Shown: positions 1 through 64,000 of the stretch, one piece after another
How the letters are laid out: the number at the start of each line of letters is the position of its first letter
Numbering within the stretch: position 1 is the first letter of the stretch
Assembly: GCF_016406325.1 (NCBI RefSeq)
Contig: NZ_CP066370.1
Coordinates: 248,001 to 312,000 of the forward strand
Length of the DNA: 64,000 bases
From: Shewanella putrefaciens
Lineage (GTDB): Bacteria; Pseudomonadota; Gammaproteobacteria; Enterobacterales; Shewanellaceae
Direction of reading: 5' to 3'
Notes under the pieces: generated by a model
The model's input: only the letters and a program-made list of their open reading frames with translations
Databases searched by the model: none
Told to the model about the DNA's origin: nothing
Translations under genes and position numbers: made by a program

Positions 1-585
1 CTGTTTTATGGCGGAGAACGCCTTATTACTCCTGCACCAGTGGAGTATGCCACCCTAGGGGTTGTGGTTTCTGTAGTTGCTATAGCGTTGACATTGGCGC
101 TGGTCATGTTGCAAAAACGGGCGCTTGCCGCAACTAATAGCACAGTGGTGGAAGCAGATTCATTACACTACAAGTCCGACTTATTCCTCAATGCCGCTGT
201 GTTATTAGCATTAGTGTTATCCCAATATGGCTGGTGGTGGGCCGATGGTTTATTTGCCGTCCTGATTGCATTTTATATTGGTCATCAAGCCTTTGGATTA
301 GGTTATCGTTCAATTCAAGCACTGTTAGATCGAGAATTAGACGAAGAAACACGTCAGCAAATCAAGCAGATTGCGAAGGAAGATCCTCGGGTGCAAGGGC
401 TACATGATTTACGAACTCGTCAAGCAGGCAAAACTGTTTTTATTCAATTTCATTTAGAACTCGATGGCAATTTAAGTTTAAATGAAGCCCACAGTATCGC
501 CGATACCACAGGCTTGCGAGTCAAGGCTGCATTTGAGGATGCTGAGGTCATTATTCACCAAGATCCGGTGAAACTTGAAGAGTGA
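1..585 (+). CDS. fieF: Cation-efflux pump FieF (CDF family), 3' part
   Basis: The frame is open from the first base, so this is the C-terminal part of a gene beginning before the window. FieF exports Fe2+/Zn2+ from the cytoplasm by proton antiport across the inner membrane. Two hydrophobic helices are visible, the second starting at the HYKSD motif whose His and Asp form the transport site in E. coli FieF. A hydrophilic cytoplasmic domain follows with HDLRTRQ and the ending VIIHQDP, both hallmarks of FieF/YiiP. The GTG at 40 is internal, not the start. About 195 residues are present of roughly 300 expected. Identification is confident; metal preference is by family only. Confidence 0.93.
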   Translation: MFYGGERLITPAPVEYATLGVVVSVVAIALTLALVMLQKRALAATNSTVVEADSLHYKSDLFLNAAVLLALVLSQYGWWWADGLFAVLIAFYIGHQAFGLGYRSIQALLDRELDEETRQQIKQIAKEDPRVQGLHDLRTRQAGKTVFIQFHLELDGNLSLNEAHSIADTTGLRVKAAFEDAEVIIHQDPVKLEE

Positions 586-790
586 AACGTAAAATAGGAG
601 CAAATGATGGCATGGATGCAAAAGCAAAGTCACAGATTGGATTAGTGGCAAAGAAAATAACGTTATTTTTTACTCAAGCTGAATCAATCCTGTATGGTTT
701 GTCTTTTGATAATTTAAACCATGACACTTCTAAATTGCTTATTGTAATATCCACGCCGTTCAATACCTTCGTTAAATCATTATGGGAATT

Positions 791-1351
791 ATGATGAAAA
801 AGTTATCAATTGTTATTATCTCTCTATTATCAACATTAGTGGCGACGCAAGTTTCAGCCGAAACAGATAAGACGGGTTTTTATGTTGGTGGTGCTGTTAA
901 TCGAGTGACACTTGATGCCTTAGGGGACTCTGAGTCGGGTACGGGTTTTGGTGTGTATGGTGGTTATAACTTTAATGAGTGGTTTGGATTAGAAGCCAAC
1001 CTGTTTGCCACTGGTGATCTGGGTGATAGAAATGTGGATATGAGTGCTGGAGCACTAAGCTTTACGCCCAAATTTACAGCACAAATCAACGACATTTTCT
1101 CTGTCTATGCGAAAGTGGGTATCGCTTCTATGGCAGTAAATGTAGATGGTTTTGGATTTGATGAAGATTTCACCGGCTTTGGTTGGACCTATGGTGCAGG
1201 TATTAATGCAGCCGTCACCGAACACTTAAATATCAGAGTCAGTTATGATGTTACCACGGGCGATTTAGATGCCGACCATAGCTATGTTGGCATTAAAGAT
1301 ATGGACACAGATATTAAGCAATTTGCCGTTGGTGTTCATTACCAATTCTAA
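791..1351 (+). CDS. Outer-membrane beta-barrel protein (OmpW/OmpA-like porin fold)
   Basis: About 186 residues. The N-terminus is a signal peptide (MKKLS, hydrophobic core, cleavage after VSA near residue 22). The mature part has alternating aromatic/glycine strands (FYVGGAV, GFGVYGGYNF, WTYGAGI) and ends in an aromatic residue (HYQF), the BAM recognition signal of outer-membrane barrels. It resembles the OMP_b-brl family of eight-stranded barrels. ATG codons stand at 782, 791 and 794; a GGGA at 784-787 is too close to serve the first and fits the second or third. A strong terminator follows 43 bp downstream, so it is probably monocistronic. Ligand and function are unknown. Confidence 0.8.
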   Translation: MMKKLSIVIISLLSTLVATQVSAETDKTGFYVGGAVNRVTLDALGDSESGTGFGVYGGYNFNEWFGLEANLFATGDLGDRNVDMSAGALSFTPKFTAQINDIFSVYAKVGIASMAVNVDGFGFDEDFTGFGWTYGAGINAAVTEHLNIRVSYDVTTGDLDADHSYVGIKDMDTDIKQFAVGVHYQF

Positions 1352-1393
1352 ATCTGTTTCGGCTACTATTTTAGTGGCGATAAGATTAAATAG

Positions 1394-1424
1394 AAAAAGG
1401 GATATTGAAATATCCCTTTTTATT
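1394..1424 (+). terminator. Rho-independent terminator after the barrel gene
   Basis: A perfect 12-bp stem (AAAAAGGGATAT / ATATCCCTTTTT) with a TGAA tetraloop, followed by more T. Being A/T-flanked on both sides it could also serve minus-strand transcripts from glnG. Confidence 0.85.
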
Positions 1425-1498
1425 TAATATGTGTCCCGTCCTGAGTATTCATCGCTTTTCACTGATAAATATGAAGAGTGCTATAAATCAACACTCCA

Positions 1499-2911
1499 TT
1501 AATCCATCGACAGTTCTTTTAATTTACGCGTTAGGGTATTTCGCCCCCAGCCTAAACGTTTCGCCGCCTCTTGTTTATGACCTTGGGTATGACGCAGCGC
1601 TGTTTCGAGTAATATGCGTTCGAAGGCCGGTTGTACTTCGGTTAATAAATCGCTATTTCCTTCAGAGAGTTTTTGGTCTATCCACTCGGTTAGCGCCGAT
1701 TGCCAGTCTTGGCCAACTTTAGTCGCGTGAGTGATGCTCACGGGATCCTTAAGTAACTCAGGCGGTAAATCCTGTGGCAAAATTTCCTGTCCTGAAGCCA
1801 TTACTGTTAACCAACGACAGGTATTTTCAAGTTGTCGTACGTTACCTGGCCAAGGGAGTTGTGAAAGTTTAGCTGCAGTTTCTTTGGTGAGGATTTTTGG
1901 TTCAACACCGATTTCCTTGGCGGCAGAAGCAAGAAAATGAGTCGCAAGTTGTGGAATATCCTCGCGCCGTTGTGATAGTGGGGGTAAGTGTACGCGGATC
2001 ACATTGAGTCGATGAAATAAGTCTTCCCTAAAGCCACCTTTTTGTACCAATAACTCAAGATCTTGGTGTGTTGCAGCAATAATACGCACATCGACTTGCA
2101 CTGCGTTATGACCACCGACGCGGTAGAATTGGCCATCGGCGAGCACTCTGAGTAACCGTGTTTGCACGTCTAACGGCATGTCGCCGATTTCATCTAAAAA
2201 GAGGGTACCGCCGTTAGCTTGTTCGAACCGACCTTGGCGGACATTGGCTGCGCCAGTGAAGGCACCTTTTTCGTGGCCGAATAGCTCAGATTCGATCAAA
2301 TCCTTAGGGATCGCAGCCATGTTCAGCGCGATAAACGGCTTATCTTTACGCGGGCTGTGCTTGTGTAATGCGCCAGCAACCAACTCTTTACCCGTACCCG
2401 ATTGACCATTGATCAGTACACTTATAGACGAGCGAGATAACCTGCCAATAGCGCGAAACACTTCTTGCATTGCAGGTGCTTCACCAATGATTTCAGGGGT
2501 TTTTACCTGTGTTTCTTGCACTGGGGCAGGACTTTGCTCAGTGGCATGGGTAAGGGCGCGTTCGACGAGGGAAATGGCTTCATCAATGTCGAAGGGTTTA
2601 GGTAAATACTCAAAAGCCCCTGCTTGATAGGCGCTTACAGCGCTGTCTAAATCAGAGTGTGCGGTCATAATGATCACGGGAATATGCGGGTAATGGATTT
2701 GCAACCGTTCGAGTAGGCTGAGCCCATCGGTGCCCGGCATACGAATATCCGACACTATTACGCGAGGCTGGGATATTTCTAAGGCTTGCCACAGGGATTC
2801 TGCCGCCGCAAAACTGGCGGTGCTGAGTTTGGCCCCTTGAAGTGCTTTTTCTAGCACCCAACGTATCGAGCTATCATCGTCGAGGATCCACACTTGTTCA
2901 CTAATTCGCAT
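1499..2911 (-). CDS. glnG: Nitrogen response regulator NtrC (sigma-54 activator)
   Basis: 470 residues, the usual NtrC length. The receiver domain (1-120) has the acidic cluster DDD at 11-13 and phospho-acceptor Asp55 in VSDIRMPGTDG. The central AAA+ domain carries Walker A (GQSGTGKE), the sigma-54-contacting GAFTGA loop and Walker B (LFLDEIGD). The C-terminus is a Fis-type helix-turn-helix (QEAAKRLGWGRNTLTRKL). When phosphorylated by NtrB it activates sigma-54 promoters under nitrogen limitation. Start ATG 2911 has a GAGGAAG ribosome site. It lies 37 bp downstream of glnL in the same transcript. A good target site lies upstream of glnA at 42.5 kb. Confidence 0.97.
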   Translation of the reverse strand: MRISEQVWILDDDSSIRWVLEKALQGAKLSTASFAAAESLWQALEISQPRVIVSDIRMPGTDGLSLLERLQIHYPHIPVIIMTAHSDLDSAVSAYQAGAFEYLPKPFDIDEAISLVERALTHATEQSPAPVQETQVKTPEIIGEAPAMQEVFRAIGRLSRSSISVLINGQSGTGKELVAGALHKHSPRKDKPFIALNMAAIPKDLIESELFGHEKGAFTGAANVRQGRFEQANGGTLFLDEIGDMPLDVQTRLLRVLADGQFYRVGGHNAVQVDVRIIAATHQDLELLVQKGGFREDLFHRLNVIRVHLPPLSQRREDIPQLATHFLASAAKEIGVEPKILTKETAAKLSQLPWPGNVRQLENTCRWLTVMASGQEILPQDLPPELLKDPVSITHATKVGQDWQSALTEWIDQKLSEGNSDLLTEVQPAFERILLETALRHTQGHKQEAAKRLGWGRNTLTRKLKELSMD

Positions 2912-2948
2912 CTTGCTTCCTCATACGGTATGGGTAGGTACTGTGAAA

Positions 2949-3995
2949 TTATTTGGCATTTAAAATGGGTAACGAAATGGTAAATTCGGTATGTCCTGCA
3001 CTGGAGAGACAATCGATTCTGCCCGAGTGTAAACGAGCAATATTATGGGCAATCGAGAGGCCTAAACCTGAACCTTGCTCGCGACTTGTCACCATGGGAT
3101 AAAATAATGTGTCCATTAGCTCAGGCGGTATACCGGGGCCGTTGTCGATAATCGATAGGGTTAACACTAGCTTGTGACGCTGTGAACCTATGGTGACTTG
3201 ATGCTGGGTGCGAGTGCGGATCAAAATTTCGCCACCTGTATGTTCAAGTGCTTGCACTGCGTTTTGCAAAATGTTGAGCACAGCTTGCTGCATTTGATCG
3301 GGATCCATCTCAATATCGGGAATGGATGGATCGTAATCCCGTTTGAGTTGGATGTTAGCGGGCAACGCCATTTCAACTAACTTATAAACCTTCTGCACGA
3401 CTTTATGGATGTTGTGCAGGCTGTGCTGTGTCGGCCTTTGGGGGCCGAGTAAGCGGTCAACTAAGTTACGCAGACGATCTGCTTGTTCAATAATAAGCGT
3501 GGTAAATTCCTTTTGTGCCGGATCGTCAAGTTCCCGCGATAACAGCTGCGCCGCCCCACGAAGGCCGCCTAAGGGGTTTTTGATCTCGTGGGCTAAGTTA
3601 CGTACCAAAAACTGCGCCGCTTGTTGCTGTGCATCTTGACTCAGTTGCTGGTGGATACGTCTTTGCTGGTCGACTTGGCGTAGTTCGAGCAGACTTAACT
3701 CTGCCTCATCTTCGAGTGGTACTAGGGTAAGATCGACAGTGTGATGTTGACCATCTAAGGTGACTAAGGTTGCGGTATTAACCGTTAATCCTTGGCTAGC
3801 TTTGACTGCGCTACTTAATAATTGTGTATCAATACCGAGAATTTGATAGTGTGCTGGCAAAGCTTGTTCTATAAGCCTATGGCTACCAACGCCCAGTAGT
3901 TGTTCTGCTGCAGCATTTGCATAGCAAGGCTTGAGATCCTTATCTATAACCAGTACAGCGGTAACTAAATGATTGAGCAGAGTCTCTTTATCCAT
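2949..3995 (-). CDS. glnL: Nitrogen sensor kinase/phosphatase NtrB
   Basis: 348 residues, soluble. A PAS domain (about 5-115) precedes the dimerisation/phospho-acceptor domain, where His136 lies in NLAHEIKNPLGG. The HATPase domain follows with DNGPGIP and GSGLGLSIA. NtrB autophosphorylates and passes phosphate to NtrC; PII protein switches it to phosphatase when nitrogen is ample. Start ATG 3995 follows an AGGAACGG site. It heads a glnL-glnG pair that here is not linked to glnA, unlike the enteric glnALG operon. NtrC-type palindromes sit just upstream, suggesting autoregulation. Confidence 0.96.
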   Translation of the reverse strand: MDKETLLNHLVTAVLVIDKDLKPCYANAAAEQLLGVGSHRLIEQALPAHYQILGIDTQLLSSAVKASQGLTVNTATLVTLDGQHHTVDLTLVPLEDEAELSLLELRQVDQQRRIHQQLSQDAQQQAAQFLVRNLAHEIKNPLGGLRGAAQLLSRELDDPAQKEFTTLIIEQADRLRNLVDRLLGPQRPTQHSLHNIHKVVQKVYKLVEMALPANIQLKRDYDPSIPDIEMDPDQMQQAVLNILQNAVQALEHTGGEILIRTRTQHQVTIGSQRHKLVLTLSIIDNGPGIPPELMDTLFYPMVTSREQGSGLGLSIAHNIARLHSGRIDCLSSAGHTEFTISLPILNAK

Positions 3996-4017
3996 TGACC
4001 GTTCCTATAAATAGGGT

Positions 4018-4047
4018 TGCATCAACATGATGCACCGATTTGGTGCA
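4018..4047. promoter_or_regulatory. Tandem NtrC-type binding sites before glnL
   Basis: TGCACC-N5-GGTGCA (4031-4047) matches the NtrC consensus exactly. A second 6-N5-6 palindrome, TGCATC-N5-GATGCA (4018-4034), shares its right half with it. They lie 23-52 bp upstream of the glnL start, a position suited to negative autoregulation of a local promoter as known for enteric glnLp. Confidence 0.8.
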
Positions 4048-4116
4048 AGCTGCAACTCGACTTCATCAAACAGTTCAATTTTTCCTGAGTAACCTAATCC
4101 GTTGTTATTATATGTT

Positions 4117-4653
4117 TTAATTGGATTTTGGTTGTTTCTTTGGATGCGGAGCCATTGCTGCTTGATGAAGAAATATCTTTCTTGGTGAGCTTGATGCAAA
4201 GACTTTGCCGTTTTGAGTCATGGCGTCCACAATAATGGTGTGTTCGCCCCTATCAATGTTGGTCAACTTAAATCTACCGCCAACTTGAGGGGGCGCAATG
4301 ATTTGGCCATTGAGTTTTAACTGCATTAGGAATTGGCTTTTTATTTCTGGACTGACAGTCGCAACCACTTCAAAATCCCCATTATTATCTCTAACTGTGG
4401 CTTCTTCTTCCGGAGAGATGATGTTGATTTGATACTGAATGTCTTCAATCACTTGATTGTTATTATCTGATCCTATCTTTACAGGAGGTAAGGCAATTTG
4501 GTTGAGTGTTTTTTCATTTAGTTCAACGACTTCTGCATTGGCTCTAGGCTCATCTGAGTAGTGGACTTTTCCATCTTTATCGACCCATTTGTAAATCGTG
4601 GCCTGTGCCTGCATGCTGAGCAGCAATAAGCCGATGAGTGTGAATGCGCGCAT
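4117..4653 (-). CDS. DUF4124-domain periplasmic protein
   Basis: 178 residues with a signal peptide (MRAFTLIGLLLLSMQAQA, cleavage near 18). The mature protein starts with a DUF4124 motif (IYKWVDKDGKVHYSDEP), common in Shewanella, Pseudomonas and relatives. A later stretch (about 95-160) looks like an Ig-like beta segment. Function is unknown. It precedes glnL by 121 bp on the same strand but the NtrC sites and probable glnL promoter lie between, so co-transcription is uncertain. ATG 4653 has an AAGGAC ribosome site. Confidence 0.8.
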   Translation of the reverse strand: MRAFTLIGLLLLSMQAQATIYKWVDKDGKVHYSDEPRANAEVVELNEKTLNQIALPPVKIGSDNNNQVIEDIQYQINIISPEEEATVRDNNGDFEVVATVSPEIKSQFLMQLKLNGQIIAPPQVGGRFKLTNIDRGEHTIIVDAMTQNGKVFASSSPRKIFLHQAAMAPHPKKQPKSN

Positions 4654-4811
4654 GCTAAAGTCCTTGTGACGTACAGATAAAGTTAATCAAGATTAGTCCC
4701 TTTTTTATCAAAAATCATGGTGTTTATTTCGCCAAGTAGTGAGTTGAATTTGCCTAGGACTGACAAATATTTGGGCTGAGATGATTATCGAAAAGGGGAT
4801 GGTAGAAAGAT

Positions 4812-4837
4812 AATTCAGGCCCTTATAGGCCTGAATT
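4812..4837 (-). terminator. Hairpin after the GST gene, possible terminator
   Basis: A 10-bp perfect stem (AATTCAGGCC / GGCCTGAATT) with a 6-nt loop lies 11 bp past the GST stop on the minus strand. The T tract is weak (ATCTTTCT), so termination is probable rather than certain. Confidence 0.5.
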
Positions 4838-4848
4838 CTACTGGTATT

Positions 4849-5475
4849 TTATAGGCTAATATCGAGGCTTTGCTCTATTTGGTTTGCCTTATTCCAAGCA
4901 CTATGTTGGGATAATTGAGTAGCATACCGTTGAATATGTTCAAATTTCACGAGATCGCCACTGTTAGCCAGTAGCTCTACCACGAAGGACATCATAATAT
5001 CCGCACCTGTGAGCTTGTCTGCAACAAGATAGGTTTTGCCTGCTAACATATCATTGAAGTAGTGGCTAATTTTACTGACTTCAGTCGCCGCATAACCTTC
5101 AAGGAAATTGGTTTTACAGCCATCTTTTTGCACGAACATACGCAGTAACAAAGGCAGCATGGCTGAGCTTTCGGCAAAGTGCAGCCATTGCAGATAACTG
5201 ACATAGTCTGCGCTGTCTCTGGCGGGGGCTAAGGTATCCGCCGCATATTTTTCAATAAGATATTCGGTAATCGCACCCGACTCGGCGATCACTTGACCGT
5301 CCATTTCGATAACGGGTGATTTGCCTAGCGGATGAATTTGCTTAAGTTCGGGTGGTGCGAGAAAAGTCTGGCTATCACGTTGATAACGCTTAATTTCATA
5401 AGGTTGACCGAGTTCCTCTAGCAACCAGATGATACGTTTAGAGCGTGATTTATTGAGATGGTGCAAGGTGATCAT
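4849..5475 (-). CDS. Glutathione S-transferase family protein
   Basis: 208 residues, typical for bacterial GSTs. The thioredoxin-like N-domain (1-79) has the glutathione-binding segment SPVIEMDG with the cis-proline, then ESGAI. The helical C-domain occupies about 85-208 with the N-capping SXXD-type motif (LTGADIMM). The usual catalytic Ser/Tyr region is HLNKSRSKR. Substrate unknown. It is the last gene of a minus-strand group (dehydrogenase, PfpI, GST) headed by a TetR-controlled region, so a role in electrophile conjugation is a reasonable inference. ATG 5475 has an AAAGGAAAG site. Confidence 0.88.
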   Translation of the reverse strand: MITLHHLNKSRSKRIIWLLEELGQPYEIKRYQRDSQTFLAPPELKQIHPLGKSPVIEMDGQVIAESGAITEYLIEKYAADTLAPARDSADYVSYLQWLHFAESSAMLPLLLRMFVQKDGCKTNFLEGYAATEVSKISHYFNDMLAGKTYLVADKLTGADIMMSFVVELLANSGDLVKFEHIQRYATQLSQHSAWNKANQIEQSLDISL

Positions 5476-5507
5476 GGGCTTTCCTTTGAACAGTGAGAGT
5501 ACATTTT

Positions 5508-5536
5508 GGCTATCGCACCATTATGGTGCGATAGCC
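5508..5536. repeat. Strong 13-bp inverted repeat between pfpI-like and GST genes
   Basis: GGCTATCGCACCA / TGGTGCGATAGCC with a 3-nt loop. A T tract (CTTTTT) follows only on the plus strand, where no gene needs terminating. In the direction of the flanking minus-strand genes there is no T run, so it is more likely an intercistronic processing or stability hairpin, or a protein-binding palindrome. Its centre, CGCACC-N5-GGTGCG, resembles an NtrC site. Confidence 0.6.
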
Positions 5537-5608
5537 CTTTTTAACGCATTTAGTACACTTGTGCGCCTGCCTTTGTTCATTTTAAGCTGAGCGTCGCGTA
5601 TTTATCGC

Positions 5609-6301
5609 TTAGCCTCTCGCATTCAATTGCGCAACTATGGTTTCGGCTACGGCTTCGGATGATCCCGGATTTTGGCCTGTGATCAAATGGCCATCTGCGA
5701 CAACAAAGCCTGTCCAGTCATCACCTTTGACATAATTGCCACCATTTTTCTGCAGCATGTCTTCAACCAAAAATGGCACGACATGAGTGAGTTGCACGGC
5801 TTCTTCTTCAGAGTTGCTGAAACCGGTAACACGCTTGCCGCTGACCAATGGCTTGCCATCACTGGTTTTAGGGTGCAGCAATGCAGCAGGCGCATGACAT
5901 ACGAGCCCTAGGGGTTTATTGGCTTGATAAAACTGTTCAATCAAGACGATAGAATGTTTATCTTCGGCAAGATCCCACAGTGGGCCGTGACCGCCCGGAT
6001 AGAAAACCGCATCATAATCGGCTGCATTGATTGCACTTAAGCGAGTGGTATTTGCTAGCAGTGCTTGCGCCTCAGGATCTTTGCTAAAGCGCGCAGTGGC
6101 TTCGGTCTGAAAGTCTGGCTCATCACTTTTAGGATCGAGTGGTGGTTGACCGCCCAGTGGTGAGGTTAAGGTAATGTCAAAACCTTTATCTTTAAAAACA
6201 TAAAAAGGTGAGGCGAATTCTTCTAGCCAAAAGCCGGTTTTTAACCCCGTATCACCGAGTTTATCGTGCGACGTGAGTACCATTAATATATTCATTTTCA
6301 T
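5609..6301 (-). CDS. DJ-1/PfpI family protein (Hsp31/glyoxalase III-like)
   Basis: 230 residues (228 if ATG 6295 is used; both are preceded by AAGG). The nucleophile-elbow Cys is in GLVCHAPAAL (about 139), with the following His, and the conserved Glu lies in FWLEEFASP. Family members act as cytosolic glyoxalase III, deglycase or holdase on carbonyl-damaged molecules. Here it sits between an aldehyde reductase and a GST gene under apparent TetR control, which supports a role in reactive-carbonyl defence. Exact activity cannot be read from sequence. Confidence 0.85.
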   Translation of the reverse strand: MKMNILMVLTSHDKLGDTGLKTGFWLEEFASPFYVFKDKGFDITLTSPLGGQPPLDPKSDEPDFQTEATARFSKDPEAQALLANTTRLSAINAADYDAVFYPGGHGPLWDLAEDKHSIVLIEQFYQANKPLGLVCHAPAALLHPKTSDGKPLVSGKRVTGFSNSEEEAVQLTHVVPFLVEDMLQKNGGNYVKGDDWTGFVVADGHLITGQNPGSSEAVAETIVAQLNARG

Positions 6302-6372
6302 ACCTTTACCTTAGTTTCTCACATCAATATGTGTGAGCTTTTGGTTTAGTGCAATCAGGATACCATTTGACG

Positions 6373-7530
6373 TTATAGGGCTAAGGTCAAAATCTTATGG
6401 CTCATGGTTGGGTCAATGTTGCCATGTTCGCCAAGCGCCACCATACCGTGCTGTTCAAGCTGTTTTACGACGGTATCAACGTGGCTGGCATCAAGATCAT
6501 AGGCAGATAGATGCGTCGGTATGCCCATGGCTTCGAAGAAAGCCTTAGTTTTTGCAATGGCAGCATCGATACGCTCGTCATCTGTACCTGTGTTGATGTG
6601 CCACACTCGGTCTGCGTATTGGAGTAACTTTTCGCGTTTAGCCTCTTTTGTGCATTGCAGCAGAGCAGGCAATACGATTGCCAATGTACGCGCATGGTCG
6701 ATATCGTAAAGTGCAGTCAGTTCATGGCCAATCATATGTGTTGCCCAGTCGTGAGGAACGCCGACGCCAATCGTGCCGTTGAGTGCCATAGTGGCAACCC
6801 ACATTAAGTTAGCGCGAATGTCGTAATCTTCTGGTTGAACTAGCACTTGTGGACCAAGCTCAATCAAGGTTTGTAAAAGACCTTCGGCAAATCTGTCCTG
6901 CACGGCGGCATTAGCTGGGTAAGTGAGGTATTGCTCTGTGATATGTACAAAAGCATCGACCACACCGTTAGCCACTTGGCGTTCTGGCAGAGTGAAGGTT
7001 TTCGTTGGATCGAGTATTGAGAATTGTGGATAAACCAAATCATTACGGAATGGCAGTTTAGCCTGTAGTGATTTACGGGTCACTACGCTGGCATTGTTCA
7101 TCTCGGAACCAGTCGCAGGTAAGGTTAACACTGAGCCAAAAGGCATGGCTTGAGTCACTTTTGCGCCCCAGCTCGTGAGAATATCCCAAGGTTCACCTTC
7201 GAATACAGCTGCAGCGGCAACAAATTTAGTGCCATCGATAACCGAACCACCGCCAACCGCGAGGAGGAAGTCGATATTCTGCTCACGCACTTGGGCGACG
7301 GCTTTCATTAAGGTTTCATAGGTTGGGTTTGGCTCAATGCCATCGAACTCGACAACGAAACGATTACCCAATGATTGTTTAACTTCGTCTAACGTGCCTG
7401 TTTTTCTAGCACTGCTGCCACCAAAGAGGATCATCACTTTAGCATCGCTCGGTACTAAGGAATCAATTTCGGCGATAGTGTCTTTACCAAAACGGATGCG
7501 GGTCGGGTTGTAGTAGTTAAAATTTAGCAT
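6373..7530 (-). CDS. yqhD: Iron-containing alcohol dehydrogenase, YqhD-like aldehyde reductase
   Basis: 385 residues, close to E. coli YqhD (387). The N-terminal Rossmann domain has FGGSS and GGGSVIDGTK, the latter being the NAD(P)-binding loop. The all-helical C-domain supplies metal ligands from DAFVHITEQY and the HDWATHMIGHE/DIDHART segment. YqhD reduces short aldehydes, including methylglyoxal and acrolein, with NADPH. The gene starts at ATG 7530 with an AGGAAT site and has a TetR-type operator 49 bp upstream. Assignment to the YqhD/butanol dehydrogenase branch is confident; gene symbol by similarity only. Confidence 0.88.
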   Translation of the reverse strand: MLNFNYYNPTRIRFGKDTIAEIDSLVPSDAKVMILFGGSSARKTGTLDEVKQSLGNRFVVEFDGIEPNPTYETLMKAVAQVREQNIDFLLAVGGGSVIDGTKFVAAAAVFEGEPWDILTSWGAKVTQAMPFGSVLTLPATGSEMNNASVVTRKSLQAKLPFRNDLVYPQFSILDPTKTFTLPERQVANGVVDAFVHITEQYLTYPANAAVQDRFAEGLLQTLIELGPQVLVQPEDYDIRANLMWVATMALNGTIGVGVPHDWATHMIGHELTALYDIDHARTLAIVLPALLQCTKEAKREKLLQYADRVWHINTGTDDERIDAAIAKTKAFFEAMGIPTHLSAYDLDASHVDTVVKQLEQHGMVALGEHGNIDPTMSHKILTLAL

Positions 7531-7578
7531 GGATAATGTATTCCTGTTATTTCGTTAATAAGTTGCCCCTTATGTTAG

Positions 7579-7593
7579 TAGACCAGTCGTCTA
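7579..7593. promoter_or_regulatory. TetR-type operator before the dehydrogenase gene
   Basis: TAGAC-CAGTC-GTCTA, a 15-bp palindrome with 5-bp arms. The same sequence with one central change occurs at 8291-8305 next to the TetR gene start, so both are probably bound by that regulator. Confidence 0.8.
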
Positions 7594-7672
7594 ATTTAGG
7601 GGCGTAAAAATAAATTCTTTAAAAATCTAGGCCAATCGATATCAGCCAATATTAGTTTTGAGTCGGTTTAAA

Positions 7673-8269
7673 TTAAGGAACCGTTTTGGGTGTTAAAATG
7701 GCTTCAGTCGTTACGAGTGCACGTTCGAGCGCGGCAGGACTGTGGCCTAATTTGTTCATTAAGCTGGCGCCTAACCACATGTGATATAACATTTCAGCGG
7801 TCGATTGTGGATCTTGCTCGGCGATTGATTTATCGGTTATGCCCACTTGAACACAAGTGGTTAACCTGTCGATGATGCCTGCGGAACCTTGAAGTAAAGC
7901 CAGGCGCATGGCTTCGGATAAATCGGCCACTTCGGCGCTGAGTTTGACGACTAAACACTTTTGATCGACGCATCCATCTGTCTGTACATGCAACCATTGT
8001 TGCCAGTACTGCATCAAACGTTCATAGCCTGTTAGTGTTGAGTTATTAAACAATGTATCTAAATCTAACTGATATTTTTCGAAATAATCAGTGATGAGTG
8101 CTTCACCAAATTGTTCTTTGGATTTGAAGTAATGATAAAACGAGCCTTTAGGCACTTCGGCTTCTTGCAATAGCAAAGAGAGGCCGACGCAGGAGAAGCC
8201 TTTTCGTACAATCAGCTTATAGCCGATGTCCAGAATGTGCTGGCGAGTGGATTGAGTTTCAGTTTTCAT
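7673..8269 (-). CDS. TetR-family repressor of the electrophile-defence genes
   Basis: 198 residues from ATG 8269, which has a TAGG site 5 bp upstream; an in-frame ATG at 8281 would add four residues and overlaps the operator surroundings. The N-terminal helix-turn-helix reads from RQHILDIGYKLI to GSFYHYFKSKEQF, typical of TetR proteins. The C-terminal ligand domain includes Cys residues (VDQKCLVVK, TTCVQVG) that could sense electrophiles as in NemR; that is inference. Operators 7579-7593 and 8291-8305 suggest it represses itself and the dehydrogenase-PfpI-GST group. Confidence 0.88.
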   Translation of the reverse strand: MKTETQSTRQHILDIGYKLIVRKGFSCVGLSLLLQEAEVPKGSFYHYFKSKEQFGEALITDYFEKYQLDLDTLFNNSTLTGYERLMQYWQQWLHVQTDGCVDQKCLVVKLSAEVADLSEAMRLALLQGSAGIIDRLTTCVQVGITDKSIAEQDPQSTAEMLYHMWLGASLMNKLGHSPAALERALVTTEAILTPKTVP

Positions 8270-8290
8270 GGCGCCTAGCATAAATCAAAT

Positions 8291-8305
8291 TAGACCGGTC
8301 GTCTA
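8291..8305. promoter_or_regulatory. TetR-type operator before the TetR gene
   Basis: TAGAC-CGGTC-GTCTA, 21 bp upstream of the ATG at 8269. It is near-identical to the site before the dehydrogenase gene and resembles the NemR box of E. coli (TAGACC...GGTCTA). Confidence 0.8.
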
Positions 8306-8493
8306 GTTTTGGTTTTATCGGTGACGTTAACGCGCTCGATTAGCCAGCTTTACGTTGGGAGTGTTACGTTGACCTAGTTTTGCATAATAAAACAGTTACT
8401 TAATAAAGCAACCAGATTGATAGCATATCAGATAAATAAGGCATACAGATGGTGAAATTGTGGAAAGGATAAATCGTCGGGTGGAGCAGCATA

Positions 8494-8524
8494 CTCACAG
8501 TGCAGAGAAAATTTTCACTGTGAG
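8494..8524. repeat. Inverted repeat after ppnP
   Basis: CTCACAGTG / CACTGTGAG (9-bp arms, 13-nt loop) lies 40 bp beyond the ppnP stop. No T tract follows on either strand; it may be a weak terminator or mRNA-end hairpin. Confidence 0.45.
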
Positions 8525-8563
8525 CGTTCGATTAACCATTAGTATTGAAATTAACTAAGATGA

Positions 8564-8875
8564 TTAGAGGTAACTACAGCAATATTCAGCAATGGCAGTA
8601 TTGCGGATTTTGAAGCTAACATTCGCGGCAAGCTCAAATTGCGTTCCTTCACTAAACTCTTGCCATACAGTACTCTCCGGTAACAACACCTCAAAGCGGC
8701 CACTGGTGACTTCCATGACTTCGCCTTGGGAAGTCGAGAACTCATATTCCCCGGGTAATACAACACCTAAGGTTTGCTTACTGCCATCGGCTAAAAATAC
8801 ACTACGGCTAGCTACTTTGCCGTCAAAGTAGATATTGGCTTTTTTCGATACTGACACTTGCTCGAGTAAACTCAT
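8564..8875 (-). CDS. ppnP: Pyrimidine/purine nucleoside phosphorylase PpnP
   Basis: 103 residues, a single small cupin of the former DUF1255/YaiE family. It aligns by eye with E. coli PpnP (about 94 residues) through [33 protein letters not shown] and the ending CCSYL/CRYL. The enzyme phosphorolyses a broad set of nucleosides to free base and ribose-1-phosphate in the cytosol. ATG 8875 has a GAGGAT site. It appears monocistronic between the TetR gene and a chemoreceptor. Confidence 0.92.
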
Positions 8876-9233
8876 TATTAATCCTCTATAAATTGGCTTT
8901 AGATGAATTTATATGCATTTTTGATAAATTTCAATGCGTTGTTTGCCGCGTGGATGTACGCATTCAATATACGTTGATGCTAATGTCCAGTTTATCGCCA
9001 ATTTCCCACTTTATTATTTTAGTTGAAGTGGTCGACGACAGTTGATTGTCATTTAAAGTTATTAGTCATTATTTTTATTTAAAAATAATGACTTGGAGGC
9101 ATTTTAGTCAGCTTTTGATGAAAATAGTCGGTACTACTTTGTTTCGCTGAGATTCTTCTTCTATAGTGTTATGGCAGGTTTGATTCTGTAAAGAGCGAAG
9201 GAATAGAATTCGAAGCATGACAAGGAGTCCTCC
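8876..9233. other. Intergenic promoter region with a perfect AT-rich palindrome
   Basis: No gene seen in these 358 bp. It separates divergent ppnP and a chemoreceptor gene. At 9064-9093 there is a perfect 14-bp inverted repeat (AGTCATTATTTTTA and its complement, 2-nt loop), suited to binding a dimeric regulator or forming a cruciform. A GGAG ribosome site precedes the ATG at 9234. Confidence 0.6.
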
Positions 9234-11189
9234 ATGGGTTTTACTCGTAAAATTCAGCTTATCAGTTTATTAATTGTCCTATTACCCCTCATTTTTGCTA
9301 CAGCAATAGTAACTTATATTGCTCGGGATGAATTGTTTGCCGAGGCTCAGTCTCGTTTAGTGGCTGTGCGTGAGATCAAGCAGCGGCAAATTGTGAGTAT
9401 GTTTCAGGACTTTTCCGATAATCTTCAGGCCGTCAGCGCCGTAATCGCCAGCCAAAAAAACCTCGATACTCTTACCGACATAGATCAAACCTTGCAGTCC
9501 TTAAATAAATCTCTCGGTTTTTATGATCTGTTTATTATTCGTGATGATGGCACCGTTTTATATACAGTTGAGAAAGAGTCTGATTTCGGTACCAATTTGC
9601 GTACAGGGCCCTTCCATGATTCGGGATTAGCACAATTATTTAATAAGGCATTGGGATCGGCGGGTACTGTATTGTTGCAAGATTTTTCCGCATACGCGCC
9701 TTCAAATGGTCAACCAGCGGCATTTATTGGCCAGTCGATTCAGTTCAATCAGCAAAGGTTAGTCGTGGCGGCTCAGGTATCTATCGACCGCATTAATCGA
9801 GTTATGCAAATTCGTGAAGGTATGGGGCAAAGCGGTGAAACTTATCTCATAGGTCCAAATAATCGTATGCGCTCCGATTCTTTTCTCGACCCAGTTAATC
9901 GCACTGTTACGGCTTCTTTTGCGGGAACGGTAGCTCAGAATGGTGTCGATACACAGGCGGTGAAGGAGGCGCTGGCAGGTAAAACAGGGGTGATGCAAGT
10001 GAATGATTACAATAATAATCCTGTATTATCTGCTTATTCTCCCGTCGTTGAGCTTGGTTTACGTTGGGGGTTGATGGCTGAAATTGATGTGAGTGAAATT
10101 GCAGCTCCCGCCTACCGCATGCTGTTTATTGGTTTATCTGTATGTGTGGCCGCCTTAGTGTTGGCGTTCGCTGCCGCGAAGTTAGTCACAGGATTTGTAT
10201 TAAAGCCGCTCGGCGGTGAGCCTGAGGACATGTGCAACTTGACCAGTATGATCGCCTCTGGTGATTTAACTCATCATTTACCGCATATTCAAACGGATAA
10301 TCACCTGATGAGTTGGTTGGCGCGGATGCAAACTAAGCTTAAAGAAATCATCAGTCAGCTGGTGGGTGTTGGGCATGAACTTGAATCCGCCGCCGAACAA
10401 AACTCTGCAGCTATGAGTCAAGCCGATTGCAGTATTCAGATGCAGGCCAAAGAAACCGATATGCTGGCCACAGCGGTTGAAGAAATGAGTTATGCCGCAG
10501 CCGAAATCAGCACCAATACGATGAGGTCCTCCGATGAAGTGTCCGCCTGTACCCATTCGAGTGAAATTCTTTCTCAAAACTTAGCCAGTACTCGTAAAAG
10601 CTTAAAAGTAACCTTGAACAGTTTTGCGACTATCCATCAACAGGTGGGCAGTCTTGAGGCGGATAGTCAGAAAATCGGTTCAGTATTGGCGGTGATAAAT
10701 GCGATTGCAGAACAAACTAATCTCTTGTCTCTTAATGCGGCGATTGAAGCTGCGAGAGCTGGCGAGCATGGTCGTGGATTTGCGGTGGTGGCCGATGAGG
10801 TGCGTCAGTTAGCGGTGAAGGTTCAGTTAGCAACTCAGGATATTGGGCAAGTGTTAAAAGGTATTCAGCAACAGTCAGGTGTGCTGGCGTTGCATAGCGT
10901 AACGTGTTCCACTGAAGCCTCTAAAACTGCAGAAGATGCCGATGGAATGCAAGCGGCTGTGGATGATATTGCTTTGCGCTTAGAAACCTTAAAGGCATTA
11001 ATGATTCAAACCGCAACCGCTGCGGAAGAACAAACAACGGTTTCAGCGACAATTGCGCAGGGGATTGCTGGCTTAAGCGTGGCGGCGGAGGAAAATAGTG
11101 CGGCTATCAGCCAAGTGGCAGCGAGTACGCGGAGTCTGTTGGGGTTAGCAAATCAGCTTGGTTTAACAACGGCACAGTTTAAGGTGTAG
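9234..11189 (+). CDS. Methyl-accepting chemotaxis protein with double-Cache sensor
   Basis: 651 residues. Membrane segment 1 spans about 8-30, a periplasmic Cache-type ligand domain about 35-290, membrane segment 2 about 295-317. A HAMP-like linker begins at LGGEPEDM. The cytoplasmic signalling domain contains the kinase-contacting hairpin ([19 protein letters not shown]) and [15 protein letters not shown]. No CheR/B-binding pentapeptide is present at the C-terminus (TAQFKV). Ligand is unknown. It has an AAGGAG ribosome site and its own terminator, so it is monocistronic. Confidence 0.93.
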
Positions 11190-11259
11190 GTATTTTTCGC
11201 TGCATTTACAGTGTTCTCACCTTAGTTGGTGCTGTAAATGTGACTGAGCTCGATGTTGT

Positions 11260-11297
11260 ATATCCGCCAGAAATGGAGCTCTGGCGGATATTTTTTA
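11260..11297 (+). terminator. Terminator after the chemoreceptor gene
   Basis: ATATCCGCCAG / CTGGCGGATAT, 11-bp perfect stem, 10-nt loop, followed by TTTTTT. Convergent with ovoA on the minus strand, for which no T tract is present. Confidence 0.85.
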
Positions 11298-11321
11298 CCT
11301 TTTAAGTTATCTAATAAAGAA

Positions 11322-13439
11322 TTATGAACGCTTACGCCAAATTGTCATTTCCGAAATGGAGTGTTGGAATTTACGTTTAGTCTCGCGGATCACGAAGGGG
11401 ATTTCCTTCACTGCGACCAGCTCAAATTGTCCAATTAAGGTTTCGGTCAAGCCATCTAAGGTGGTGAAGTTCTCCCCTTTGATCTTAACGCCACCTAACC
11501 ATTTATCCTTGGGCGTATAATCTTCAAGCCAAGTGTATGGCGAGGCAATGACAAGGTATCCACCTTGATTAATCCGCTGGGCAATACTGGTTAAAAAGTG
11601 CTTAGGATCGTTCAACCTGTCGATAAGGTTTGAGGCATAAACCAAGTCATAACCTGTGTAGATGGGCTTTAAATTACAGGCATCACCTTGCATAAAGTTG
11701 ACCTTTTTAGCCTCAAGCTCATATCCCAGTTTCGCGAGACTCGCACTCTTAAATTCCTGTAAGTCGCCTTCGGTACGTATGGTGTAACGTTTTTCACCTT
11801 GTTCTGTCAGCGCATAGGCCTGTTGAATAAAGCGCGCCGAGAAGTCGATACCATCAACATGATCAAACACTTTTGCCAGTTCGAAACTCGCGCGCCCAAC
11901 GGAGCAGCCGATATCGAGGGCTTTGGTGGTATGGCTAAGCTGAATTTCACTGAGCGCTTGCTGCACACCATTGACGCAGAAGTTAGCCACCCCGAAATAT
12001 TCGGCGCCATAGTGGAATTCAAGGTATTGGGAAATCAGTTCATCCGTTTCGTACACATTGACCTCGGCCATTTGAGCTGGATTTTGGGTGGATTCCACAT
12101 AGCGAAAGCCCGCGTGTTGATAGAAATGTCGACGAAACGCATAGCGTGATGAAGCAATTGCCTCATTACCCGTCGAGATCCATGAGCCGCCTTTGATGAG
12201 ATTATGTTTACCATCGAAGGTTGGAGTGGAGAAATCATCGTAAAGTGGGTGTACGGCGAAGCCGTCAAAACCGTCGATTGCGCTTTCTGTCCATTGCCAA
12301 ACATTACCGACAATATCGAAAAAGCCATTATGTTCGAAGCGATTCACTGGGCAAGAAGAGGCGTAATAAGCCAAAGCAATATTGCCCGGCACTTCATGCC
12401 AATCGGGCGCATCGGCGGGCACATTCTCGCGTAAGATGTACCACTCAGCTTCAGTTAATAGACGTATATTGCTTTGCTTTTGTTCGGCTTTCCAATTACA
12501 GAAGGCTTTAGCTTCGAGCTGATTCACTTCAACAGGCCAGTTTAATGGCAGCGGAATTTCTTCCGCTAAATTACGTTGCCACCATTTATCTTGTCTTAAG
12601 CGCCAAAAACGCGGCATTTGTGCTTGGGTATAGGCAAGCCAAGCTTGGCCTTCTTCATTCCAAAATTGGGGTGAGCGATAGCCGCCAGCCTCAACGAATT
12701 CGAGATACTCTTGATTTGATACTAAGAATTTAGCCGCTTTAAAGTCGTTAACGTTAAAAATTTTATGGCCGTATTCGTTGTCCCAGCCGTAGGTTTGGTC
12801 TTGCTCGGTTTTACCTAAGGTCACTTTTTGCCCTTTTACAGCCAATAAACTGTTGGTCTCGGCAGGGGCGGTGTCTTGGCACGCAGGCCAGAGGTGGTTG
12901 GGCGCGACATATTCCAGCGGCAGTTGGCGGATGATCACCGATGAGGTTTCTAAATGAATACGTTCATGCTCAATGCCCATCAAAATGATCCAGGCTGGGC
13001 TATTTTGAGTGATAGGTAACGTCAGGGGCATTTCATCAATAACGCGATTGACGACGGCGTTAACTTGCTGGCGATAGCTTCGCACTTCTGCCACATCTGG
13101 CCACGGATAATGTTGTTCGTTCAAATCATCCCAAGACATCTCATCTACACCAATGGCGAACATGGATTCGAAGTTGTCGTTTACACGCTCATCGAGAAAT
13201 TTGCCGAGTTTGAGCTTGTTGATATAGAAAGTGGCTGTATGGCCAAAATAAAAGATTAACGGGTGGCGCAGCGGCTCAGCTTTGAGGTAATAGGCGCTAT
13301 CATCTTGGATCAAGTCAAACAGTGACTCATATAAAGCCCATGTCTGATTAAAATATTGCTTGAGCTCTTGACGCTTTCCGACCTCAGTTTCACCAATGAG
13401 CTTAAGGGTTTGAGGGGGTTGCGTTATGGGCTTATCCAT
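11322..13439 (-). CDS. ovoA: 5-histidylcysteine sulfoxide synthase / methyltransferase OvoA (ovothiol biosynthesis)
   Basis: About 705 residues in three parts. The N-terminal DinB-like domain carries the iron-binding HxxxHxE motif (EHERIHLETSS). The middle is a formylglycine-generating-enzyme fold (GNVWQWTESAIDGF, LIKGGSWISTG). The C-terminal 230 residues are a SAM methyltransferase (ALDIGCSVGRASFELAK, VYASNLIDRL). OvoA joins cysteine and histidine oxidatively and N-methylates the product, making ovothiol A after a lyase step. No such lyase is adjacent. ATG 13439 is preferred, with GGAG 11 bp upstream; ATG 13481 has no ribosome site. Single gene. Confidence 0.93.
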   Translation of the reverse strand: MDKPITQPPQTLKLIGETEVGKRQELKQYFNQTWALYESLFDLIQDDSAYYLKAEPLRHPLIFYFGHTATFYINKLKLGKFLDERVNDNFESMFAIGVDEMSWDDLNEQHYPWPDVAEVRSYRQQVNAVVNRVIDEMPLTLPITQNSPAWIILMGIEHERIHLETSSVIIRQLPLEYVAPNHLWPACQDTAPAETNSLLAVKGQKVTLGKTEQDQTYGWDNEYGHKIFNVNDFKAAKFLVSNQEYLEFVEAGGYRSPQFWNEEGQAWLAYTQAQMPRFWRLRQDKWWQRNLAEEIPLPLNWPVEVNQLEAKAFCNWKAEQKQSNIRLLTEAEWYILRENVPADAPDWHEVPGNIALAYYASSCPVNRFEHNGFFDIVGNVWQWTESAIDGFDGFAVHPLYDDFSTPTFDGKHNLIKGGSWISTGNEAIASSRYAFRRHFYQHAGFRYVESTQNPAQMAEVNVYETDELISQYLEFHYGAEYFGVANFCVNGVQQALSEIQLSHTTKALDIGCSVGRASFELAKVFDHVDGIDFSARFIQQAYALTEQGEKRYTIRTEGDLQEFKSASLAKLGYELEAKKVNFMQGDACNLKPIYTGYDLVYASNLIDRLNDPKHFLTSIAQRINQGGYLVIASPYTWLEDYTPKDKWLGGVKIKGENFTTLDGLTETLIGQFELVAVKEIPFVIRETKRKFQHSISEMTIWRKRS

Positions 13440-13804
13440 AGATAAGTAAACTCCGTATTTATCGGCCTGCGGTGCAAGCATGGGAAGATTAATCTATCGT
13501 GTGTGACTCTATACGCGATTACTGAGCTCAGGATCACTTTGTCAGCTTAATGTGTCGGTTTGAGGTAAAGTGTTTTACAAACTAACAGAAAGACCAATTG
13601 AGTCCAATATCAGTGCTGGAGCTTAAAGCATCTCAGGTATGACCCTTTGGTTTGGGGTTAACTTACAAGGAAGGTGATGTGCTCAATTTAGTGATGCTAT
13701 CCCTTACAGGGATTAAAATTATTTTATTCCTGAAGAGTATTTTCTCTGTCGGGGTTAAGGCAGAATGATCCCGTCCGTAAAATTATTATGCAGGATATAA
13801 CGGG
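13440..13804. other. Intergenic region between divergent ovoA and an orphan gene
   Basis: 365 bp. No gene, RNA or clear operator was recognised. It must hold promoters for ovoA and for the gene at 13805. Confidence 0.5.
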
Positions 13805-14200
13805 ATGACAATTAACGCATTATGGATACCCGCTTGGTATGAACTTGATCCGTCGATCGTTGTGGGCGTTACTGAAGAGTTTATATTTCATAAACCTACT
13901 ACCAATGGGGCATTAAGATTTTACAGTGGTGCAGAAAATATCGATGCCGTGAGAGCGACAGGCGCCATTTCGAGCATTTATCACGCTGTTTTGGGGGATA
14001 TAGAGAGTGTTGATGCACAGGGCCTTGATTATACAATTGTATTGAAGGATGGGCGCCGTTTGTTGGTTAACGCAGAGGAAGATCCTGGTTTAATCTATGA
14101 GTGGGTTGATGATAGTTGGCAGCCTTCAGAGATGACGATTTCTGATTGGCAATTAGAGGTCAAGTTTACTTCGTTATCGCCACTCACATCCGTCGATTAG
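13805..14200 (+). CDS. Hypothetical protein
   Basis: 131 residues, not recognised. It has no signal peptide or membrane segment. The middle (YTIVLKDGRRLLVNAEEDPG) suggests a small beta-rich fold. Start ATG 13805 follows AGGATATAACGGG. A terminator-like hairpin follows, so it is probably transcribed alone. Confidence 0.65.
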   Translation: MTINALWIPAWYELDPSIVVGVTEEFIFHKPTTNGALRFYSGAENIDAVRATGAISSIYHAVLGDIESVDAQGLDYTIVLKDGRRLLVNAEEDPGLIYEWVDDSWQPSEMTISDWQLEVKFTSLSPLTSVD

Positions 14201-14209
14201 TTAATGGTT

Positions 14210-14262
14210 CCAAGGGGCAGTTAGTTTACTTTAGTTATGACCGACTGCTCTTTGGTTTTATT
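14210..14262 (+). terminator. Probable terminator with long loop
   Basis: CCAAGGGGCAGT pairs with ACTGCTCTTTGG (two mismatches or wobbles) across a 22-nt loop, then TTTTATTT. It is placed just after the stop at 14200. Confidence 0.55.
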
Positions 14263-14576
14263 TAACAAATTGATAAAAATGCTTATTTTCTGTTATTCGA
14301 CATATCATATTCTTTTTGACCATGCCGATCATTACCGCGACCTCCCATTATTTTATTCGTTATGCAATATCTCCATTAGCCAGTATTGAGCATAGGCTAT
14401 TTTATTGATGAAAGTGTGTTTTAGGGCGCTCGAAAGCGATGTTAGTCATAGTGTTAGGCTGTTTTGTTGGCGCAGTAAAATCCACAGTGACGGATTGAAT
14501 TGTACCTATCACTGTTTTGATCTAGATTGGGGCTTGCATTTAGGCGCTTTACTTTATCGTCCTATGGAGCCTTGTA
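14263..14576. other. Intergenic region upstream of the PfkB kinase
   Basis: 314 bp without a convincing gene. A 67-codon frame (14405-14608) overlaps the kinase start and lacks a ribosome site. No recognised regulatory site. Confidence 0.5.
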
Positions 14577-15431
14577 ATGGCGAATATTTTACTGGTTGCA
14601 AATCTTAATTGTGATCGAATTTTATTGCTGGATAAACCACTCAAAACAGGAGGGCGCTTTCATTATCAAGATGGTGGTCAAAGGCTTGGTGGTGGAGGCG
14701 CTAATACTGGGCTTGGACTGGTATGGGCTGGGCATCGAGTGGCGCTGGTCAGTCAAGTCGGGCGCGACGAGATGGGAGATTGGGCCATTGCTGAAGCGAG
14801 CACCCAAGGGCTCGATTGCCGTTTAGTGCAACGAAGATCGGGAAATACCTGTGAAATGCTCCTTGTTATGACTCCTGATGGCGAACGCACGATTATTCGT
14901 CCACAAAGACCTATTTTTGAATTGTCTGTTCCACCTAAGTGGCAGCAGTGGGATGCGTTGTATTTTAATACTTCGGCCGAGGGGACTGTTAGTTGGGCAA
15001 AGACAGCGCTAGATCATTGTCTCGTTGTTGCCCAGTTAGCGAAGGATGATAGACCTAGACCCTGCCATGTACTACTCGCATCGATGAGTGATATGCAAGG
15101 GCGTTGTGATAGCGCCTTTTGGGAATATGGCAAAAGTATTGGCGGTGACTCATTACGTTATTTTATTGTGACGGATGGTATTAATGGCGCAAATGTTTAT
15201 ACCAAAGATAAAGTACAACATGTCCAAGCGGTACCCGCAAAAGTGGTCGACACAACGGGGGCTGGAGATGCTTATGCCGCCGGATTAATTCACAGCCTGT
15301 GTTCCGGACAATCGATCACTGATGCAATGGCTGAGGGCGCTATATGGGCTGCATTTGCGGTAGCAACTGATAGTTCTATCCCTGGGGACGCACTGAAAGG
15401 GTATTTAGAGGTTAAGGGCTCCTTGTCATAA
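14577..15431 (+). CDS. PfkB-family carbohydrate/nucleoside kinase
   Basis: 284 residues. The N-terminal signature GGGGANTGLGL (about 37-47) and the C-terminal catalytic/anion-hole motif DTTGAGDAYAAG (Asp of GAGD as base) define the PfkB/ribokinase fold. It phosphorylates a sugar or nucleoside hydroxyl with ATP; the substrate cannot be told from sequence and no sugar operon surrounds it. It is a little shorter than typical ribokinase (about 305). ATG 14577 has GGAG six bases upstream. Confidence 0.85.
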   Translation: MANILLVANLNCDRILLLDKPLKTGGRFHYQDGGQRLGGGGANTGLGLVWAGHRVALVSQVGRDEMGDWAIAEASTQGLDCRLVQRRSGNTCEMLLVMTPDGERTIIRPQRPIFELSVPPKWQQWDALYFNTSAEGTVSWAKTALDHCLVVAQLAKDDRPRPCHVLLASMSDMQGRCDSAFWEYGKSIGGDSLRYFIVTDGINGANVYTKDKVQHVQAVPAKVVDTTGAGDAYAAGLIHSLCSGQSITDAMAEGAIWAAFAVATDSSIPGDALKGYLEVKGSLS

Positions 15432-15735
15432 ATGATGCATGGATTGGGATTAGTCATCTTTTTGTCATCTAGGCTTGGTAAATTTGACCACAGTGGCGAT
15501 TCGCTATTGTCCCTTAACATTTTTCTGTGTTTCTCTCCCACTTAGTGGTACGCATGTTTTGCCCCGTTTCCCCAACGGGGCATTTTTTTGTACAGCATAA
15601 AGTGATTTTGTCGCAGAACATCCACATTACTGAAATGTTGTGCGGTACTTGCACAATTGAGATACATTTATGCAACTGAAAAAGCGTTAAAAAGAATAAG
15701 CTACTCAAAGTGTCGCGCTGCGGTTGGAGTTGAGA
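15432..15735. other. Intergenic region containing a strong distant terminator
   Basis: 304 bp. The clear terminator at 15560-15589 is about 130 bp beyond the kinase stop, which leaves room for a short untranslated RNA before it; no promoter was confidently found. The rest is the promoter region of the diguanylate cyclase gene. Confidence 0.5.
15560..15589 (+). terminator. Rho-independent terminator
   Basis: TGCCCCGTT / AACGGGGCA stem (9 bp), 5-nt loop, then TTTTTTT. Strong form. Confidence 0.85.
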
Positions 15736-17196
15736 ATGGGCAATAATGTTTGGAATGAGCGAAGGAAGTTTATTTGGCTTTTATCTATATTGTTATTATT
15801 TGCTTTTTTAGTGACCAGTAGCATCAGTTATAAAGTGGCTCACGATTCGCTCAGCCAACAAATTGAGAGCAATACTTTACCTCTGACGAGTGACAATATT
15901 TACTCAGAAATTCAGCAGGACTTGTTACGACCGATCTTTATTTCATCTTTGATGGCGCAGGATACCTTTGTTCGTGATTGGACCTTAAACCATGAACAAG
16001 AGCCTGAAAAACTCATTCGTTACCTTAAGGAAATTCAAGAAAAATACGGCACAGTTACGAGTTTTTTTGTGTCAGAGAAGAGTCGAAACTATTACCATTC
16101 CACGGGTATTTTAAAACAAATTCAAGATGTTGAACCGGATGATGCTTGGTATTTTCGGGTGCGATCTTTACCTGAATCCGAATATTATGAGATTAATATC
16201 GATGCCGATACGGCAGACCGTAGTAAGACAACTGTATTTGTAAACTATAAAGTTTTTGATTTTGAAGGTAAATTTATTGGGGTGACCGGTGTTGGCTTAG
16301 CCGTTGAGAAAGTCAAATTACTGGTAGAACTTTATCAAAAACGTTATAACCGCCGCGTTTTTTTCACGGATAGATTAGGTAATGTCACATTACATGGTGA
16401 TGCCTATGATGGTTCGGATTCACTCCAGACCAGTACTGGGCTAGAACAATTGGCGACACGTATTTTAACGAGTCCGAGTGCGGCATTTAGTTATAAGAAA
16501 AATGGAAAAACAGTTTATCTCAATAGTCGTTTAGTATCTGAATTTAAATGGTATTTGATTGTTGAGCAGGAAGATGCTCCCCAAGAGCAAGATTTACTTA
16601 ACACTTTTTGGGGAAATCTGGCGCTGAGTTTGATTGTGACTATGGGTATTTTATTTATCTCAAACATGACCTTAGGTCGTTATCAGCGCAAGCTAGAAAT
16701 GATGGCGTCTACCGATAAGCTCACTGGCGCCGCTAACCGTCAGGTGTTTGAGGAGTACTTTAGGCAGGCGTTAGATAAAGCGAAGCTGACACAATCACCC
16801 ATTTCAATACTCTTGCTGGATATCGACCACTTTAAAAAAGTGAATGACAGTTATGGGCATGGAATGGGGGACTTAGTGTTAAAAACCATGGCTAACATGC
16901 TACGTGGTTTACTACAGCCGCAGGATATCCTATGTCGATGGGGTGGTGAGGAGTTTTTAATTTTGCTTCCTGAAATGGACTTAAGTCGGGCTGCAGAATT
17001 TGCGGAACAGATCCGTGACCTTATCTCTCTGCGGGAAATCAAAGTGAATGGATTACACATCTCTATTACTGCCAGTATTGGCGTCGCAGAGCACCAAGCA
17101 CAAGAGCCAGCGGAAGATCTTATCAAACGTGCCGATCTGGCCTTGTATCAGGCAAAAGCAGCGGGTCGAAATCAAGTGGTATTGAATCATCCATGA
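15736..17196 (+). CDS. Membrane diguanylate cyclase with Cache sensor
   Basis: 486 residues from ATG 15736 (GGAG eight bases upstream; an in-frame TTG at 15724 is less likely). Membrane segments lie at about 11-32 and 295-315, enclosing a periplasmic Cache-like domain. The GGDEF domain has LDIDHFKKVND for metal/GTP binding and active loop GGEEF (about 403-407), so cyclic-di-GMP synthesis is expected. The inhibitory RxxD site is degenerate: the equivalent position reads QPQD, so product inhibition there is probably lost. Ligand unknown. It is separately transcribed. Confidence 0.9.
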   Translation: MGNNVWNERRKFIWLLSILLLFAFLVTSSISYKVAHDSLSQQIESNTLPLTSDNIYSEIQQDLLRPIFISSLMAQDTFVRDWTLNHEQEPEKLIRYLKEIQEKYGTVTSFFVSEKSRNYYHSTGILKQIQDVEPDDAWYFRVRSLPESEYYEINIDADTADRSKTTVFVNYKVFDFEGKFIGVTGVGLAVEKVKLLVELYQKRYNRRVFFTDRLGNVTLHGDAYDGSDSLQTSTGLEQLATRILTSPSAAFSYKKNGKTVYLNSRLVSEFKWYLIVEQEDAPQEQDLLNTFWGNLALSLIVTMGILFISNMTLGRYQRKLEMMASTDKLTGAANRQVFEEYFRQALDKAKLTQSPISILLLDIDHFKKVNDSYGHGMGDLVLKTMANMLRGLLQPQDILCRWGGEEFLILLPEMDLSRAAEFAEQIRDLISLREIKVNGLHISITASIGVAEHQAQEPAEDLIKRADLALYQAKAAGRNQVVLNHP

Positions 17197-17306
17197 TGCT
17201 GTTCGGCGCTGCTTTGAGTCATATTGAGTCGTTTAGGGTTATTGCGTTGCTTGATTGTGCTACTGTTATGTCGCGGTTTACACTCTGACTTTATGCGAAA
17301 GGAGTC

Positions 17307-18020
17307 ATGGATTGGGAGTTGCAGATGTCAAAGCTGTTAATTAATAAATTGTCAGGATTGTACTTAGGAACCCAGCTTCAAGAAGTCGCAGGAGTCGCGA
17401 CAGGGATTGATGGTAAGCAAGCTGCTCAACAACTGTTAGTGCATATCGACCATGTAGAAGGGGACGCTCAGGCCGATCCAAAACACCATGGCGGGCTTGA
17501 TCGCGTACTACATCATTTTCCCCGAGAGCATTACGGCCAATATCGTCGTTGGGATTTAATCACTCAGTTCGAAGATGCACCCAGTATGGGAGAAAATATC
17601 AGTACCGTTGGACTGAACGAAACCCAAGTTAATATTGGCGATATCTTACAGATTGGCGCGGTAAAAGTGCAAGTGACTCAACCACGTTCACCTTGCTTTA
17701 AGTTGAATCTACAATTTGGTCACAGAGAATTTGCTCTCGCCATGCAGCAAAGCCAATTATGTGGTTGGTTTTATAGAATTTTAACTCCTGGGGTTATTGA
17801 GTTGCACGATAGGATTGAATTGATTGAGCGTCGTACTGATATCAGCGTTGCCGAGGCTATGTCACTGTACTTTTCGCCAACATTCAATGCCAGTGCCTAT
17901 GATCGTTTAGCTTCATGCGAAGGATTGGCACTGAGTTGGATCAATAGTTTGCAACGCCGCTTAGCCTCGCAGACAGTAGAAGATTGGCAAATGCGTTTAT
18001 ATGGGCCAAGTGGTATATAA
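17307..18020 (+). CDS. yiiM: MOSC-domain protein YiiM
   Basis: 237 residues. The MOSC core includes the HHGG-type segment (DPKHHGGLDRVLHH) and the conserved Cys in QPRSPCFKLN, thought to accept a sulfur or bind molybdenum cofactor. YiiM of E. coli is a Moco-dependent reductase detoxifying N-hydroxylated base analogues such as 6-N-hydroxylaminopurine. The C-terminal 3-alpha extension (about 160-225) is as in YiiM. ATG 17307 has an AAAGGAG site. The moa/mod genes making its cofactor are 5 kb away. Followed 36 bp later by a small membrane protein gene. Confidence 0.88.
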   Translation: MDWELQMSKLLINKLSGLYLGTQLQEVAGVATGIDGKQAAQQLLVHIDHVEGDAQADPKHHGGLDRVLHHFPREHYGQYRRWDLITQFEDAPSMGENISTVGLNETQVNIGDILQIGAVKVQVTQPRSPCFKLNLQFGHREFALAMQQSQLCGWFYRILTPGVIELHDRIELIERRTDISVAEAMSLYFSPTFNASAYDRLASCEGLALSWINSLQRRLASQTVEDWQMRLYGPSGI

Positions 18021-18056
18021 GTATTGATATTCAAAATGATAAAACAGGGATGACCT

Positions 18057-18413
18057 ATGATTGAATCCGTGACAAAGAGTGATAAAGATTTTGGCTTACT
18101 CGTGTATGCGTCGAGTTTTATTGGGTATTTAGTGCCGTTGGGCTCTATTCTTGGTCCTTTGATCATTTGGCTGATGAAGCGTGAAGAGTCCGCATTTGTC
18201 GATCAATGTGGTCGTAGTTGTTTGAACTTTAAATTGAGTTTGCTGATTTATGTGATTATCAGCGGTGTGCTGGCCTTTATCGGTATTGGGTTTATCTTCC
18301 TAATTGTGCTCGCTATTTTGGATCTAGTGTGTACAGTGCTTGGGATTATTAAAGCCAGTGAAGGGCAAGTGTATCGCTATCCACTCACGATTAAATTTAT
18401 TTCCATGGATTAA
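18057..18413 (+). CDS. DUF4870 (Tic20-like) membrane protein
   Basis: 118 residues with three predicted membrane segments (about 15-38, 60-80, 80-100). The motif DQCGRSCLNFKLSL matches the DUF4870 pattern of a small hydrophobic protein with a Q..(A/S)LNFxL signature. Function unknown. It lies 36 bp after yiiM and is followed by a strong shared terminator, so the two probably form an operon. Confidence 0.8.
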   Translation: MIESVTKSDKDFGLLVYASSFIGYLVPLGSILGPLIIWLMKREESAFVDQCGRSCLNFKLSLLIYVIISGVLAFIGIGFIFLIVLAILDLVCTVLGIIKASEGQVYRYPLTIKFISMD

Positions 18414-18431
18414 TGTTGTTGGACATCAAAG

Positions 18432-18468
18432 AAAAACGCCTTAGATGGATGCATCTAAGGCGTTTTTT
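18432..18468. terminator. Bidirectional terminator between convergent genes
   Basis: AAAAACGCCTTAGAT / ATCTAAGGCGTTTTT, 15-bp perfect stem with 6-nt loop and T tracts readable on both strands. It serves the DUF4870 gene and the chemoreceptor gene opposite. Confidence 0.92.
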
Positions 18469-18480
18469 ATGGGATAAAAT

Positions 18481-20397
18481 TTATACCTTAAACTTAGCCA
18501 CTAAAGTATCTAAACGATGGGCCAATTGGTTTAACGCTAAACTTGCCTGTGCCGCTGCTTGTGCGGTGTTGGCCGTACGTTGAGTAATATCATTGATTTC
18601 AGTGACGTTACGGTTGATATCCTCCACCACTGTGGATTGTTCTTCCGTTGCGGCGGCCACTTGGATATTCATATCGCTAATCAAGCCGATACGATCACTA
18701 ATCCCAACTAAAGATTGGCTTGCCTCATCAACGGCTACAACACCTTCGTGGGAGCGTGTGCGACTCTGTGCCATCGCATTAACGGCTCGGGTTGCTTCTG
18801 ATTGCAACTTGTCTATCATGCCTTGTACTTCATTGGTCGATGCCGCAGTACGTGATGCTAAGTTACGCACTTCATCGGCCACGACCGCAAAACCGCGTCC
18901 GGCTTCACCTGCACGTGCAGCTTCAATGGCTGCGTTGAGGGCTAACAAGTTAGTCTGCTCAGAGATAGCGCGGATCACATCTAAAATACCACCGATGGAT
19001 TTAGTGTGGGTCGCGAGGGACTCAATCACTTCACCCACTTGGCCAACGTCTTTCGATAATTGGTTAATGGTATCGCGAGCACGGGTTACCACCACTTGGC
19101 CGCTGCTGGCTTCGGTATCTGCATCTCTGGCGGCAACCGCAGCTTGGGCAGCATTGCTGGCGATTTCGTTAACAGTCGCCCCCATCTCATTAATAGCCGT
19201 TACCACCATCATGGTGCGATCTTTCTGTTCGTGGCTATCTTCTAAGGTTTGCTGCGCCTGATTCGAGACATCCTTCGCAGAGAAACCAAGCTGTTCGCTG
19301 GTTTGTGCTACTTCGATGACAGACTCCTGAATCTTGCTGATAAAGCTATTAAATCCTTTGGCAAGCTGCGCAATTTCATCTTCACCATTGACGGGTAAGC
19401 GTTGGCGTAAATCACCTTCACCTTCACCAATATCACGGAACATGGCGGCAACTTGGGCGATTGGGCGGCTGACCGATCCAGCTACTGCGATTGCAAGCAC
19501 AATAAAGCCAGCAGCAATGAGCAGAGTCCAGATTAAGATCTGATAAGCGGCGTCTGCTAATAGTGCGAAGACTTCTGCTTCAGGCACTTGTGCCACTAAA
19601 TACCAATCCATAGATGCGATATAACTACTGGCAACTAGCATATCTTTACCATTGACCTTGGTATTGATCAGATTGAAATCACCGCGATTTAATAAGGAGT
19701 TTGAACTCGCATCTTTATAAAGATTGTTTAGGGTGCTCTTACCTATTTGGTTGGTATCTGGGTGCAGTTTTACCTCACCTTTGGCATCAACAAGATAAAC
19801 AAAACCTGTCTTTTCAATCTTAAAAGATCCAAGCAAACGCACCATATCATCGAGGGATTTGGCTAGACCAACTAAACCACGACCATTAGGTTGTTGGTAG
19901 TTAATAAAGAGTTTTACCTCGCCATTTGCCTCTGTGAAGACGTTTAGCATACGTTCTTGGCCACTGTCTCGGTAACCAAAAAACCAACCGTCTTGTGCAG
20001 GAGTGAGTACGCGTAGAAACCCATCCTGAGTGTAATAAGCCGCCGTTTGTCTGTCGGCGTAGGAGGCTTGTGCCAGCTTATATTGGAGGGTGATGTCCTT
20101 TAACTGAGCAACGACTTGAGCTTCTTGCTCCTGAGGTCGATCGTTTTCTAGCCATTGAAGCAGCATGCGGCTGCTAGCGAGTTGTTCAGCGGCGTTCATT
20201 AAGCTGGAGATATCCAACTCAATTTTATTACGGATTTGCATCATTAAGCTGGGCATTTCTGACCCAAGCATACGTTGTTCTACGACACGCTTAGCACTGT
20301 TCTGGCTTAATACTCCAACGAGTATGGTCGACAGCAGTACTGCAAATGTCACGGTTAGCAGAATTTTCTGCTTAATAGTGAGGTTATTCAATATCAT
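18481..20397 (-). CDS. Methyl-accepting chemotaxis protein with dCache sensor
   Basis: 638 residues from ATG 20397. Membrane helix 1 (about 9-30), periplasmic double-Cache domain (about 35-270; [16 protein letters not shown] and [18 protein letters not shown] are typical dCache_1), helix 2 (about 277-300), HAMP ([14 protein letters not shown]). The cytoplasmic hairpin is the classic [20 protein letters not shown]. It ends in AKFKV without a methylation-enzyme tether. Ligand unknown; dCache_1 often binds amino acids or amines. No strong ribosome site is visible. Confidence 0.93.
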
Positions 20398-20690
20398 AAA
20401 TATCAATATGCCTGTGTTGGACGTTTTGAGATATCGGTCGACGCACTCTTGTACGACATTTATTATCGGACAGAAATGTTAAAAGTTAACCTTAGTCTGG
20501 GTCAGTTGCCGAATAAAACAGCGTATAGAACACTTATTTGACCTAACCTGTTGGTCTTGCGGTAGATCTAATTATGTAGAGTATAGACGGAAATGAAATG
20601 GTGATTTTTAACGCACTCTTTTTGTGCGGCAATTGTGGCCAATGTCGCGAGTTAGGGCAAGCAAAAAAAGTGAGTTGTTTGTGTTAAAGG
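20398..20690. other. Intergenic region upstream of the chemoreceptor
   Basis: About 290 bp between the chemoreceptor start and the terminator of the ETF-QO gene. No gene or recognised site was found. Confidence 0.45.
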
Positions 20691-20692
20691 TG

Positions 20693-20719
20693 AAAAAAAG
20701 GCGCCCTATCGAGCGCCTT
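20693..20719 (-). terminator. Terminator of the ETF-QO gene
   Basis: On the minus strand AAGGCGC pairs with GCGCCTT across an 8-nt loop and is followed by a run of T. It lies 24 bp past the stop. Confidence 0.85.
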
Positions 20720-20742
20720 CGTTTACATTTTTTGTTAATTTG

Positions 20743-22392
20743 TTACATATTCGGATAGTTGGGGCCGCCACCACCCTCAGGCGTAACCCAAGTGATGTTT
20801 TGGCTGGGATCTTTGATATCGCAGGTTTTGCAGTGAATGCAGTTTTGCGCATTGATCACAAACTTCGGCTGACCCGCCTCTTCGACAATTTCATATACGC
20901 CGGCAGGGCAGTAACGCTGTGCTGGCTCATTAAATTGGGTGAGGTTTATGCCCAGTGGAATGCTGCTGTCCTTTAGGCGTAAATGGCAGGGTTGATCTTC
21001 CTCATGGTAAGTGCTCGACAGATATACTGAGGAGAGTTTATCGAAACTGAGTTTGCCATCGGGTTTGGGATAATCAATCTTGCTGTAAGTGCTCACAGGT
21101 GCCATTTGCGCATAGTCAGGGTGTTCATCACGCAGTGTGATAGGGAACTTTCCACCAAACCAGTTTTGATCGATATAGTTAAAGGCGCCGCCTAAATAGG
21201 TGCCAAACTTGTGCATTGCAGGGCCAAAGTTGCGTGATTTATACAATTCTTCGTGCAGCCAGCTTTCTTCGAAGTGAGTTTGATAACAGTCAAGATCTTT
21301 ACCGCCCTCAACGCCTGCCATCATGGCTGTAGCTAAGGTTTCAGCGGCAACGATTCCACTCTTCATCGCAGTGTGAGTACCTTTGATTTTAGCGAAGTTC
21401 AAGGTGCCCGCATTGCAACCTATGATAAGGCCTCCGGGGAAGCTCATCTTAGGTAGCGAGTTTAAGCCGCCTTTAGTAATCGCGCGGGCGCCATAACTAA
21501 GGCGTTCGCCACCCGTTAAATACTTAGCAATCACAGGGTGGGTTTTATAGCGCTGGAATTCGTCAAATGGGCTCAGATGCGGATTTTTATAGTTCAAATC
21601 AATAATAAGGCCGACCGCAATTTGGTTATCTTCCATGTGATAAAGGAAGCCGCCACCCGATGCGCCTTCGGTTAATGGCCAGCCACCAGTGTGAACGACT
21701 TTGCCTTGCTCATGTTGCTCGGCGGGGACTTTCCAAATTTCTTTAAAGCCTAAGCCATAATGCTGAGGTGTTTTACCATTATCTAAATGGTATTTTTCGA
21801 TAAGTTGCTTGCCTAAGTGGCCACGGCAACCCTCAGAAAATACAGTATATTTAGCGTGCAACTCCATACCTGGCATGTAGCTATCTTTTGGCTCGCCGTC
21901 AGCGCCTATGCCCATATCGCCAATTAAAATGCCTTTAACGCTGTTATCTTCGTTAAATAACAATTCACTTGCAGCAAACCCTGGGAATATTTCGACACCG
22001 AGTTCTTCTGCGCGGCTAGCCAGCCAGCGGGACAGATTACCGACGCTGATAATAAAATTGCCGTCGTTGTGCATGGTTTTTGGCACAAAAGCATTAGGCA
22101 TGACTCGGCCGTCGGTGGCTGAGCTGAGCAGGTAGATTTCGTCGTGGGTGACAGCGGTTTTTATTGGGGCATCTTTTTCGCGCCAGTCGCTGAATAGCTC
22201 GTCGAGCACTTTTGTCTCGAACACTGCGCCTGATAGAATATGCGCGCCCACTTCTGAGCCTTTTTCGACCACGCAAACAGTGATTTCTTTACCTGAATCC
22301 TGTGATATTTGCATTAATCGACACGCAGTTGCCAAGCCAGCAGGCCCTGCACCGACAATAACAACATCGAATTCCATTGATTCGCGTTCCAT
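20743..22392 (-). CDS. etfQO: Electron transfer flavoprotein-ubiquinone oxidoreductase
   Basis: 549 residues. The N-terminal FAD-binding motif is DVVIVGAGPAGLATA. The C-terminus carries a 4Fe-4S ferredoxin-like domain with CPAGVYE and NCIHCKTCDIKDP. The enzyme is attached to the inner membrane and passes electrons from ETF, reduced by acyl-CoA dehydrogenases, to ubiquinone during fatty acid and amino acid breakdown. ATG 22392 has AGAGGTG upstream; an upstream in-frame start lacks this. Monocistronic, with etfAB elsewhere. A PsrA-like palindrome lies upstream, consistent with fatty-acid control. Confidence 0.96.
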   Translation of the reverse strand: MERESMEFDVVIVGAGPAGLATACRLMQISQDSGKEITVCVVEKGSEVGAHILSGAVFETKVLDELFSDWREKDAPIKTAVTHDEIYLLSSATDGRVMPNAFVPKTMHNDGNFIISVGNLSRWLASRAEELGVEIFPGFAASELLFNEDNSVKGILIGDMGIGADGEPKDSYMPGMELHAKYTVFSEGCRGHLGKQLIEKYHLDNGKTPQHYGLGFKEIWKVPAEQHEQGKVVHTGGWPLTEGASGGGFLYHMEDNQIAVGLIIDLNYKNPHLSPFDEFQRYKTHPVIAKYLTGGERLSYGARAITKGGLNSLPKMSFPGGLIIGCNAGTLNFAKIKGTHTAMKSGIVAAETLATAMMAGVEGGKDLDCYQTHFEESWLHEELYKSRNFGPAMHKFGTYLGGAFNYIDQNWFGGKFPITLRDEHPDYAQMAPVSTYSKIDYPKPDGKLSFDKLSSVYLSSTYHEEDQPCHLRLKDSSIPLGINLTQFNEPAQRYCPAGVYEIVEEAGQPKFVINAQNCIHCKTCDIKDPSQNITWVTPEGGGGPNYPNM

Positions 22393-22446
22393 CTGTTCAC
22401 CTCTTCCTTCACGTTTCCCCAATTTTTATTGGGTGTTGTAGTTTGT

Positions 22447-22458
22447 AAACGGGCGTTT
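22447..22458. promoter_or_regulatory. Possible PsrA-type operator
   Basis: AAAC-GGGC-GTTT, a short palindrome 55 bp upstream of the ETF-QO start. PsrA (TetR family) sites have the AAAC-N4-GTTT core and PsrA controls fatty acid degradation genes in Shewanella. Short match, so tentative. Confidence 0.4.
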
Positions 22459-22624
22459 TATTACTGATGTTCACCTTACCTTAAAAAGGGCTTAGGGCAC
22501 AGTGTATCAACCTGCTGTTTAGTCTAATTCAATACAAATCTTTGGGTGAGGACTGTCACAGATTATTCACGCTAGTTTGATCTAGGCCAATAAATACCTG
22601 TTTAGGGGTATAGCTAGGGACGAC

Positions 22625-22757
22625 TTTAGGCTTATAATCACCAGCGACGGTTCTCCGAGCTTGCCTACCTACGTCAATAGATATGGAGGTGTAGCCGTGG
22701 TAATAATGCCACCGGGGTGAGTAAAGAAATGCTCTCACCTCCCACACTTGGAAAGGT
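22625..22757 (+). ncRNA. Molybdenum cofactor (Moco) riboswitch
   Basis: The leader before moaA matches the E. coli moaA Moco-sensing RNA in its 3' half: GCCACCGGGGTGAG, then AAGAAATG, then CTCACCTCCC and TTGGAAAGG reaching the start codon. GGTGAG and CTCACC form a stem flanking AAGAAATG. The upstream part (TCCGAGC, GTAGCCGTGG, around 22655-22700) supplies the other helices. The ribosome site GGAAAGG lies at the 3' edge, so cofactor binding probably blocks moaA translation. The 5' limit is approximate. Confidence 0.88.
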
Positions 22758-22761
22758 GATC

Positions 22762-23742
22762 ATGTCTCAATTACAAGACAGCTTTGGTCGAAAATTTCAC
22801 TATTTACGGATGTCTGTTACAGACGTTTGTAACTTCAAATGCAGCTACTGTCTCCCAGATGGTTATCATCCTGATGGTAAAACAAAATTCTTATCTCTTA
22901 ATGAGATAGAAAACCTCGTGTCTGCATTTAGCCAAGTGGGTACTCAAAAAATCCGCATAACGGGCGGTGAGCCTACCCTACGTAAAGATTTTACCGACAT
23001 TATTCGTGTTGTGGCCGATAACCCGCGTATTCACACTGTTGCGACTACCACTAATGGGTATAGGCTCGAAAAGCATGCCAAAGAATGGTTCGATGCGGGC
23101 TTACGTCGTATTAATGTGTCCGTTGACAGCTTAGATCCCAAAATGTTTTACCAGATCACGGGCGAAAATAAATTCGATGAAGTGATGCGGGGGATTGATG
23201 CTGCTTTATCGGCAGGTTTCGAGCGAGTAAAAATTAATGCCGTACTGCTTAAAGGCTTAAACGATAAAGATTTACCGCGATTTTTACACTGGATTAAACA
23301 CACGCCAATTGACCTACGCTTTATCGAGCTGATGGAAACGGGTTTGGGTCGTGAGTATTTTCAGGCCCACCATTTAGCGGGGGCCGATATTAAGGCGCAA
23401 TTATTGGCCGATGGTTGGCAATTTGATACGCCAAGCGCCTCCGATGGTCCTGCGCAAAACTTTAGTCACTCGGATTATAAGGGGCGTATTGGCTTGATCA
23501 TGCCCTATGCCAATAATTTCTGCGCTACCTGTAATCGTTTACGCGTATCGGCAAAGGGGAAATTGCATTTATGCCTCTTTACCGAGTCCGGTGTCGATTT
23601 GCGTGATCTACTGCAGCATGCTGATCAGCAAGCGGAATTAATCGAACGCCTGCACGGCCAATTAGCCCAGAAGAAAGAAACCCATTACTTGCATCAAGGC
23701 ATCACTGGTGTCACTCAACATCTTGCCTCTATTGGTGGCTAG
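22762..23742 (+). CDS. moaA: GTP 3',8-cyclase MoaA
   Basis: 326 residues from ATG 22762. This start is fixed by the GGAAAGG of the riboswitch and by similarity; an earlier in-frame start at 22717 would lie within the RNA. It is a radical-SAM enzyme: the N-terminal 4Fe-4S cluster motif is CNFKCSYC, the second cluster is in CATCNRL...LHLC, and the C-terminal Gly-Gly (SIGG) is required for activity. It converts GTP to 3',8-cyclo-H2GTP, the first step of molybdopterin synthesis. First gene of moaACDE. Confidence 0.96.
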   Translation: MSQLQDSFGRKFHYLRMSVTDVCNFKCSYCLPDGYHPDGKTKFLSLNEIENLVSAFSQVGTQKIRITGGEPTLRKDFTDIIRVVADNPRIHTVATTTNGYRLEKHAKEWFDAGLRRINVSVDSLDPKMFYQITGENKFDEVMRGIDAALSAGFERVKINAVLLKGLNDKDLPRFLHWIKHTPIDLRFIELMETGLGREYFQAHHLAGADIKAQLLADGWQFDTPSASDGPAQNFSHSDYKGRIGLIMPYANNFCATCNRLRVSAKGKLHLCLFTESGVDLRDLLQHADQQAELIERLHGQLAQKKETHYLHQGITGVTQHLASIGG

Positions 23743-23839
23743 ATCTGTATTTAGGTGTTTTGTCATCGCTAATGTAGCGCGAGTATAAGCCCAATTTTCC
23801 TTGCACTTTGTTTTGACCTCACATGAAAGGATCGCTCCA

Positions 23840-24316
23840 ATGAGCAATGTATTTACCCATATTAATGCCGATGGCAATGCCCATATGGTCGATGTGACCG
23901 AAAAGGCCGTCACTGAACGCGAAGCCCGCGCCGAAGCTTTTATTGAGATGGCGAGCACGACACTCGAGATGATCATGAGTGGCAGCCACCACAAAGGTGA
24001 TGTGTTTGCGACCGCGCGTATTGCGGGTATCCAAGCCGCAAAAAAAACCTCAGATCTTATCCCTTTATGCCATCCATTAATGCTCACTAAAGTGGAGGTC
24101 GATTTAGAGGCGCAGCCTGAACATAACCGTGTGCGCATCACTAGCCTGTGTAAATTATCCGGTAAAACGGGTGTAGAGATGGAAGCGTTAACTGCGGCTT
24201 CAGTGGCGGCGTTAACTATCTATGACATGTGCAAGGCCGTGCAAAAAGATATGGTGATCTCCCAAGTCCGTCTGTTGGAAAAGCGTGGCGGCAAGTCGGG
24301 ACATTTTAAGGTTTAG
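23840..24316 (+). CDS. moaC: Cyclic pyranopterin monophosphate synthase MoaC
   Basis: 158 residues, family-typical. The conserved motifs [13 protein letters not shown] and [12 protein letters not shown], and the KAVQKDM Lys/Asp region form the active site at the hexamer interface. It turns the MoaA product into cyclic pyranopterin monophosphate. ATG 23840 has AAAGGA upstream. It is 97 bp after moaA, with no terminator between. Confidence 0.96.
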
Positions 24317-24339
24317 CGGATCAAAAATGAGAGAAGACT

Positions 24340-24591
24340 ATGATTAACGTGTTGTTTTTTGCTCAAGTTCGAGAATTATTGGGTACAGCTAAATTAAGTC
24401 TAGAGGCGAGCGAGCAGACACAAACTGCCGAAGCATTACGGGCAACGCTGGCGGCCACCGACGACAAATGGGCTAAAGTATTAACCTCTGACAAATTGCT
24501 GGTGGCGGTAAATCAGACCATTAGCCAATGGGATACACCGGTAAAGGATGGTGATGAAGTCGCCTTTTTCCCACCAGTTACAGGAGGTTAA
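24340..24591 (+). CDS. moaD: Molybdopterin synthase sulfur-carrier subunit MoaD
   Basis: 83 residues with a ubiquitin-like fold. The C-terminal FPPVTGG ends in the Gly-Gly that is adenylated by MoeB and converted to a thiocarboxylate. It delivers sulfur to MoaE. The gene is separated from moaE by a single base. Confidence 0.95.
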   Translation: MINVLFFAQVRELLGTAKLSLEASEQTQTAEALRATLAATDDKWAKVLTSDKLLVAVNQTISQWDTPVKDGDEVAFFPPVTGG

Positions 24592-24592
24592 T

Positions 24593-25054
24593 ATGCGTTT
24601 ACTACCCGCAGTTCGAGTGCAAGAGGTCGATTTTAGTGTTTCTGACGAATATCGCCAACTCGCCCAAGATGATAGCGATGGTGCCGTAGTCACTTTCGTC
24701 GGTAAAGTGCGTGATTTTAACGATGGCGCCGCGGTGACTGACTTAACCTTAGAGCATTACCCTGGCATGACAGAAGCTGTACTCGAACAAATTGTTGCCG
24801 AAGCGCGTAGCCGTTGGCCGTTGAATCGGGTTACTGTTATCCACCGTGTCGGTACTATGTCGCTGGGCGAGCAAATTGTATTTATCGGCGTGACGAGTGC
24901 CCATCGTAAGGCCGCTTTTGCTGCCTGTGAATTCTTAATCGACTTTTTAAAAACCAAAGCACCCTTCTGGAAATTAGAAGCGGGCGAGCAAGGTAAAAGT
25001 TGGGTTGAGGCGAAAGATGCCGATGAGCAGGCGGCTAAATTGTGGCAAGCATAA
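24593..25054 (+). CDS. moaE: Molybdopterin synthase catalytic subunit MoaE
   Basis: 153 residues. Conserved segments are GAVVTFVGKVRDFN, LTLEHYPGMTE, VIHRVG and the Lys-rich KTKAPFWKLE, which contains the catalytic Lys. With MoaD it places two sulfurs on cyclic pyranopterin to make molybdopterin. ATG 24593 begins right after the moaD stop, with ribosome site AGGAGG inside moaD, so the two are translationally coupled. Confidence 0.96.
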   Translation: MRLLPAVRVQEVDFSVSDEYRQLAQDDSDGAVVTFVGKVRDFNDGAAVTDLTLEHYPGMTEAVLEQIVAEARSRWPLNRVTVIHRVGTMSLGEQIVFIGVTSAHRKAAFAACEFLIDFLKTKAPFWKLEAGEQGKSWVEAKDADEQAAKLWQA

Positions 25055-25110
25055 AAGCTGGCGACAAACAGGCGTATATTGCTAACACAAATTAATGGAA
25101 GATTGACAAC

Positions 25111-25923
25111 ATGGTGGGTTTAACTCGTTTTTTTAACTCAGTTTTTTTATCTGTTTGTTGTTTATTATCTACTTTATCTTTGAGCATCCAAGCGGCGACG
25201 AATACCAGTACCGCATCGGTTCCCGCGATTGCCGCTGCCTCTGATTTACGTTTTGCCCTAGATGAGATTAGCCAAAAATTCACCCATGAAACGGGGTTGA
25301 AAGTTAACATTTCCTATGGGTCATCGGGTAATTTTGCCACTCAAATTCAAAATGGTGCGCCCTTTGAACTATTTTTATCTGCGGATGAAAAATATATTCA
25401 GCAATTGCACAGTGCCGGTATCGCCCGCGATGCTGGTGTGCTTTATGCCCAAGGGCAACTCGCGATTGTTGTACCGAAAGCGGGGAGTTTGTCCGTTGAC
25501 CCTGAACTTAAGGGGCTCGCTGAAGCACTCGCTGCAGGAAAAATTACCCGTTTTGCTATTGCTAATCCTGATCACGCTCCCTATGGCGAAAAGGCCAAAG
25601 AAGCATTGCAGTTTGTGCAGTTGTGGGATGCGATTCAACCTAAATTGATCCTTGGGGAAAATGTGTCCCAAGCCGGGCAGTTTGCGATAAGTGGTTCAAC
25701 TCAGGGGGGAATTATTGCACTGTCTTTAGCTATGTCACCCACGTTTTCTAAACTGAGTGATTACGCCATAGTGCCAGCAAAAATGCATACTCCGCTGTTT
25801 CAGCGTATGGCATTAATGACCAAGGCGGGTGAAACAGCCCAGCATTTTTATGATTATTTAAGAGCCAATAGCGCTCGTCGTATTTTGGCCGATTATGGTT
25901 TTTCATTACCAGAGCAACCATGA
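25111..25923 (+). CDS. modA: Molybdate ABC transporter periplasmic binding protein ModA
   Basis: 270 residues with an N-terminal signal peptide (hydrophobic 9-24, cleavage near IQA). ModA motifs: AAASDLRFALDEI, YGSSGNFATQI, FELFLSADEKY, and NPDHAPYGEKAKEAL. It captures molybdate or tungstate in the periplasm for ModBC. It starts 56 bp after moaE, making moa and mod genes likely one molybdenum operon. Its stop overlaps the modB start (ATGA). Confidence 0.95.
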   Translation: MVGLTRFFNSVFLSVCCLLSTLSLSIQAATNTSTASVPAIAAASDLRFALDEISQKFTHETGLKVNISYGSSGNFATQIQNGAPFELFLSADEKYIQQLHSAGIARDAGVLYAQGQLAIVVPKAGSLSVDPELKGLAEALAAGKITRFAIANPDHAPYGEKAKEALQFVQLWDAIQPKLILGENVSQAGQFAISGSTQGGIIALSLAMSPTFSKLSDYAIVPAKMHTPLFQRMALMTKAGETAQHFYDYLRANSARRILADYGFSLPEQP

Positions 25924-26603
25924 TGGATTGGCAGGCACTTTGGTTATCGGTCAAGCTGAGTGGCATCACTGTTTTAGTGCTTATCCCCTTAGCTATTCTC
26001 GCCGGACGGGCATTAGCCTATCGCCAATTTGTCGGCAAATCCTGGGTTGAAGCACTGATCATGGTGCCCTTGGTATTACCGCCAACAGTGATTGGCTATT
26101 ACTTGTTGGTGGGGCTGGGGAGTCAAAGTTGGCTCGGACAATGGATTGAACAAGTCATTGGTCAGCAACTCGTGTTTCACTTTTCTGGTTTGGTTATCGC
26201 CTCCGTTTTAGTCAATATTCCCTTTGCCGTGCAGCCGATACAACGCGCCTTTGAAACTGTACCTAATGATGTTCGCGATGCAGCCGCTTGTTGCGGCATG
26301 AGTCGACTTAAAATTTTACTTAAAATTGAACTGCCTATGGTATGGCCGGGTGTGTTAACGGCCTTAGTGCTGTGTTTCTCCCATGTGCTCGGCGAGTTTG
26401 GCGTTGTGCTGATGATGGGCGGCAATATTGCTGGCGAGACTAAAACGATTTCGATTGCAATTTATGACAGTGTGCAATCATTCGATTTTAATGCAGCAGG
26501 CACTATGTCATTAGTCTTATTGCTGTTTGCCGTGACGGCCTTAGCACTCACGACCAGTCTATCGCGGCGTTTAGGAGGTCAGCGTGGCGCAAATCATCGC
26601 TGA
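25920..26603 (+). CDS. modB: Molybdate ABC transporter permease ModB
   Basis: 227 residues with about five membrane helices. The EAA loop (DAAACCGMSRLKILLKIELPMVWPG) and the GEFG motif are typical of ModB/CysT permeases. It forms the inner-membrane channel driven by ModC. It overlaps modA by 4 bp and modC by 20 bp, a tightly coupled operon. Confidence 0.95.
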   Translation: MMDWQALWLSVKLSGITVLVLIPLAILAGRALAYRQFVGKSWVEALIMVPLVLPPTVIGYYLLVGLGSQSWLGQWIEQVIGQQLVFHFSGLVIASVLVNIPFAVQPIQRAFETVPNDVRDAAACCGMSRLKILLKIELPMVWPGVLTALVLCFSHVLGEFGVVLMMGGNIAGETKTISIAIYDSVQSFDFNAAGTMSLVLLLFAVTALALTTSLSRRLGGQRGANHR

Positions 26604-27687
26604 TCTGCAGTGTCAGATCCAAAATCATAAACACATTAATCTGAGCGCTGATTTTCGCTGTAAAGCGGGCGAAGTGCTTGCTGTTGTCGGTCCCTCTGGC
26701 GGCGGAAAAACCACGCTACTGCGGATGATCGCTGGGTTGAATCATCCCGATACGGGACAAATCCACTTTGGCGATCGGCCTTGGTTTGATGATAAAGCGC
26801 GTATCGCCTTAAGCCCGCAGCAACGCCATATCGGTTATATGCCGCAGCATTTTGGCTTATTTCCGAATCTTACCGCCCTAGAAAACGTGGTGGCAGGGCT
26901 TGATCATATTCCCAAGGCGGAGCGCATACCGCGCGCGAAAGATTGGCTTGAGCGGGTTAATCTACAGGGATTACCCGATAGATTACCTGCACATTTATCG
27001 GGCGGCCAGCGCCAGCGCGTCGCCTTAGCAAGAGCGCTTGCCCGCGAACCGTCGGTTTTATTGTTGGATGAGCCTTTTTCTGCGGTGGACAGGGAAACCC
27101 GTGAGCGTTTATACCTTGAGCTTGCGCGCCTCAAAGAGCAGTTACTTTGCCCAGTGATTATGGTCACCCACGACTTAAATGAAGCCTTGCTGCTGGCTGA
27201 TTCGATGATTTTGATCAGCCAAGGCAAGATGCTGCAGCAGGGTGCACCTTTCGAGGTATTGTCGCGGCCACGAAATGAAGCTGTAGCTAGGCAGATGGGG
27301 CTAAGAAATATTTTTGATGGTGAAGTGGTATTTCAAGACAGCACTAAAAACCTCACTTGGCTTAAGTTTGGTGAGCAGTTAATTGCCTGCGATTATGGTA
27401 AAGATCGCCCAGTGGGAAGTCGAGTCCGTTGGGTTATCCCCAACCAAGGTATTCGTTTTAATTCGATATCCAAAGGACGTTTATGCCGCAGTTTTAATAA
27501 GTTAACTGTCACGATAGACGCTATGCTGGTGATGGGCGAATCTGTTCGGCTTATCTGCTATGTCGCCGGCACCCAATTACAAATTAACACCGAAGTCTCG
27601 CTGCATTTTGCCCAAAAGCTTGCCCTCACTAAGGGAATGCAAACCACAGTGGCACTCAAATCTGAACAAATTCATATTCTGGAATAG
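26584..27687 (+). CDS. modC: Molybdate ABC transporter ATPase ModC
   Basis: 367 residues starting at GTG 26584, preceded by AGGAGG within modB. Walker A is GPSGGGKTT, the signature is LSGGQRQR, Walker B is LLLDEPFSAVD and the switch His is in MVTHDLNEA. The C-terminal 130 residues form the TOBE/Mop domain that binds oxyanion. It energises molybdate import, completing moaACDE-modABC. Confidence 0.95.
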   Translation: MAQIIADLQCQIQNHKHINLSADFRCKAGEVLAVVGPSGGGKTTLLRMIAGLNHPDTGQIHFGDRPWFDDKARIALSPQQRHIGYMPQHFGLFPNLTALENVVAGLDHIPKAERIPRAKDWLERVNLQGLPDRLPAHLSGGQRQRVALARALAREPSVLLLDEPFSAVDRETRERLYLELARLKEQLLCPVIMVTHDLNEALLLADSMILISQGKMLQQGAPFEVLSRPRNEAVARQMGLRNIFDGEVVFQDSTKNLTWLKFGEQLIACDYGKDRPVGSRVRWVIPNQGIRFNSISKGRLCRSFNKLTVTIDAMLVMGESVRLICYVAGTQLQINTEVSLHFAQKLALTKGMQTTVALKSEQIHILE

Positions 27688-27903
27688 TCCCTTTCTAAGC
27701 GCAAAATGTTTTAGATGATCAAAGGTTAATCTTGTTTCCATCGGTGTTTTAGTCGCCATTAGGTAGACTATCCCTATTTTGCGGCTATCTTTGACGGATT
27801 TAATGCAGTGAGGGTGGAAGATAAGAGAGGGACAATATGGTCCATCGACTTCTAACTGATTGTCTCATAAGATACAAACTTAGCTGATTTATATGGAGGG
27901 GCC

Positions 27904-28425
27904 ATGAGACTATGGTTGCTAGGATTCATCTTGGTATCGGGGGCGGTCTCTGCTGCCCAGAGCTTGTATTCCATGTTGGGGAGTGGGCAGTATCAGCCAC
28001 CACTAAAAGTGATGCAGCAGATTGAAAAAGACTTTCCTGGCGTGATTGCCGAGTTTGAAATGGAAATGCAGGAAGGTGAGTTAGTCTATCAGTTTGAGTT
28101 GATTAACCCGTTGGCTAACGCGATTACTCATTTTGAATATCGTGCTCGAGATGGCAAGTTATTGAAACAAAAAGCAGGAAAGGTTAGCGCTGACGATTTA
28201 GGCGAAGTTGAAGCAACGCGCTTAATCACGAGCAAACACCAGACATTTTCAGGTTTAATTACCATGGCAATTAAAGATCATAAAGGTTTCTTAACTGATG
28301 CTAAATTGGATCATGATCTAGGCATTAGCTATTTAGAGCTTAAGTTGCTGGATGACACTGGTAAGTATAAATTGGCTTTTGATGTTGATAATTTACGTCA
28401 ATTACCTTTACTCAAGTGGGATTAA
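27904..28425 (+). CDS. PepSY-domain secreted protein
   Basis: 173 residues with a signal peptide (cleavage near AVSA, 17). Two PepSY-like alpha-beta units are visible (KVMQQIEKDFPGVIAEFEMEMQEGELVYQF... region at 38-90 and 100-165). PepSY proteins are periplasmic and often accompany two-component systems or inhibit proteases. Ribosome site GGAGGGG precedes ATG 27904. A response regulator follows 41 bp later, so it probably feeds or is regulated by that system. Confidence 0.8.
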   Translation: MRLWLLGFILVSGAVSAAQSLYSMLGSGQYQPPLKVMQQIEKDFPGVIAEFEMEMQEGELVYQFELINPLANAITHFEYRARDGKLLKQKAGKVSADDLGEVEATRLITSKHQTFSGLITMAIKDHKGFLTDAKLDHDLGISYLELKLLDDTGKYKLAFDVDNLRQLPLLKWD

Positions 28426-28466
28426 TGTCCGCAGCATCCGTGACGATTGGGGAGCGCAACATACAG

Positions 28467-29144
28467 ATGAAAATACTTTTAGTTGAAGATGATGCGACGA
28501 CGATTGATTACATCGTCAAAGGATTTCTTGAGCAGGGGCACAATATCGAAACGGCGAATGATGGCCACCAAGGTTTATCTCTCGCCACAAGCTGTCAATA
28601 TGATCTGGTGATCCTCGACCGAATGTTACCCCAGCTTGATGGCTTAAAATTATTGGCGGCTTTAAGGGCAACGGGTAATCAAACCCCTGTGCTGATTTTG
28701 TCGGCTTTAGCCCATGTTGATGAACGGGTTAAAGGTTTACGGGCGGGCGGTGATGACTATATGACTAAGCCGTTTGCTTTTTCTGAACTGTTAGTACGCG
28801 CTGAAAAACTGATGCAACGTGGTCAATCCACGCCCATTTCGACCGACTTAGTGGTTGGTGGGCTCAAGATGGAATTACTGACCCGCAATGTGACCTTGGA
28901 CGGACAGGAGTTAATGTTGCAACCTAAAGAGTTTCAGTTGCTTAAGTATTTGATGGAACATGCTAATCAGGTCATCAGCCGCACACTATTATTTGAAGCT
29001 GTGTGGGATTATCACTTTGACCCTCGCACCAATGTAATTGATGTACATATTGCAAAATTACGGCGTAAATTTGAGGAGTTAGGTCACGGAGAGCTTATTG
29101 AAACCGTAAGGGGAGCGGGTTATCGCTTACGCCAAAGGCATTAA
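28467..29144 (+). CDS. OmpR-family DNA-binding response regulator
   Basis: 225 residues from ATG 28467 (MKILLVEDD), chosen because receiver domains begin there; an ATG at 28425 overlapping the PepSY stop would add 14 residues. The acceptor Asp is in LVILDRMLPQLDG (about 51) and the switch Lys is in YMTKPF. The C-terminal winged helix (about 130-225) ends in ETVRGAGYRLRQRH. It is co-transcribed with the downstream histidine kinase, whose reading frame overlaps its stop. Confidence 0.93.
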   Translation: MKILLVEDDATTIDYIVKGFLEQGHNIETANDGHQGLSLATSCQYDLVILDRMLPQLDGLKLLAALRATGNQTPVLILSALAHVDERVKGLRAGGDDYMTKPFAFSELLVRAEKLMQRGQSTPISTDLVVGGLKMELLTRNVTLDGQELMLQPKEFQLLKYLMEHANQVISRTLLFEAVWDYHFDPRTNVIDVHIAKLRRKFEELGHGELIETVRGAGYRLRQRH

Positions 29145-30450
29145 GCCTTACCAAAGTAGCGCTTGGCGCATCACAATTGTCTTTTCAACCTTAGTGACTG
29201 TGATTATAGGTGCGTTGTTATTTGCGCTTTATCGACAACTGATCATCGAGCAGCAGTATCAAGTCACTCAGTATCTTGAGTCCGAAACCCAACGCTATCA
29301 GCAGCTTGCCCTTACTGTTGATCGCCGTAGTTTTGCGGCTCAAATCCGCGCCGCCGATCCACAAACCGCTCTGATCGCTTGGCGTAATAGCTACGATATG
29401 GTCGGTGCCTTGAGCTTTATGCCCGAAGGCATGCCCATGTTGCCGCAAACGCGGGATTTTCCTATCTTAACTGGTGGCCCGGATAAACTGCATATCCTCA
29501 CTGGCGGTCTGGTTATGACCCGCTATGGCCCCGTGTTGATTGCGACTCGCACCGATAACTTAGCCACATTAATCGACAAATTTATCAGTGCTGCTGCAAC
29601 CGCGGTGATGTTGACCATAGTATTAACCTTAGCGTTGGGCTATCTGTTTTCTAAGGCCATTTTGCGTCGGCTTGTGCAGTACAACCGATTGAGTGAACAG
29701 ATTGAGCGCGGTCATTACGATACGCGTTTACCGCTAAGTTGGCGTCAGGATGAGTTTGATATGTTGGCGCTGCAATTTAATAATGTGCTGGATATTCTCG
29801 AAAATAATCTGATGGCAGTGCGCGGCGCCACTGACAATATTGCCCATGATTTACGTACACCTTTATCCCATATCCGTATTGGGCTAGAAGAATTGGCCAC
29901 TAAGTCACATGATGATATCAGCGAAGGTTGTGCCATTTTAATTGAGGAGCTTGATCATTGTTTGGCGACATTTGATGCTATGTTATCGCTCACCCGTATT
30001 GAGGAAGGTCAGCAGACTCTCGACTTGCAGGAGCTAAGCCTAGCTCAACTTTGTACCGATTTATTGGAAATGGCCGATGCGGTTGCCGAGTCAAACGAAC
30101 AAACATTGAGTTTATCTTTGTTATCAGACCATACGGTGTTGGGTGATAAGTACTTATTATTCCAAGCTTTATATAATTTGGTCGACAATGCGATGAAATA
30201 TTCTGGGCAGGGTGCGCGGATTGATATTATTCAATCAGGCGCACAAATTCAGATCCGTGATAATGGCCCTGGGATCCCCGATGAGAGTAAGGAGAAGGTG
30301 TTTGAGCGTTTAGTGCGACTCGATCCTAGCCGACATTTACAGGGCACAGGATTAGGATTATCTATGGTCAAAGCGATTCTCTCACGGCACAATGCGCAAA
30401 TTAAACTTAGCGATAATCATCCCGGCTTAGTCGTTACTATCCAATTCTAA
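29140..30450 (+). CDS. Sensor histidine kinase
   Basis: About 436 residues if started at ATT 29140. The first usual start codon, GTG 29194, would remove half of the first membrane helix (WRITIVFSTLVTVIIGALLFALY), and the frame is open back only to 29110 with no ATG/GTG/TTG before. Membrane helices at about 10-33 and 160-180 flank a short periplasmic loop; then HAMP, HisKA with NIAHDLRTPLSHIR, and HATPase with DNGPGIP and GTGLGLSMVKA. Partner of the preceding regulator. Signal unknown. Confidence 0.88.
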   Translation: MKPYQSSAWRITIVFSTLVTVIIGALLFALYRQLIIEQQYQVTQYLESETQRYQQLALTVDRRSFAAQIRAADPQTALIAWRNSYDMVGALSFMPEGMPMLPQTRDFPILTGGPDKLHILTGGLVMTRYGPVLIATRTDNLATLIDKFISAAATAVMLTIVLTLALGYLFSKAILRRLVQYNRLSEQIERGHYDTRLPLSWRQDEFDMLALQFNNVLDILENNLMAVRGATDNIAHDLRTPLSHIRIGLEELATKSHDDISEGCAILIEELDHCLATFDAMLSLTRIEEGQQTLDLQELSLAQLCTDLLEMADAVAESNEQTLSLSLLSDHTVLGDKYLLFQALYNLVDNAMKYSGQGARIDIIQSGAQIQIRDNGPGIPDESKEKVFERLVRLDPSRHLQGTGLGLSMVKAILSRHNAQIKLSDNHPGLVVTIQF

Positions 30451-30483
30451 GTCAATGATCCGCACTACCGCGTCGAGAGTTCC

Positions 30484-31173
30484 ATGTACCAAATCATAGC
30501 TGATGAGGCTGATTTTCTTGTTATTTCAAAATTTCCTAAGGTGCACTTTCATAGTCAAGATGGAACCGCGGGTGTAGTAGCACAGGTTGAGCAAGATTTA
30601 GGGATTAAGCTTTTTGCTGTGCATCGACTCGATACGCCCACATCTGGTCTATTGATTCTGGCTAAGAGTACTGCCGCGGCAAAACAATTTACTGAGCTAT
30701 TTACCGCCCATAAAGTGCAGAAATATTACCTCGCCCTCGCAAAAGGTAAGCCGAAAAAGAAACAAGGCTGGGTAATTGGTGATATGGCAAAGTCACGCCG
30801 TAGTATGTTTAAGCTGTTGCGAACCAAAGAAAACCCTGCCATTACCCAATTTTTTTCAGTCAGTGTCGGAGATGGATTGCGACTTTATCTTCTCAAACCC
30901 CATTCGGGAAAAACCCATCAATTGAGAGTGGCATTGGCAAGCTTAGGTGTACCGATTTTAGGCGATGAATTATATGGTGGTGCTGTGGCTGACCGTTGCT
31001 ATTTACACGCTTATTGCCTGCATTTCCGCTATCAGGATGCGGTAACTGGTTGGCGGGATTATACCTATCTGAATATATCACAGCAGGGCGAAGCCTTTCA
31101 GTTAGAGGCTGTAAGTGACGCGCTGGCTCTTTGGCATAAGCCAGAGACTCTGGCATGGCCCTCTAAGGAGTAA
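30484..31173 (+). CDS. RluA-family pseudouridine synthase
   Basis: 229 residues. The catalytic Asp lies in AVHRLDTPTSGLLILAKS and the family motif HQLRVALASLGVPILGDELYGG follows. There is no S4 RNA-binding domain, so it belongs to the short RluA-like group (the TIGR01621 type). It isomerises uridine in an RNA that cannot be named from sequence. It begins 33 bp after the kinase gene. Confidence 0.87.
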   Translation: MYQIIADEADFLVISKFPKVHFHSQDGTAGVVAQVEQDLGIKLFAVHRLDTPTSGLLILAKSTAAAKQFTELFTAHKVQKYYLALAKGKPKKKQGWVIGDMAKSRRSMFKLLRTKENPAITQFFSVSVGDGLRLYLLKPHSGKTHQLRVALASLGVPILGDELYGGAVADRCYLHAYCLHFRYQDAVTGWRDYTYLNISQQGEAFQLEAVSDALALWHKPETLAWPSKE

Positions 31174-31293
31174 CTTTACAGAGCGAGTACTGGCGAACAT
31201 GAGTCTGCTTTGGGATAAAGTATTTGCAAATCCTGAGTCTTCCTGCGAAGTTAGCTGTGTAATGATTTCCCCTCTACAGGAGCAAGCTTATCT

Positions 31294-31461
31294 ATGGATA
31301 CAAACAAATTACTTTTAGTTATTATTGCGATCCTCTTACCGCCCGTTGCGGTATTCTTGAAAGCGGGAGCGGGTAAGGATCTGTTAATTAACATCGTTCT
31401 GTGTTTATTTTTCTGGTTTCCCGGTTTATTGCACGCACTGTGGGTTGTTACTAAGGATTAG
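31294..31461 (+). CDS. Pmp3/YqaE-family small membrane protein
   Basis: 55 residues, MDTNKLLLVIIAILLPP to VVTKD, with two membrane helices (about 5-22 and 30-50) and the Pmp3 signature LLPPVAVFLKAG followed by LFFWFPGLLHALW. Such proteolipids occur in stress-induced contexts and affect membrane potential in yeast and plants. ATG 31294 has AGGAG 11 bp upstream. A bidirectional terminator follows. Confidence 0.88.
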   Translation: MDTNKLLLVIIAILLPPVAVFLKAGAGKDLLINIVLCLFFWFPGLLHALWVVTKD

Positions 31462-31477
31462 TGATCCCAATATCCCA

Positions 31478-31515
31478 ATCAAAAAGCGCAACCTATATTT
31501 ATTGCGCTTTTTGAT
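31478..31515. terminator. Bidirectional terminator
   Basis: ATCAAAAAGCGCAA / TTGCGCTTTTTGAT, 14-bp stem, 10-nt loop. T tracts are available on both strands, serving the Pmp3 gene and the TonB receptor gene. Confidence 0.88.
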
Positions 31516-31534
31516 GGATAAAAATCAGAGCAGT

Positions 31535-33706
31535 TTAAAAAGGTAGTGTATAGCCTATGGTCGCTGTTCGTCCCATCCCTTTGAAATAACGATCATTTGT
31601 CCCCATAGTTTGTGAGTAATAGTTGAAATAATCCTTATTTAGCAGGTTTTGCAGGCCTAAGCTTAAAGTGCCTGTATAGAGTGGCATAGAGAAGGAAGCA
31701 TCGACGGTAGTGTAACCATCAAATTCGGCATATTGCGTTCCCGCAGCATTTTTAAAGTCGCGGTCCATAAAGTAGTTGGCTTGAACGCGAGTGGACATTT
31801 CATTATCAAAATTATGCGTCCAATAGAGGTTGATACGGTTTGGAGCAATATTGGCACCATCAAGATCGGTATCCACTTTATTATCGCCGTTAGAATCGTA
31901 TTCGCCCTGTTGGATAGCGATATTCATACCTAAATCGTCATTGCTGGTCAAATAAGCGGTCACATTGGCTTCAATGCCATCGATAACACTTTTTTCCCGT
32001 TTCACATCGTAAAAACCATCACTATTTAAGGCTAAACGTGAGCCGAAATCGGTGGCCGAACGGTAGTAGGAAATCTTAGCTCGCAGGTATTTACCTTGGT
32101 AATCGGCACCGACTTCCACGTTATCTGTAACGATGGGCGTGAGCGCAAGTGAGTCACTGATACTGGGATTTGCTCCAGGAAAGCTTTTACCATCACGTAG
32201 AATGCGGCCTATATCAGGCATACCAAAACCTTCGTTATAGCTAGTATAAATACGAATATCAGGTGTGATTTTGTAGGATATGCCGATATTCAATAAGGTT
32301 TTATTAAAGGAGGCTTCTCCCCCAGCGATTTGCTTATTGCCCGCGCCCCATAGGGTTTTATAATCATCGACACTCAGTTCGGCATGTTCATAGCGAATGC
32401 CCGTAGATAGGGTTAAATTTTTAATTAAATCATAATCTAACTGTAAATAGGGGGCGATATTGTCATAGGTGCTTTCAGGCACCCATGAAAAACCTGTTTT
32501 CACTAAATCTTGCTCCGTAGTATCTCGGAAAAGGTCGATACCATAGGCCGCATCAATCCCTGAACCAGCAATATCCTTAGCAATTAACGCACTTTTTAAG
32601 CCCCATTTGACCGAAGAATTACGTGATTGGTCATAATACAAGCTTTCACCTTTGCTACCAACGCCGCATTGGATAACTTGGTCGCTGCCCTCGAAGGCTG
32701 GATCGTAGAAGCTTTCAAAACAACCGCCACCATACACAGCTTTAAAGTCTTGATTAAAAAGCTGGAGGTTGAGTTGTTGTCCTGCAATATTTTCGTGGGT
32801 ATAAGTTAAGCTAGTAGTCGTCACTTGGTTGTTAGCCGCTTCCCAAGGTTGGTTTTGTTTTATTGCACCTGTTGGTACACCATTAGGTTTATCGCCAGCA
32901 ATGGGCATCCAATCGCCATTGTTATCCATGTTGTAGTGGTTAACCATTAACTCTATACGTGATTCGGCAAAGTTATGGCCTAGCTTGATAAAGAAGTCTG
33001 CACTTTGGCTGTCCATTGACTCGCCTTGTGTTGTATCGACTCCCACGAGATCATGGTTAGCGTCATAGTAAACGCCATTATTGCGATAACTCACCGAACC
33101 TAGCATATCAACCAATTCTGACTCCCCAGAAAATGCATAGCTGGTGCCAAAACTCATGCCATTGGATTTCATTGAGTCTGGTACGGTGACATCAAAACTG
33201 ACCACATGCTCATTATGGCCTGAGGGTTTCTTCGTGATGTAGTTGATAATCCCGCCCTGTGCACCTAGGCCGTGCATTGCATTGGCACCGTGAATAATTT
33301 CAATACGCTCAATCATGGCTGGATCTATGGTTTGCCCTTCTCGCCCGCCGCTACGCAAAGGATTAGATTGCGGTACGCCATCGATCATGATGAGTGGAGG
33401 GCGACCGCGCAGTGTTTCGCCAGTGTTACTCATTTTTTGGCGACTAGGGGAAAAGCTGGGGGCTAAGTTACCGATAATGGTTGATAAATCCTTAGTGGTA
33501 CGGAACTGTTCCTCTAACTGCAGGCGGTCAATAATCGTGACTGTATTTGGAATAGCACTTGGGGATTTGTCCATGCGGCTTGCGGTGACAGTGATTTTTT
33601 CAATTTCTTGATCTTTATTACTGTTGTCCGAGGCATCTTGTGCGGCGGCGGATTGGGTTAATGCAGTCAATATTGCTAAGGCGACAAGTGAGCTTTTAAA
33701 CGTCAT
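31535..33706 (-). CDS. TonB-dependent siderophore receptor
   Basis: 723 residues from ATG 33706 (GGAAG upstream; the earlier in-frame start lacks it). Signal peptide to QSAAA (about 22), TonB box region EKITVTA, plug domain with LRGRPPLIMIDGVP and IERIEIIHGANAMHG, then a 22-strand barrel ending in aromatic TLPF. It imports a ferric siderophore or similar ligand across the outer membrane using TonB energy. A Fur box upstream indicates iron-repressed expression. No uptake ABC genes adjoin, so the ligand is unknown. Confidence 0.92.
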   Translation of the reverse strand: MTFKSSLVALAILTALTQSAAAQDASDNSNKDQEIEKITVTASRMDKSPSAIPNTVTIIDRLQLEEQFRTTKDLSTIIGNLAPSFSPSRQKMSNTGETLRGRPPLIMIDGVPQSNPLRSGGREGQTIDPAMIERIEIIHGANAMHGLGAQGGIINYITKKPSGHNEHVVSFDVTVPDSMKSNGMSFGTSYAFSGESELVDMLGSVSYRNNGVYYDANHDLVGVDTTQGESMDSQSADFFIKLGHNFAESRIELMVNHYNMDNNGDWMPIAGDKPNGVPTGAIKQNQPWEAANNQVTTTSLTYTHENIAGQQLNLQLFNQDFKAVYGGGCFESFYDPAFEGSDQVIQCGVGSKGESLYYDQSRNSSVKWGLKSALIAKDIAGSGIDAAYGIDLFRDTTEQDLVKTGFSWVPESTYDNIAPYLQLDYDLIKNLTLSTGIRYEHAELSVDDYKTLWGAGNKQIAGGEASFNKTLLNIGISYKITPDIRIYTSYNEGFGMPDIGRILRDGKSFPGANPSISDSLALTPIVTDNVEVGADYQGKYLRAKISYYRSATDFGSRLALNSDGFYDVKREKSVIDGIEANVTAYLTSNDDLGMNIAIQQGEYDSNGDNKVDTDLDGANIAPNRINLYWTHNFDNEMSTRVQANYFMDRDFKNAAGTQYAEFDGYTTVDASFSMPLYTGTLSLGLQNLLNKDYFNYYSQTMGTNDRYFKGMGRTATIGYTLPF

Positions 33707-34025
33707 ATAACTTCCTGCTAGGCGAGTAAGAGTGTTACACCGGATTCCTTGGCATGGTTCATATTCCGTTAAATAACATTGCAAATGATAACGATTTTCG
33801 TTAATGGCGAGATTCTAGGGGAGGAAGAATAGATTGTCTAGTCGTGTCGTAAATGAAATCGTTTTGTTATGCCGCAGTATCTATAAATAATGAACGACTA
33901 TTTCGAGTGGTTATTTGGGTTGATAGGTTTAGATGCAACACCTGAGCATCGTTTGGACTCTTTCGATTGTCTCAAGTGTTAGCTAGTGGATATAATTGCC
34001 CACTTTATGCTGTATTGGTGCCGAT
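33707..34025. other. Divergent promoter region with Fur box
   Basis: 319 bp between the receptor and the DUF2986 gene. Apart from the Fur box at 33781-33799 nothing was recognised. Confidence 0.5.
33781..33799. promoter_or_regulatory. Fur box of the TonB receptor gene
   Basis: The 19-mer starting GCAAATGATAACGATTTTC agrees at 14 of 19 positions with the Fur consensus GATAATGATAATCATTATC. It lies about 75 bp upstream of the receptor start. Confidence 0.75.
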
Positions 34026-34190
34026 ATGAATCGCAAAAAGAAGATAAATCAAACGTTGAAGAATAAGGCTAAAAAAGCCAATGCTAAGCTGCAAACCTGC
34101 AATAAACCCAAATATATTGCTAAGGCAGACAGGGAAGCATTAGTGCCAGCGGTGTTACCCGAATCAGAGCCTAGTGATGCGGCTGCTTAA
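34026..34190 (+). CDS. DUF2986-like small basic protein
   Basis: 54 residues (MNRKKKINQTLKNKAKKANAK...), very Lys-rich in the first half and acidic at the end. It matches the DUF2986 micro-protein family of Vibrio and Shewanella as I recall it. Function unknown. ATG 34026 is chosen over an upstream in-frame start at 33996 because the family begins MNRKKK. Confidence 0.75.
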   Translation: MNRKKKINQTLKNKAKKANAKLQTCNKPKYIAKADREALVPAVLPESEPSDAAA

Positions 34191-34206
34191 TGCCTGTTTA
34201 AAAAGA

Positions 34207-34719
34207 CTATTGCGCCTCTAAATAGCGGATAGGATTTTGATAAAATGCCTTTTTATATCCCTGAGTCGATGTATCTATCAACCAAGGTTTAGGTAATAAA
34301 CTTAATATTGAATAGTGTAAATGTGGCGGTTTTCCCTGCGCATTCCCCGTATCACCAACCGCGCCAAGAGTCTCTCCCTTTGCTACAATTAACCCCGTAT
34401 CGGCGGCAATTGTCGCCAAATGGGCAAAATAGTGAATTTGCCATTTAGGGCCAAGACCTACCACGACTTTACCTCCTTGGAAGAAGTCGCCTCGATAAAT
34501 GATCAGCATCGGTGTAGGGGCTATCACGGCGGTATTTTTTGGGGCAAAAATATCTATCCCTTTATGTACGCCAGAAGCTCCCCAAGGCTCGTACCAGAAG
34601 GTTTGACTATTCCAATCTTTACTACTTGCGCCTTTCACGGGGATGATGGGTGACTCAGGGACCAGATAACTGCTGATTAACAGTAACACTAGCGCTAATC
34701 CAACATATTTCAATTTCAT
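34207..34719 (-). CDS. M23-family (LytM-like) metallopeptidase
   Basis: 170 residues with an N-terminal membrane anchor or signal (about 5-20). The zinc site is formed by HKGIDIF (HxxxD) and PHLHYS (HxH), with GAVGDTGNAQGKPP between. These enzymes cut peptide crosslinks in peptidoglycan. ATG 34719 has AGGATAA upstream. It is the last of three minus-strand genes with a CHAP amidase at the head, suggesting joint action on peptidoglycan. Confidence 0.87.
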   Translation of the reverse strand: MKLKYVGLALVLLLISSYLVPESPIIPVKGASSKDWNSQTFWYEPWGASGVHKGIDIFAPKNTAVIAPTPMLIIYRGDFFQGGKVVVGLGPKWQIHYFAHLATIAADTGLIVAKGETLGAVGDTGNAQGKPPHLHYSILSLLPKPWLIDTSTQGYKKAFYQNPIRYLEAQ

Positions 34720-34758
34720 TATTTATCCTGAATTAAGCCTCTGTAAATGCCTCAGACT

Positions 34759-35337
34759 TTAATGGAACTCGCTGAACTCTCGCCAAGGTTCGGGATATTG
34801 TAAGCGTTCTTTTTGTGAGAGTGACAGCCAATAGGGGCGCCAAAAATAATGACACCAAAAATCGAGATTTCCTTGCAAGCTACCGAGAGTATCAGGATCG
34901 ATATCAGGAAAACTCTTCCACGGATCAGGTAATTGTGACTTGAAGCTAATTAGTTGCTCAAGTAGGGTTTGATCGTTAGTGATTAAATTCAGGCAAATAC
35001 CTGCAAAGTCTGCATATTGATTTAAAAACACACAGCTCGATTGGTTTGAATGCATTATTAAGCCATTAAACGGAGCGGAGTGCTCCGGCAGTACTTCAAA
35101 ACCTGCATTGTTTATCAGGGTATCGATGGCTTGTTTACCTTCGAGTGTGAGTAAGCAATGTATTTGATAAGCATAAATATCGTCCTGTGCCATAGGCATC
35201 ACCAGTGGATAAGTCTGCTGCAGAGGTATGGTGATACAGGGCATTTGTATTTGATTAAAAACCTCAGGCAATGCCACGTCTTGCTTGGATGATTTAATCA
35301 AGTTAACGCATTTGGTAAACCAAGCGAGCACTGACAT
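34759..35337 (-). CDS. Hypothetical protein in the cell-wall hydrolase group
   Basis: 192 residues, unrecognised, without signal peptide or membrane helix. It is rich in aromatic residues, notably near the C-terminus (NLDFWCHYFWRPYWLSL). It starts 5 bp after the CHAP gene stop with a GAGGAAT ribosome site, so it is translationally coupled to that gene; 39 bp separate it from the M23 peptidase. It may be a cytosolic partner or immunity-like factor, but this is speculation. Confidence 0.75.
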   Translation of the reverse strand: MSVLAWFTKCVNLIKSSKQDVALPEVFNQIQMPCITIPLQQTYPLVMPMAQDDIYAYQIHCLLTLEGKQAIDTLINNAGFEVLPEHSAPFNGLIMHSNQSSCVFLNQYADFAGICLNLITNDQTLLEQLISFKSQLPDPWKSFPDIDPDTLGSLQGNLDFWCHYFWRPYWLSLSQKERLQYPEPWREFSEFH

Positions 35338-35342
35338 TGGTG

Positions 35343-35990
35343 TTATTCCTCAACGGCATGGTTGTTAAAGAGCGAGGGCGCGATAGTCGGTGTTTGCAAT
35401 CTTAACCAGCCTTTTAACCGAGGAGCATCAATATACCAGAGCCCATCGTGTTGAGTTAGTGGGAAATATTCTCTTGAAGGTCCAAAAGGCCCTGGATTTT
35501 GCTGAACAATTTCAACCTGATGGTCATGGACCTCAGCAATAATAGCGACATGGCCATAGGGATTAAAAAGCCATGGAGCAAAAACGAGTAGATCATCAGC
35601 CTGAGGCGTTAATTGACTACCATTGACATATTGCAGCATGGCACGTTTTTCATTCCACGCACCGTCAGCCAAGCTGTTATCAAAAAAGTTGCGAGCATGA
35701 CCGTAGGTGTCAGGCATTTTGTGTTGATGACGCTGATAAAAGTAACGTTTCACAAATTCAACACATTGATATTTAATGCCTAAATTATAACCATCGATAG
35801 ACAAATTGCGGCCGTCACTGGTATTTACACCACCGTTATAATAGATCTCGACACCATTGAGGGAGTCGATAACGTCACCCACTTGGTATTTGGTATTAAA
35901 GTTATGCTGGGTGATAAGACGATAGGCACAATAGATAAGACTGAGGAGAATACCTAAACCCAAAAATAGAATGGAGATACGTTTAATCAT
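35343..35990 (-). CDS. CHAP-domain amidase, glutathionylspermidine-amidase-like
   Basis: 215 residues from ATG 35990. One N-terminal membrane anchor (about 5-25). The CHAP nucleophile is in YQCVEFVKRYF and the His in NPYGHVAIIAEV. The order and spacing (YNGG, GYQ/KYQCVEF, FAPW, GHVAII, QQNPG) resemble the amidase domain of bifunctional glutathionylspermidine synthetase/amidase, here without the synthetase. It may cleave glutathionylspermidine or peptidoglycan amides. First of a three-gene unit. Confidence 0.82.
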   Translation of the reverse strand: MIKRISILFLGLGILLSLIYCAYRLITQHNFNTKYQVGDVIDSLNGVEIYYNGGVNTSDGRNLSIDGYNLGIKYQCVEFVKRYFYQRHQHKMPDTYGHARNFFDNSLADGAWNEKRAMLQYVNGSQLTPQADDLLVFAPWLFNPYGHVAIIAEVHDHQVEIVQQNPGPFGPSREYFPLTQHDGLWYIDAPRLKGWLRLQTPTIAPSLFNNHAVEE

Positions 35991-36298
35991 TAACAAGGCA
36001 AACTCAAGAAATTAATATCTGAAATTCAGTAAGATACATCGCCCAAGTATTTTAAGCTCTAAGTGTGTGAGCGTCTAGGGAAAGGCGTTAACGGGATGAG
36101 ATTCATACTTAAGTACAAGGTGTAAATAAAAAGTGGCATTAGATCTTTGGCAAATTTGGCCAAGCTCTAGCAACAGACGGTGATAAGTTGCATTCTTGTT
36201 AACTTGACTCGGTGAATTCAGTTTATTGCAATGTGTAAACCCGTTAGACTGAAAACATCTCATCCAAAATAACGATAACAATATCCAAGGATGTCCAA
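35991..36298. other. Divergent intergenic region
   Basis: 308 bp between the CHAP gene and the PrnB-like gene. No gene or operator recognised. An ATG-TCC-AAG-TGA mini-frame at 36291-36302 overlaps the GTG start of the next gene. Confidence 0.45.
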
Positions 36299-37477
36299 GT
36301 GAAACCTGCCACCTACAATACCGAAGCGTTCGATGATTGGATCCGCACTCGTTTCGTCGAGCTAAACTCCGAGCTTGAACGGCTTTATTACCAGCAATCA
36401 GATCGCGCCAATGTGCTCAATATCGGCGATGAAGCGAAACAGCGGCTCGAATCTGAAGGGCGAGAACTGATAAAAACCTTGCTCGATGAAGGCAATACCG
36501 ATGAAGGCTTTGATAGTGCATTTGATTTACTCGGTAATGTTGGCCTGTATATGGCGGCCTGTCGTCGCCATGAAATTACCGAACCGTCGCGGGAAACCAC
36601 CTCACCACTGGCCGAAGCCTCTGCACTGGCGATGCATATTGGTGCCTCCATTGGCGTTACGCCACGCTTTGCCACCGCGCATTTAACCACACACAATCGT
36701 GCTCATCGTGGTATCTATAAGCGTTTTACCGATTTGCCTGATGAAAAACTGTTTGTGGATTATAACACTAAGGGGATCTTAGCCTATAAACGTGCCGCGG
36801 ATGCGTTATTGAAGATCCAACCGCTAGGAATTTCCCATCCAATAAGTCTGGATTTACTGCGTGTCGCTAAACAGGCATTACAGGATGTAATTGAATCGAA
36901 TACCCAATTATTTAATCGATTAGATACAGACCGCTTCTTTTATTGTGTGCGTCCTTACTACAAACCTTATCGTGTAGGCTCCGTTGTTTATCGTGGGGCA
37001 AATGCTGGGGATTTTGCGGGGATTAATGTTATTGATCTGACATTAGGGCTTTGTTTTGCCAACGAGTCTTCCTACTCGCAAATGCTGGTGGATAAATTTT
37101 TATATATGATGCCAGAAGATCAGCAGCTACTACGGGAATGCATGCGCCGCCCTAACTTAATGGATGATTTTTTGCGGGCGAAGAATAGTGTTAACCAAGA
37201 TTGGTATCAGCAAAATCTTAAACTCTTTATCGAGGTTTGTGAATTGCATGGTGAGACCGCAATTCAGCACCATAATCAATTAGTCACTAAATATATTGCC
37301 GAGCCTTCTACGACTATGGCTCAACAACATCTGGCTAAGGTCACTGCAAGTGGGCCACCATTATCTGTGCTGCTGGGTTCCCTCGAAAAACTTCGAGATA
37401 GGCGTGCAGCCACTAAACGCAGTGATATTCGTACCCGCTATGATGATCTTAACTGTTTAAAAGAGAGTTTGAGGTAA
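36299..37477 (+). CDS. PrnB-like protein of the tryptophan/indoleamine dioxygenase superfamily
   Basis: 392 residues, mostly helical. By recall it belongs to the PrnB family (PF08933/DUF1864), whose founder is the pyrrolnitrin haem enzyme that rearranges 7-chlorotryptophan and shares the IDO/TDO fold. Conserved-looking blocks include FRPYYKPY-type VRPYYKPYRVG and NAGDFAGINVIDL; candidate haem His residues occur in CELHGETAIQHHNQL. GTG 36299 has AAGG eight bases upstream. It ends 4 bp before a kynureninase-like gene, so the pair probably acts in one tryptophan-derived pathway. No pyrrolnitrin genes are nearby. The reaction is unknown. Confidence 0.75.
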   Translation: MKPATYNTEAFDDWIRTRFVELNSELERLYYQQSDRANVLNIGDEAKQRLESEGRELIKTLLDEGNTDEGFDSAFDLLGNVGLYMAACRRHEITEPSRETTSPLAEASALAMHIGASIGVTPRFATAHLTTHNRAHRGIYKRFTDLPDEKLFVDYNTKGILAYKRAADALLKIQPLGISHPISLDLLRVAKQALQDVIESNTQLFNRLDTDRFFYCVRPYYKPYRVGSVVYRGANAGDFAGINVIDLTLGLCFANESSYSQMLVDKFLYMMPEDQQLLRECMRRPNLMDDFLRAKNSVNQDWYQQNLKLFIEVCELHGETAIQHHNQLVTKYIAEPSTTMAQQHLAKVTASGPPLSVLLGSLEKLRDRRAATKRSDIRTRYDDLNCLKESLR

Positions 37478-37481
37478 TACC

Positions 37482-38603
37482 ATGTTTAGCGATTTTAAAA
37501 AGGATTTTTGTCTCGCCAATCCCGGTTATTTGTTGAGCCACTCCGTAGGGCGTCCACTTAAGTCTACCGAACAAGTCTTTAAAGAAGCATTTTTTGCACC
37601 ATGGCAGGACTCTGGGCGTGAACCTTGGGGACAATGGTTAAGCGTGATTGATGATTTTACCTTTGCTTTATCTAAGTTATTTAACGGTCACCAAAAAGAT
37701 TTTTGCCCTCAGGTTAATTTGTCGAGTGCGTTAGCAAAAATCCTGATGTCTTTGGCACGCCTAAACCGCGAACATGCCGTGGTGTTGATGAGTGAAATTG
37801 ATTTCCCTAGCATGGGTTTTGCTATTAAAAAGGCATTACCCGCCAGTTGTGAAGTGCGTTTTATTCCTAAAACGTTAGATATAACCGATGCCAATGTATG
37901 GGATGCCCATATGGGCTCGGATATCGATTTAGTGTTTGTTAGCCATGCATATTCCAATACTGGGCAGCAGGCTCCGCTTGCGAATATCTTGGCGATGGCA
38001 CGTCAATATGGCAGCTTAAGTGTGGTCGATGTTGCGCAATCCGCTGGAATTATTCCGCTTAATTTAGCTCAGTTACAACCTGACTTTTTGATAGGGTCGA
38101 GTGTGAAGTGGCTTTGCTCTGGCCCCGGAGCCGCTTACCTTTGGGTTAACCCTAGCATTATAGACAGTTGCCAACCTAAGGATGTGGGTTGGTTTAGCCA
38201 TGAAAATCCCTTTGAATTTAATATCCATGATTTTCGTTATCACAACTCGGCACTGCGTTTTTGGGGTGGAACGCCCTCTATTGCGCCCTATGCCATTGCC
38301 GCCCACAGTATTCATTATTTTGCCGATATAGGGGTTGAACAATTGCGTAAAGGGAACCAGCTATTGATTGATATCGTTGCCGAGGCGCTAGATCAAGAGT
38401 TTGTATCACCTAGAGAGATAGAAAAACGCAGTGGCACCTTAGTTTTGCAATTTGGTGAACAACAAGGGCAAATAATGGCAGCCCTTGCCAAGGCAAATAT
38501 CAGTGTGGATGCTCGTAGTATGGGGATACGTATTTCGCCGCATATTTATAATGATAAAGCCGATATTCAGTTGCTATTGAGTGTGATCAAGGCTCATCGC
38601 TAA
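37482..38603 (+). CDS. Kynureninase-like PLP-dependent enzyme
   Basis: 373 residues, fold-type I aminotransferase class V. The PLP Lys is in IGSSVKWLCSGPGAAYLWV, close to the kynureninase GxxYKYLNGGPG pattern, and the Asp holding the PLP pyridine is in LSVVDVAQSAG. It is shorter than typical kynureninase (about 410-465). Kynureninase hydrolyses kynurenine to anthranilate and alanine. The gene overlaps nothing but lies 4 bp after the PrnB-like gene, implying substrate relay. No formamidase is adjacent. Function as true kynureninase is inferred. Confidence 0.78.
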   Translation: MFSDFKKDFCLANPGYLLSHSVGRPLKSTEQVFKEAFFAPWQDSGREPWGQWLSVIDDFTFALSKLFNGHQKDFCPQVNLSSALAKILMSLARLNREHAVVLMSEIDFPSMGFAIKKALPASCEVRFIPKTLDITDANVWDAHMGSDIDLVFVSHAYSNTGQQAPLANILAMARQYGSLSVVDVAQSAGIIPLNLAQLQPDFLIGSSVKWLCSGPGAAYLWVNPSIIDSCQPKDVGWFSHENPFEFNIHDFRYHNSALRFWGGTPSIAPYAIAAHSIHYFADIGVEQLRKGNQLLIDIVAEALDQEFVSPREIEKRSGTLVLQFGEQQGQIMAALAKANISVDARSMGIRISPHIYNDKADIQLLLSVIKAHR

Positions 38604-38691
38604 CGTAAATGATTTAAAATGGCGGCGTTAACTCATCGTCACACAGGCAGCGGTGCTTGGATTTGAGGTTATTTATTGGGTGCGATCATGC

Positions 38692-39015
38692 TTAAATCTT
38701 GTAGTCATAGCGGCAGACCATAGGTCGTGGGGTGTGGAGCTTGGGATCGCTGGGCGTGATCGCTAAATCTGCAGGTAGCATAACAGCGTCGACGAGCAGC
38801 GCACTGCCCATATCCACCAGAGTCAGCGGGATGGTAAAGAGCAGCAAGGGCGGGGCCGCCAACGCGGAGATAACCATACACTCCTCGCCATTATCAACAG
38901 CCGTTTGTACACTAGAGAAAGAATGACCCCAAGTTGAATTTTCTCCCATCCTCGATGTTATTGTCGCACATCCAGTCAGAGAACAGCACACGACCGACCA
39001 AATCAACCAACGCAT
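38692..39015 (-). CDS. YceK/YidQ-family lipoprotein
   Basis: 107 residues from ATG 39015. A lipoprotein signal ends in the lipobox LTGC (Cys about 16). The rest has a YceK/YidQ-like pattern (PLTLVDMGSALLVDAVMLPADL). Envelope lipoprotein of unknown function. It stands alone, convergent with the kynureninase-like gene. Confidence 0.78.
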   Translation of the reverse strand: MRWLIWSVVCCSLTGCATITSRMGENSTWGHSFSSVQTAVDNGEECMVISALAAPPLLLFTIPLTLVDMGSALLVDAVMLPADLAITPSDPKLHTPRPMVCRYDYKI

Positions 39016-39772
39016 AACCACTCCATTGTTTATATGTGAAAAACTGCATTGCTTCGGTATGATCTACTCACTTGATCAACTGAGAGCGTCAGTGGTGTGG
39101 AACCAGATCTGATTTCATTCGATGCCAATCTTTTCTGTTTCAACAACTTGGCATTCTAACTATATGATTATATCTGTCAATTATTCATCAACAGAAACGA
39201 GAGACAACCAAGCTCAATAACCTAGTTGTTAACGGCGACTCTTGTTTTGGATAAGTATTATACCAATCACATTAAATATCTCATCAGTTCAGAGCCTCAC
39301 AAGCATCTCAATCCAAGGCGCATTGACGCAGAAATGGTATTCCCTTTTAAGTCAATGCAACACCGGAGTGGGATGCTTGTGTGGCTCCCGAAGGGCGGGT
39401 TTCAACGCGCTTTATACTGCGTTTAAGGCTTTCGACAGAGCACCACTATGCCTTCAAGCCTTCGCCTTGTCTAAAGTGCGTTGAACTCCCGCTGAATGAA
39501 CAGATATTTAATACGATTGGTATTAATCATGGAGGTTTGTTTGCCGCGCCCTCGCAGAACTTTGATAAGTTTTGAACATACTCTTTAAAATCAGTCTCTA
39601 CTTCCCTCGCTGGCCATCTAGCGACTTTTATTACTTTCCTTAAAACTGTTTCAGTAAATATTCGCTTGAGGGTAGGCCGAGAGCATATTATGTTGCTGAT
39701 TTAAAATGGATGGCTGGATTTACTGTTTGGCGATGGCCACGCTACAAGTAGAGTCTACCGAGAGGTAACAGG
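39016..39772. other. 757-bp gene-free region hosting a MITE-like element
   Basis: Short frames here do not look coding. The element at 39260-39523 fills the centre. The remaining flanks hold nothing recognised besides the ribosome site (GAGGTAACAGG) of the next gene. Confidence 0.6.
39260..39523. mobile_element. MITE-like element with 22-bp terminal inverted repeats
   Basis: 264 bp. The left end starts ATACCAATCACATTAAATAT and the right end is its complement except for two bases (AC versus GT at positions 10-11). TA dinucleotides border both ends. No transposase is inside. Similar palindrome-ended repeats are common in Shewanella genomes, as I recall. Confidence 0.75.
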
Positions 39773-40645
39773 ATGAACAATAAAGCAGCGCCGCAGCAGT
39801 CGGCGTCGACAGAGCAAGAGACACAACCGTTGGACGACAGTCGGTATGAAGACCTGCCGCGCAGTGAATATCTGCAACTGCCCAAAGAGGAGCAAGACCA
39901 GCTCTATCAACTGCGCCAACAGCGGGTACGCGAGGCACCGACCCTCTATGAGTGGGATATTCGGGTGGCGACTGTGTATGGCATTGGGTGGATCATGGTC
40001 CTTATTCCGTGCGGGATTACGGCTCTAGTTGGGTTGGTGACATACTGGTATGGATTTGAGCAATGGTATTATTTTCTCATCATAGTGATGATTTTTGGGC
40101 CATTCATGCGCTACCTCTGGTTGGCCGACAAACAGTACCATTATCGGCTCACCTCCGAGGGTTTAGTTACCACCTATCATGACGCGATTCCGGATGCGGC
40201 TTACGCGGTAGTGCGGGGGCTGGCTTGGTTTGGGGTGGTGGTTTGTATTGTCGGTGTGGCCTTTTTAGGCCCAGCAGCGCTGATTGGTGCAGGCGGAATG
40301 GCTCTGGGGGCATTTTTCTTTACTGGTTTTAAAAATGTAGAAACCACCTCAATAAGTGCTATCAAGCGTGGACATCCCCACATGATAAAAGTGACCCACA
40401 AGAGGCCATATATATCGTGTGATACAGACAGGTTTTATTTCGGATATTATTCAAATCTCGACTGTTATTGCCATCCCGAAGATATGCATAAAGTGTTGTC
40501 GCTACTGATGAAGCAATTACCGGGGTCGGAACTCTTTTTATTGAAAAATGAACGAATAGTTGGCGTCTCTAAAGTTGGCACCCGTGACGGTGAACCAGTC
40601 CAACTGTCAGATTTTGACCCTGAGAATACTCTGCCGGTTGAATAA
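39773..40645 (+). CDS. Hypothetical membrane protein
   Basis: 290 residues, not recognised. A charged Gln/Glu-rich N-terminus (1-58) precedes three or four membrane helices (about 68-90, 97-112, 143-165, 168-186), and a soluble C-terminal part (190-290). The segment RLTSEGLVTTYHDAIPDAAYAVVRG resembles a PH-like or YdbT-type membrane-associated unit. ATG 39773 follows GAGGTAACAGG. No functional context is visible. Confidence 0.7.
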   Translation: MNNKAAPQQSASTEQETQPLDDSRYEDLPRSEYLQLPKEEQDQLYQLRQQRVREAPTLYEWDIRVATVYGIGWIMVLIPCGITALVGLVTYWYGFEQWYYFLIIVMIFGPFMRYLWLADKQYHYRLTSEGLVTTYHDAIPDAAYAVVRGLAWFGVVVCIVGVAFLGPAALIGAGGMALGAFFFTGFKNVETTSISAIKRGHPHMIKVTHKRPYISCDTDRFYFGYYSNLDCYCHPEDMHKVLSLLMKQLPGSELFLLKNERIVGVSKVGTRDGEPVQLSDFDPENTLPVE

Positions 40646-40875
40646 AGCGTGGACACTTAACAATAATGGCGCGGTAGTTAACTTTCGACTATATAGGTGG
40701 TTTTATGCCGCACACCCGTTTAATTTAGATTGTTTTTTAACCATCTATCTCTACTGTTGCCGCGGTGTCTGGCGTGCCTTCTCTGAATGATAAAAGAGTG
40801 GTTGGCGATGATGCCTATTTAGAGAACAACGCGATGATTGAATCAGAATCAAAGTTGTATATACCTTCAAAATAC
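40646..40875. other. Intergenic region before the glnA terminator
   Basis: About 230 bp between convergent genes, no feature recognised. A 76-codon frame overlapping it is not supported. Confidence 0.4.
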
Positions 40876-40910
40876 AAAAAGCCCCGATAGCGTTGCTATA
40901 GAGGCTTTTA
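40876..40910 (-). terminator. Terminator of glnA
   Basis: On the minus strand AAAAGCCTC...GCTAT pairs with the complementary half ATAGC...GGGCTTTTT with small bulges, followed by T. It lies 50 bp past the glnA stop. Confidence 0.75.
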
Positions 40911-40960
40911 TATTTTCTGTATCAATTACATAAAGCGAGCTGGTTGTATAGCGCTAGCCA

Positions 40961-42370
40961 TTACAGACTGTAGTACATTTCAAACTCTAATGGGTGAGTT
41001 GTACGTGCTACACGCTCAGCTTCAGCAGTTTTCAGTGCAATGTAAGACTGGATAAAATCTTCGCTGAATACGCCGCCACGGGTTAAGAACTCATGGTCTG
41101 CTTGCAGGTTTTCAAGGGCGTTTTCTAATGAAGTGGCCACTTGTGGGATTTCAGCCGCTTCTTCGGCTGGCAGATCGTACAAGTCTTTGTCCATCGCTTC
41201 GCCTGGGTGGATCTTGTTTTGGATACCGTCAAGACCTGCCATCAGCAGTGCAGCAAAACCTAAGTATGGGTTTGCATGTGGATCTGGGAAGCGTGCTTCG
41301 ATACGGCGGCCTTTAGGGCTTGGTACCACTGGAATACGGATTGATGCAGAGCGGTTACGGGCAGAGTAAGCCAACATAACAGGTGCTTCAAAATGTGGCA
41401 CTAAACGCTTGTAAGAGTTAGTGCTTGGGTTAGTGAAAGCGTTCAGCGCGCGAGCGTGCTTGATGATACCACCGATATAGTACAGAGCGGTTTCACTCAG
41501 GCCAGCGTATTTGTCACCTGCGAACAGGTTAACGCCATCTTTAGATAAAGATTGGTGAACGTGCATGCCGCTACCGTTGTCGCCAACGATTGGCTTAGGC
41601 ATGAAAGTCGCTGTCTTGCCGTAGGCGTGAGCCATGTTGTGTACTACGTACTTCAGAATTTGGATTTCGTCCGCTTTCTTAGTTAGCGTGTTAAAACGGG
41701 TAGCGATTTCGTTTTGACCCGCAGTCGCCACTTCGTGGTGATGCGCTTCAACCACTTGGCCCATTTCTTCAAGCACTAAACACATAGCGCTACGTAAGTC
41801 CTGTGATGAGTCAACAGGTGCAACTGGGAAATAACCGCCTTTAACGAATGGACGGTGACCTGTGTTGCCACCTTCGTAGCTTGTACCTGAGTTCCAAGCC
41901 GCTTCTTTAGCGTCGATCTTAACGAAACAACCTGACATGTCAGTACCGAAACGGACATCGTCAAAGAGGAAGAATTCTGGTTCTGGGCCAATCAATACAG
42001 TGTCAGCGATACCGGTAGAGCGTAGGTATTCTTCCGCTTTTTTAGCGATAGAACGTGGATCACGGTCGTAACCTGTCATTGTGCCTGGCTCTAGAATGTC
42101 ACAGCGGATCAAGGCTGTGGTTTCTTCGGTGAAGGGATCCAGTACAAAAGTGGTTGGATCTGGCATCAGTACCATGTCTGATTCGTTAATGCCTTTCCAG
42201 CCTGCAATTGAAGAGCCGTCAAACATTTTACCGTCTTCGAAGAAGTCAGCATCTACTTGATGAGTAGGAATAGATACATGCTGCTCTTTACCTTTGGTGT
42301 CGGTAAAACGTAAATCAACAAACTTAACTTCTAATTCTTCAAGTTGCTTTAAAACTGATTCAACTGACAT
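40961..42370 (-). CDS. glnA: Glutamine synthetase type I
   Basis: 469 residues from ATG 42370 (GGAGG upstream), identical in length to E. coli GlnA. Conserved motifs: [18 protein letters not shown], the latch [10 protein letters not shown], and the adenylylation segment DKDLYDLP with the target Tyr near 397. It makes glutamine from glutamate, ammonia and ATP as a cytosolic dodecamer. In enteric bacteria glnLG follow glnA directly; here they are 37 kb away, and glnA is monocistronic. A sigma-54 promoter and NtrC site lie upstream. Confidence 0.98.
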
Positions 42371-42459
42371 TCTCAAGCCTCCGGTAGGGTAAAGGGATGA
42401 CCCTTCTTATAATCTTTTAACTCAAGTGTATATTACTGAGCCAAACTTACGAGCTATAT

Positions 42460-42476
42460 AGCGATATCCATGCCAA
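42460..42476 (-). promoter_or_regulatory. Sigma-54 promoter of glnA
   Basis: On the minus strand TTGGCATGGATATCGCT fits the -24/-12 consensus (TTGGCAC-N5-TTGCT) with GG and GC separated by exactly 10 bp. It is about 90 bp upstream of the glnA start. Confidence 0.75.
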
Positions 42477-42537
42477 CAATGTAACGTGTTGATAATTAAT
42501 GGCTATAAAAAACATTGCACTAAATTGATTTTACAAA

Positions 42538-42554
42538 TGCACTATGATGGTGCG
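42538..42554. promoter_or_regulatory. NtrC binding site upstream of glnA
   Basis: TGCACT-N5-GGTGCG, two deviations from the NtrC consensus, centred about 85 bp upstream of the sigma-54 promoter -12 element. Two weaker GGTGC half-sites follow at 42572 and 42590, making an enhancer-like array. Confidence 0.72.
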
Positions 42555-42599
42555 TTTGTGTGTGGCATTTTGGTGCATAAATCTATTTTGGTGCGCAGT

Positions 42600-43403
42600 G
42601 GCAATACGCCCTAATGCTAACGACACTGTCGTTTTTTGCATGTTACTGACACGGGTTAGAGTCTAAGTGACTCATTTAATAATACGACTCAACACAACAA
42701 GATTTACTTTTATGACAGTGTGCATGATAGGTCTTACACATAACATACAGAGAACAGGGCGCTAATTCTAATCCTATTGTGAGATTATTTTTTGGCCATA
42801 TTAATGTCATAAAATAATGTGAAAGTAACAGGCTAAGGTTCTAATCATAGCCGTGTGCAAAATTATAATAGGTGTTTAAGATCATGTTATTAGCACTAGC
42901 TTCGTTCTCTAGAGCGAAATAAGTTTATGGCTTATGAGCCTGTAGCGTTTAGATGAAATGTTGTGGAAGGCGAGTTGTAAAGATGCGGTGTATTTAACCT
43001 GTGTACTCATCTGTTGTCTATACCCTGTCATTGCGGATTTAGCATTCCAAAATCTTTGGGAATAGTGTGTGACAGTATCTGGATATTGCGATGGAAATGC
43101 GTACTCTTGTGAGCGCGCCATAAGATGAAGAATAGTGAATTCAGCTGGTTAACTTATGAGTATTTGCCAAAAACGGCCATTTATTTGCGCTTTTACGGTG
43201 CGACTAGACTATTCGGCTTAGTGTGTTGCCAAACGAGAAGCCCTTTGCCAAGGTGTATTGTTTTATAAGTGTTCAAAAATAATCCTGTGCGCCAAGGCCG
43301 CTCTGGAGTAGAATGGCACGCTTTTTTATGGCGACTCAACGTAGATTGCTGTAACGAATATTGTAATATCCCCTATTTTTGTTTGATGGTAAGAGGTTTA
43401 TCC
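42600..43403. other. Long gene-free region between glnA and typA
   Basis: About 800 bp without a supported gene; a minus-strand 70-codon frame (42909-43121) has no ribosome site. It must contain the typA promoter. AT-rich and otherwise featureless to me. Confidence 0.5.
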
Positions 43404-45215
43404 GTGCTAGAGAATTTACGTAACATCGCCATTATTGCACACGTTGACCATGGCAAAACGACCCTGGTAGACAAGTTGCTGTCGCAATCAGGAACCCTTG
43501 CAACCCGGGGAGAAGCTACTGAGCGGGTGATGGACTCCAACGATCTTGAGAAGGAACGTGGAATCACGATTCTGGCAAAGAATACTGCCATCAAGTGGAA
43601 CGATTATCGTATCAACATCGTTGATACCCCAGGCCACGCCGACTTCGGTGGTGAGGTTGAACGTGTTCTGTCTATGGTTGACTCAGTATTATTGCTGGTT
43701 GATGCCGTTGATGGTCCAATGCCACAGACTCGCTTCGTAACCAAAAAAGCGTTCGCCCAAGGCCTAAAGCCAATCGTTGTTATCAACAAAATTGACCGTC
43801 CAGGTGCTCGCCCTGATTGGGTTATCGACCAAGTGTTCGACCTGTTCGACAACTTAGGTGCGACCGACGAACAATTAGATTTCCCAATCGTTTACGCTTC
43901 AGCGTTAAACGGTTTTGCAACTTTAGATCCAGATGTCGTCAGTGAAGATATGACGCCACTGTTCCAAACTATCGTTGAAAAAGTCTCTTTCCCTGATGCT
44001 GACGCCGATGGCGCGTTCCAGATGCAAATTTCACAGCTCGATTACAACTCTTATGTAGGTGTGATCGGTGTGGGCCGTATCAATCGTGGTAGCATCAAAA
44101 CTAACCAACAAGTGACTATCATCGGTGCCGATGGTAAGACGCGTAACGGTAAAATGGGCCAAGTATTAGGTTACATGGGCCTTGACCGTACTGAGGTTGA
44201 GGTTGCTAATGCTGGCGATATCGTGGCGATTACGGGTTTAGGCGAGCTGAAAATCTCTGATACTGTCTGTGCTGCTGGTAATGTAGAAGCGCTGCCGCCA
44301 CTGTCTGTTGATGAGCCTACACTGACCATGACTTTCCAAGTCAACACTTCACCTTTCGCAGGTAAAGAAGGTAAGTATGTGACTTCACGTAACATTCTTG
44401 AGCGTTTACAACAAGAATTAGTCCACAACGTGGCACTGCGTGTTGAAGAAACTGACAGCCCAGATCGCTTCCGCGTATCAGGCCGTGGTGAATTGCATTT
44501 ATCAATTTTGATTGAAAACATGCGTCGCGAAGGTTACGAGTTAGCCGTATCACGTCCAGAAGTGATTCTGAAAACCATCGACGGTGAACTGTGTGAACCA
44601 TTTGAAACGTTGACCGTTGACGTTGAAGAAGAACATCAAGGCACAGTGATCGAGAAGTTGGGTACCCGTAAAGCTGAAATGAAAGATATGCAGCTTGATG
44701 GTAAAGGTCGTGTACGTATCGACTTTATCATCCCAAGCCGTGGTTTGATTGGTTTCCAAACTGAGTTTATGACTGCTACTTCAGGTACTGGTTTAATCTA
44801 CCACTCGTTCGACCATTACGGTCCACATAAAGGTGGCGATATTGGTCAACGCGCTAACGGCGTATTGATCTCTAACGCAACGGGTAAGGCGTTGACCTTC
44901 GCACTGTTCGGTCTACAGGATCGTGGTCGTCTCTTTATCGGCCATGCGGCTGAAGTCTACGAAGGCCAAGTAGTTGGTATCCACGCTCGCTCAAACGATC
45001 TAACAGTTAACTGTTTGAAAGGTAAGCAGCTAACCAACATGCGCGCCTCTGGTACTGACGAAGCGCAAGTGCTGACTACGCCAATTACCATGACGCTTGA
45101 GCAAGCGCTTGAGTTTATTGATGATGACGAATTAGTTGAAGTGACGCCGAAAAGCATCCGTGTTCGTAAGAGACACTTGACTGAAAACGATCGTAAGCGC
45201 AATAACCGCGGTTAA
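43404..45215 (+). CDS. typA: Ribosome-associated GTPase BipA/TypA
   Basis: 603 residues from GTG 43404, the family-standard beginning ([20 protein letters not shown]); the frame is open further upstream but that part is not conserved. GTPase motifs: G1 AHVDHGKT, G3 DTPGHADF, G4 NKID. Elongation-factor domains II, III and V follow, and the BipA-specific C-terminal domain ends with [12 protein letters not shown]. It assists 50S ribosome assembly and adaptation to cold and stress. Followed by a strong terminator. Confidence 0.97.
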
Positions 45216-45248
45216 CAAGAGCGGCTTACTTCGGTGAGCCACCTTATG

Positions 45249-45285
45249 AAAGCCCCGTTAAAGAAATTTGACGGGGCTTTTTTAT
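45249..45285 (+). terminator. Terminator of typA
   Basis: AAAGCCCCGT pairs with ACGGGGCTTT over a 12-nt loop, followed by TTTTATTTT. Confidence 0.87.
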
Positions 45286-45286
45286 T

Positions 45287-46327
45287 TTACGTTTCAAGCT
45301 TGTTCACTGATGGCGACATATAACGTATACAATTACGACCTGCCGATTTGGCAAGATAAAGCGCGGCATCTGCTTGGCGTACCAATTCTAAGGCGCTGTG
45401 TTGCTCTGAGGGCTCTATACAGGTGACACCAAGACTCACAGTGACTGTACCAAGGTCGGTTTTGACATGGGGGATAGCAAGCGATTGGATAAGTTGATGA
45501 ATGTATTGCGCCGTATCGAGTGCTGTTTGCTGATCTGTATTGGGGAGTAAAATGACAAATTCTTCACCGCCATAGCGTGCAACCAATTCACCCGCCCGAC
45601 GACCTGACTGAGATAACCCCTTAGCCAGTAGTTTAAGGCAGTCATCTCCAGCGAGATGACCATAGTGGTCATTAAACAATTTAAAGTGGTCAATATCGAG
45701 CATGATTAGCGCGAGTGGTGCACTGCTGCGTTGTCCGCGGCTCCATTCCATTTGCAGTATATGGTCAAAGAGCCTACGGTTACCAATATTGGTTAAGCCG
45801 TCTGTGTTACTCAGTTTTTCTAATCGACTGTTTGCTTCTGCCAATTCACGGGTGCGCGCTTCAATCATAGACTCAAGTTCGCGATTCCTTTCTTCTAGGC
45901 TCGTCATGGGGTAGATCTCCCCGTTATTGGCTAAACCATATGGTATAGATATGCCGCTATGGGCAATTTTCCAATCCTTGTTTTCTTGATGAAAAATGAG
46001 CACTAACCTTGCGGTTTCTTGGCAGAGTATTGATTCAGGGATCGGCAAATGTATATGGAAAAAAGCGGTAACAACAAGGATATCCTCTGCAAGATCCTGC
46101 AATGATAAATCTAGCATTTCGATGTGGATCCGCTCTGGTACTTGTGCAAAGTCTTGGCGAGTAATTCGTATCCACTCTTCTTTATTCGTGATCAGAACAT
46201 CACTACTGCCCGCATAACCACTAAAATTATCGCTAAAACGCGTCGTGAGCTTGTCATTCCGTGAGGAGTACATCTCAATATATTCGTCAAAAAGTGATTG
46301 CATAAGTTGCAGGCGTCTCTGTCGCAT
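45287..46327 (-). CDS. Soluble NTF2-like/GGDEF diguanylate cyclase
   Basis: 346 residues, no membrane segment. Residues 1-135 look like a SnoaL/NTF2-like fold (ARLVLIFHQENKDWKIAHSGIS). A coiled coil (about 142-175) leads to the GGDEF domain, with LDIDHFKLFND and active loop GGEEF at 253-257. The I-site position reads RAGE (244-247) instead of RxxD, which may still bind product weakly. Cyclic-di-GMP synthesis with an NTF2-like sensor is inferred. Convergent with typA, monocistronic. Confidence 0.88.
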   Translation of the reverse strand: MRQRRLQLMQSLFDEYIEMYSSRNDKLTTRFSDNFSGYAGSSDVLITNKEEWIRITRQDFAQVPERIHIEMLDLSLQDLAEDILVVTAFFHIHLPIPESILCQETARLVLIFHQENKDWKIAHSGISIPYGLANNGEIYPMTSLEERNRELESMIEARTRELAEANSRLEKLSNTDGLTNIGNRRLFDHILQMEWSRGQRSSAPLALIMLDIDHFKLFNDHYGHLAGDDCLKLLAKGLSQSGRRAGELVARYGGEEFVILLPNTDQQTALDTAQYIHQLIQSLAIPHVKTDLGTVTVSLGVTCIEPSEQHSALELVRQADAALYLAKSAGRNCIRYMSPSVNKLET

Positions 46328-48922
<2,595 letters not shown>

Positions 48923-48944
48923 TGGCTGAGTATTGAGATAAAAC

Positions 48945-48978
48945 AAACAAGGTGCAGTTGAGCTGCACCTTGTTTTTT
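48945..48978. terminator. Bidirectional terminator between katG and polyferredoxin gene
   Basis: AAACAAGGTGCAG / CTGCACCTTGTTT, 13-bp perfect stem with TTGAG loop; T-rich on both exits. Confidence 0.9.
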
Positions 48979-48992
48979 ATGTCAAACTTAGC

Positions 48993-50207
48993 TTAATGCC
49001 CGACTCTATCTATGACTTTAATAAGTTCCATCCGAATATTATCTGGAGTTTGGCTATGCCAAAAACCGCCTAAATAGGCCCCAAGTGGTAATGCAAATAA
49101 TGCCAGTAGTACCAGTGCGAGTAATCCTTTATGGCCCAATCGGTGGCCAGATTTGAGACTCAAGCCAAGCGCCGCTGATTTAGGGCAGGCGGCAACGCAG
49201 CGCATACAGGCCTGACACTCATCACTGCGAACCGTAGTTTTAGTGTGCACTATGATATTTGCAGGGCAGGCGCGGGTACATTTATCACATTTCATTCCTT
49301 TGGCGTCGATCAAGCAGTGCTGAGTATCTCGGCGGATTTTAAGTGGGCTTGCAAAGCTTAAAATCCCAAGCATGGCACCATAGGGGCACAAATAACGGCA
49401 GAATCCCTGACGACGCCATGCGGCTAACGCGAGGATCAATCCAAAGCATAACAGGGTGACAAGTCCTGGCGTGATAAAAAACAGTGCCATCTTTAAGTCG
49501 GCGATTTTATGGTAATTCCCTTCAAGATAGTAGGGTATAGTTTGGGCTGGCATGCCGATCACGATATAGCAGAGTGCGAACAATAAGAGATACTTGAGCA
49601 TTCGCAGTGGCCAATCGAGCCAAGCGGGTGGGGCTAATTCCGCTTTAATAAAGCGTTTTCTAAATGCATAGAGATATTCCCCTGCTAAACCTAATGGGCA
49701 AGCCCATCCACAAAATGCTCGCTTGCAGAGCAAACCCGTGACTAAGACTGCAGCCAACATAACCGCCGCCGCAGGATGGGTTTGATCCCACAAATTGAGA
49801 CTAATAATGGCCTTAAGCTCAATGCCACCCGCTATGGGTAAGAAAGCATCCACCACATCGGGACGCATTAGCCAAGGTGTTATGCCTTGTTTCAGTAATA
49901 TCGTGTTAATGGTGTATTGGATAGCTACCAAAAGTAAGGACAGTGCTAAAAGATGCTGAGTACCTTCACGCAAGGTATTGATTTTAATTTCTTGCTTTAA
50001 GGAGTCTGGTGCAAATTTGTTAACGGCAAAAGCCGCAGGTAATGCAATCAGTAAACCTAGAGCTAAGGGCCAATATAGGCTAATGGCGACGGCAGCTAAA
50101 CTACACAAGAGGGTGGCGATAGCTCCCCACTTTTGGCCGCTCCAATAACTAAGAGAAGCGAGATACATCAATGCCAACATCAACGTGAGTGATTCGATAA
50201 AAGTCAT
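48993..50207 (-). CDS. NapH/NosR-like membrane polyferredoxin
   Basis: 404 residues with about eight membrane helices. Two CxxxCP motifs of the NapH/NosR/CcoG group are present, in CGWACPLG and CRYLCPYG. Two 4Fe-4S clusters follow in CDKCTRACPANI and CQACMRCVAACPKS. It probably moves electrons between the quinone pool and an unidentified partner at the inner membrane. No nap or nos genes adjoin. A tandem heptamer repeat lies about 210 bp upstream of its start. Confidence 0.87.
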   Translation of the reverse strand: MTFIESLTLMLALMYLASLSYWSGQKWGAIATLLCSLAAVAISLYWPLALGLLIALPAAFAVNKFAPDSLKQEIKINTLREGTQHLLALSLLLVAIQYTINTILLKQGITPWLMRPDVVDAFLPIAGGIELKAIISLNLWDQTHPAAAVMLAAVLVTGLLCKRAFCGWACPLGLAGEYLYAFRKRFIKAELAPPAWLDWPLRMLKYLLLFALCYIVIGMPAQTIPYYLEGNYHKIADLKMALFFITPGLVTLLCFGLILALAAWRRQGFCRYLCPYGAMLGILSFASPLKIRRDTQHCLIDAKGMKCDKCTRACPANIIVHTKTTVRSDECQACMRCVAACPKSAALGLSLKSGHRLGHKGLLALVLLALFALPLGAYLGGFWHSQTPDNIRMELIKVIDRVGH

Positions 50208-50699
50208 AGTGATGAATACAGCGAATAAGTTACAAGTACAAACTATGAGGGGTGGATGGAAGATAAGTTTTTGAGTACTAAACGAAATTGTGCAGCAGAT
50301 CCAAAATTTACGCCATCAACCCACTAAAGCGCGTGATAGCTCACAAAGCTATGCATTTTAGGGTTGCACAAAAGAAACATGAGTTGCAGGGGGGGAGAAA
50401 AGCTAATTTATTTGCTAGAGGCTAGAGGCTAGAGGCTAGAGGCTAGAGGCTAGAGGCTAGAGGCTAGAGGCTAGAGGCTAGAGTGTTACTCATTGTTTTG
50501 ATTATTTACCAATCCATTTTTGCCCTTAAATGGATCAGTCTAAGCCGTTAGTTTTGGTTTGAAACTAACAGCTTGGATTCAACATTGATTTATTAACTTA
50601 TTGATTTTTTGCTTTATTATAGCTGTTCGATTTGTTTGTCTTTTGAATTAAGACTGACGTTATTAGTCTTTTCAGTGGTTATACTATTGCGAAGTGAAC
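50208..50699. other. Intergenic region with a heptamer tandem repeat
   Basis: 492 bp between two minus-strand genes. Besides the 70-bp repeat it holds a G-run (seven G at about 50389) and AT-rich sequence; no gene was found. Confidence 0.55.
50414..50483. repeat. Ten perfect tandem copies of a 7-bp unit
   Basis: GCTAGAG repeated ten times without a mismatch. Perfect short tandem arrays of this size usually vary in copy number by slippage. Each unit contains CTAG, a tetramer usually rare in such genomes. Confidence 0.95.
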
Positions 50700-50921
50700 T
50701 TAGTCAGCCTTAAATTTCGCCGCATCGATAATAGCCCATAGGTGAAAGATTGCCCCTATAACGGCGGGTACGATTAGCCACCACAGGGCGTAACCTACAA
50801 CGGTAATCACAAAAAATAGCAGTGCAGCTATTATTCTGCCCTGTAGCAGTTGGCCTAATCCGGGGAAAAACAGACTAGCGATGGCAGCGATAACATTACC
50901 AGCGGATCCTTGTTGAGACAT
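50700..50921 (-). CDS. Small two-helix membrane protein
   Basis: 73 residues (MSQQGSAGNVIAAIASLFFPGLGQLLQGR...). The FFPGLGQLLQGR turn between hydrophobic stretches resembles the TM2-domain pattern (PGLGQ-F/L-Y-G). Two helices at about 10-25 and 32-65. Function unknown. ATG 50921 (or 50924) follows GGAGTGAATTG. Confidence 0.75.
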   Translation of the reverse strand: MSQQGSAGNVIAAIASLFFPGLGQLLQGRIIAALLFFVITVVGYALWWLIVPAVIGAIFHLWAIIDAAKFKAD

Positions 50922-51002
50922 CAATTCACTCCTTAGACTTGTAAATTAAGTGTTTATTGTACGAAGATAACGAGTCTATACCAACAGAATCAAGAGAAAC
51001 CC

Positions 51003-51887
51003 GTGACTAAGAAGATAGAAGTAGCACAAATTCGAGTCTTATTCCTTGGGATCTGGCGCTTTTTACAGCATTTAAGGCTGCGCTTAGTGGAAGATCAAAT
51101 CAATATTCGGGCGGGACATTTAGCCTATGTCACTTTGCTATCACTTGTTCCTTTGGTGGCGGTGACTATGTCTATGCTATCGGCCTTCCCTGTATTTAAG
51201 GGAATACGTGGACAGATTGAAGCCTTTGTTTATGAGAACTTTCTCCCCGCTGCTGGCGATACAGTGCAAATCTATATCAATGAATTTGTAGGAAATGCTT
51301 CTAAGGGCACCGCAGTCGGTATTGCGGCACTTGTTGTGGTGGCGATTATGCTGATTTCCGCTATCGATAAGTCGCTTAATAATATCTGGCGCACTAAAGA
51401 GAAGCGTTCTGTGGTGGTGGCTTTTTCAATGTACTGGATGGTGATCACGCTTGGCCCTGTTTTGGTTGGTGCAAGTTTGGTGGCGACCTCCTATGTTGTT
51501 TCGTTAAAACTGTTTGAAGATGAGACTTTTTCTGGTGTTGTCCCTCTGTTTATTGAGCGTTTACCTATGCTGTTTTCTGTCGCAGCATTTCTGTTGTTAT
51601 ACATGGTCGTACCCAATCAAAAGGTGAAGTTTTTACATGCATTATTAGGGGCACTAGTCGCAGCGCTGCTGTTTGAGTTAGGGAAAAAAGCTTTTGCTTT
51701 GTATGTCACTCAGTTCCCAAGTTATGAGGCTATTTATGGTGCCTTAGCAACGATTCCTATCTTATTTGTGTGGGTGTATCTGTCATGGATGATTGTATTA
51801 CTGGGGGCAGAAATTACCGCGGCTATGCCCGAGTATCTCGATTATGAATCGAGTTTCGATAAGGACGAAGCGAGTACGAAAACTTAA
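51003..51887 (+). CDS. yihY: YihY/BrkB-family inner-membrane protein
   Basis: 294 residues with six membrane helices. Family motifs: [59 protein letters not shown]. Formerly annotated ribonuclease BN, which is wrong for this family; real role unknown. GTG 51003 is the conserved start. It precedes dtd by 71 bp on the same strand, the usual arrangement in gammaproteobacteria, and a thioesterase-like gene follows, so the three probably form an operon. Confidence 0.92.
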
Positions 51888-51958
51888 GTTTTTGCCGATT
51901 AATTGCGGTAATAGGTTTTATGTTGGCAGTATAACCATATAAATATAAAGGAAAAGTT

Positions 51959-52396
51959 GTGATAGCGTTAATTCAAAGAGTGAGCCGTGCCAGCGTGGTG
52001 GTCGATAACCAAACCCTAGGTTCAATTGATAAAGGCTTGTTAGTCTTGCTCGGGGTTGAGCGGGAAGATAACCGCGAAAAAATGGAAAAATTAGCCACTA
52101 AGGTGATGAGTTATCGCGTGTTTTCCGATGAAAATGGCAAGATGAATCTCAATTTAGAACAAGTAGGTGGATCTTTATTAGTCGTGTCACAATTTACCTT
52201 GGCCGCCGATACAGGCAGAGGCTTGAGGCCGAGTTTTTCTGGGGCAGGTACGCCAGATCAGGCATTGACATTGTATGAAGAGTTTGTTGCTTTTTGCCGC
52301 GATAAGGGTGTTACTACAGAAACCGGACAGTTCGGTGCCGATATGCAAGTGTCCTTAGTCAATGATGGCCCAGTGACCTTTAATCTGCAGGTGTAA
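51959..52396 (+). CDS. dtd: D-aminoacyl-tRNA deacylase
   Basis: 145 residues, starting at GTG 51959 (AAAGGAAAAG upstream). Family motifs SQFTLAADT and the cross-subunit GP in [11 protein letters not shown] are both present. The dimer hydrolyses D-aminoacyl-tRNAs, removing D-amino acids mischarged onto tRNA. Middle gene of the yihY-dtd-thioesterase group. Confidence 0.96.
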
Positions 52397-52484
52397 CTTC
52401 TATCGAGATGTTTATCTTGGGGCCCGGTGATTGAGTATTAGACATAATCAATGTCGCTTGTACCAAGAGGGAGTATTAAGGGAA

Positions 52485-52934
52485 ATGCGCATGGATCAAT
52501 TACTCATCAAATTACGCCAGACTTGGCACAGTACGATCCCCGTTAGCGAGTTTATGCAGATTGTGCCACTCGATTACAGTGAGGGAGAGTTTCGAGTCAC
52601 AGCGCCGATAACGCCCAATATTAATCTGCATCAGACCATGTTTGCGGGCAGCATTTATACACTGATGACCTTAACAGGCTGGGGGGCCGTGTGGCTTAAT
52701 CAACAGTTGATAGGCGTGGCGGGTGATATTGTGCTCGCTGATGCCCATATGCGTTATCTCGCACCTGTGAGTTCACAACCTGTTGCACGCGTGGTATGGC
52801 AGGATGCCAATTTAGCTGGATTATCTGCAGGACGAAAAGCTAAAGTCCGACTTGTGGTTGAACTTTACTGTGGTGAGCAACGATGCGCTGAATTTACGGG
52901 CCTCTATATTAGCATTCCAAATATTACTAAATAG
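52485..52934 (+). CDS. YiiD C-terminal-type hotdog thioesterase
   Basis: 149 residues from ATG 52485 (AAGGGAA just upstream). A single hotdog fold with NLHQTMFAGSIYTLMTLTGWG, which matches the thioesterase half of E. coli YiiD (TIGR02447 type). The acyl substrate is unknown. It sits 88 bp after dtd; YiiD-type genes commonly neighbour yihY and dtd. Confidence 0.83.
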   Translation: MRMDQLLIKLRQTWHSTIPVSEFMQIVPLDYSEGEFRVTAPITPNINLHQTMFAGSIYTLMTLTGWGAVWLNQQLIGVAGDIVLADAHMRYLAPVSSQPVARVVWQDANLAGLSAGRKAKVRLVVELYCGEQRCAEFTGLYISIPNITK

Positions 52935-53090
52935 TTGTCATTGTTTGCTTTTTGTGGGCTTTCATCGTTGATGTTGTTTTAATCTTGCAATAGAATCTTT
53001 GGCTTAATGCAACTTAGATTGCATCCTCCATAGTCTGTACGGTTCGTTTACGCTGTATAGTGCTATTTGCATTGATATTAAGGATAACCG

Positions 53091-54311
53091 ATGCGATTTC
53101 TCTCCAGTGTGCTTATTGTTCTGTTCTGTTTTCATCTTAGTGGCTGCGCGAATACCAAATTAAATGCAAATAAATTGCCTAAGGGTGTGGTACTGAATAA
53201 GTCCATTACGCTCCCTGTGGATGTGAGTGTTGCCTATTATTTGCCCCATTCGCAGTTAAATAACCGTTTTTATTTAGAGAAATGGAATATTTGGGTCGAC
53301 CCAGGAAAATCACTCAGTGATGGTGTGAAGGATGGTTTTGGTGCTTATTTTTCAAATGCTAAGCTGTTAGACCGCACGCAAGCTAATCAATATGGGTTAT
53401 TGATCGATATCGATCCCGAGTGGAAATTTGAATCGGGCAAAGCAGAAATGATCATGAGTTATCGGGTATTTAATGGTTCCGATAAGCCTATTCGAGAGGG
53501 ACAAAAATCCTTTAAGACAGATATTGGTTATCTTGGGGATGGTTTAGGGCTTTATAACGCATCATTGCGAGCGACTCAGTTAGTGATTGTCGACGTGCTA
53601 AATGCGTTAACGCCTTCTGCAAGTAACTACCCTGCACAGTATGCAATGAAAGATGTATCGGCGAATTTACTTGCAAATATGAAAAAACCAGTCAGTACCG
53701 GGACGGGGTTTTATATTAATCCGCAGGGACAAATTGTTACTGCGGCCCATGTACTCAAAAATTGCATGGTGACACAGGTGAATGTTGGCGATAAATCCTT
53801 TAATGCAATCGTAGAGGCTAGCTCGACCCTATTAGATTTAGCTGTTGTCAGTACGGGCACACCAGTGGAGCAATACTTGCCATTGCGTAAAGGTACAGAG
53901 ATTTTTCTTGGTGAGGCCATTACCAATGTTGGTTATCCCTTACAGGGATTATTGGCGGCTTCACCTAATTTAACGCGAGGCAATATTAGTTCGCGCGAGG
54001 CATTAAAAGGCGCGGTTGGACAGTTCCAGTTTTCGGCACCGATCCAACCTGGTTCTAGTGGCGGCCCAGTGGTCTCTGACGGCGGGGAGTTATTAGGTAT
54101 CACCGTCAGTACGTTAAATGTGACGAGTCTGCGTGAATCGGGCGCGCTACCGCAGAATGTTAACTTTGCCCTCGATGCGAAATATGCTGCCCGCTTTTTA
54201 GATAAACACCACATTAGTTATCAGTCGGTAGAGCCCAATATGAAGGGTGATATTCGAACGGCAAATGCGGCTGCGCTTGGTGCTGTAGTACAACTAAATT
54301 GCTATCAATAA
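53091..54311 (+). CDS. Lipoprotein with trypsin-like serine protease domain
   Basis: 406 residues. Lipobox LSGC (Cys about 19). The first 180 residues are a beta-rich domain of unknown type. Residues about 200-385 are an S1C/trypsin-like domain with His in VTAAHVLKN, Asp in LLDLAVV and Ser in QPGSSGGPVV. There is no PDZ domain, unlike DegP. Probably an envelope quality-control or processing protease. The next gene starts 12 bp after the stop. Confidence 0.86.
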   Translation: MRFLSSVLIVLFCFHLSGCANTKLNANKLPKGVVLNKSITLPVDVSVAYYLPHSQLNNRFYLEKWNIWVDPGKSLSDGVKDGFGAYFSNAKLLDRTQANQYGLLIDIDPEWKFESGKAEMIMSYRVFNGSDKPIREGQKSFKTDIGYLGDGLGLYNASLRATQLVIVDVLNALTPSASNYPAQYAMKDVSANLLANMKKPVSTGTGFYINPQGQIVTAAHVLKNCMVTQVNVGDKSFNAIVEASSTLLDLAVVSTGTPVEQYLPLRKGTEIFLGEAITNVGYPLQGLLAASPNLTRGNISSREALKGAVGQFQFSAPIQPGSSGGPVVSDGGELLGITVSTLNVTSLRESGALPQNVNFALDAKYAARFLDKHHISYQSVEPNMKGDIRTANAAALGAVVQLNCYQ

Positions 54312-54322
54312 GGATGTTTCCA

Positions 54323-54856
54323 ATGCCATTTATGCTTCGTATTTTAATGCTGGGTTTGTTGCTAATCAGCCCATTCGTTAAGGCGCAAACAACGGTACTT
54401 CCACCAGTGTTTTTTATCAGTACCATTGATTCAACAGACTTTTATAACAAACTCAAGGGCACACCTTTATTTGAAAAAATGGATAAAGAGAATATCGGTA
54501 ATCCACTAAAGCTCATTGTGACTTATAACATGGAACCTACAGCAGGGGGAGAGGCCGCGGGATTGACCTCGGCTATTTTAGCGGGTGGTTCCCTAGGGCT
54601 GTTGCCTATGGTGACCAATAATGATTTGGTGCTGACCTATGAGTTTAGGGTCCACAATGAGGTGGTTGCCAGTGTCAGTTATCGTGAGAATTTCACCAAG
54701 GCTCACAATATGTATTCTAACGAGGGATTGTATAGCCTTGATAAAGATAGTTTGGCCTGGGCGATGACAACTACGGATAAGTTTATTGAAGATATTCAAA
54801 AAGTCCCTGAATTATCCCATCTCATTAACGAGTACAACTATTATTTTGTTCAATAG
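54323..54856 (+). CDS. Secreted hypothetical protein paired with the protease
   Basis: 177 residues from ATG 54323 (AAGGA nine bases upstream; ATG 54314 also possible). Signal peptide to FVKA (about 17). The mature part includes a Gly-rich hydrophobic stretch (SAILAGGSLGLLPMV) and otherwise no known motif. Because it follows the lipoprotein protease by 12 bp it is likely co-transcribed and may be a partner in the envelope. Confidence 0.75.
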   Translation: MPFMLRILMLGLLLISPFVKAQTTVLPPVFFISTIDSTDFYNKLKGTPLFEKMDKENIGNPLKLIVTYNMEPTAGGEAAGLTSAILAGGSLGLLPMVTNNDLVLTYEFRVHNEVVASVSYRENFTKAHNMYSNEGLYSLDKDSLAWAMTTTDKFIEDIQKVPELSHLINEYNYYFVQ

Positions 54857-55044
54857 TTTTGAGCGATTGATTTTCAAATGTCAAAGGCTAGCTGTGCTAG
54901 CCTTTGGTGTAACCTTTCTAAAAAATCGAAGCTAATCTCAGATTTTATCCGCTTTATTTCTTTTTTATGAGCTAATACACTAGCGTCATAGAGTTGAGAT
55001 ATTCCATCTGACTCTGAGTCATTTACCTATTTTCGGAGCAGATT

Positions 55045-55641
55045 ATGTCTAAAGTCTTAATTTTAAAATCAAGCATTCTTGGCGGTTATTCACAATCTGC
55101 CGTGTTAATTGACCACTTAGCGAGCCACTGGGAAAACCAAGGCGCCGCTATTACAGTACGTGATTTAGGCGGTAAAGACGTACTGCCTATGGTAGACGGT
55201 GAAATCGCTTCTGGGTTACGCGGTGGTGCAGAATTATCGGCACGTCAGCAAGAAATGCTCGCCTTATCAGATACCTTAGTCGCTGAATTAAAAGCGAACG
55301 ACACTATCGTTATCGCGGCACCTATGTATAACTTTACCATTCCAGCCCAACTTAAAAACTGGATCGATTTTATTGCCCGCGCCGGTGTGACTTTTACTTA
55401 CACTGAAACCGGTTCAAAAGGATTAGTGGAAGGTAAACGCGCCGTGTTGGTGACGACTCGTGGCGGCGCCCACAAAGATGGCCCAACCGATCACGTTGTA
55501 CCTTACTTGAAAACGGTTTTAGCTTTTATAGGTATCACCAATGTTGAAGTGGTTTACGCCGAAGCACTGAATATGGGGCCAGAAGCACACGATAAAGGCA
55601 TGAGCGAAGCCAAACACAGTATTGATTTGTTAACTGCTTAA
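55045..55641 (+). CDS. azoR: FMN-dependent NADH azoreductase
   Basis: 198 residues with a flavodoxin-like fold. FMN-binding loop [10 protein letters not shown] near the N-terminus, [17 protein letters not shown] and [11 protein letters not shown] are AzoR/AcpD signatures. It reduces quinones and azo compounds by two electrons using NADH. ATG 55045 has CGGAG upstream; a strong terminator follows, so it is monocistronic. Confidence 0.94.
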
Positions 55642-55657
55642 TAGTCAAATAAATTTA

Positions 55658-55690
55658 ATAAAATGCCAGCTTATATAAGCTGGCATTTTT
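55658..55690 (+). terminator. Terminator of azoR
   Basis: AAATGCCAGCTTA / TAAGCTGGCATTT, 13-bp perfect stem with 2-nt apex, then TT. Confidence 0.9.
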
Positions 55691-55777
55691 GTTTGAGCAG
55701 TGCCAATAACCTATCTCACTTCGGTTGCACCCTTGGTTTACCGCAGACGCTATTCTGGGGTAATTAGCTCGAGGTTA

Positions 55778-56344
55778 CTAGATACTACCTCGTTGGTAGT
55801 GAATGATGTCGTGGAATACCACGGCTTGCTCGTTTAGATTGCGATAGCCATGGGGTTTGTCGGCCGAAAATCGTACTGCTTCACCTTGCTTAAGTGTTTG
55901 CCACTCGCCATCGACTAGCACTTCCATAGTGCCGCTCAAGACAATGACATGCTCAGTGACACCCGTTTCATGGGGCTCAGAAAGGCGCTCATAGTTTGGC
56001 AGCAGCGTGAGTTCAAACATCTCGAAACCGAAGCGCTCTTCAAAGGGGAAGAGTGAGGCGACTAGCATACCGTCGGTAGCGGGTTGTTGGCGTAACTCGT
56101 CGGGCTTACGGAATACTGCGCCTTGGCTCTGGGGTGTGGGTTCGAGAAAGGTCGACAGCGAGATATTGAATCCACTGGCTATTTTCCACAGAGTCGCAAT
56201 GGTTGGGCTTGATTCACCGCGCTCGATTTGTCCTATCATGGCCTTACTAACGCCCGTCTCTTGGGCGGCTTTATCTAAACTCCATCCCTTTTGGTTGCGA
56301 AGTGCTTTAAGCGTGGTGGCGAGATAGCTGTTTATCGTCTGCAC
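55778..56344 (-). CDS. XRE-family regulator with cupin domain
   Basis: 188 residues. The N-terminal helix-turn-helix (about 9-63) has KAAQETGVSKAMIGQIERG. The C-terminal cupin (about 105-180) has HETGVTEHVIVLSG and GEAVRFSADKPHGYRN. This architecture senses small molecules and usually represses a neighbouring transport or catabolic gene. It is divergent from benE, and the space between holds a 37-bp iterated repeat that is the probable operator. Effector unknown. Confidence 0.88.
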   Translation of the reverse strand: MQTINSYLATTLKALRNQKGWSLDKAAQETGVSKAMIGQIERGESSPTIATLWKIASGFNISLSTFLEPTPQSQGAVFRKPDELRQQPATDGMLVASLFPFEERFGFEMFELTLLPNYERLSEPHETGVTEHVIVLSGTMEVLVDGEWQTLKQGEAVRFSADKPHGYRNLNEQAVVFHDIIHYQRGSI

Positions 56345-56380
56345 AATGGCCCCATCATTTTTATGAAAATTTAGTTTGTA

Positions 56381-56470
56381 CGTTATAACGCACTGATGCT
56401 ATCTTGTCCATCTCGTGCGTTATAGCGCACAAAGGCTATCTTGTTCATTTTATAAGTTATAGCGCACAAC
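56381..56470. promoter_or_regulatory. Iterated 37-bp operator repeats between XRE gene and benE
   Basis: Three copies of CGTTATA(A/G)CGCAC start at 56381, 56418 and 56455 (the last begins AG), exactly 37 bp apart. Between them GCTATCTTGTCCAT and GCTATCTTGTTCAT also repeat, so the whole 37-bp unit is duplicated. The first copy contains the palindrome CGTTATAACG. Confidence 0.88.
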
Positions 56471-56507
56471 GTGGTGGCGACAGCAATTGCAGAAAAAGGG
56501 AGTGGGT

Positions 56508-57695
56508 ATGTGGCGAGATGCAGGAAGTTTGTCAAAAATATCAGCGGGTTTTATTGCGGTATTAGTGGGTTATAGCAGCTCGGCTGTGATCATCTTTCAA
56601 GCGGCGGAAGCTGTGGGGGCGACACCAGCACAGATCAGTTCATGGCTGTGGGCTTTAGGTGTGGGCATGGGTGTGACCAGCATAGGGTTATCGCTTTACT
56701 ACAAGAATCCTATTCTAACGGCTTGGTCTACACCGGGCGCAGCGCTAATGGTGACTAGCCTTGCGGGATTGAGCGTCAACCAAGCCATAGGCGCTTTTCT
56801 GGTGAGTTCAATTCTAATCACCCTTTGCGGTGTTGCGGGCTGGATGGATAAACTTATTCGTATCATGCCGCAGTCGGTGGCTTCCGCCATGTTAGCGGGG
56901 ATCCTGCTGCAATTTGGCCTAGGGCTATTTCAGGCGATGCAAACCCAGTTGAGTCTAATTTTGATCATGCTGTTGGTGTTTGTAGTCGTTAAGCCTTTTG
57001 CGCCGCGCTACATCATCTTGCTGACCTTGTTGGTGGGCATAGGCATGAGTTTTCAATTAGATTTGCTCAAGCTAGATGCCGTTCAGTTGCAACTGGCGAT
57101 GCCAGTGTGGACGACACCTGAGTTTTCGCTGGCGAGTGTAATTGGCGTAGCATTACCGCTGTTTGTGGTGACTATGGCATCGCAAAATATGCCGGGCGTT
57201 GCTGCGCTGCACGGTAATGGCTACAGGCCGCCTATTTCGCCTTTGATCACGAGCACAGGCTTAATCGGGGTTATTCTCGCGCCCTTTGGCGGTTTTGCCT
57301 TTAACTTATCCGCCATCACAGCGGCCATCTGCATGGGTAAAGAGGCCGATCCAAATCCGGCTACCCGCTACTGGGCGGCGGTATGGGGCGGGGTGTTTTA
57401 CTTTATCACTGGGTTATTGGGTGCCACTGTGGTTGGACTGTTTTCCGCTTTCCCGAAGGAATTAGTACTGGCCATCGCCGGATTAGCCCTGCTCGGCACT
57501 ATTGCCAATAGTCTGACCGCTGCATTAGCTAAAACGGAAGATCGCGAAGTAGCAATTATCACTTTCTTGGTCACTGCATCGGGTTTTAGTGTGCTGGGCA
57601 TCGGCAGCGCATTTTGGGGGTTGTTACTTGGGTTTATTATCCATTGGTGGAACGGGCACAGAACTGCATCAGTAGTTAAGCGAGCGAATACTTAA
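56508..57695 (+). CDS. benE: BenE-family benzoate/H+ symporter-like transporter
   Basis: 395 residues from ATG 56508 (GGGAG upstream). About 11-12 membrane helices. The BenE signatures include TAWSTPGAALM, MPQSVASAMLAGILLQFGL and ASQNMPGVAALHGNGYRPP. BenE proteins import benzoate-like aromatics, though substrate is unproven and no ben or cat genes are nearby. Controlled, by position, by the divergent XRE-cupin protein. Confidence 0.9.
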   Translation: MWRDAGSLSKISAGFIAVLVGYSSSAVIIFQAAEAVGATPAQISSWLWALGVGMGVTSIGLSLYYKNPILTAWSTPGAALMVTSLAGLSVNQAIGAFLVSSILITLCGVAGWMDKLIRIMPQSVASAMLAGILLQFGLGLFQAMQTQLSLILIMLLVFVVVKPFAPRYIILLTLLVGIGMSFQLDLLKLDAVQLQLAMPVWTTPEFSLASVIGVALPLFVVTMASQNMPGVAALHGNGYRPPISPLITSTGLIGVILAPFGGFAFNLSAITAAICMGKEADPNPATRYWAAVWGGVFYFITGLLGATVVGLFSAFPKELVLAIAGLALLGTIANSLTAALAKTEDREVAIITFLVTASGFSVLGIGSAFWGLLLGFIIHWWNGHRTASVVKRANT

Positions 57696-57705
57696 CTGCA
57701 GCAAA

Positions 57706-57739
57706 GCGCCTTAGAGATGAATTTCAAAGACTAAGGCGC
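57706..57739. terminator. Inverted repeat between convergent benE and GNAT gene
   Basis: GCGCCTTAG / CTAAGGCGC, 9-bp arms with a 16-nt loop. T-rich sequence follows on the plus strand (GTTTTAG). Likely shared terminator. Confidence 0.6.
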
Positions 57740-57746
57740 ATGTGTT

Positions 57747-58202
57747 TTAGATTCTCTTCGTCATAAACACACTATTGGGATCGAGTCGATAATCGGCAAA
57801 GGGGCCGCAGATTTCAAAACCAAATTTGCAGTAGAGCAAGCGAGCGGGGTTAAAGAAGTCCATCGAACCTGTCTCTAGACTCAGACGTTTGACGCCAGCG
57901 CTTTTGGCATCGTTAATCAAGTGCTGCAATATCTTAGACGCTATACCTTGCTGCTTATAGGGCGCGGCGGTGCGCATGGATTTGATCTCGGCGTGCTCGG
58001 TATCTAACCATTTTAGTGCACCACAGCCCGCTAAATTGTTGCCATCCCAGAGGGTCCAAAAGCGAATATTGGGCTGACGCAGGCCATCAAGATCTAATGC
58101 GTGAACGCTTTCAGGCGGTGAGGTTGCCTGCATATCGTTGAGGTGTTCCTGCAGTAATGCCGCTATCTCTGGCCCTTTAAGGTCATCTAAGGTGATTTTC
58201 AT
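57747..58202 (-). CDS. GNAT-family N-acetyltransferase
   Basis: 151 residues from ATG 58202; an in-frame ATG at 58223 would add seven. The acetyl-CoA-binding motif A is IKSMRTAAPYKQQGIASKIL (Q/R-x-x-G-x-G/A), and the NPARLLYCKFGFEICGPF motif is typical of GNATs. The substrate is unknown. It resembles PsiE/YitI-type acetyltransferases in ending FADYRLDPNSVFMTK. Confidence 0.88.
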   Translation of the reverse strand: MKITLDDLKGPEIAALLQEHLNDMQATSPPESVHALDLDGLRQPNIRFWTLWDGNNLAGCGALKWLDTEHAEIKSMRTAAPYKQQGIASKILQHLINDAKSAGVKRLSLETGSMDFFNPARLLYCKFGFEICGPFADYRLDPNSVFMTKRI

Positions 58203-58223
58203 GGCTCTTATTGTGGATTTCAT

Positions 58224-58785
58224 GGCAGATCGGGTGCTCCCTATTATTGTGGCTTATCCATAATGGCGTCATCGCTTTGTTATCTGTTTGCCAATGCGCC
58301 GTGGTGGATAAGCAAATCTTAAGCCATAAAACTAGATGAGGAGATACATAAATTCTTATATCAACTGCGTAAATGCCCCAAAGCAAGATAACTGAGTTGC
58401 GTGGCATTCATTGCCATTGTTTCCCCAGTGACACGCCATAAACTCATCCCTGAGGGCTCTACTAAAACATCCATGTTTTAGAAGGTCACTGGTGCAACAA
58501 TGACAATCCTAACTGACCCTTCAGCTGTTTTTCAGCTAAAAATTTATAGCCCTAAAGCTTGCTGCGTCACCAGTGAATTAATCTGTGAGTGTTCTTAGAT
58601 TTTGAATGATAAAGCTGAAACGATATCAAGTGATTACCCTCTAAACTGTATAAAAAACAGCTACCCCAAAAAAGCAAATTCCTATAGCATCATTTATACC
58701 AATTAACATGGGCGTGGTAGTGGCTAAGTCAAATAAGCGATTTATACCCGACAAACAGCGCAGTGCATAAATATTAAGACGTTAT
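58224..58785. other. Gene-free region with several inverted repeats
   Basis: 562 bp. CTAAAACAT-CC-ATGTTTTAG is a perfect palindrome at 58462-58481. TCACTGGTG (58485) and CACCAGTGA (about 58568) form a longer-range inverted repeat. ATACCAATTAACATG near 58696 resembles the end of the MITE-like element at 39260. No gene is supported. Confidence 0.55.
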
Positions 58786-58809
58786 GTGAATTTTTGGAAA
58801 GGAGTTCGT

Positions 58810-59269
58810 GTGAGCAAATTAATTATCTTTATAATAGCTTTAGTATTTTTCACCTCTCGCCCGCCAACTGATGATTTTGATTACGATGCTTTCGTTAAAG
58901 CTTATCACCACGCGCAGATAATGACTCAGCAACCGAATGCAACAAAGGACGATCTTGAGCGCTATTTATCCTTATCTTACCGATGACGTTGGCAACCAAC
59001 ATTTTCCAAATGCGCCTGACGATTCTCGTGAACCTAATGGTAAAGACATGATGCGTAAAGGGATGAGCCGCTACTTTGGTGTTCATACAGAATACAAAGC
59101 AGAAATCATCGACTATCAGTATGGTTACAATGTAGTTTCTATTAAGCACAAGTTTTAAGCGAAGGGGCAGCGGTCAGATGGTTCGGATTTTAGCTATAGC
59201 GAAGTAGCTCTGGATGTTCTTGAACTTGAAAACGGCAAAGTCTCTGTGAGCCGTCGGTACAGTGAATAA
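58810..59269 (+). pseudogene. Broken NTF2/SnoaL-like secreted protein gene
   Basis: Translation starts at GTG 58810 (AAAGGAG upstream) with a hydrophobic leader (KLIIFIIALVFFTS). It shifts frame near 58965-58975, where the text ATCCTTATC would read on as SYLTDDVGNQHF if one base were removed. The second frame runs to a TAA at 59156-59158, then stays open in the same frame to a stop at 59267 (SYSEVALDVLELENGKVSVSRRYSE). Both lesions are needed to explain it. The reconstructed protein is about 150 residues. Confidence 0.72.
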
Positions 59270-59391
59270 TTCACGTAATAAGCAAATCTTATCGCCAGCA
59301 AAAAGCGATGGCTGCGACCTCAACCCACTGTGCGACTTTCCGCGCTAAATTTGAGCGTTATAGGGTTAATTGAAGATTAGGAGTGCATTTG

Positions 59392-60258
59392 ATGGAAAGA
59401 GGCGTCGTTGCGTCACCAGCACTAATTGATATTACTTTGAGTGGCTTTACTATGAAGCGCTCAATTTCAAAAGAGGAAATTCGATACTACAGTTTGTATT
59501 GGGATAAGGTCGTGATACCCGGCAGTAACCTAGTGTATGTGGGAGTTCCTGAAGAAGATATTCTTATCCAAACTGGTGTTATAGAACGGCCCCTGGTAGG
59601 TTTCTCTGGTACATGGAGTGGATCTGATTTAGGCCATTCATTCGCTCTTGCTCAGGCAAAAGTTGCGGAAGATTTACTAGCATCAAATCGCGAAGTTGAT
59701 TGGGTTTTACATCAAATGGGCTCATCGCTTGTGTTACCAAGTAAATTCCAGATGCAGCAACCGAATTTACGATTTGATTTGGTTAATGCTTTGCCAGTTC
59801 CATCTGGAGATATACCTATAGAAGATGTCTTAGAATTCAAAAATAGAAGGCGAGACCAACTAAATGTATTGCATAAATCATTAGATGACCTTTATACCCA
59901 GATAATTAATTCTCCTGATCCAGACTTTGCCTCAACTAGAGTTGTTGCTGATCTTAAAACCGCAATATCAGAATTGAATCAAGTATCAAACGAACGTTGG
60001 AAAATGACTCGTAAATACGACTTTTCAGCACAGCTTAACTTAGACGGTGGAAAAATAGCTCAAGGTGTGGCAGCAGGTGCTGTGTTTGACTTCTTTTCCA
60101 ACCCAACAGACTTACCTCTTGGGGCTATAGCAGGTGGACTAGTTTCATTAATAAAGTTGCAAGCTAAAGTCTCCACAATTTTTGAACCAGCTAAGAGTCA
60201 GTCTTCGTTAGGTTACTTAGCGTTAGCGCATAAAGAGAAGGTGCTCCCCGCCCTATAA
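59392..60258 (+). CDS. Orphan protein, DUF6236-like
   Basis: 288 residues from ATG 59392 (TTAGGAG upstream). No signal peptide. The N-terminal block (ERGVVASPALIDITLSGFTMKRS, YYSLYWDKVVIPGSN) resembles the DUF6236 family found sporadically in bacteria, as I recall it. A hydrophobic C-terminal part (AGAVFDFFSNPTDLPLGAIAGGLVSLIK) could be membrane-inserting. It lies in the accessory segment beside a pseudogene and a toxin-antitoxin pair. Function unknown. Confidence 0.7.
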   Translation: MERGVVASPALIDITLSGFTMKRSISKEEIRYYSLYWDKVVIPGSNLVYVGVPEEDILIQTGVIERPLVGFSGTWSGSDLGHSFALAQAKVAEDLLASNREVDWVLHQMGSSLVLPSKFQMQQPNLRFDLVNALPVPSGDIPIEDVLEFKNRRRDQLNVLHKSLDDLYTQIINSPDPDFASTRVVADLKTAISELNQVSNERWKMTRKYDFSAQLNLDGGKIAQGVAAGAVFDFFSNPTDLPLGAIAGGLVSLIKLQAKVSTIFEPAKSQSSLGYLALAHKEKVLPAL

Positions 60259-60358
60259 CAAGACTTCTATTGTTCGTTTTTCCAAAATGGTTGGTGAAGC
60301 AGGCCATCGTTAAATGTTAGTTCTAGTCTTTTGAACTTAGAGGCTACGCAGATGCTAG

Positions 60359-60468
60359 AAAGGCTGGCCATGGTGATTGGTGAGACGACCGTCCGCCCCA
60401 TGGACGGGGCGGTCGAGCATCCAGGGATGGACTCGCTGCGTGTCGTCGAGTCAGTACCATGGTTGGCC
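60359..60468. repeat. Structured palindromic repeat, copy 1
   Basis: GGCTGGCCATGGT (60362) and ACCATGGTTGGCC (60456) form outer arms, with an internal GC-rich hairpin at 60387-60414 (GACCG...CGGTC). It shares AAAGGC..CCATGGTGATTGG.GAGACG.CCGTC..CCCCAT with copy 2 at 61234. Confidence 0.75.
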
Positions 60469-60509
60469 TCACTCCTACTTTTTATATCTGCTCTATGAAA
60501 GGGGTGAGA

Positions 60510-60809
60510 CTATTTCAGATGATTTTGTGGTAGTTGTGGCTGGCCTAACATGGCAACGATGAGGATGAAGTCGTCTTCTTTTGTGAAGTAGGCGGTGTGT
60601 TTAGCAATCGGAAAGTAGAATCCGTTGGGGTAAATATCTTCGCAGCTTCTGCCTAATCCGGGGTTATCGGCTAACATTTGCAAGCCGGATATTAGGCTTT
60701 CTTTGTATTTGTGCCACTGCGACTCAGAAAAGTGTTGAATGGTGTAGTCTTTAATCTTTAGTAAGTGAGTTTGAGCTAACTTACTCAGTTTATAGCGTTT
60801 ATTTTTCAT
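60510..60809 (-). CDS. ParE/RelE-superfamily toxin
   Basis: 99 residues. YKLSKLAQTHLLKIKDYTIQHF and LADNPGLGRSCEDIYPNGFYFPIAKHTAYF match the ParE fold (plasmid stabilisation family). ParE toxins poison DNA gyrase, while RelE relatives cut mRNA; sequence points to ParE-type but does not decide. The start lies 8 bp after the antitoxin stop. Forms a type II module with the upstream gene. Confidence 0.87.
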   Translation of the reverse strand: MKNKRYKLSKLAQTHLLKIKDYTIQHFSESQWHKYKESLISGLQMLADNPGLGRSCEDIYPNGFYFPIAKHTAYFTKEDDFILIVAMLGQPQLPQNHLK

Positions 60810-60817
60810 GTAAGTTG

Positions 60818-61060
60818 CTACAGGGCGTTAAGAAAATCTTCACCATCAACAATATTACCTTTCGCTAAGTCTTCTTTGGCTGCGTTGAAACAGTGCTTCA
60901 GATAGTCGGCTTTCATCGCCTCAAGCTGTTCGTAATCGTGGATAGACATCACAACAACCGCATCTTTACTGTTTTTGCTGATCTTGATGGGTTCACGTTG
61001 AGCGTTTAGCAGTAACTCACCGAAATTTCGTTTGGCGTCATTGGCTGTTAATGTTTGCAC
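60818..61060 (-). CDS. Phd/YefM-family antitoxin
   Basis: 80 residues. The N-terminal Phd/YefM DNA-binding part has LTANDAKRNFGELLLNAQREP and VVVMSIHDYEQL; the C-terminal acidic tail (DLAKGNIVDGEDFLNAL) would wrap the toxin. It precedes the toxin gene, the normal order. Palindromes upstream are probable autoregulatory operators. Confidence 0.9.
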   Translation of the reverse strand: MQTLTANDAKRNFGELLLNAQREPIKISKNSKDAVVVMSIHDYEQLEAMKADYLKHCFNAAKEDLAKGNIVDGEDFLNAL

Positions 61061-61081
61061 GAATAAGCCCTCTTATTTGGA

Positions 61082-61134
61082 AATACAGTGGCAGTATAGT
61101 GTATTGTGCGAAACGGTCAAAACGATTAAATCGT
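61082..61134. promoter_or_regulatory. Probable toxin-antitoxin operator region
   Basis: Two inverted repeats lie upstream of the antitoxin start: AATACA-N12-TGTATT (61082-61105) and ACGATT-A-AATCGT (61122-61134). Phd-type complexes bind such palindromes to repress themselves. Confidence 0.5.
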
Positions 61135-61233
61135 GCGATTTAAGCTCAACGCAAATGAGAAGCCAATTTAACAAATCACCATTCATGGCAAATTGCACTA
61201 GCCTTTTAAACCTACAGATGACACAAGTACTCG

Positions 61234-61313
61234 AAAGGCAAACCATGGTGATTGGCGAGACGGCCGTCAGCCCCATTTGCAGCGCGTCGGTGAGTCAATG
61301 CCATGGCAAGCCT
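61234..61313. repeat. Structured palindromic repeat, copy 2
   Basis: Same family and orientation as copy 1 but about 35 bp shorter inside. Arms AGGCAAACCATGG and CCATGGCAAGCCT. The two copies bracket the toxin-antitoxin genes. Confidence 0.72.
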
Positions 61314-61476
61314 GTATGAGTGGGTACCAGCAAACGCTACAATCCAAACCGTTGAAGTGATAGATCACTCAGTACTATTTCCAACACTTTCTTCATATCA
61401 ATGTGATGGAATGAGTTCTCTAAGCCACCCACTGTTAATTTTTACTTCCTCATATTCAAAACTATCCAAACGAATA
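61314..61476. other. Short intergenic segment
   Basis: About 160 bp past repeat copy 2; nothing recognised. It marks the end of the accessory segment. Confidence 0.35.
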
Positions 61477-61505
61477 TAAAAATGGCCGAGGATAAGCTCG
61501 GCCAT
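61477..61505 (-). terminator. Terminator for the fatty-acid cluster end
   Basis: On the minus strand ATGGCCGAG / CTCGGCCAT (9 bp, 6-nt loop) followed by TTTTTAT, 33 bp past the stop at 61538. It ends the minus-strand operon. Confidence 0.85.
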
Positions 61506-61537
61506 GATTTGTTCGATTAAGCGTAAAACGGGTAGGT

Positions 61538-62281
61538 TTAGTAGTACTTCTTCAAATAACTCTCGGCGTAGTTTTTGAGTTTTTTGTTTGAGCTCGTGGC
61601 TGCCATATTTTCAATCACATCGCGGTAAGCGGTATTCCCTGAACTAGCTAGTGCTTTTGCCATGTTGGCATAGGTATCGATGGCGAGTTTATCATCGGCC
61701 ATTAAGCGTGGTGTTTTCAATTCGTTACTGAGTACGGCTAGGATAAAATCATCGTACTGGCGGTCATCCATGATGCGTTTAGCCGCGAGACGCATTAATT
61801 CTAAATCATCGCTGCGTAGGGCATTGGCAAAGGCATTATTTTGCTGACTTTGATCGGCAGTATATTGGCTTTTATCCGCAAGAATCGCATTCCATTTTTT
61901 ATATATCGTTATGTTTTCTAAAGCTTGACCTGCGTATTTTTTGAGTTTTTTAGGATAATCACCATTAACAATCTTGTTGATGGTTTCGCTGTACTTATCA
62001 TTGCCTGAATAAGCTAAGCCTTTGACTAACCAAGCACTGTAGTCAATGGCATTTTTTTCAGTGGCTTGGGGCAAAGATGCGAGTAGCTTGGCTTCGAGCG
62101 CATCAAAAATGGCAGGATCGGATAAACCAGCGATGGTGAGTGATCCAATGGCTTCTTTTTGCTTGAATTGGTTATCACCCTTAAAGATTTCTTGATAGGT
62201 TTCAACCGTATATTCCTGAGCCAATAAAGGCGAGCTTAATAAACTGATGCTAAGCAGCATACCTGCAAACAGTGGTTTCAT
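61538..62281 (-). CDS. Secreted helical-repeat hypothetical protein
   Basis: 247 residues with a signal peptide (cleavage near PLLA/QEY, 21). The rest is helical, with repeated short helix pairs (DPAIFDALEAKLLASL, KYSETINKIV, KKLKKYAGQALENI) like HEAT repeats. Two similar KKLKxYA segments mark the repeats. Function unknown. It follows the ketosynthase gene by 31 bp on the same strand and so may belong to that cluster as an envelope factor. Confidence 0.72.
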   Translation of the reverse strand: MKPLFAGMLLSISLLSSPLLAQEYTVETYQEIFKGDNQFKQKEAIGSLTIAGLSDPAIFDALEAKLLASLPQATEKNAIDYSAWLVKGLAYSGNDKYSETINKIVNGDYPKKLKKYAGQALENITIYKKWNAILADKSQYTADQSQQNNAFANALRSDDLELMRLAAKRIMDDRQYDDFILAVLSNELKTPRLMADDKLAIDTYANMAKALASSGNTAYRDVIENMAATSSNKKLKNYAESYLKKYY

Positions 62282-62312
62282 GGTGATGTCCTTATGTGGT
62301 TTTTATATGTCG

Positions 62313-63572
62313 TTATTGGGCCCAGCGTTTAAAAATCAGCGAGGTATTAATACCGCCAAAGGCGAAATTATTACTCATGACATAATCTGTGTCGATTTGG
62401 CGCAGTTTGTTACGGATATAGTCCAAATCGGCGCATTGTGGGTCGATACTTTCAAGATTGAGTGTCGGCGCAAACCAGCCCGCATTCATCATCTCAATAC
62501 TCACCCAAGCCTCTAACGCGCCGCATGCGCCTAAGGTGTGGCCCGTGTAGCTTTTAAGGGATGAAATCGGCATACCCGCACCAAATACTGCGTGGGTCGC
62601 GTGGCTTTCGGCGATGTCACCGCGATCCGTTGCCGTGCCGTGGGCGTTCACATAACCTATGGCGCTAGGCTCAAGCTGCGCATCTTTGAGGGCTAATCTG
62701 ATAGCGATTTCCATGGTCTGCGCGTTTGGTTGGGTGACGTGTTGGCCATCTGAATTCGTGCCAAAACCGACTAACTCAGCGTAAATCTTGGCACCGCGCG
62801 CCTTGGCGTGTTCGAGCTCTTCGAGTACCAGCGTACAAGCACCTTCGCCAATCACTAGGCCATCACGGCTCGCATCGAAGGGGCGTGGCGTGAGTTCGGG
62901 AGTGCTGTTTTTAGTGCTGGTGGCAAATAAGGTATCGAACACGACAGCCTCTGTGGGGCAGAGTTCTTCACCGCCGCCCGCCAACATTAAGGTTTGATGA
63001 CCGTATTTGATGGCTTCATAGGCGTAACCTATGCCTTGGCTCCCCGAGGTACAGGCGCTGCTAGTGGTGTGAATTCGGCCCTTTAAGCCGAAAAATACCC
63101 CCACATTCACCGCTGTGGTGTGTGCCATCATGCGGATATAACTTGTGGCGGTAACGCCCGACATATCACCGGTTTTCAACATATCGCCAAAGGCGATGAT
63201 GGCATCGGTACTGCCAGTGGACGAGCCATAGGCGATACCCATTTCACCCGAGGACACGATAGGATCGTCTAACAATCCCGCATCGATTAATGCAAGCTCG
63301 CTGGCGCGGGTCGCCATGATAGAAACCCGACCCATAGAACGAATTTTCTTGCGCGAATAATGGCTTGGCACTTCAAAGTCGCTAATGGGCGCGGCTAAGC
63401 GGGTATTGAGGCCATCGTATTTATCCCATTCGCCCATAGTGACAACACAGTTTTTCTGCGCCTTAAGGCTCGCTGCTATCGCCTCCCAATCATGGCCCAG
63501 GGCGGTAATGCCGCCAATGCCAGTGACAACCACTCGTTTCCCTAAGCGGGTTTGATTTGTCGGCTCGCTCAT
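62313..63572 (-). CDS. FabF-like beta-ketoacyl-ACP synthase
   Basis: 419 residues, thiolase fold. Active Cys in SSACTSG, His in NAHGTATD and His in YTGHTLGACG complete the Cys-His-His triad. It condenses malonyl-ACP with an acyl-ACP. The sequence and the adjoining FabG fit the aryl polyene or related specialised fatty-acid clusters of Shewanella rather than housekeeping fabF; that is inference. Its ATG at 63572 abuts the stop of the fabG-like gene. Confidence 0.9.
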   Translation of the reverse strand: MSEPTNQTRLGKRVVVTGIGGITALGHDWEAIAASLKAQKNCVVTMGEWDKYDGLNTRLAAPISDFEVPSHYSRKKIRSMGRVSIMATRASELALIDAGLLDDPIVSSGEMGIAYGSSTGSTDAIIAFGDMLKTGDMSGVTATSYIRMMAHTTAVNVGVFFGLKGRIHTTSSACTSGSQGIGYAYEAIKYGHQTLMLAGGGEELCPTEAVVFDTLFATSTKNSTPELTPRPFDASRDGLVIGEGACTLVLEELEHAKARGAKIYAELVGFGTNSDGQHVTQPNAQTMEIAIRLALKDAQLEPSAIGYVNAHGTATDRGDIAESHATHAVFGAGMPISSLKSYTGHTLGACGALEAWVSIEMMNAGWFAPTLNLESIDPQCADLDYIRNKLRQIDTDYVMSNNFAFGGINTSLIFKRWAQ

Positions 63573-64000
63573 TTAGATCATGCCTCCATTGACCGATATC
63601 ACTTGGCGAGTGATATAGGCGGCATCGTCAGACATTAAAAAGGCGGCTAAGGCGGCGATTTCACTGGGTTTACCCATGCGGCGCATCGGCACTAATTGCT
63701 CGACCATATCCTTAGGAATATCGGCCACCATGTCGGTTTCAATCAAGCCGGGAGCGATACAGTTGACGGTGATTTTGCGTTTTGCCAGTTCTAATGACAA
63801 TGCCTTAGTCGCGCCGATAATACCCGCTTTTGAGGCGCTGTAATTCACTTAGCCACGGTTGCCCGCAATCCCAGAAACAGAGGCTAAGGTAATGATACGC
63901 CCGCCCTTGCGGCCCTGTACCATAGGCATCACACAGGGGTGGATGACATTATAAAAGCCGTCTAAGTTAGTGTGGATGACGCTGTCCCACTCGCTTTCTG
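63573..64000 (-). pseudogene. fabG: FabG-like 3-oxoacyl-ACP reductase interrupted by a stop codon, partial
   Basis: On the minus strand the frame is open from the window edge through ESEWDSVIHTNLDGF, RIITLASVSGIAGNRG, then meets TAA at 63849-63851, and continues in the same frame as VNYSASKAGIIGATKA to the stop at 63573. SDR reductases read GQVNYSASK here, so CAA (Gln) has become TAA. The Ser of the triad lies before and the Tyr-Lys of YSASK after the stop. The 5' end is outside the window. Either a nonsense mutation or a base-call error. Confidence 0.88.

Follow-up and report, generated by a model that had tools for sequence, protein, structure and literature searches.

In many marine bacteria a haem protein of the PrnB family (PF08933) and a PLP protein akin to kynureninase are encoded by two genes that are almost always adjacent, are sometimes fused, and are inherited as one module. 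We describe the pair in Shewanella putrefaciens, in a stretch of 64,000 nucleotides (the window) that forms part of a complete 4.39-Mb genome. From sequence comparison we somewhat favour the reading that the pair would make up a two-step oxidative route of tryptophan degradation, whose substrate, reaction, intermediate and products we infer.

A preliminary description of this DNA had noticed two genes 4 bp apart that couple a member of the PrnB/TDO superfamily to a PLP enzyme of kynureninase type, and both assignments stand: the product of the first reading frame (Table 1) matches PF08933, and the best NCBIfam model of the second is the kynureninase model TIGR01814. The two genes are likely to form one transcript and are possibly coupled in translation; a promoter scan returned 7 matches where 6.6 were expected. 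Immediately upstream (34207-35996) lie genes for an M23 peptidase, an unassigned protein and a CHAP protein, a place that is taken by a divergent Lrp/AsnC-type gene in most related loci. A Pfam scan of 18 neighbouring ORFs (26584-50207, a few ORFs left out) gave the M23 peptidase and CHAP families, a TonB receptor, DUF1375, an ABC transporter, two-component genes, glutamine synthetase, BipA, GGDEF, a KatG-type peroxidase and others. Among these 18 there is no formamidase, TDO, halogenase, Rieske oxygenase or other prn-type gene, in agreement with the earlier remark that the pair is not adjacent to formamidase, TDO or pyrrolnitrin genes. A peroxidase-family gene (PF00141, 728 aa) is situated at 46736-48922, 8 kb downstream of the pair.

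Table 1. Features of the haem gene/PLP gene locus, in window coordinates
Feature	Position	Strand	Remark
Intergenic region upstream of haem gene	35997..36298	.	window without divergent Lrp/AsnC-type gene here
PrnB-family (PF08933) gene	36299..37477	+	ORF, GTG start, 392 aa
His325 codon, predicted proximal haem ligand	37271..37273	+	aligned with His of IDO1 SYHLQIVTKYI stretch
First-gene stop, 4-bp gap, second-gene start	37475..37484	+	read from sequence
Kynureninase-like fold-type-I PLP protein gene	37482..38603	+	ORF, ATG start, 373 aa
Lys209 codon, predicted PLP Schiff-base lysine	38106..38108	+	aligned with K of kynureninase TYKY stretch

The PF08933 match covers residues 6-391 of the haem protein at 696.3 bits (cut-off 27). 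The protein has the fold of the IDO/TDO/PrnB (HDAO) superfamily, has no match to the TDO family PF03301 in Pfam, and is by sequence closer to PrnB (E 1e-8) than to IDO (E 0.007, profile), with identities of about 15% to PrnB and about 14% to IDO1 and IDO2; it differs from PrnB of the pyrrolnitrin pathway in having a PLP partner and no prn-type genes among the neighbours checked. Its closest named relatives come from Shewanella (Shewanella profunda at 93% identity), and with 86% identity over 364 aligned residues it is, as judged by sequence, the ortholog of SO4414 of Shewanella oneidensis (2nwb_A). Crystal structures of SO4414 (PDB 1zee, 2nwb) were released in 2005 and 2006. The protein, described as a 'putative 2,3-dioxygenase', has ferric haem bound in the crystal; the entry titles give no tested function, and the protein is named in no paper of the open-licence literature searched. 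Some family members are called 'tryptophan 2,3-dioxygenase' or 'KynA' in databases, which means that a dioxygenase role has been suggested before. The haem binding and the conserved haem-ligand histidine on which the preliminary description had made its proposal depend are both supported, the former, by kinship, through the crystallised ortholog and the latter by His325, which is invariant in all 81 haem proteins compared (that of the window and those of the best 80 of 369 relatives). The histidine of IDO1 with which it aligns is the proximal haem ligand of that enzyme. The loop 219-238, which with Arg218 and Phe213/214 would line the distal pocket, has low confidence in the structure model.

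By fold the PLP protein belongs to the class-V, fold-type-I PLP enzymes, and kynureninase is its structural kin, by a small margin: structure comparison gave 37.0 for one kynureninase, 35.3-35.6 for human kynureninase, 35.1 for the cystine lyase C-DES and 34.9 for a SufS. It matches Aminotran_5 (82.6 bits) and KYNU_C (29.1 bits, cut-off 27) in Pfam, reaches 93 bits against TIGR01814, below the curated cut-off of 246.4, and is the sole match to the kynureninase model in the window's genome; its identity to the kynureninase of P. fluorescens (1qz9) is 20%. Lys209 is invariant in 80 of 80 PLP proteins (window and 79 loci). Residues 111, 186 and 208, which are D, H and Y in all four canonical kynureninases compared, are M, Q and V in the window protein, M/I, Q and V/I across the 80 family members, and M/I/V, Q and V/L/I when all members examined are counted, never the canonical residues; the D and Y of kynureninase matter for catalysis. 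In a tree, which carries long-branch warnings for canL151 and G090, the family forms a clade apart from the four canonical kynureninases. The PLP protein is therefore placed by these comparisons in a sister clade of kynureninase, and by score and residues it is no kynureninase. The preliminary description had taken the shortness of the protein as a hint of a different substrate; length is a weak argument, and the proposal itself is better served by the replacement of the canonical D, H and Y in every member examined.

Conservation of the pair across genomes, another point on which the earlier proposal turned, is extensive. A genome scan returned 369 relatives of the haem protein, and in 79 of the best 80 loci a PLP gene adjoins the haem gene on the same strand; the lone exception among these 80, L075, is a MAG contig with no PLP gene beside the haem gene, and two PLP reading frames are imperfect (short at the start in L027, split in two in L100). 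Four loci, titled SUP05 or Pseudothioglobus (L094, L096, L097) or uncultured Gammaproteobacteria (L099), have both proteins fused as one 767-aa ORF. Apart from the pair and the Lrp-type gene, neighbour clustering found no family that keeps a constant position next to the pair in most loci. In a sample of 247 genomes of the order, PF08933 is present in 17 (6 of 87 genera), and the genomes that match the PLP profile (E <= 1e-30) are those 17 and no others, the pair being adjacent in 16 and unlinked in G090. Of 398 genomes sampled from the phylum, six have PF08933 over the cut-off and all six have the PLP gene; three more have weaker PLP matches (125-137 bits) with PF08933 not over the cut-off, and G337 has a PF08933 match below the cut-off, with stops. 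These two samples and the genus sample described below overlap in genomes. The two genes lie on different contigs in G571, from a class in which PF08933 occurs in 1 of 289 genomes. Distances within the haem family track those within the PLP family (r 0.85; 80 rows, made up of the window and 79 loci), and none of 1000 permutations gave so high a value; such a correlation could be obtained from shared ancestry alone.

Two observations on the surroundings of these loci may be recorded here. A 128-aa gene follows the fused gene by 64 bp in all four fused loci; RidA was considered for it and rejected, the L097 copy being DUF2721 and the other three having the same length and place. The unlinked PLP gene of G571 (L115:8608-10361) begins 2 bp after a universal-stress-protein gene.

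Directly upstream, 61 of 81 loci (the window and the best 80 of 369) have a divergent Lrp/AsnC-type gene, and one further locus has it at a distance. These genes form one cluster, two members of which were compared with family models. The window and its closest relatives (L021-L029) have no such neighbour, and in L099 the sequence does not extend upstream. The regulator KynR, which controls the kynurenine genes of Pseudomonas, is of the same type (PMC12451312, in part). The kynA/kynB/kynU genes of P. aeruginosa with KynR follow, as far as the available portions of PMC12451312 and PMC4938989 describe them, the same logic of haem dioxygenase, kynureninase and Lrp/AsnC regulator, from which the present module differs in its non-orthologous haem enzyme, its sister-clade PLP protein and the fact that no kynB-type formamidase was found. 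The KynB model (TIGR03035) has no match in the window's genome and none at E 0.001 in 36 genomes, and none was found in G884 with its full operon; in 14 control genomes this model, which covers the KynB type only, gave a match below its cut-off in 7 and above it in 0. The operon of G884 (L151:5941-11229) consists of a TDO gene (396 bits), an FAD monooxygenase whose best model is VioC, a kynureninase (443.8 bits), an FAA hydrolase and an alpha/beta hydrolase.

The distribution of TDO supports the link to tryptophan-type oxidation that the preliminary description had suggested. PF03301 has no match in the window's genome and occurs in 0 of 18 carriers of the pair versus 2 of 11 non-carriers. Among 107 genomes of the genus, PF08933 is found in 52 (in G889 as a remnant only) and PF03301 in 22, with an overlap of 0 (hypergeometric 3e-8, a value that ignores shared ancestry). 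The PLP profile is found in 54 of the 107, namely the 51 full-length PF08933 carriers and exactly three others, G870, G901 and G920; in G935 the PLP gene (G935:C1:44196-45274) has two stops beside an open haem gene, and G889 (L152) retains a 22-residue piece of the haem gene and the Lrp-type gene, with no PLP gene.

In those three other genomes a TDO-family ORF of 234-244 aa lies directly upstream of the PLP gene, its end overlapping the PLP ORF, as called, by 38, 38 and 8 nt. The L149 copy scores 87.1 bits against PF03301 (cut-off 34.9) and 109.6 against the TDO equivalog, below the cut-off of 390.7. A tree puts the PLP proteins of G901 and G920 within the family clade, the other members of which are from genomes with a PrnB-family gene; support is 92/92 at the fork that groups these rows with 24 others. 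As the same kind of PLP gene thus stands behind either a PrnB-family or a TDO-family gene, the haem partner has been exchanged between two branches of the superfamily. The incoming protein keeps the FxIVHQxxELW stretch and has a histidine near the TDO proximal-ligand region, features whose roles we take to be those they have in TDO; the GTGGS motif is absent, and an SLKGRS stretch is present. In L149 (5275-8951) a ferrochelatase gene and a glutathione-peroxidase-like gene precede the TDO-family/PLP pair (families tested in L149), and the order is the same in L147 and L148.

A second arrangement was found among the 22 TDO genomes of the genus: in 16 the TDO-family gene adjoins another, very divergent kynureninase-like PLP gene, and the other six comprise the three loci with the exchanged partner and three, including G884, with neither PLP gene in the 1.5-kb flanks. 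This second Shewanella pair was seen in L111, L112, L128-L130, L132, L134, L135 and L137-L145. Two of its PLP genes (~400 aa) were scanned; they give 28.2 and 23.7 bits against KYNU_C (cut-off 27) and pass no curated NCBIfam cut-off, and its TDO-family genes are over the TDO equivalog cut-off in L111/L112 and below it in the L142/L150 copy.

A lyase of kynureninase type requires an amino acid with a carbonyl beside the beta carbon; TDO/IDO chemistry on tryptophan yields N-formylkynurenine, which has such a carbonyl, and PrnB chemistry does not supply it. From this requirement we infer the sequence tryptophan to N-formylkynurenine to side-chain cleavage. In the first step tryptophan and O2 would be converted by the haem enzyme, through opening of the indole ring, to N-formylkynurenine; in the second, side-chain cleavage by the PLP enzyme would release alanine and (N-formyl)anthranilate. 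Given that the search for a KynB-type formamidase gave no match, N-formylkynurenine may itself be the substrate of the PLP enzyme, or it may first lose its formyl group to an alpha/beta hydrolase encoded at an unlinked locus; anthranilate would be the product if the formyl group is removed before cleavage. A kynureninase acting on N-formylkynurenine was not found in the available portions of PMC7461572 and PMC4938989. More speculatively, the module could be a formamidase-free shunt in which the PLP enzyme cleaves N-formylkynurenine to N-formylanthranilate and alanine, the combination of haem ring-opener and kynureninase-like lyase having been built several times from unrelated parts (a PrnB-family protein with this lyase, a divergent TDO-family protein with this lyase, and true TDO with a third lyase that is deeply divergent) and fused in SUP05-type ocean bacteria to a single bifunctional enzyme; we hold this fuller scheme only tentatively. 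Counting against the two-step route in general are the closeness of the haem protein to PrnB, the monooxygenation known in the superfamily, the MarE-like loop of the exchanged partner and the three replaced residues of the PLP protein.

These points lend themselves to other readings. The substrate of the module could be, in place of tryptophan itself, a tryptophan derivative or a different aromatic amino acid, for instance one of hydroxytryptophan or tyrosine type; the three altered active-site residues of the PLP protein would suit such a substrate, as would the use of tyrosine-based substrates by other haem enzymes of the superfamily (PMC11791213, in part), and yet PF08933 and TDO-family genes exclude each other in the genus and a TDO-family gene replaces the haem gene, so that we consider this reading unlikely. 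About as unlikely is a haem enzyme that monooxygenates tryptophan, much as MarE converts a tryptophan derivative to a 2-oxindole amino acid, followed by PLP-dependent beta-elimination to an oxindole-type product, pyruvate and ammonia. MarE, PrnB and IDO also have monooxygenase activity, according to the accessible part of PMC12921851, and the three exchanged proteins lack GTGGS and have an SLKGRS stretch akin to the SLGGR loop of MarE (PMC11904535, in part). MarE belongs to the same haem superfamily and works on a tryptophan derivative; it differs in being a TDO-like natural-product enzyme, and the part of PMC11904535 available mentions no PLP partner for it. For the second step, Gln186 of the PLP protein is Gln also in C-DES and His in kynureninase, and the residue changes could mean beta-elimination.

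That co-conservation reflects genome history only, with a two-gene cassette moved or lost as a unit while its enzymes serve separate pathways, strikes us as improbable: tight linkage makes joint loss likely, G889 lost the PLP gene together with most of the haem gene, and the spread is patchy (17 of 247 genomes of the order), but the fusion into one ORF at four loci and the co-occurrence of unlinked genes in G090 and G571 speak against it. Least probable is a PrnB-type reaction to an aminophenylpyrrole natural product later modified by the PLP enzyme, a reading that draws on the family name and on PrnB as nearest characterised sequence relative and that we set aside because the 18 neighbours checked include no halogenase and no other prn-type gene, because no third gene is conserved except the Lrp/AsnC-type one, and because a TDO-family protein takes the place of the haem partner in three genomes. 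Of the anthranilate- or aminophenylpyrrole-like product first envisaged, the latter half finds no support, and a kynurenine-type catabolic step fits better than a PrnB ring rearrangement because of the PLP partner, the Lrp/AsnC-type neighbour of most loci and the exchange for a TDO-family gene.

In the open-licence literature, searched mostly at listing level, we found none of the pairing, the exclusion with TDO, the exchange of partner or the fusion; DUF1864, a database name for family members, is listed in a domain table of coral lineages in the part available of PMC6214176. In vitro reconstitution of PrnB-branch activity has proved difficult (PMC11791213, in part). Were the two-step route correct, a natural fusion protein would allow a one-tube assay of both reactions. 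A crystallised haem protein whose reaction is named in none of the open-licence papers searched would gain a testable substrate and a partner, and its branch of the superfamily, that of PrnB, would acquire a model enzyme for catabolism. If the two-step tryptophan route is true, oxidative tryptophan breakdown in many marine Gammaproteobacteria would use genes that are missed by TDO and kynureninase models.
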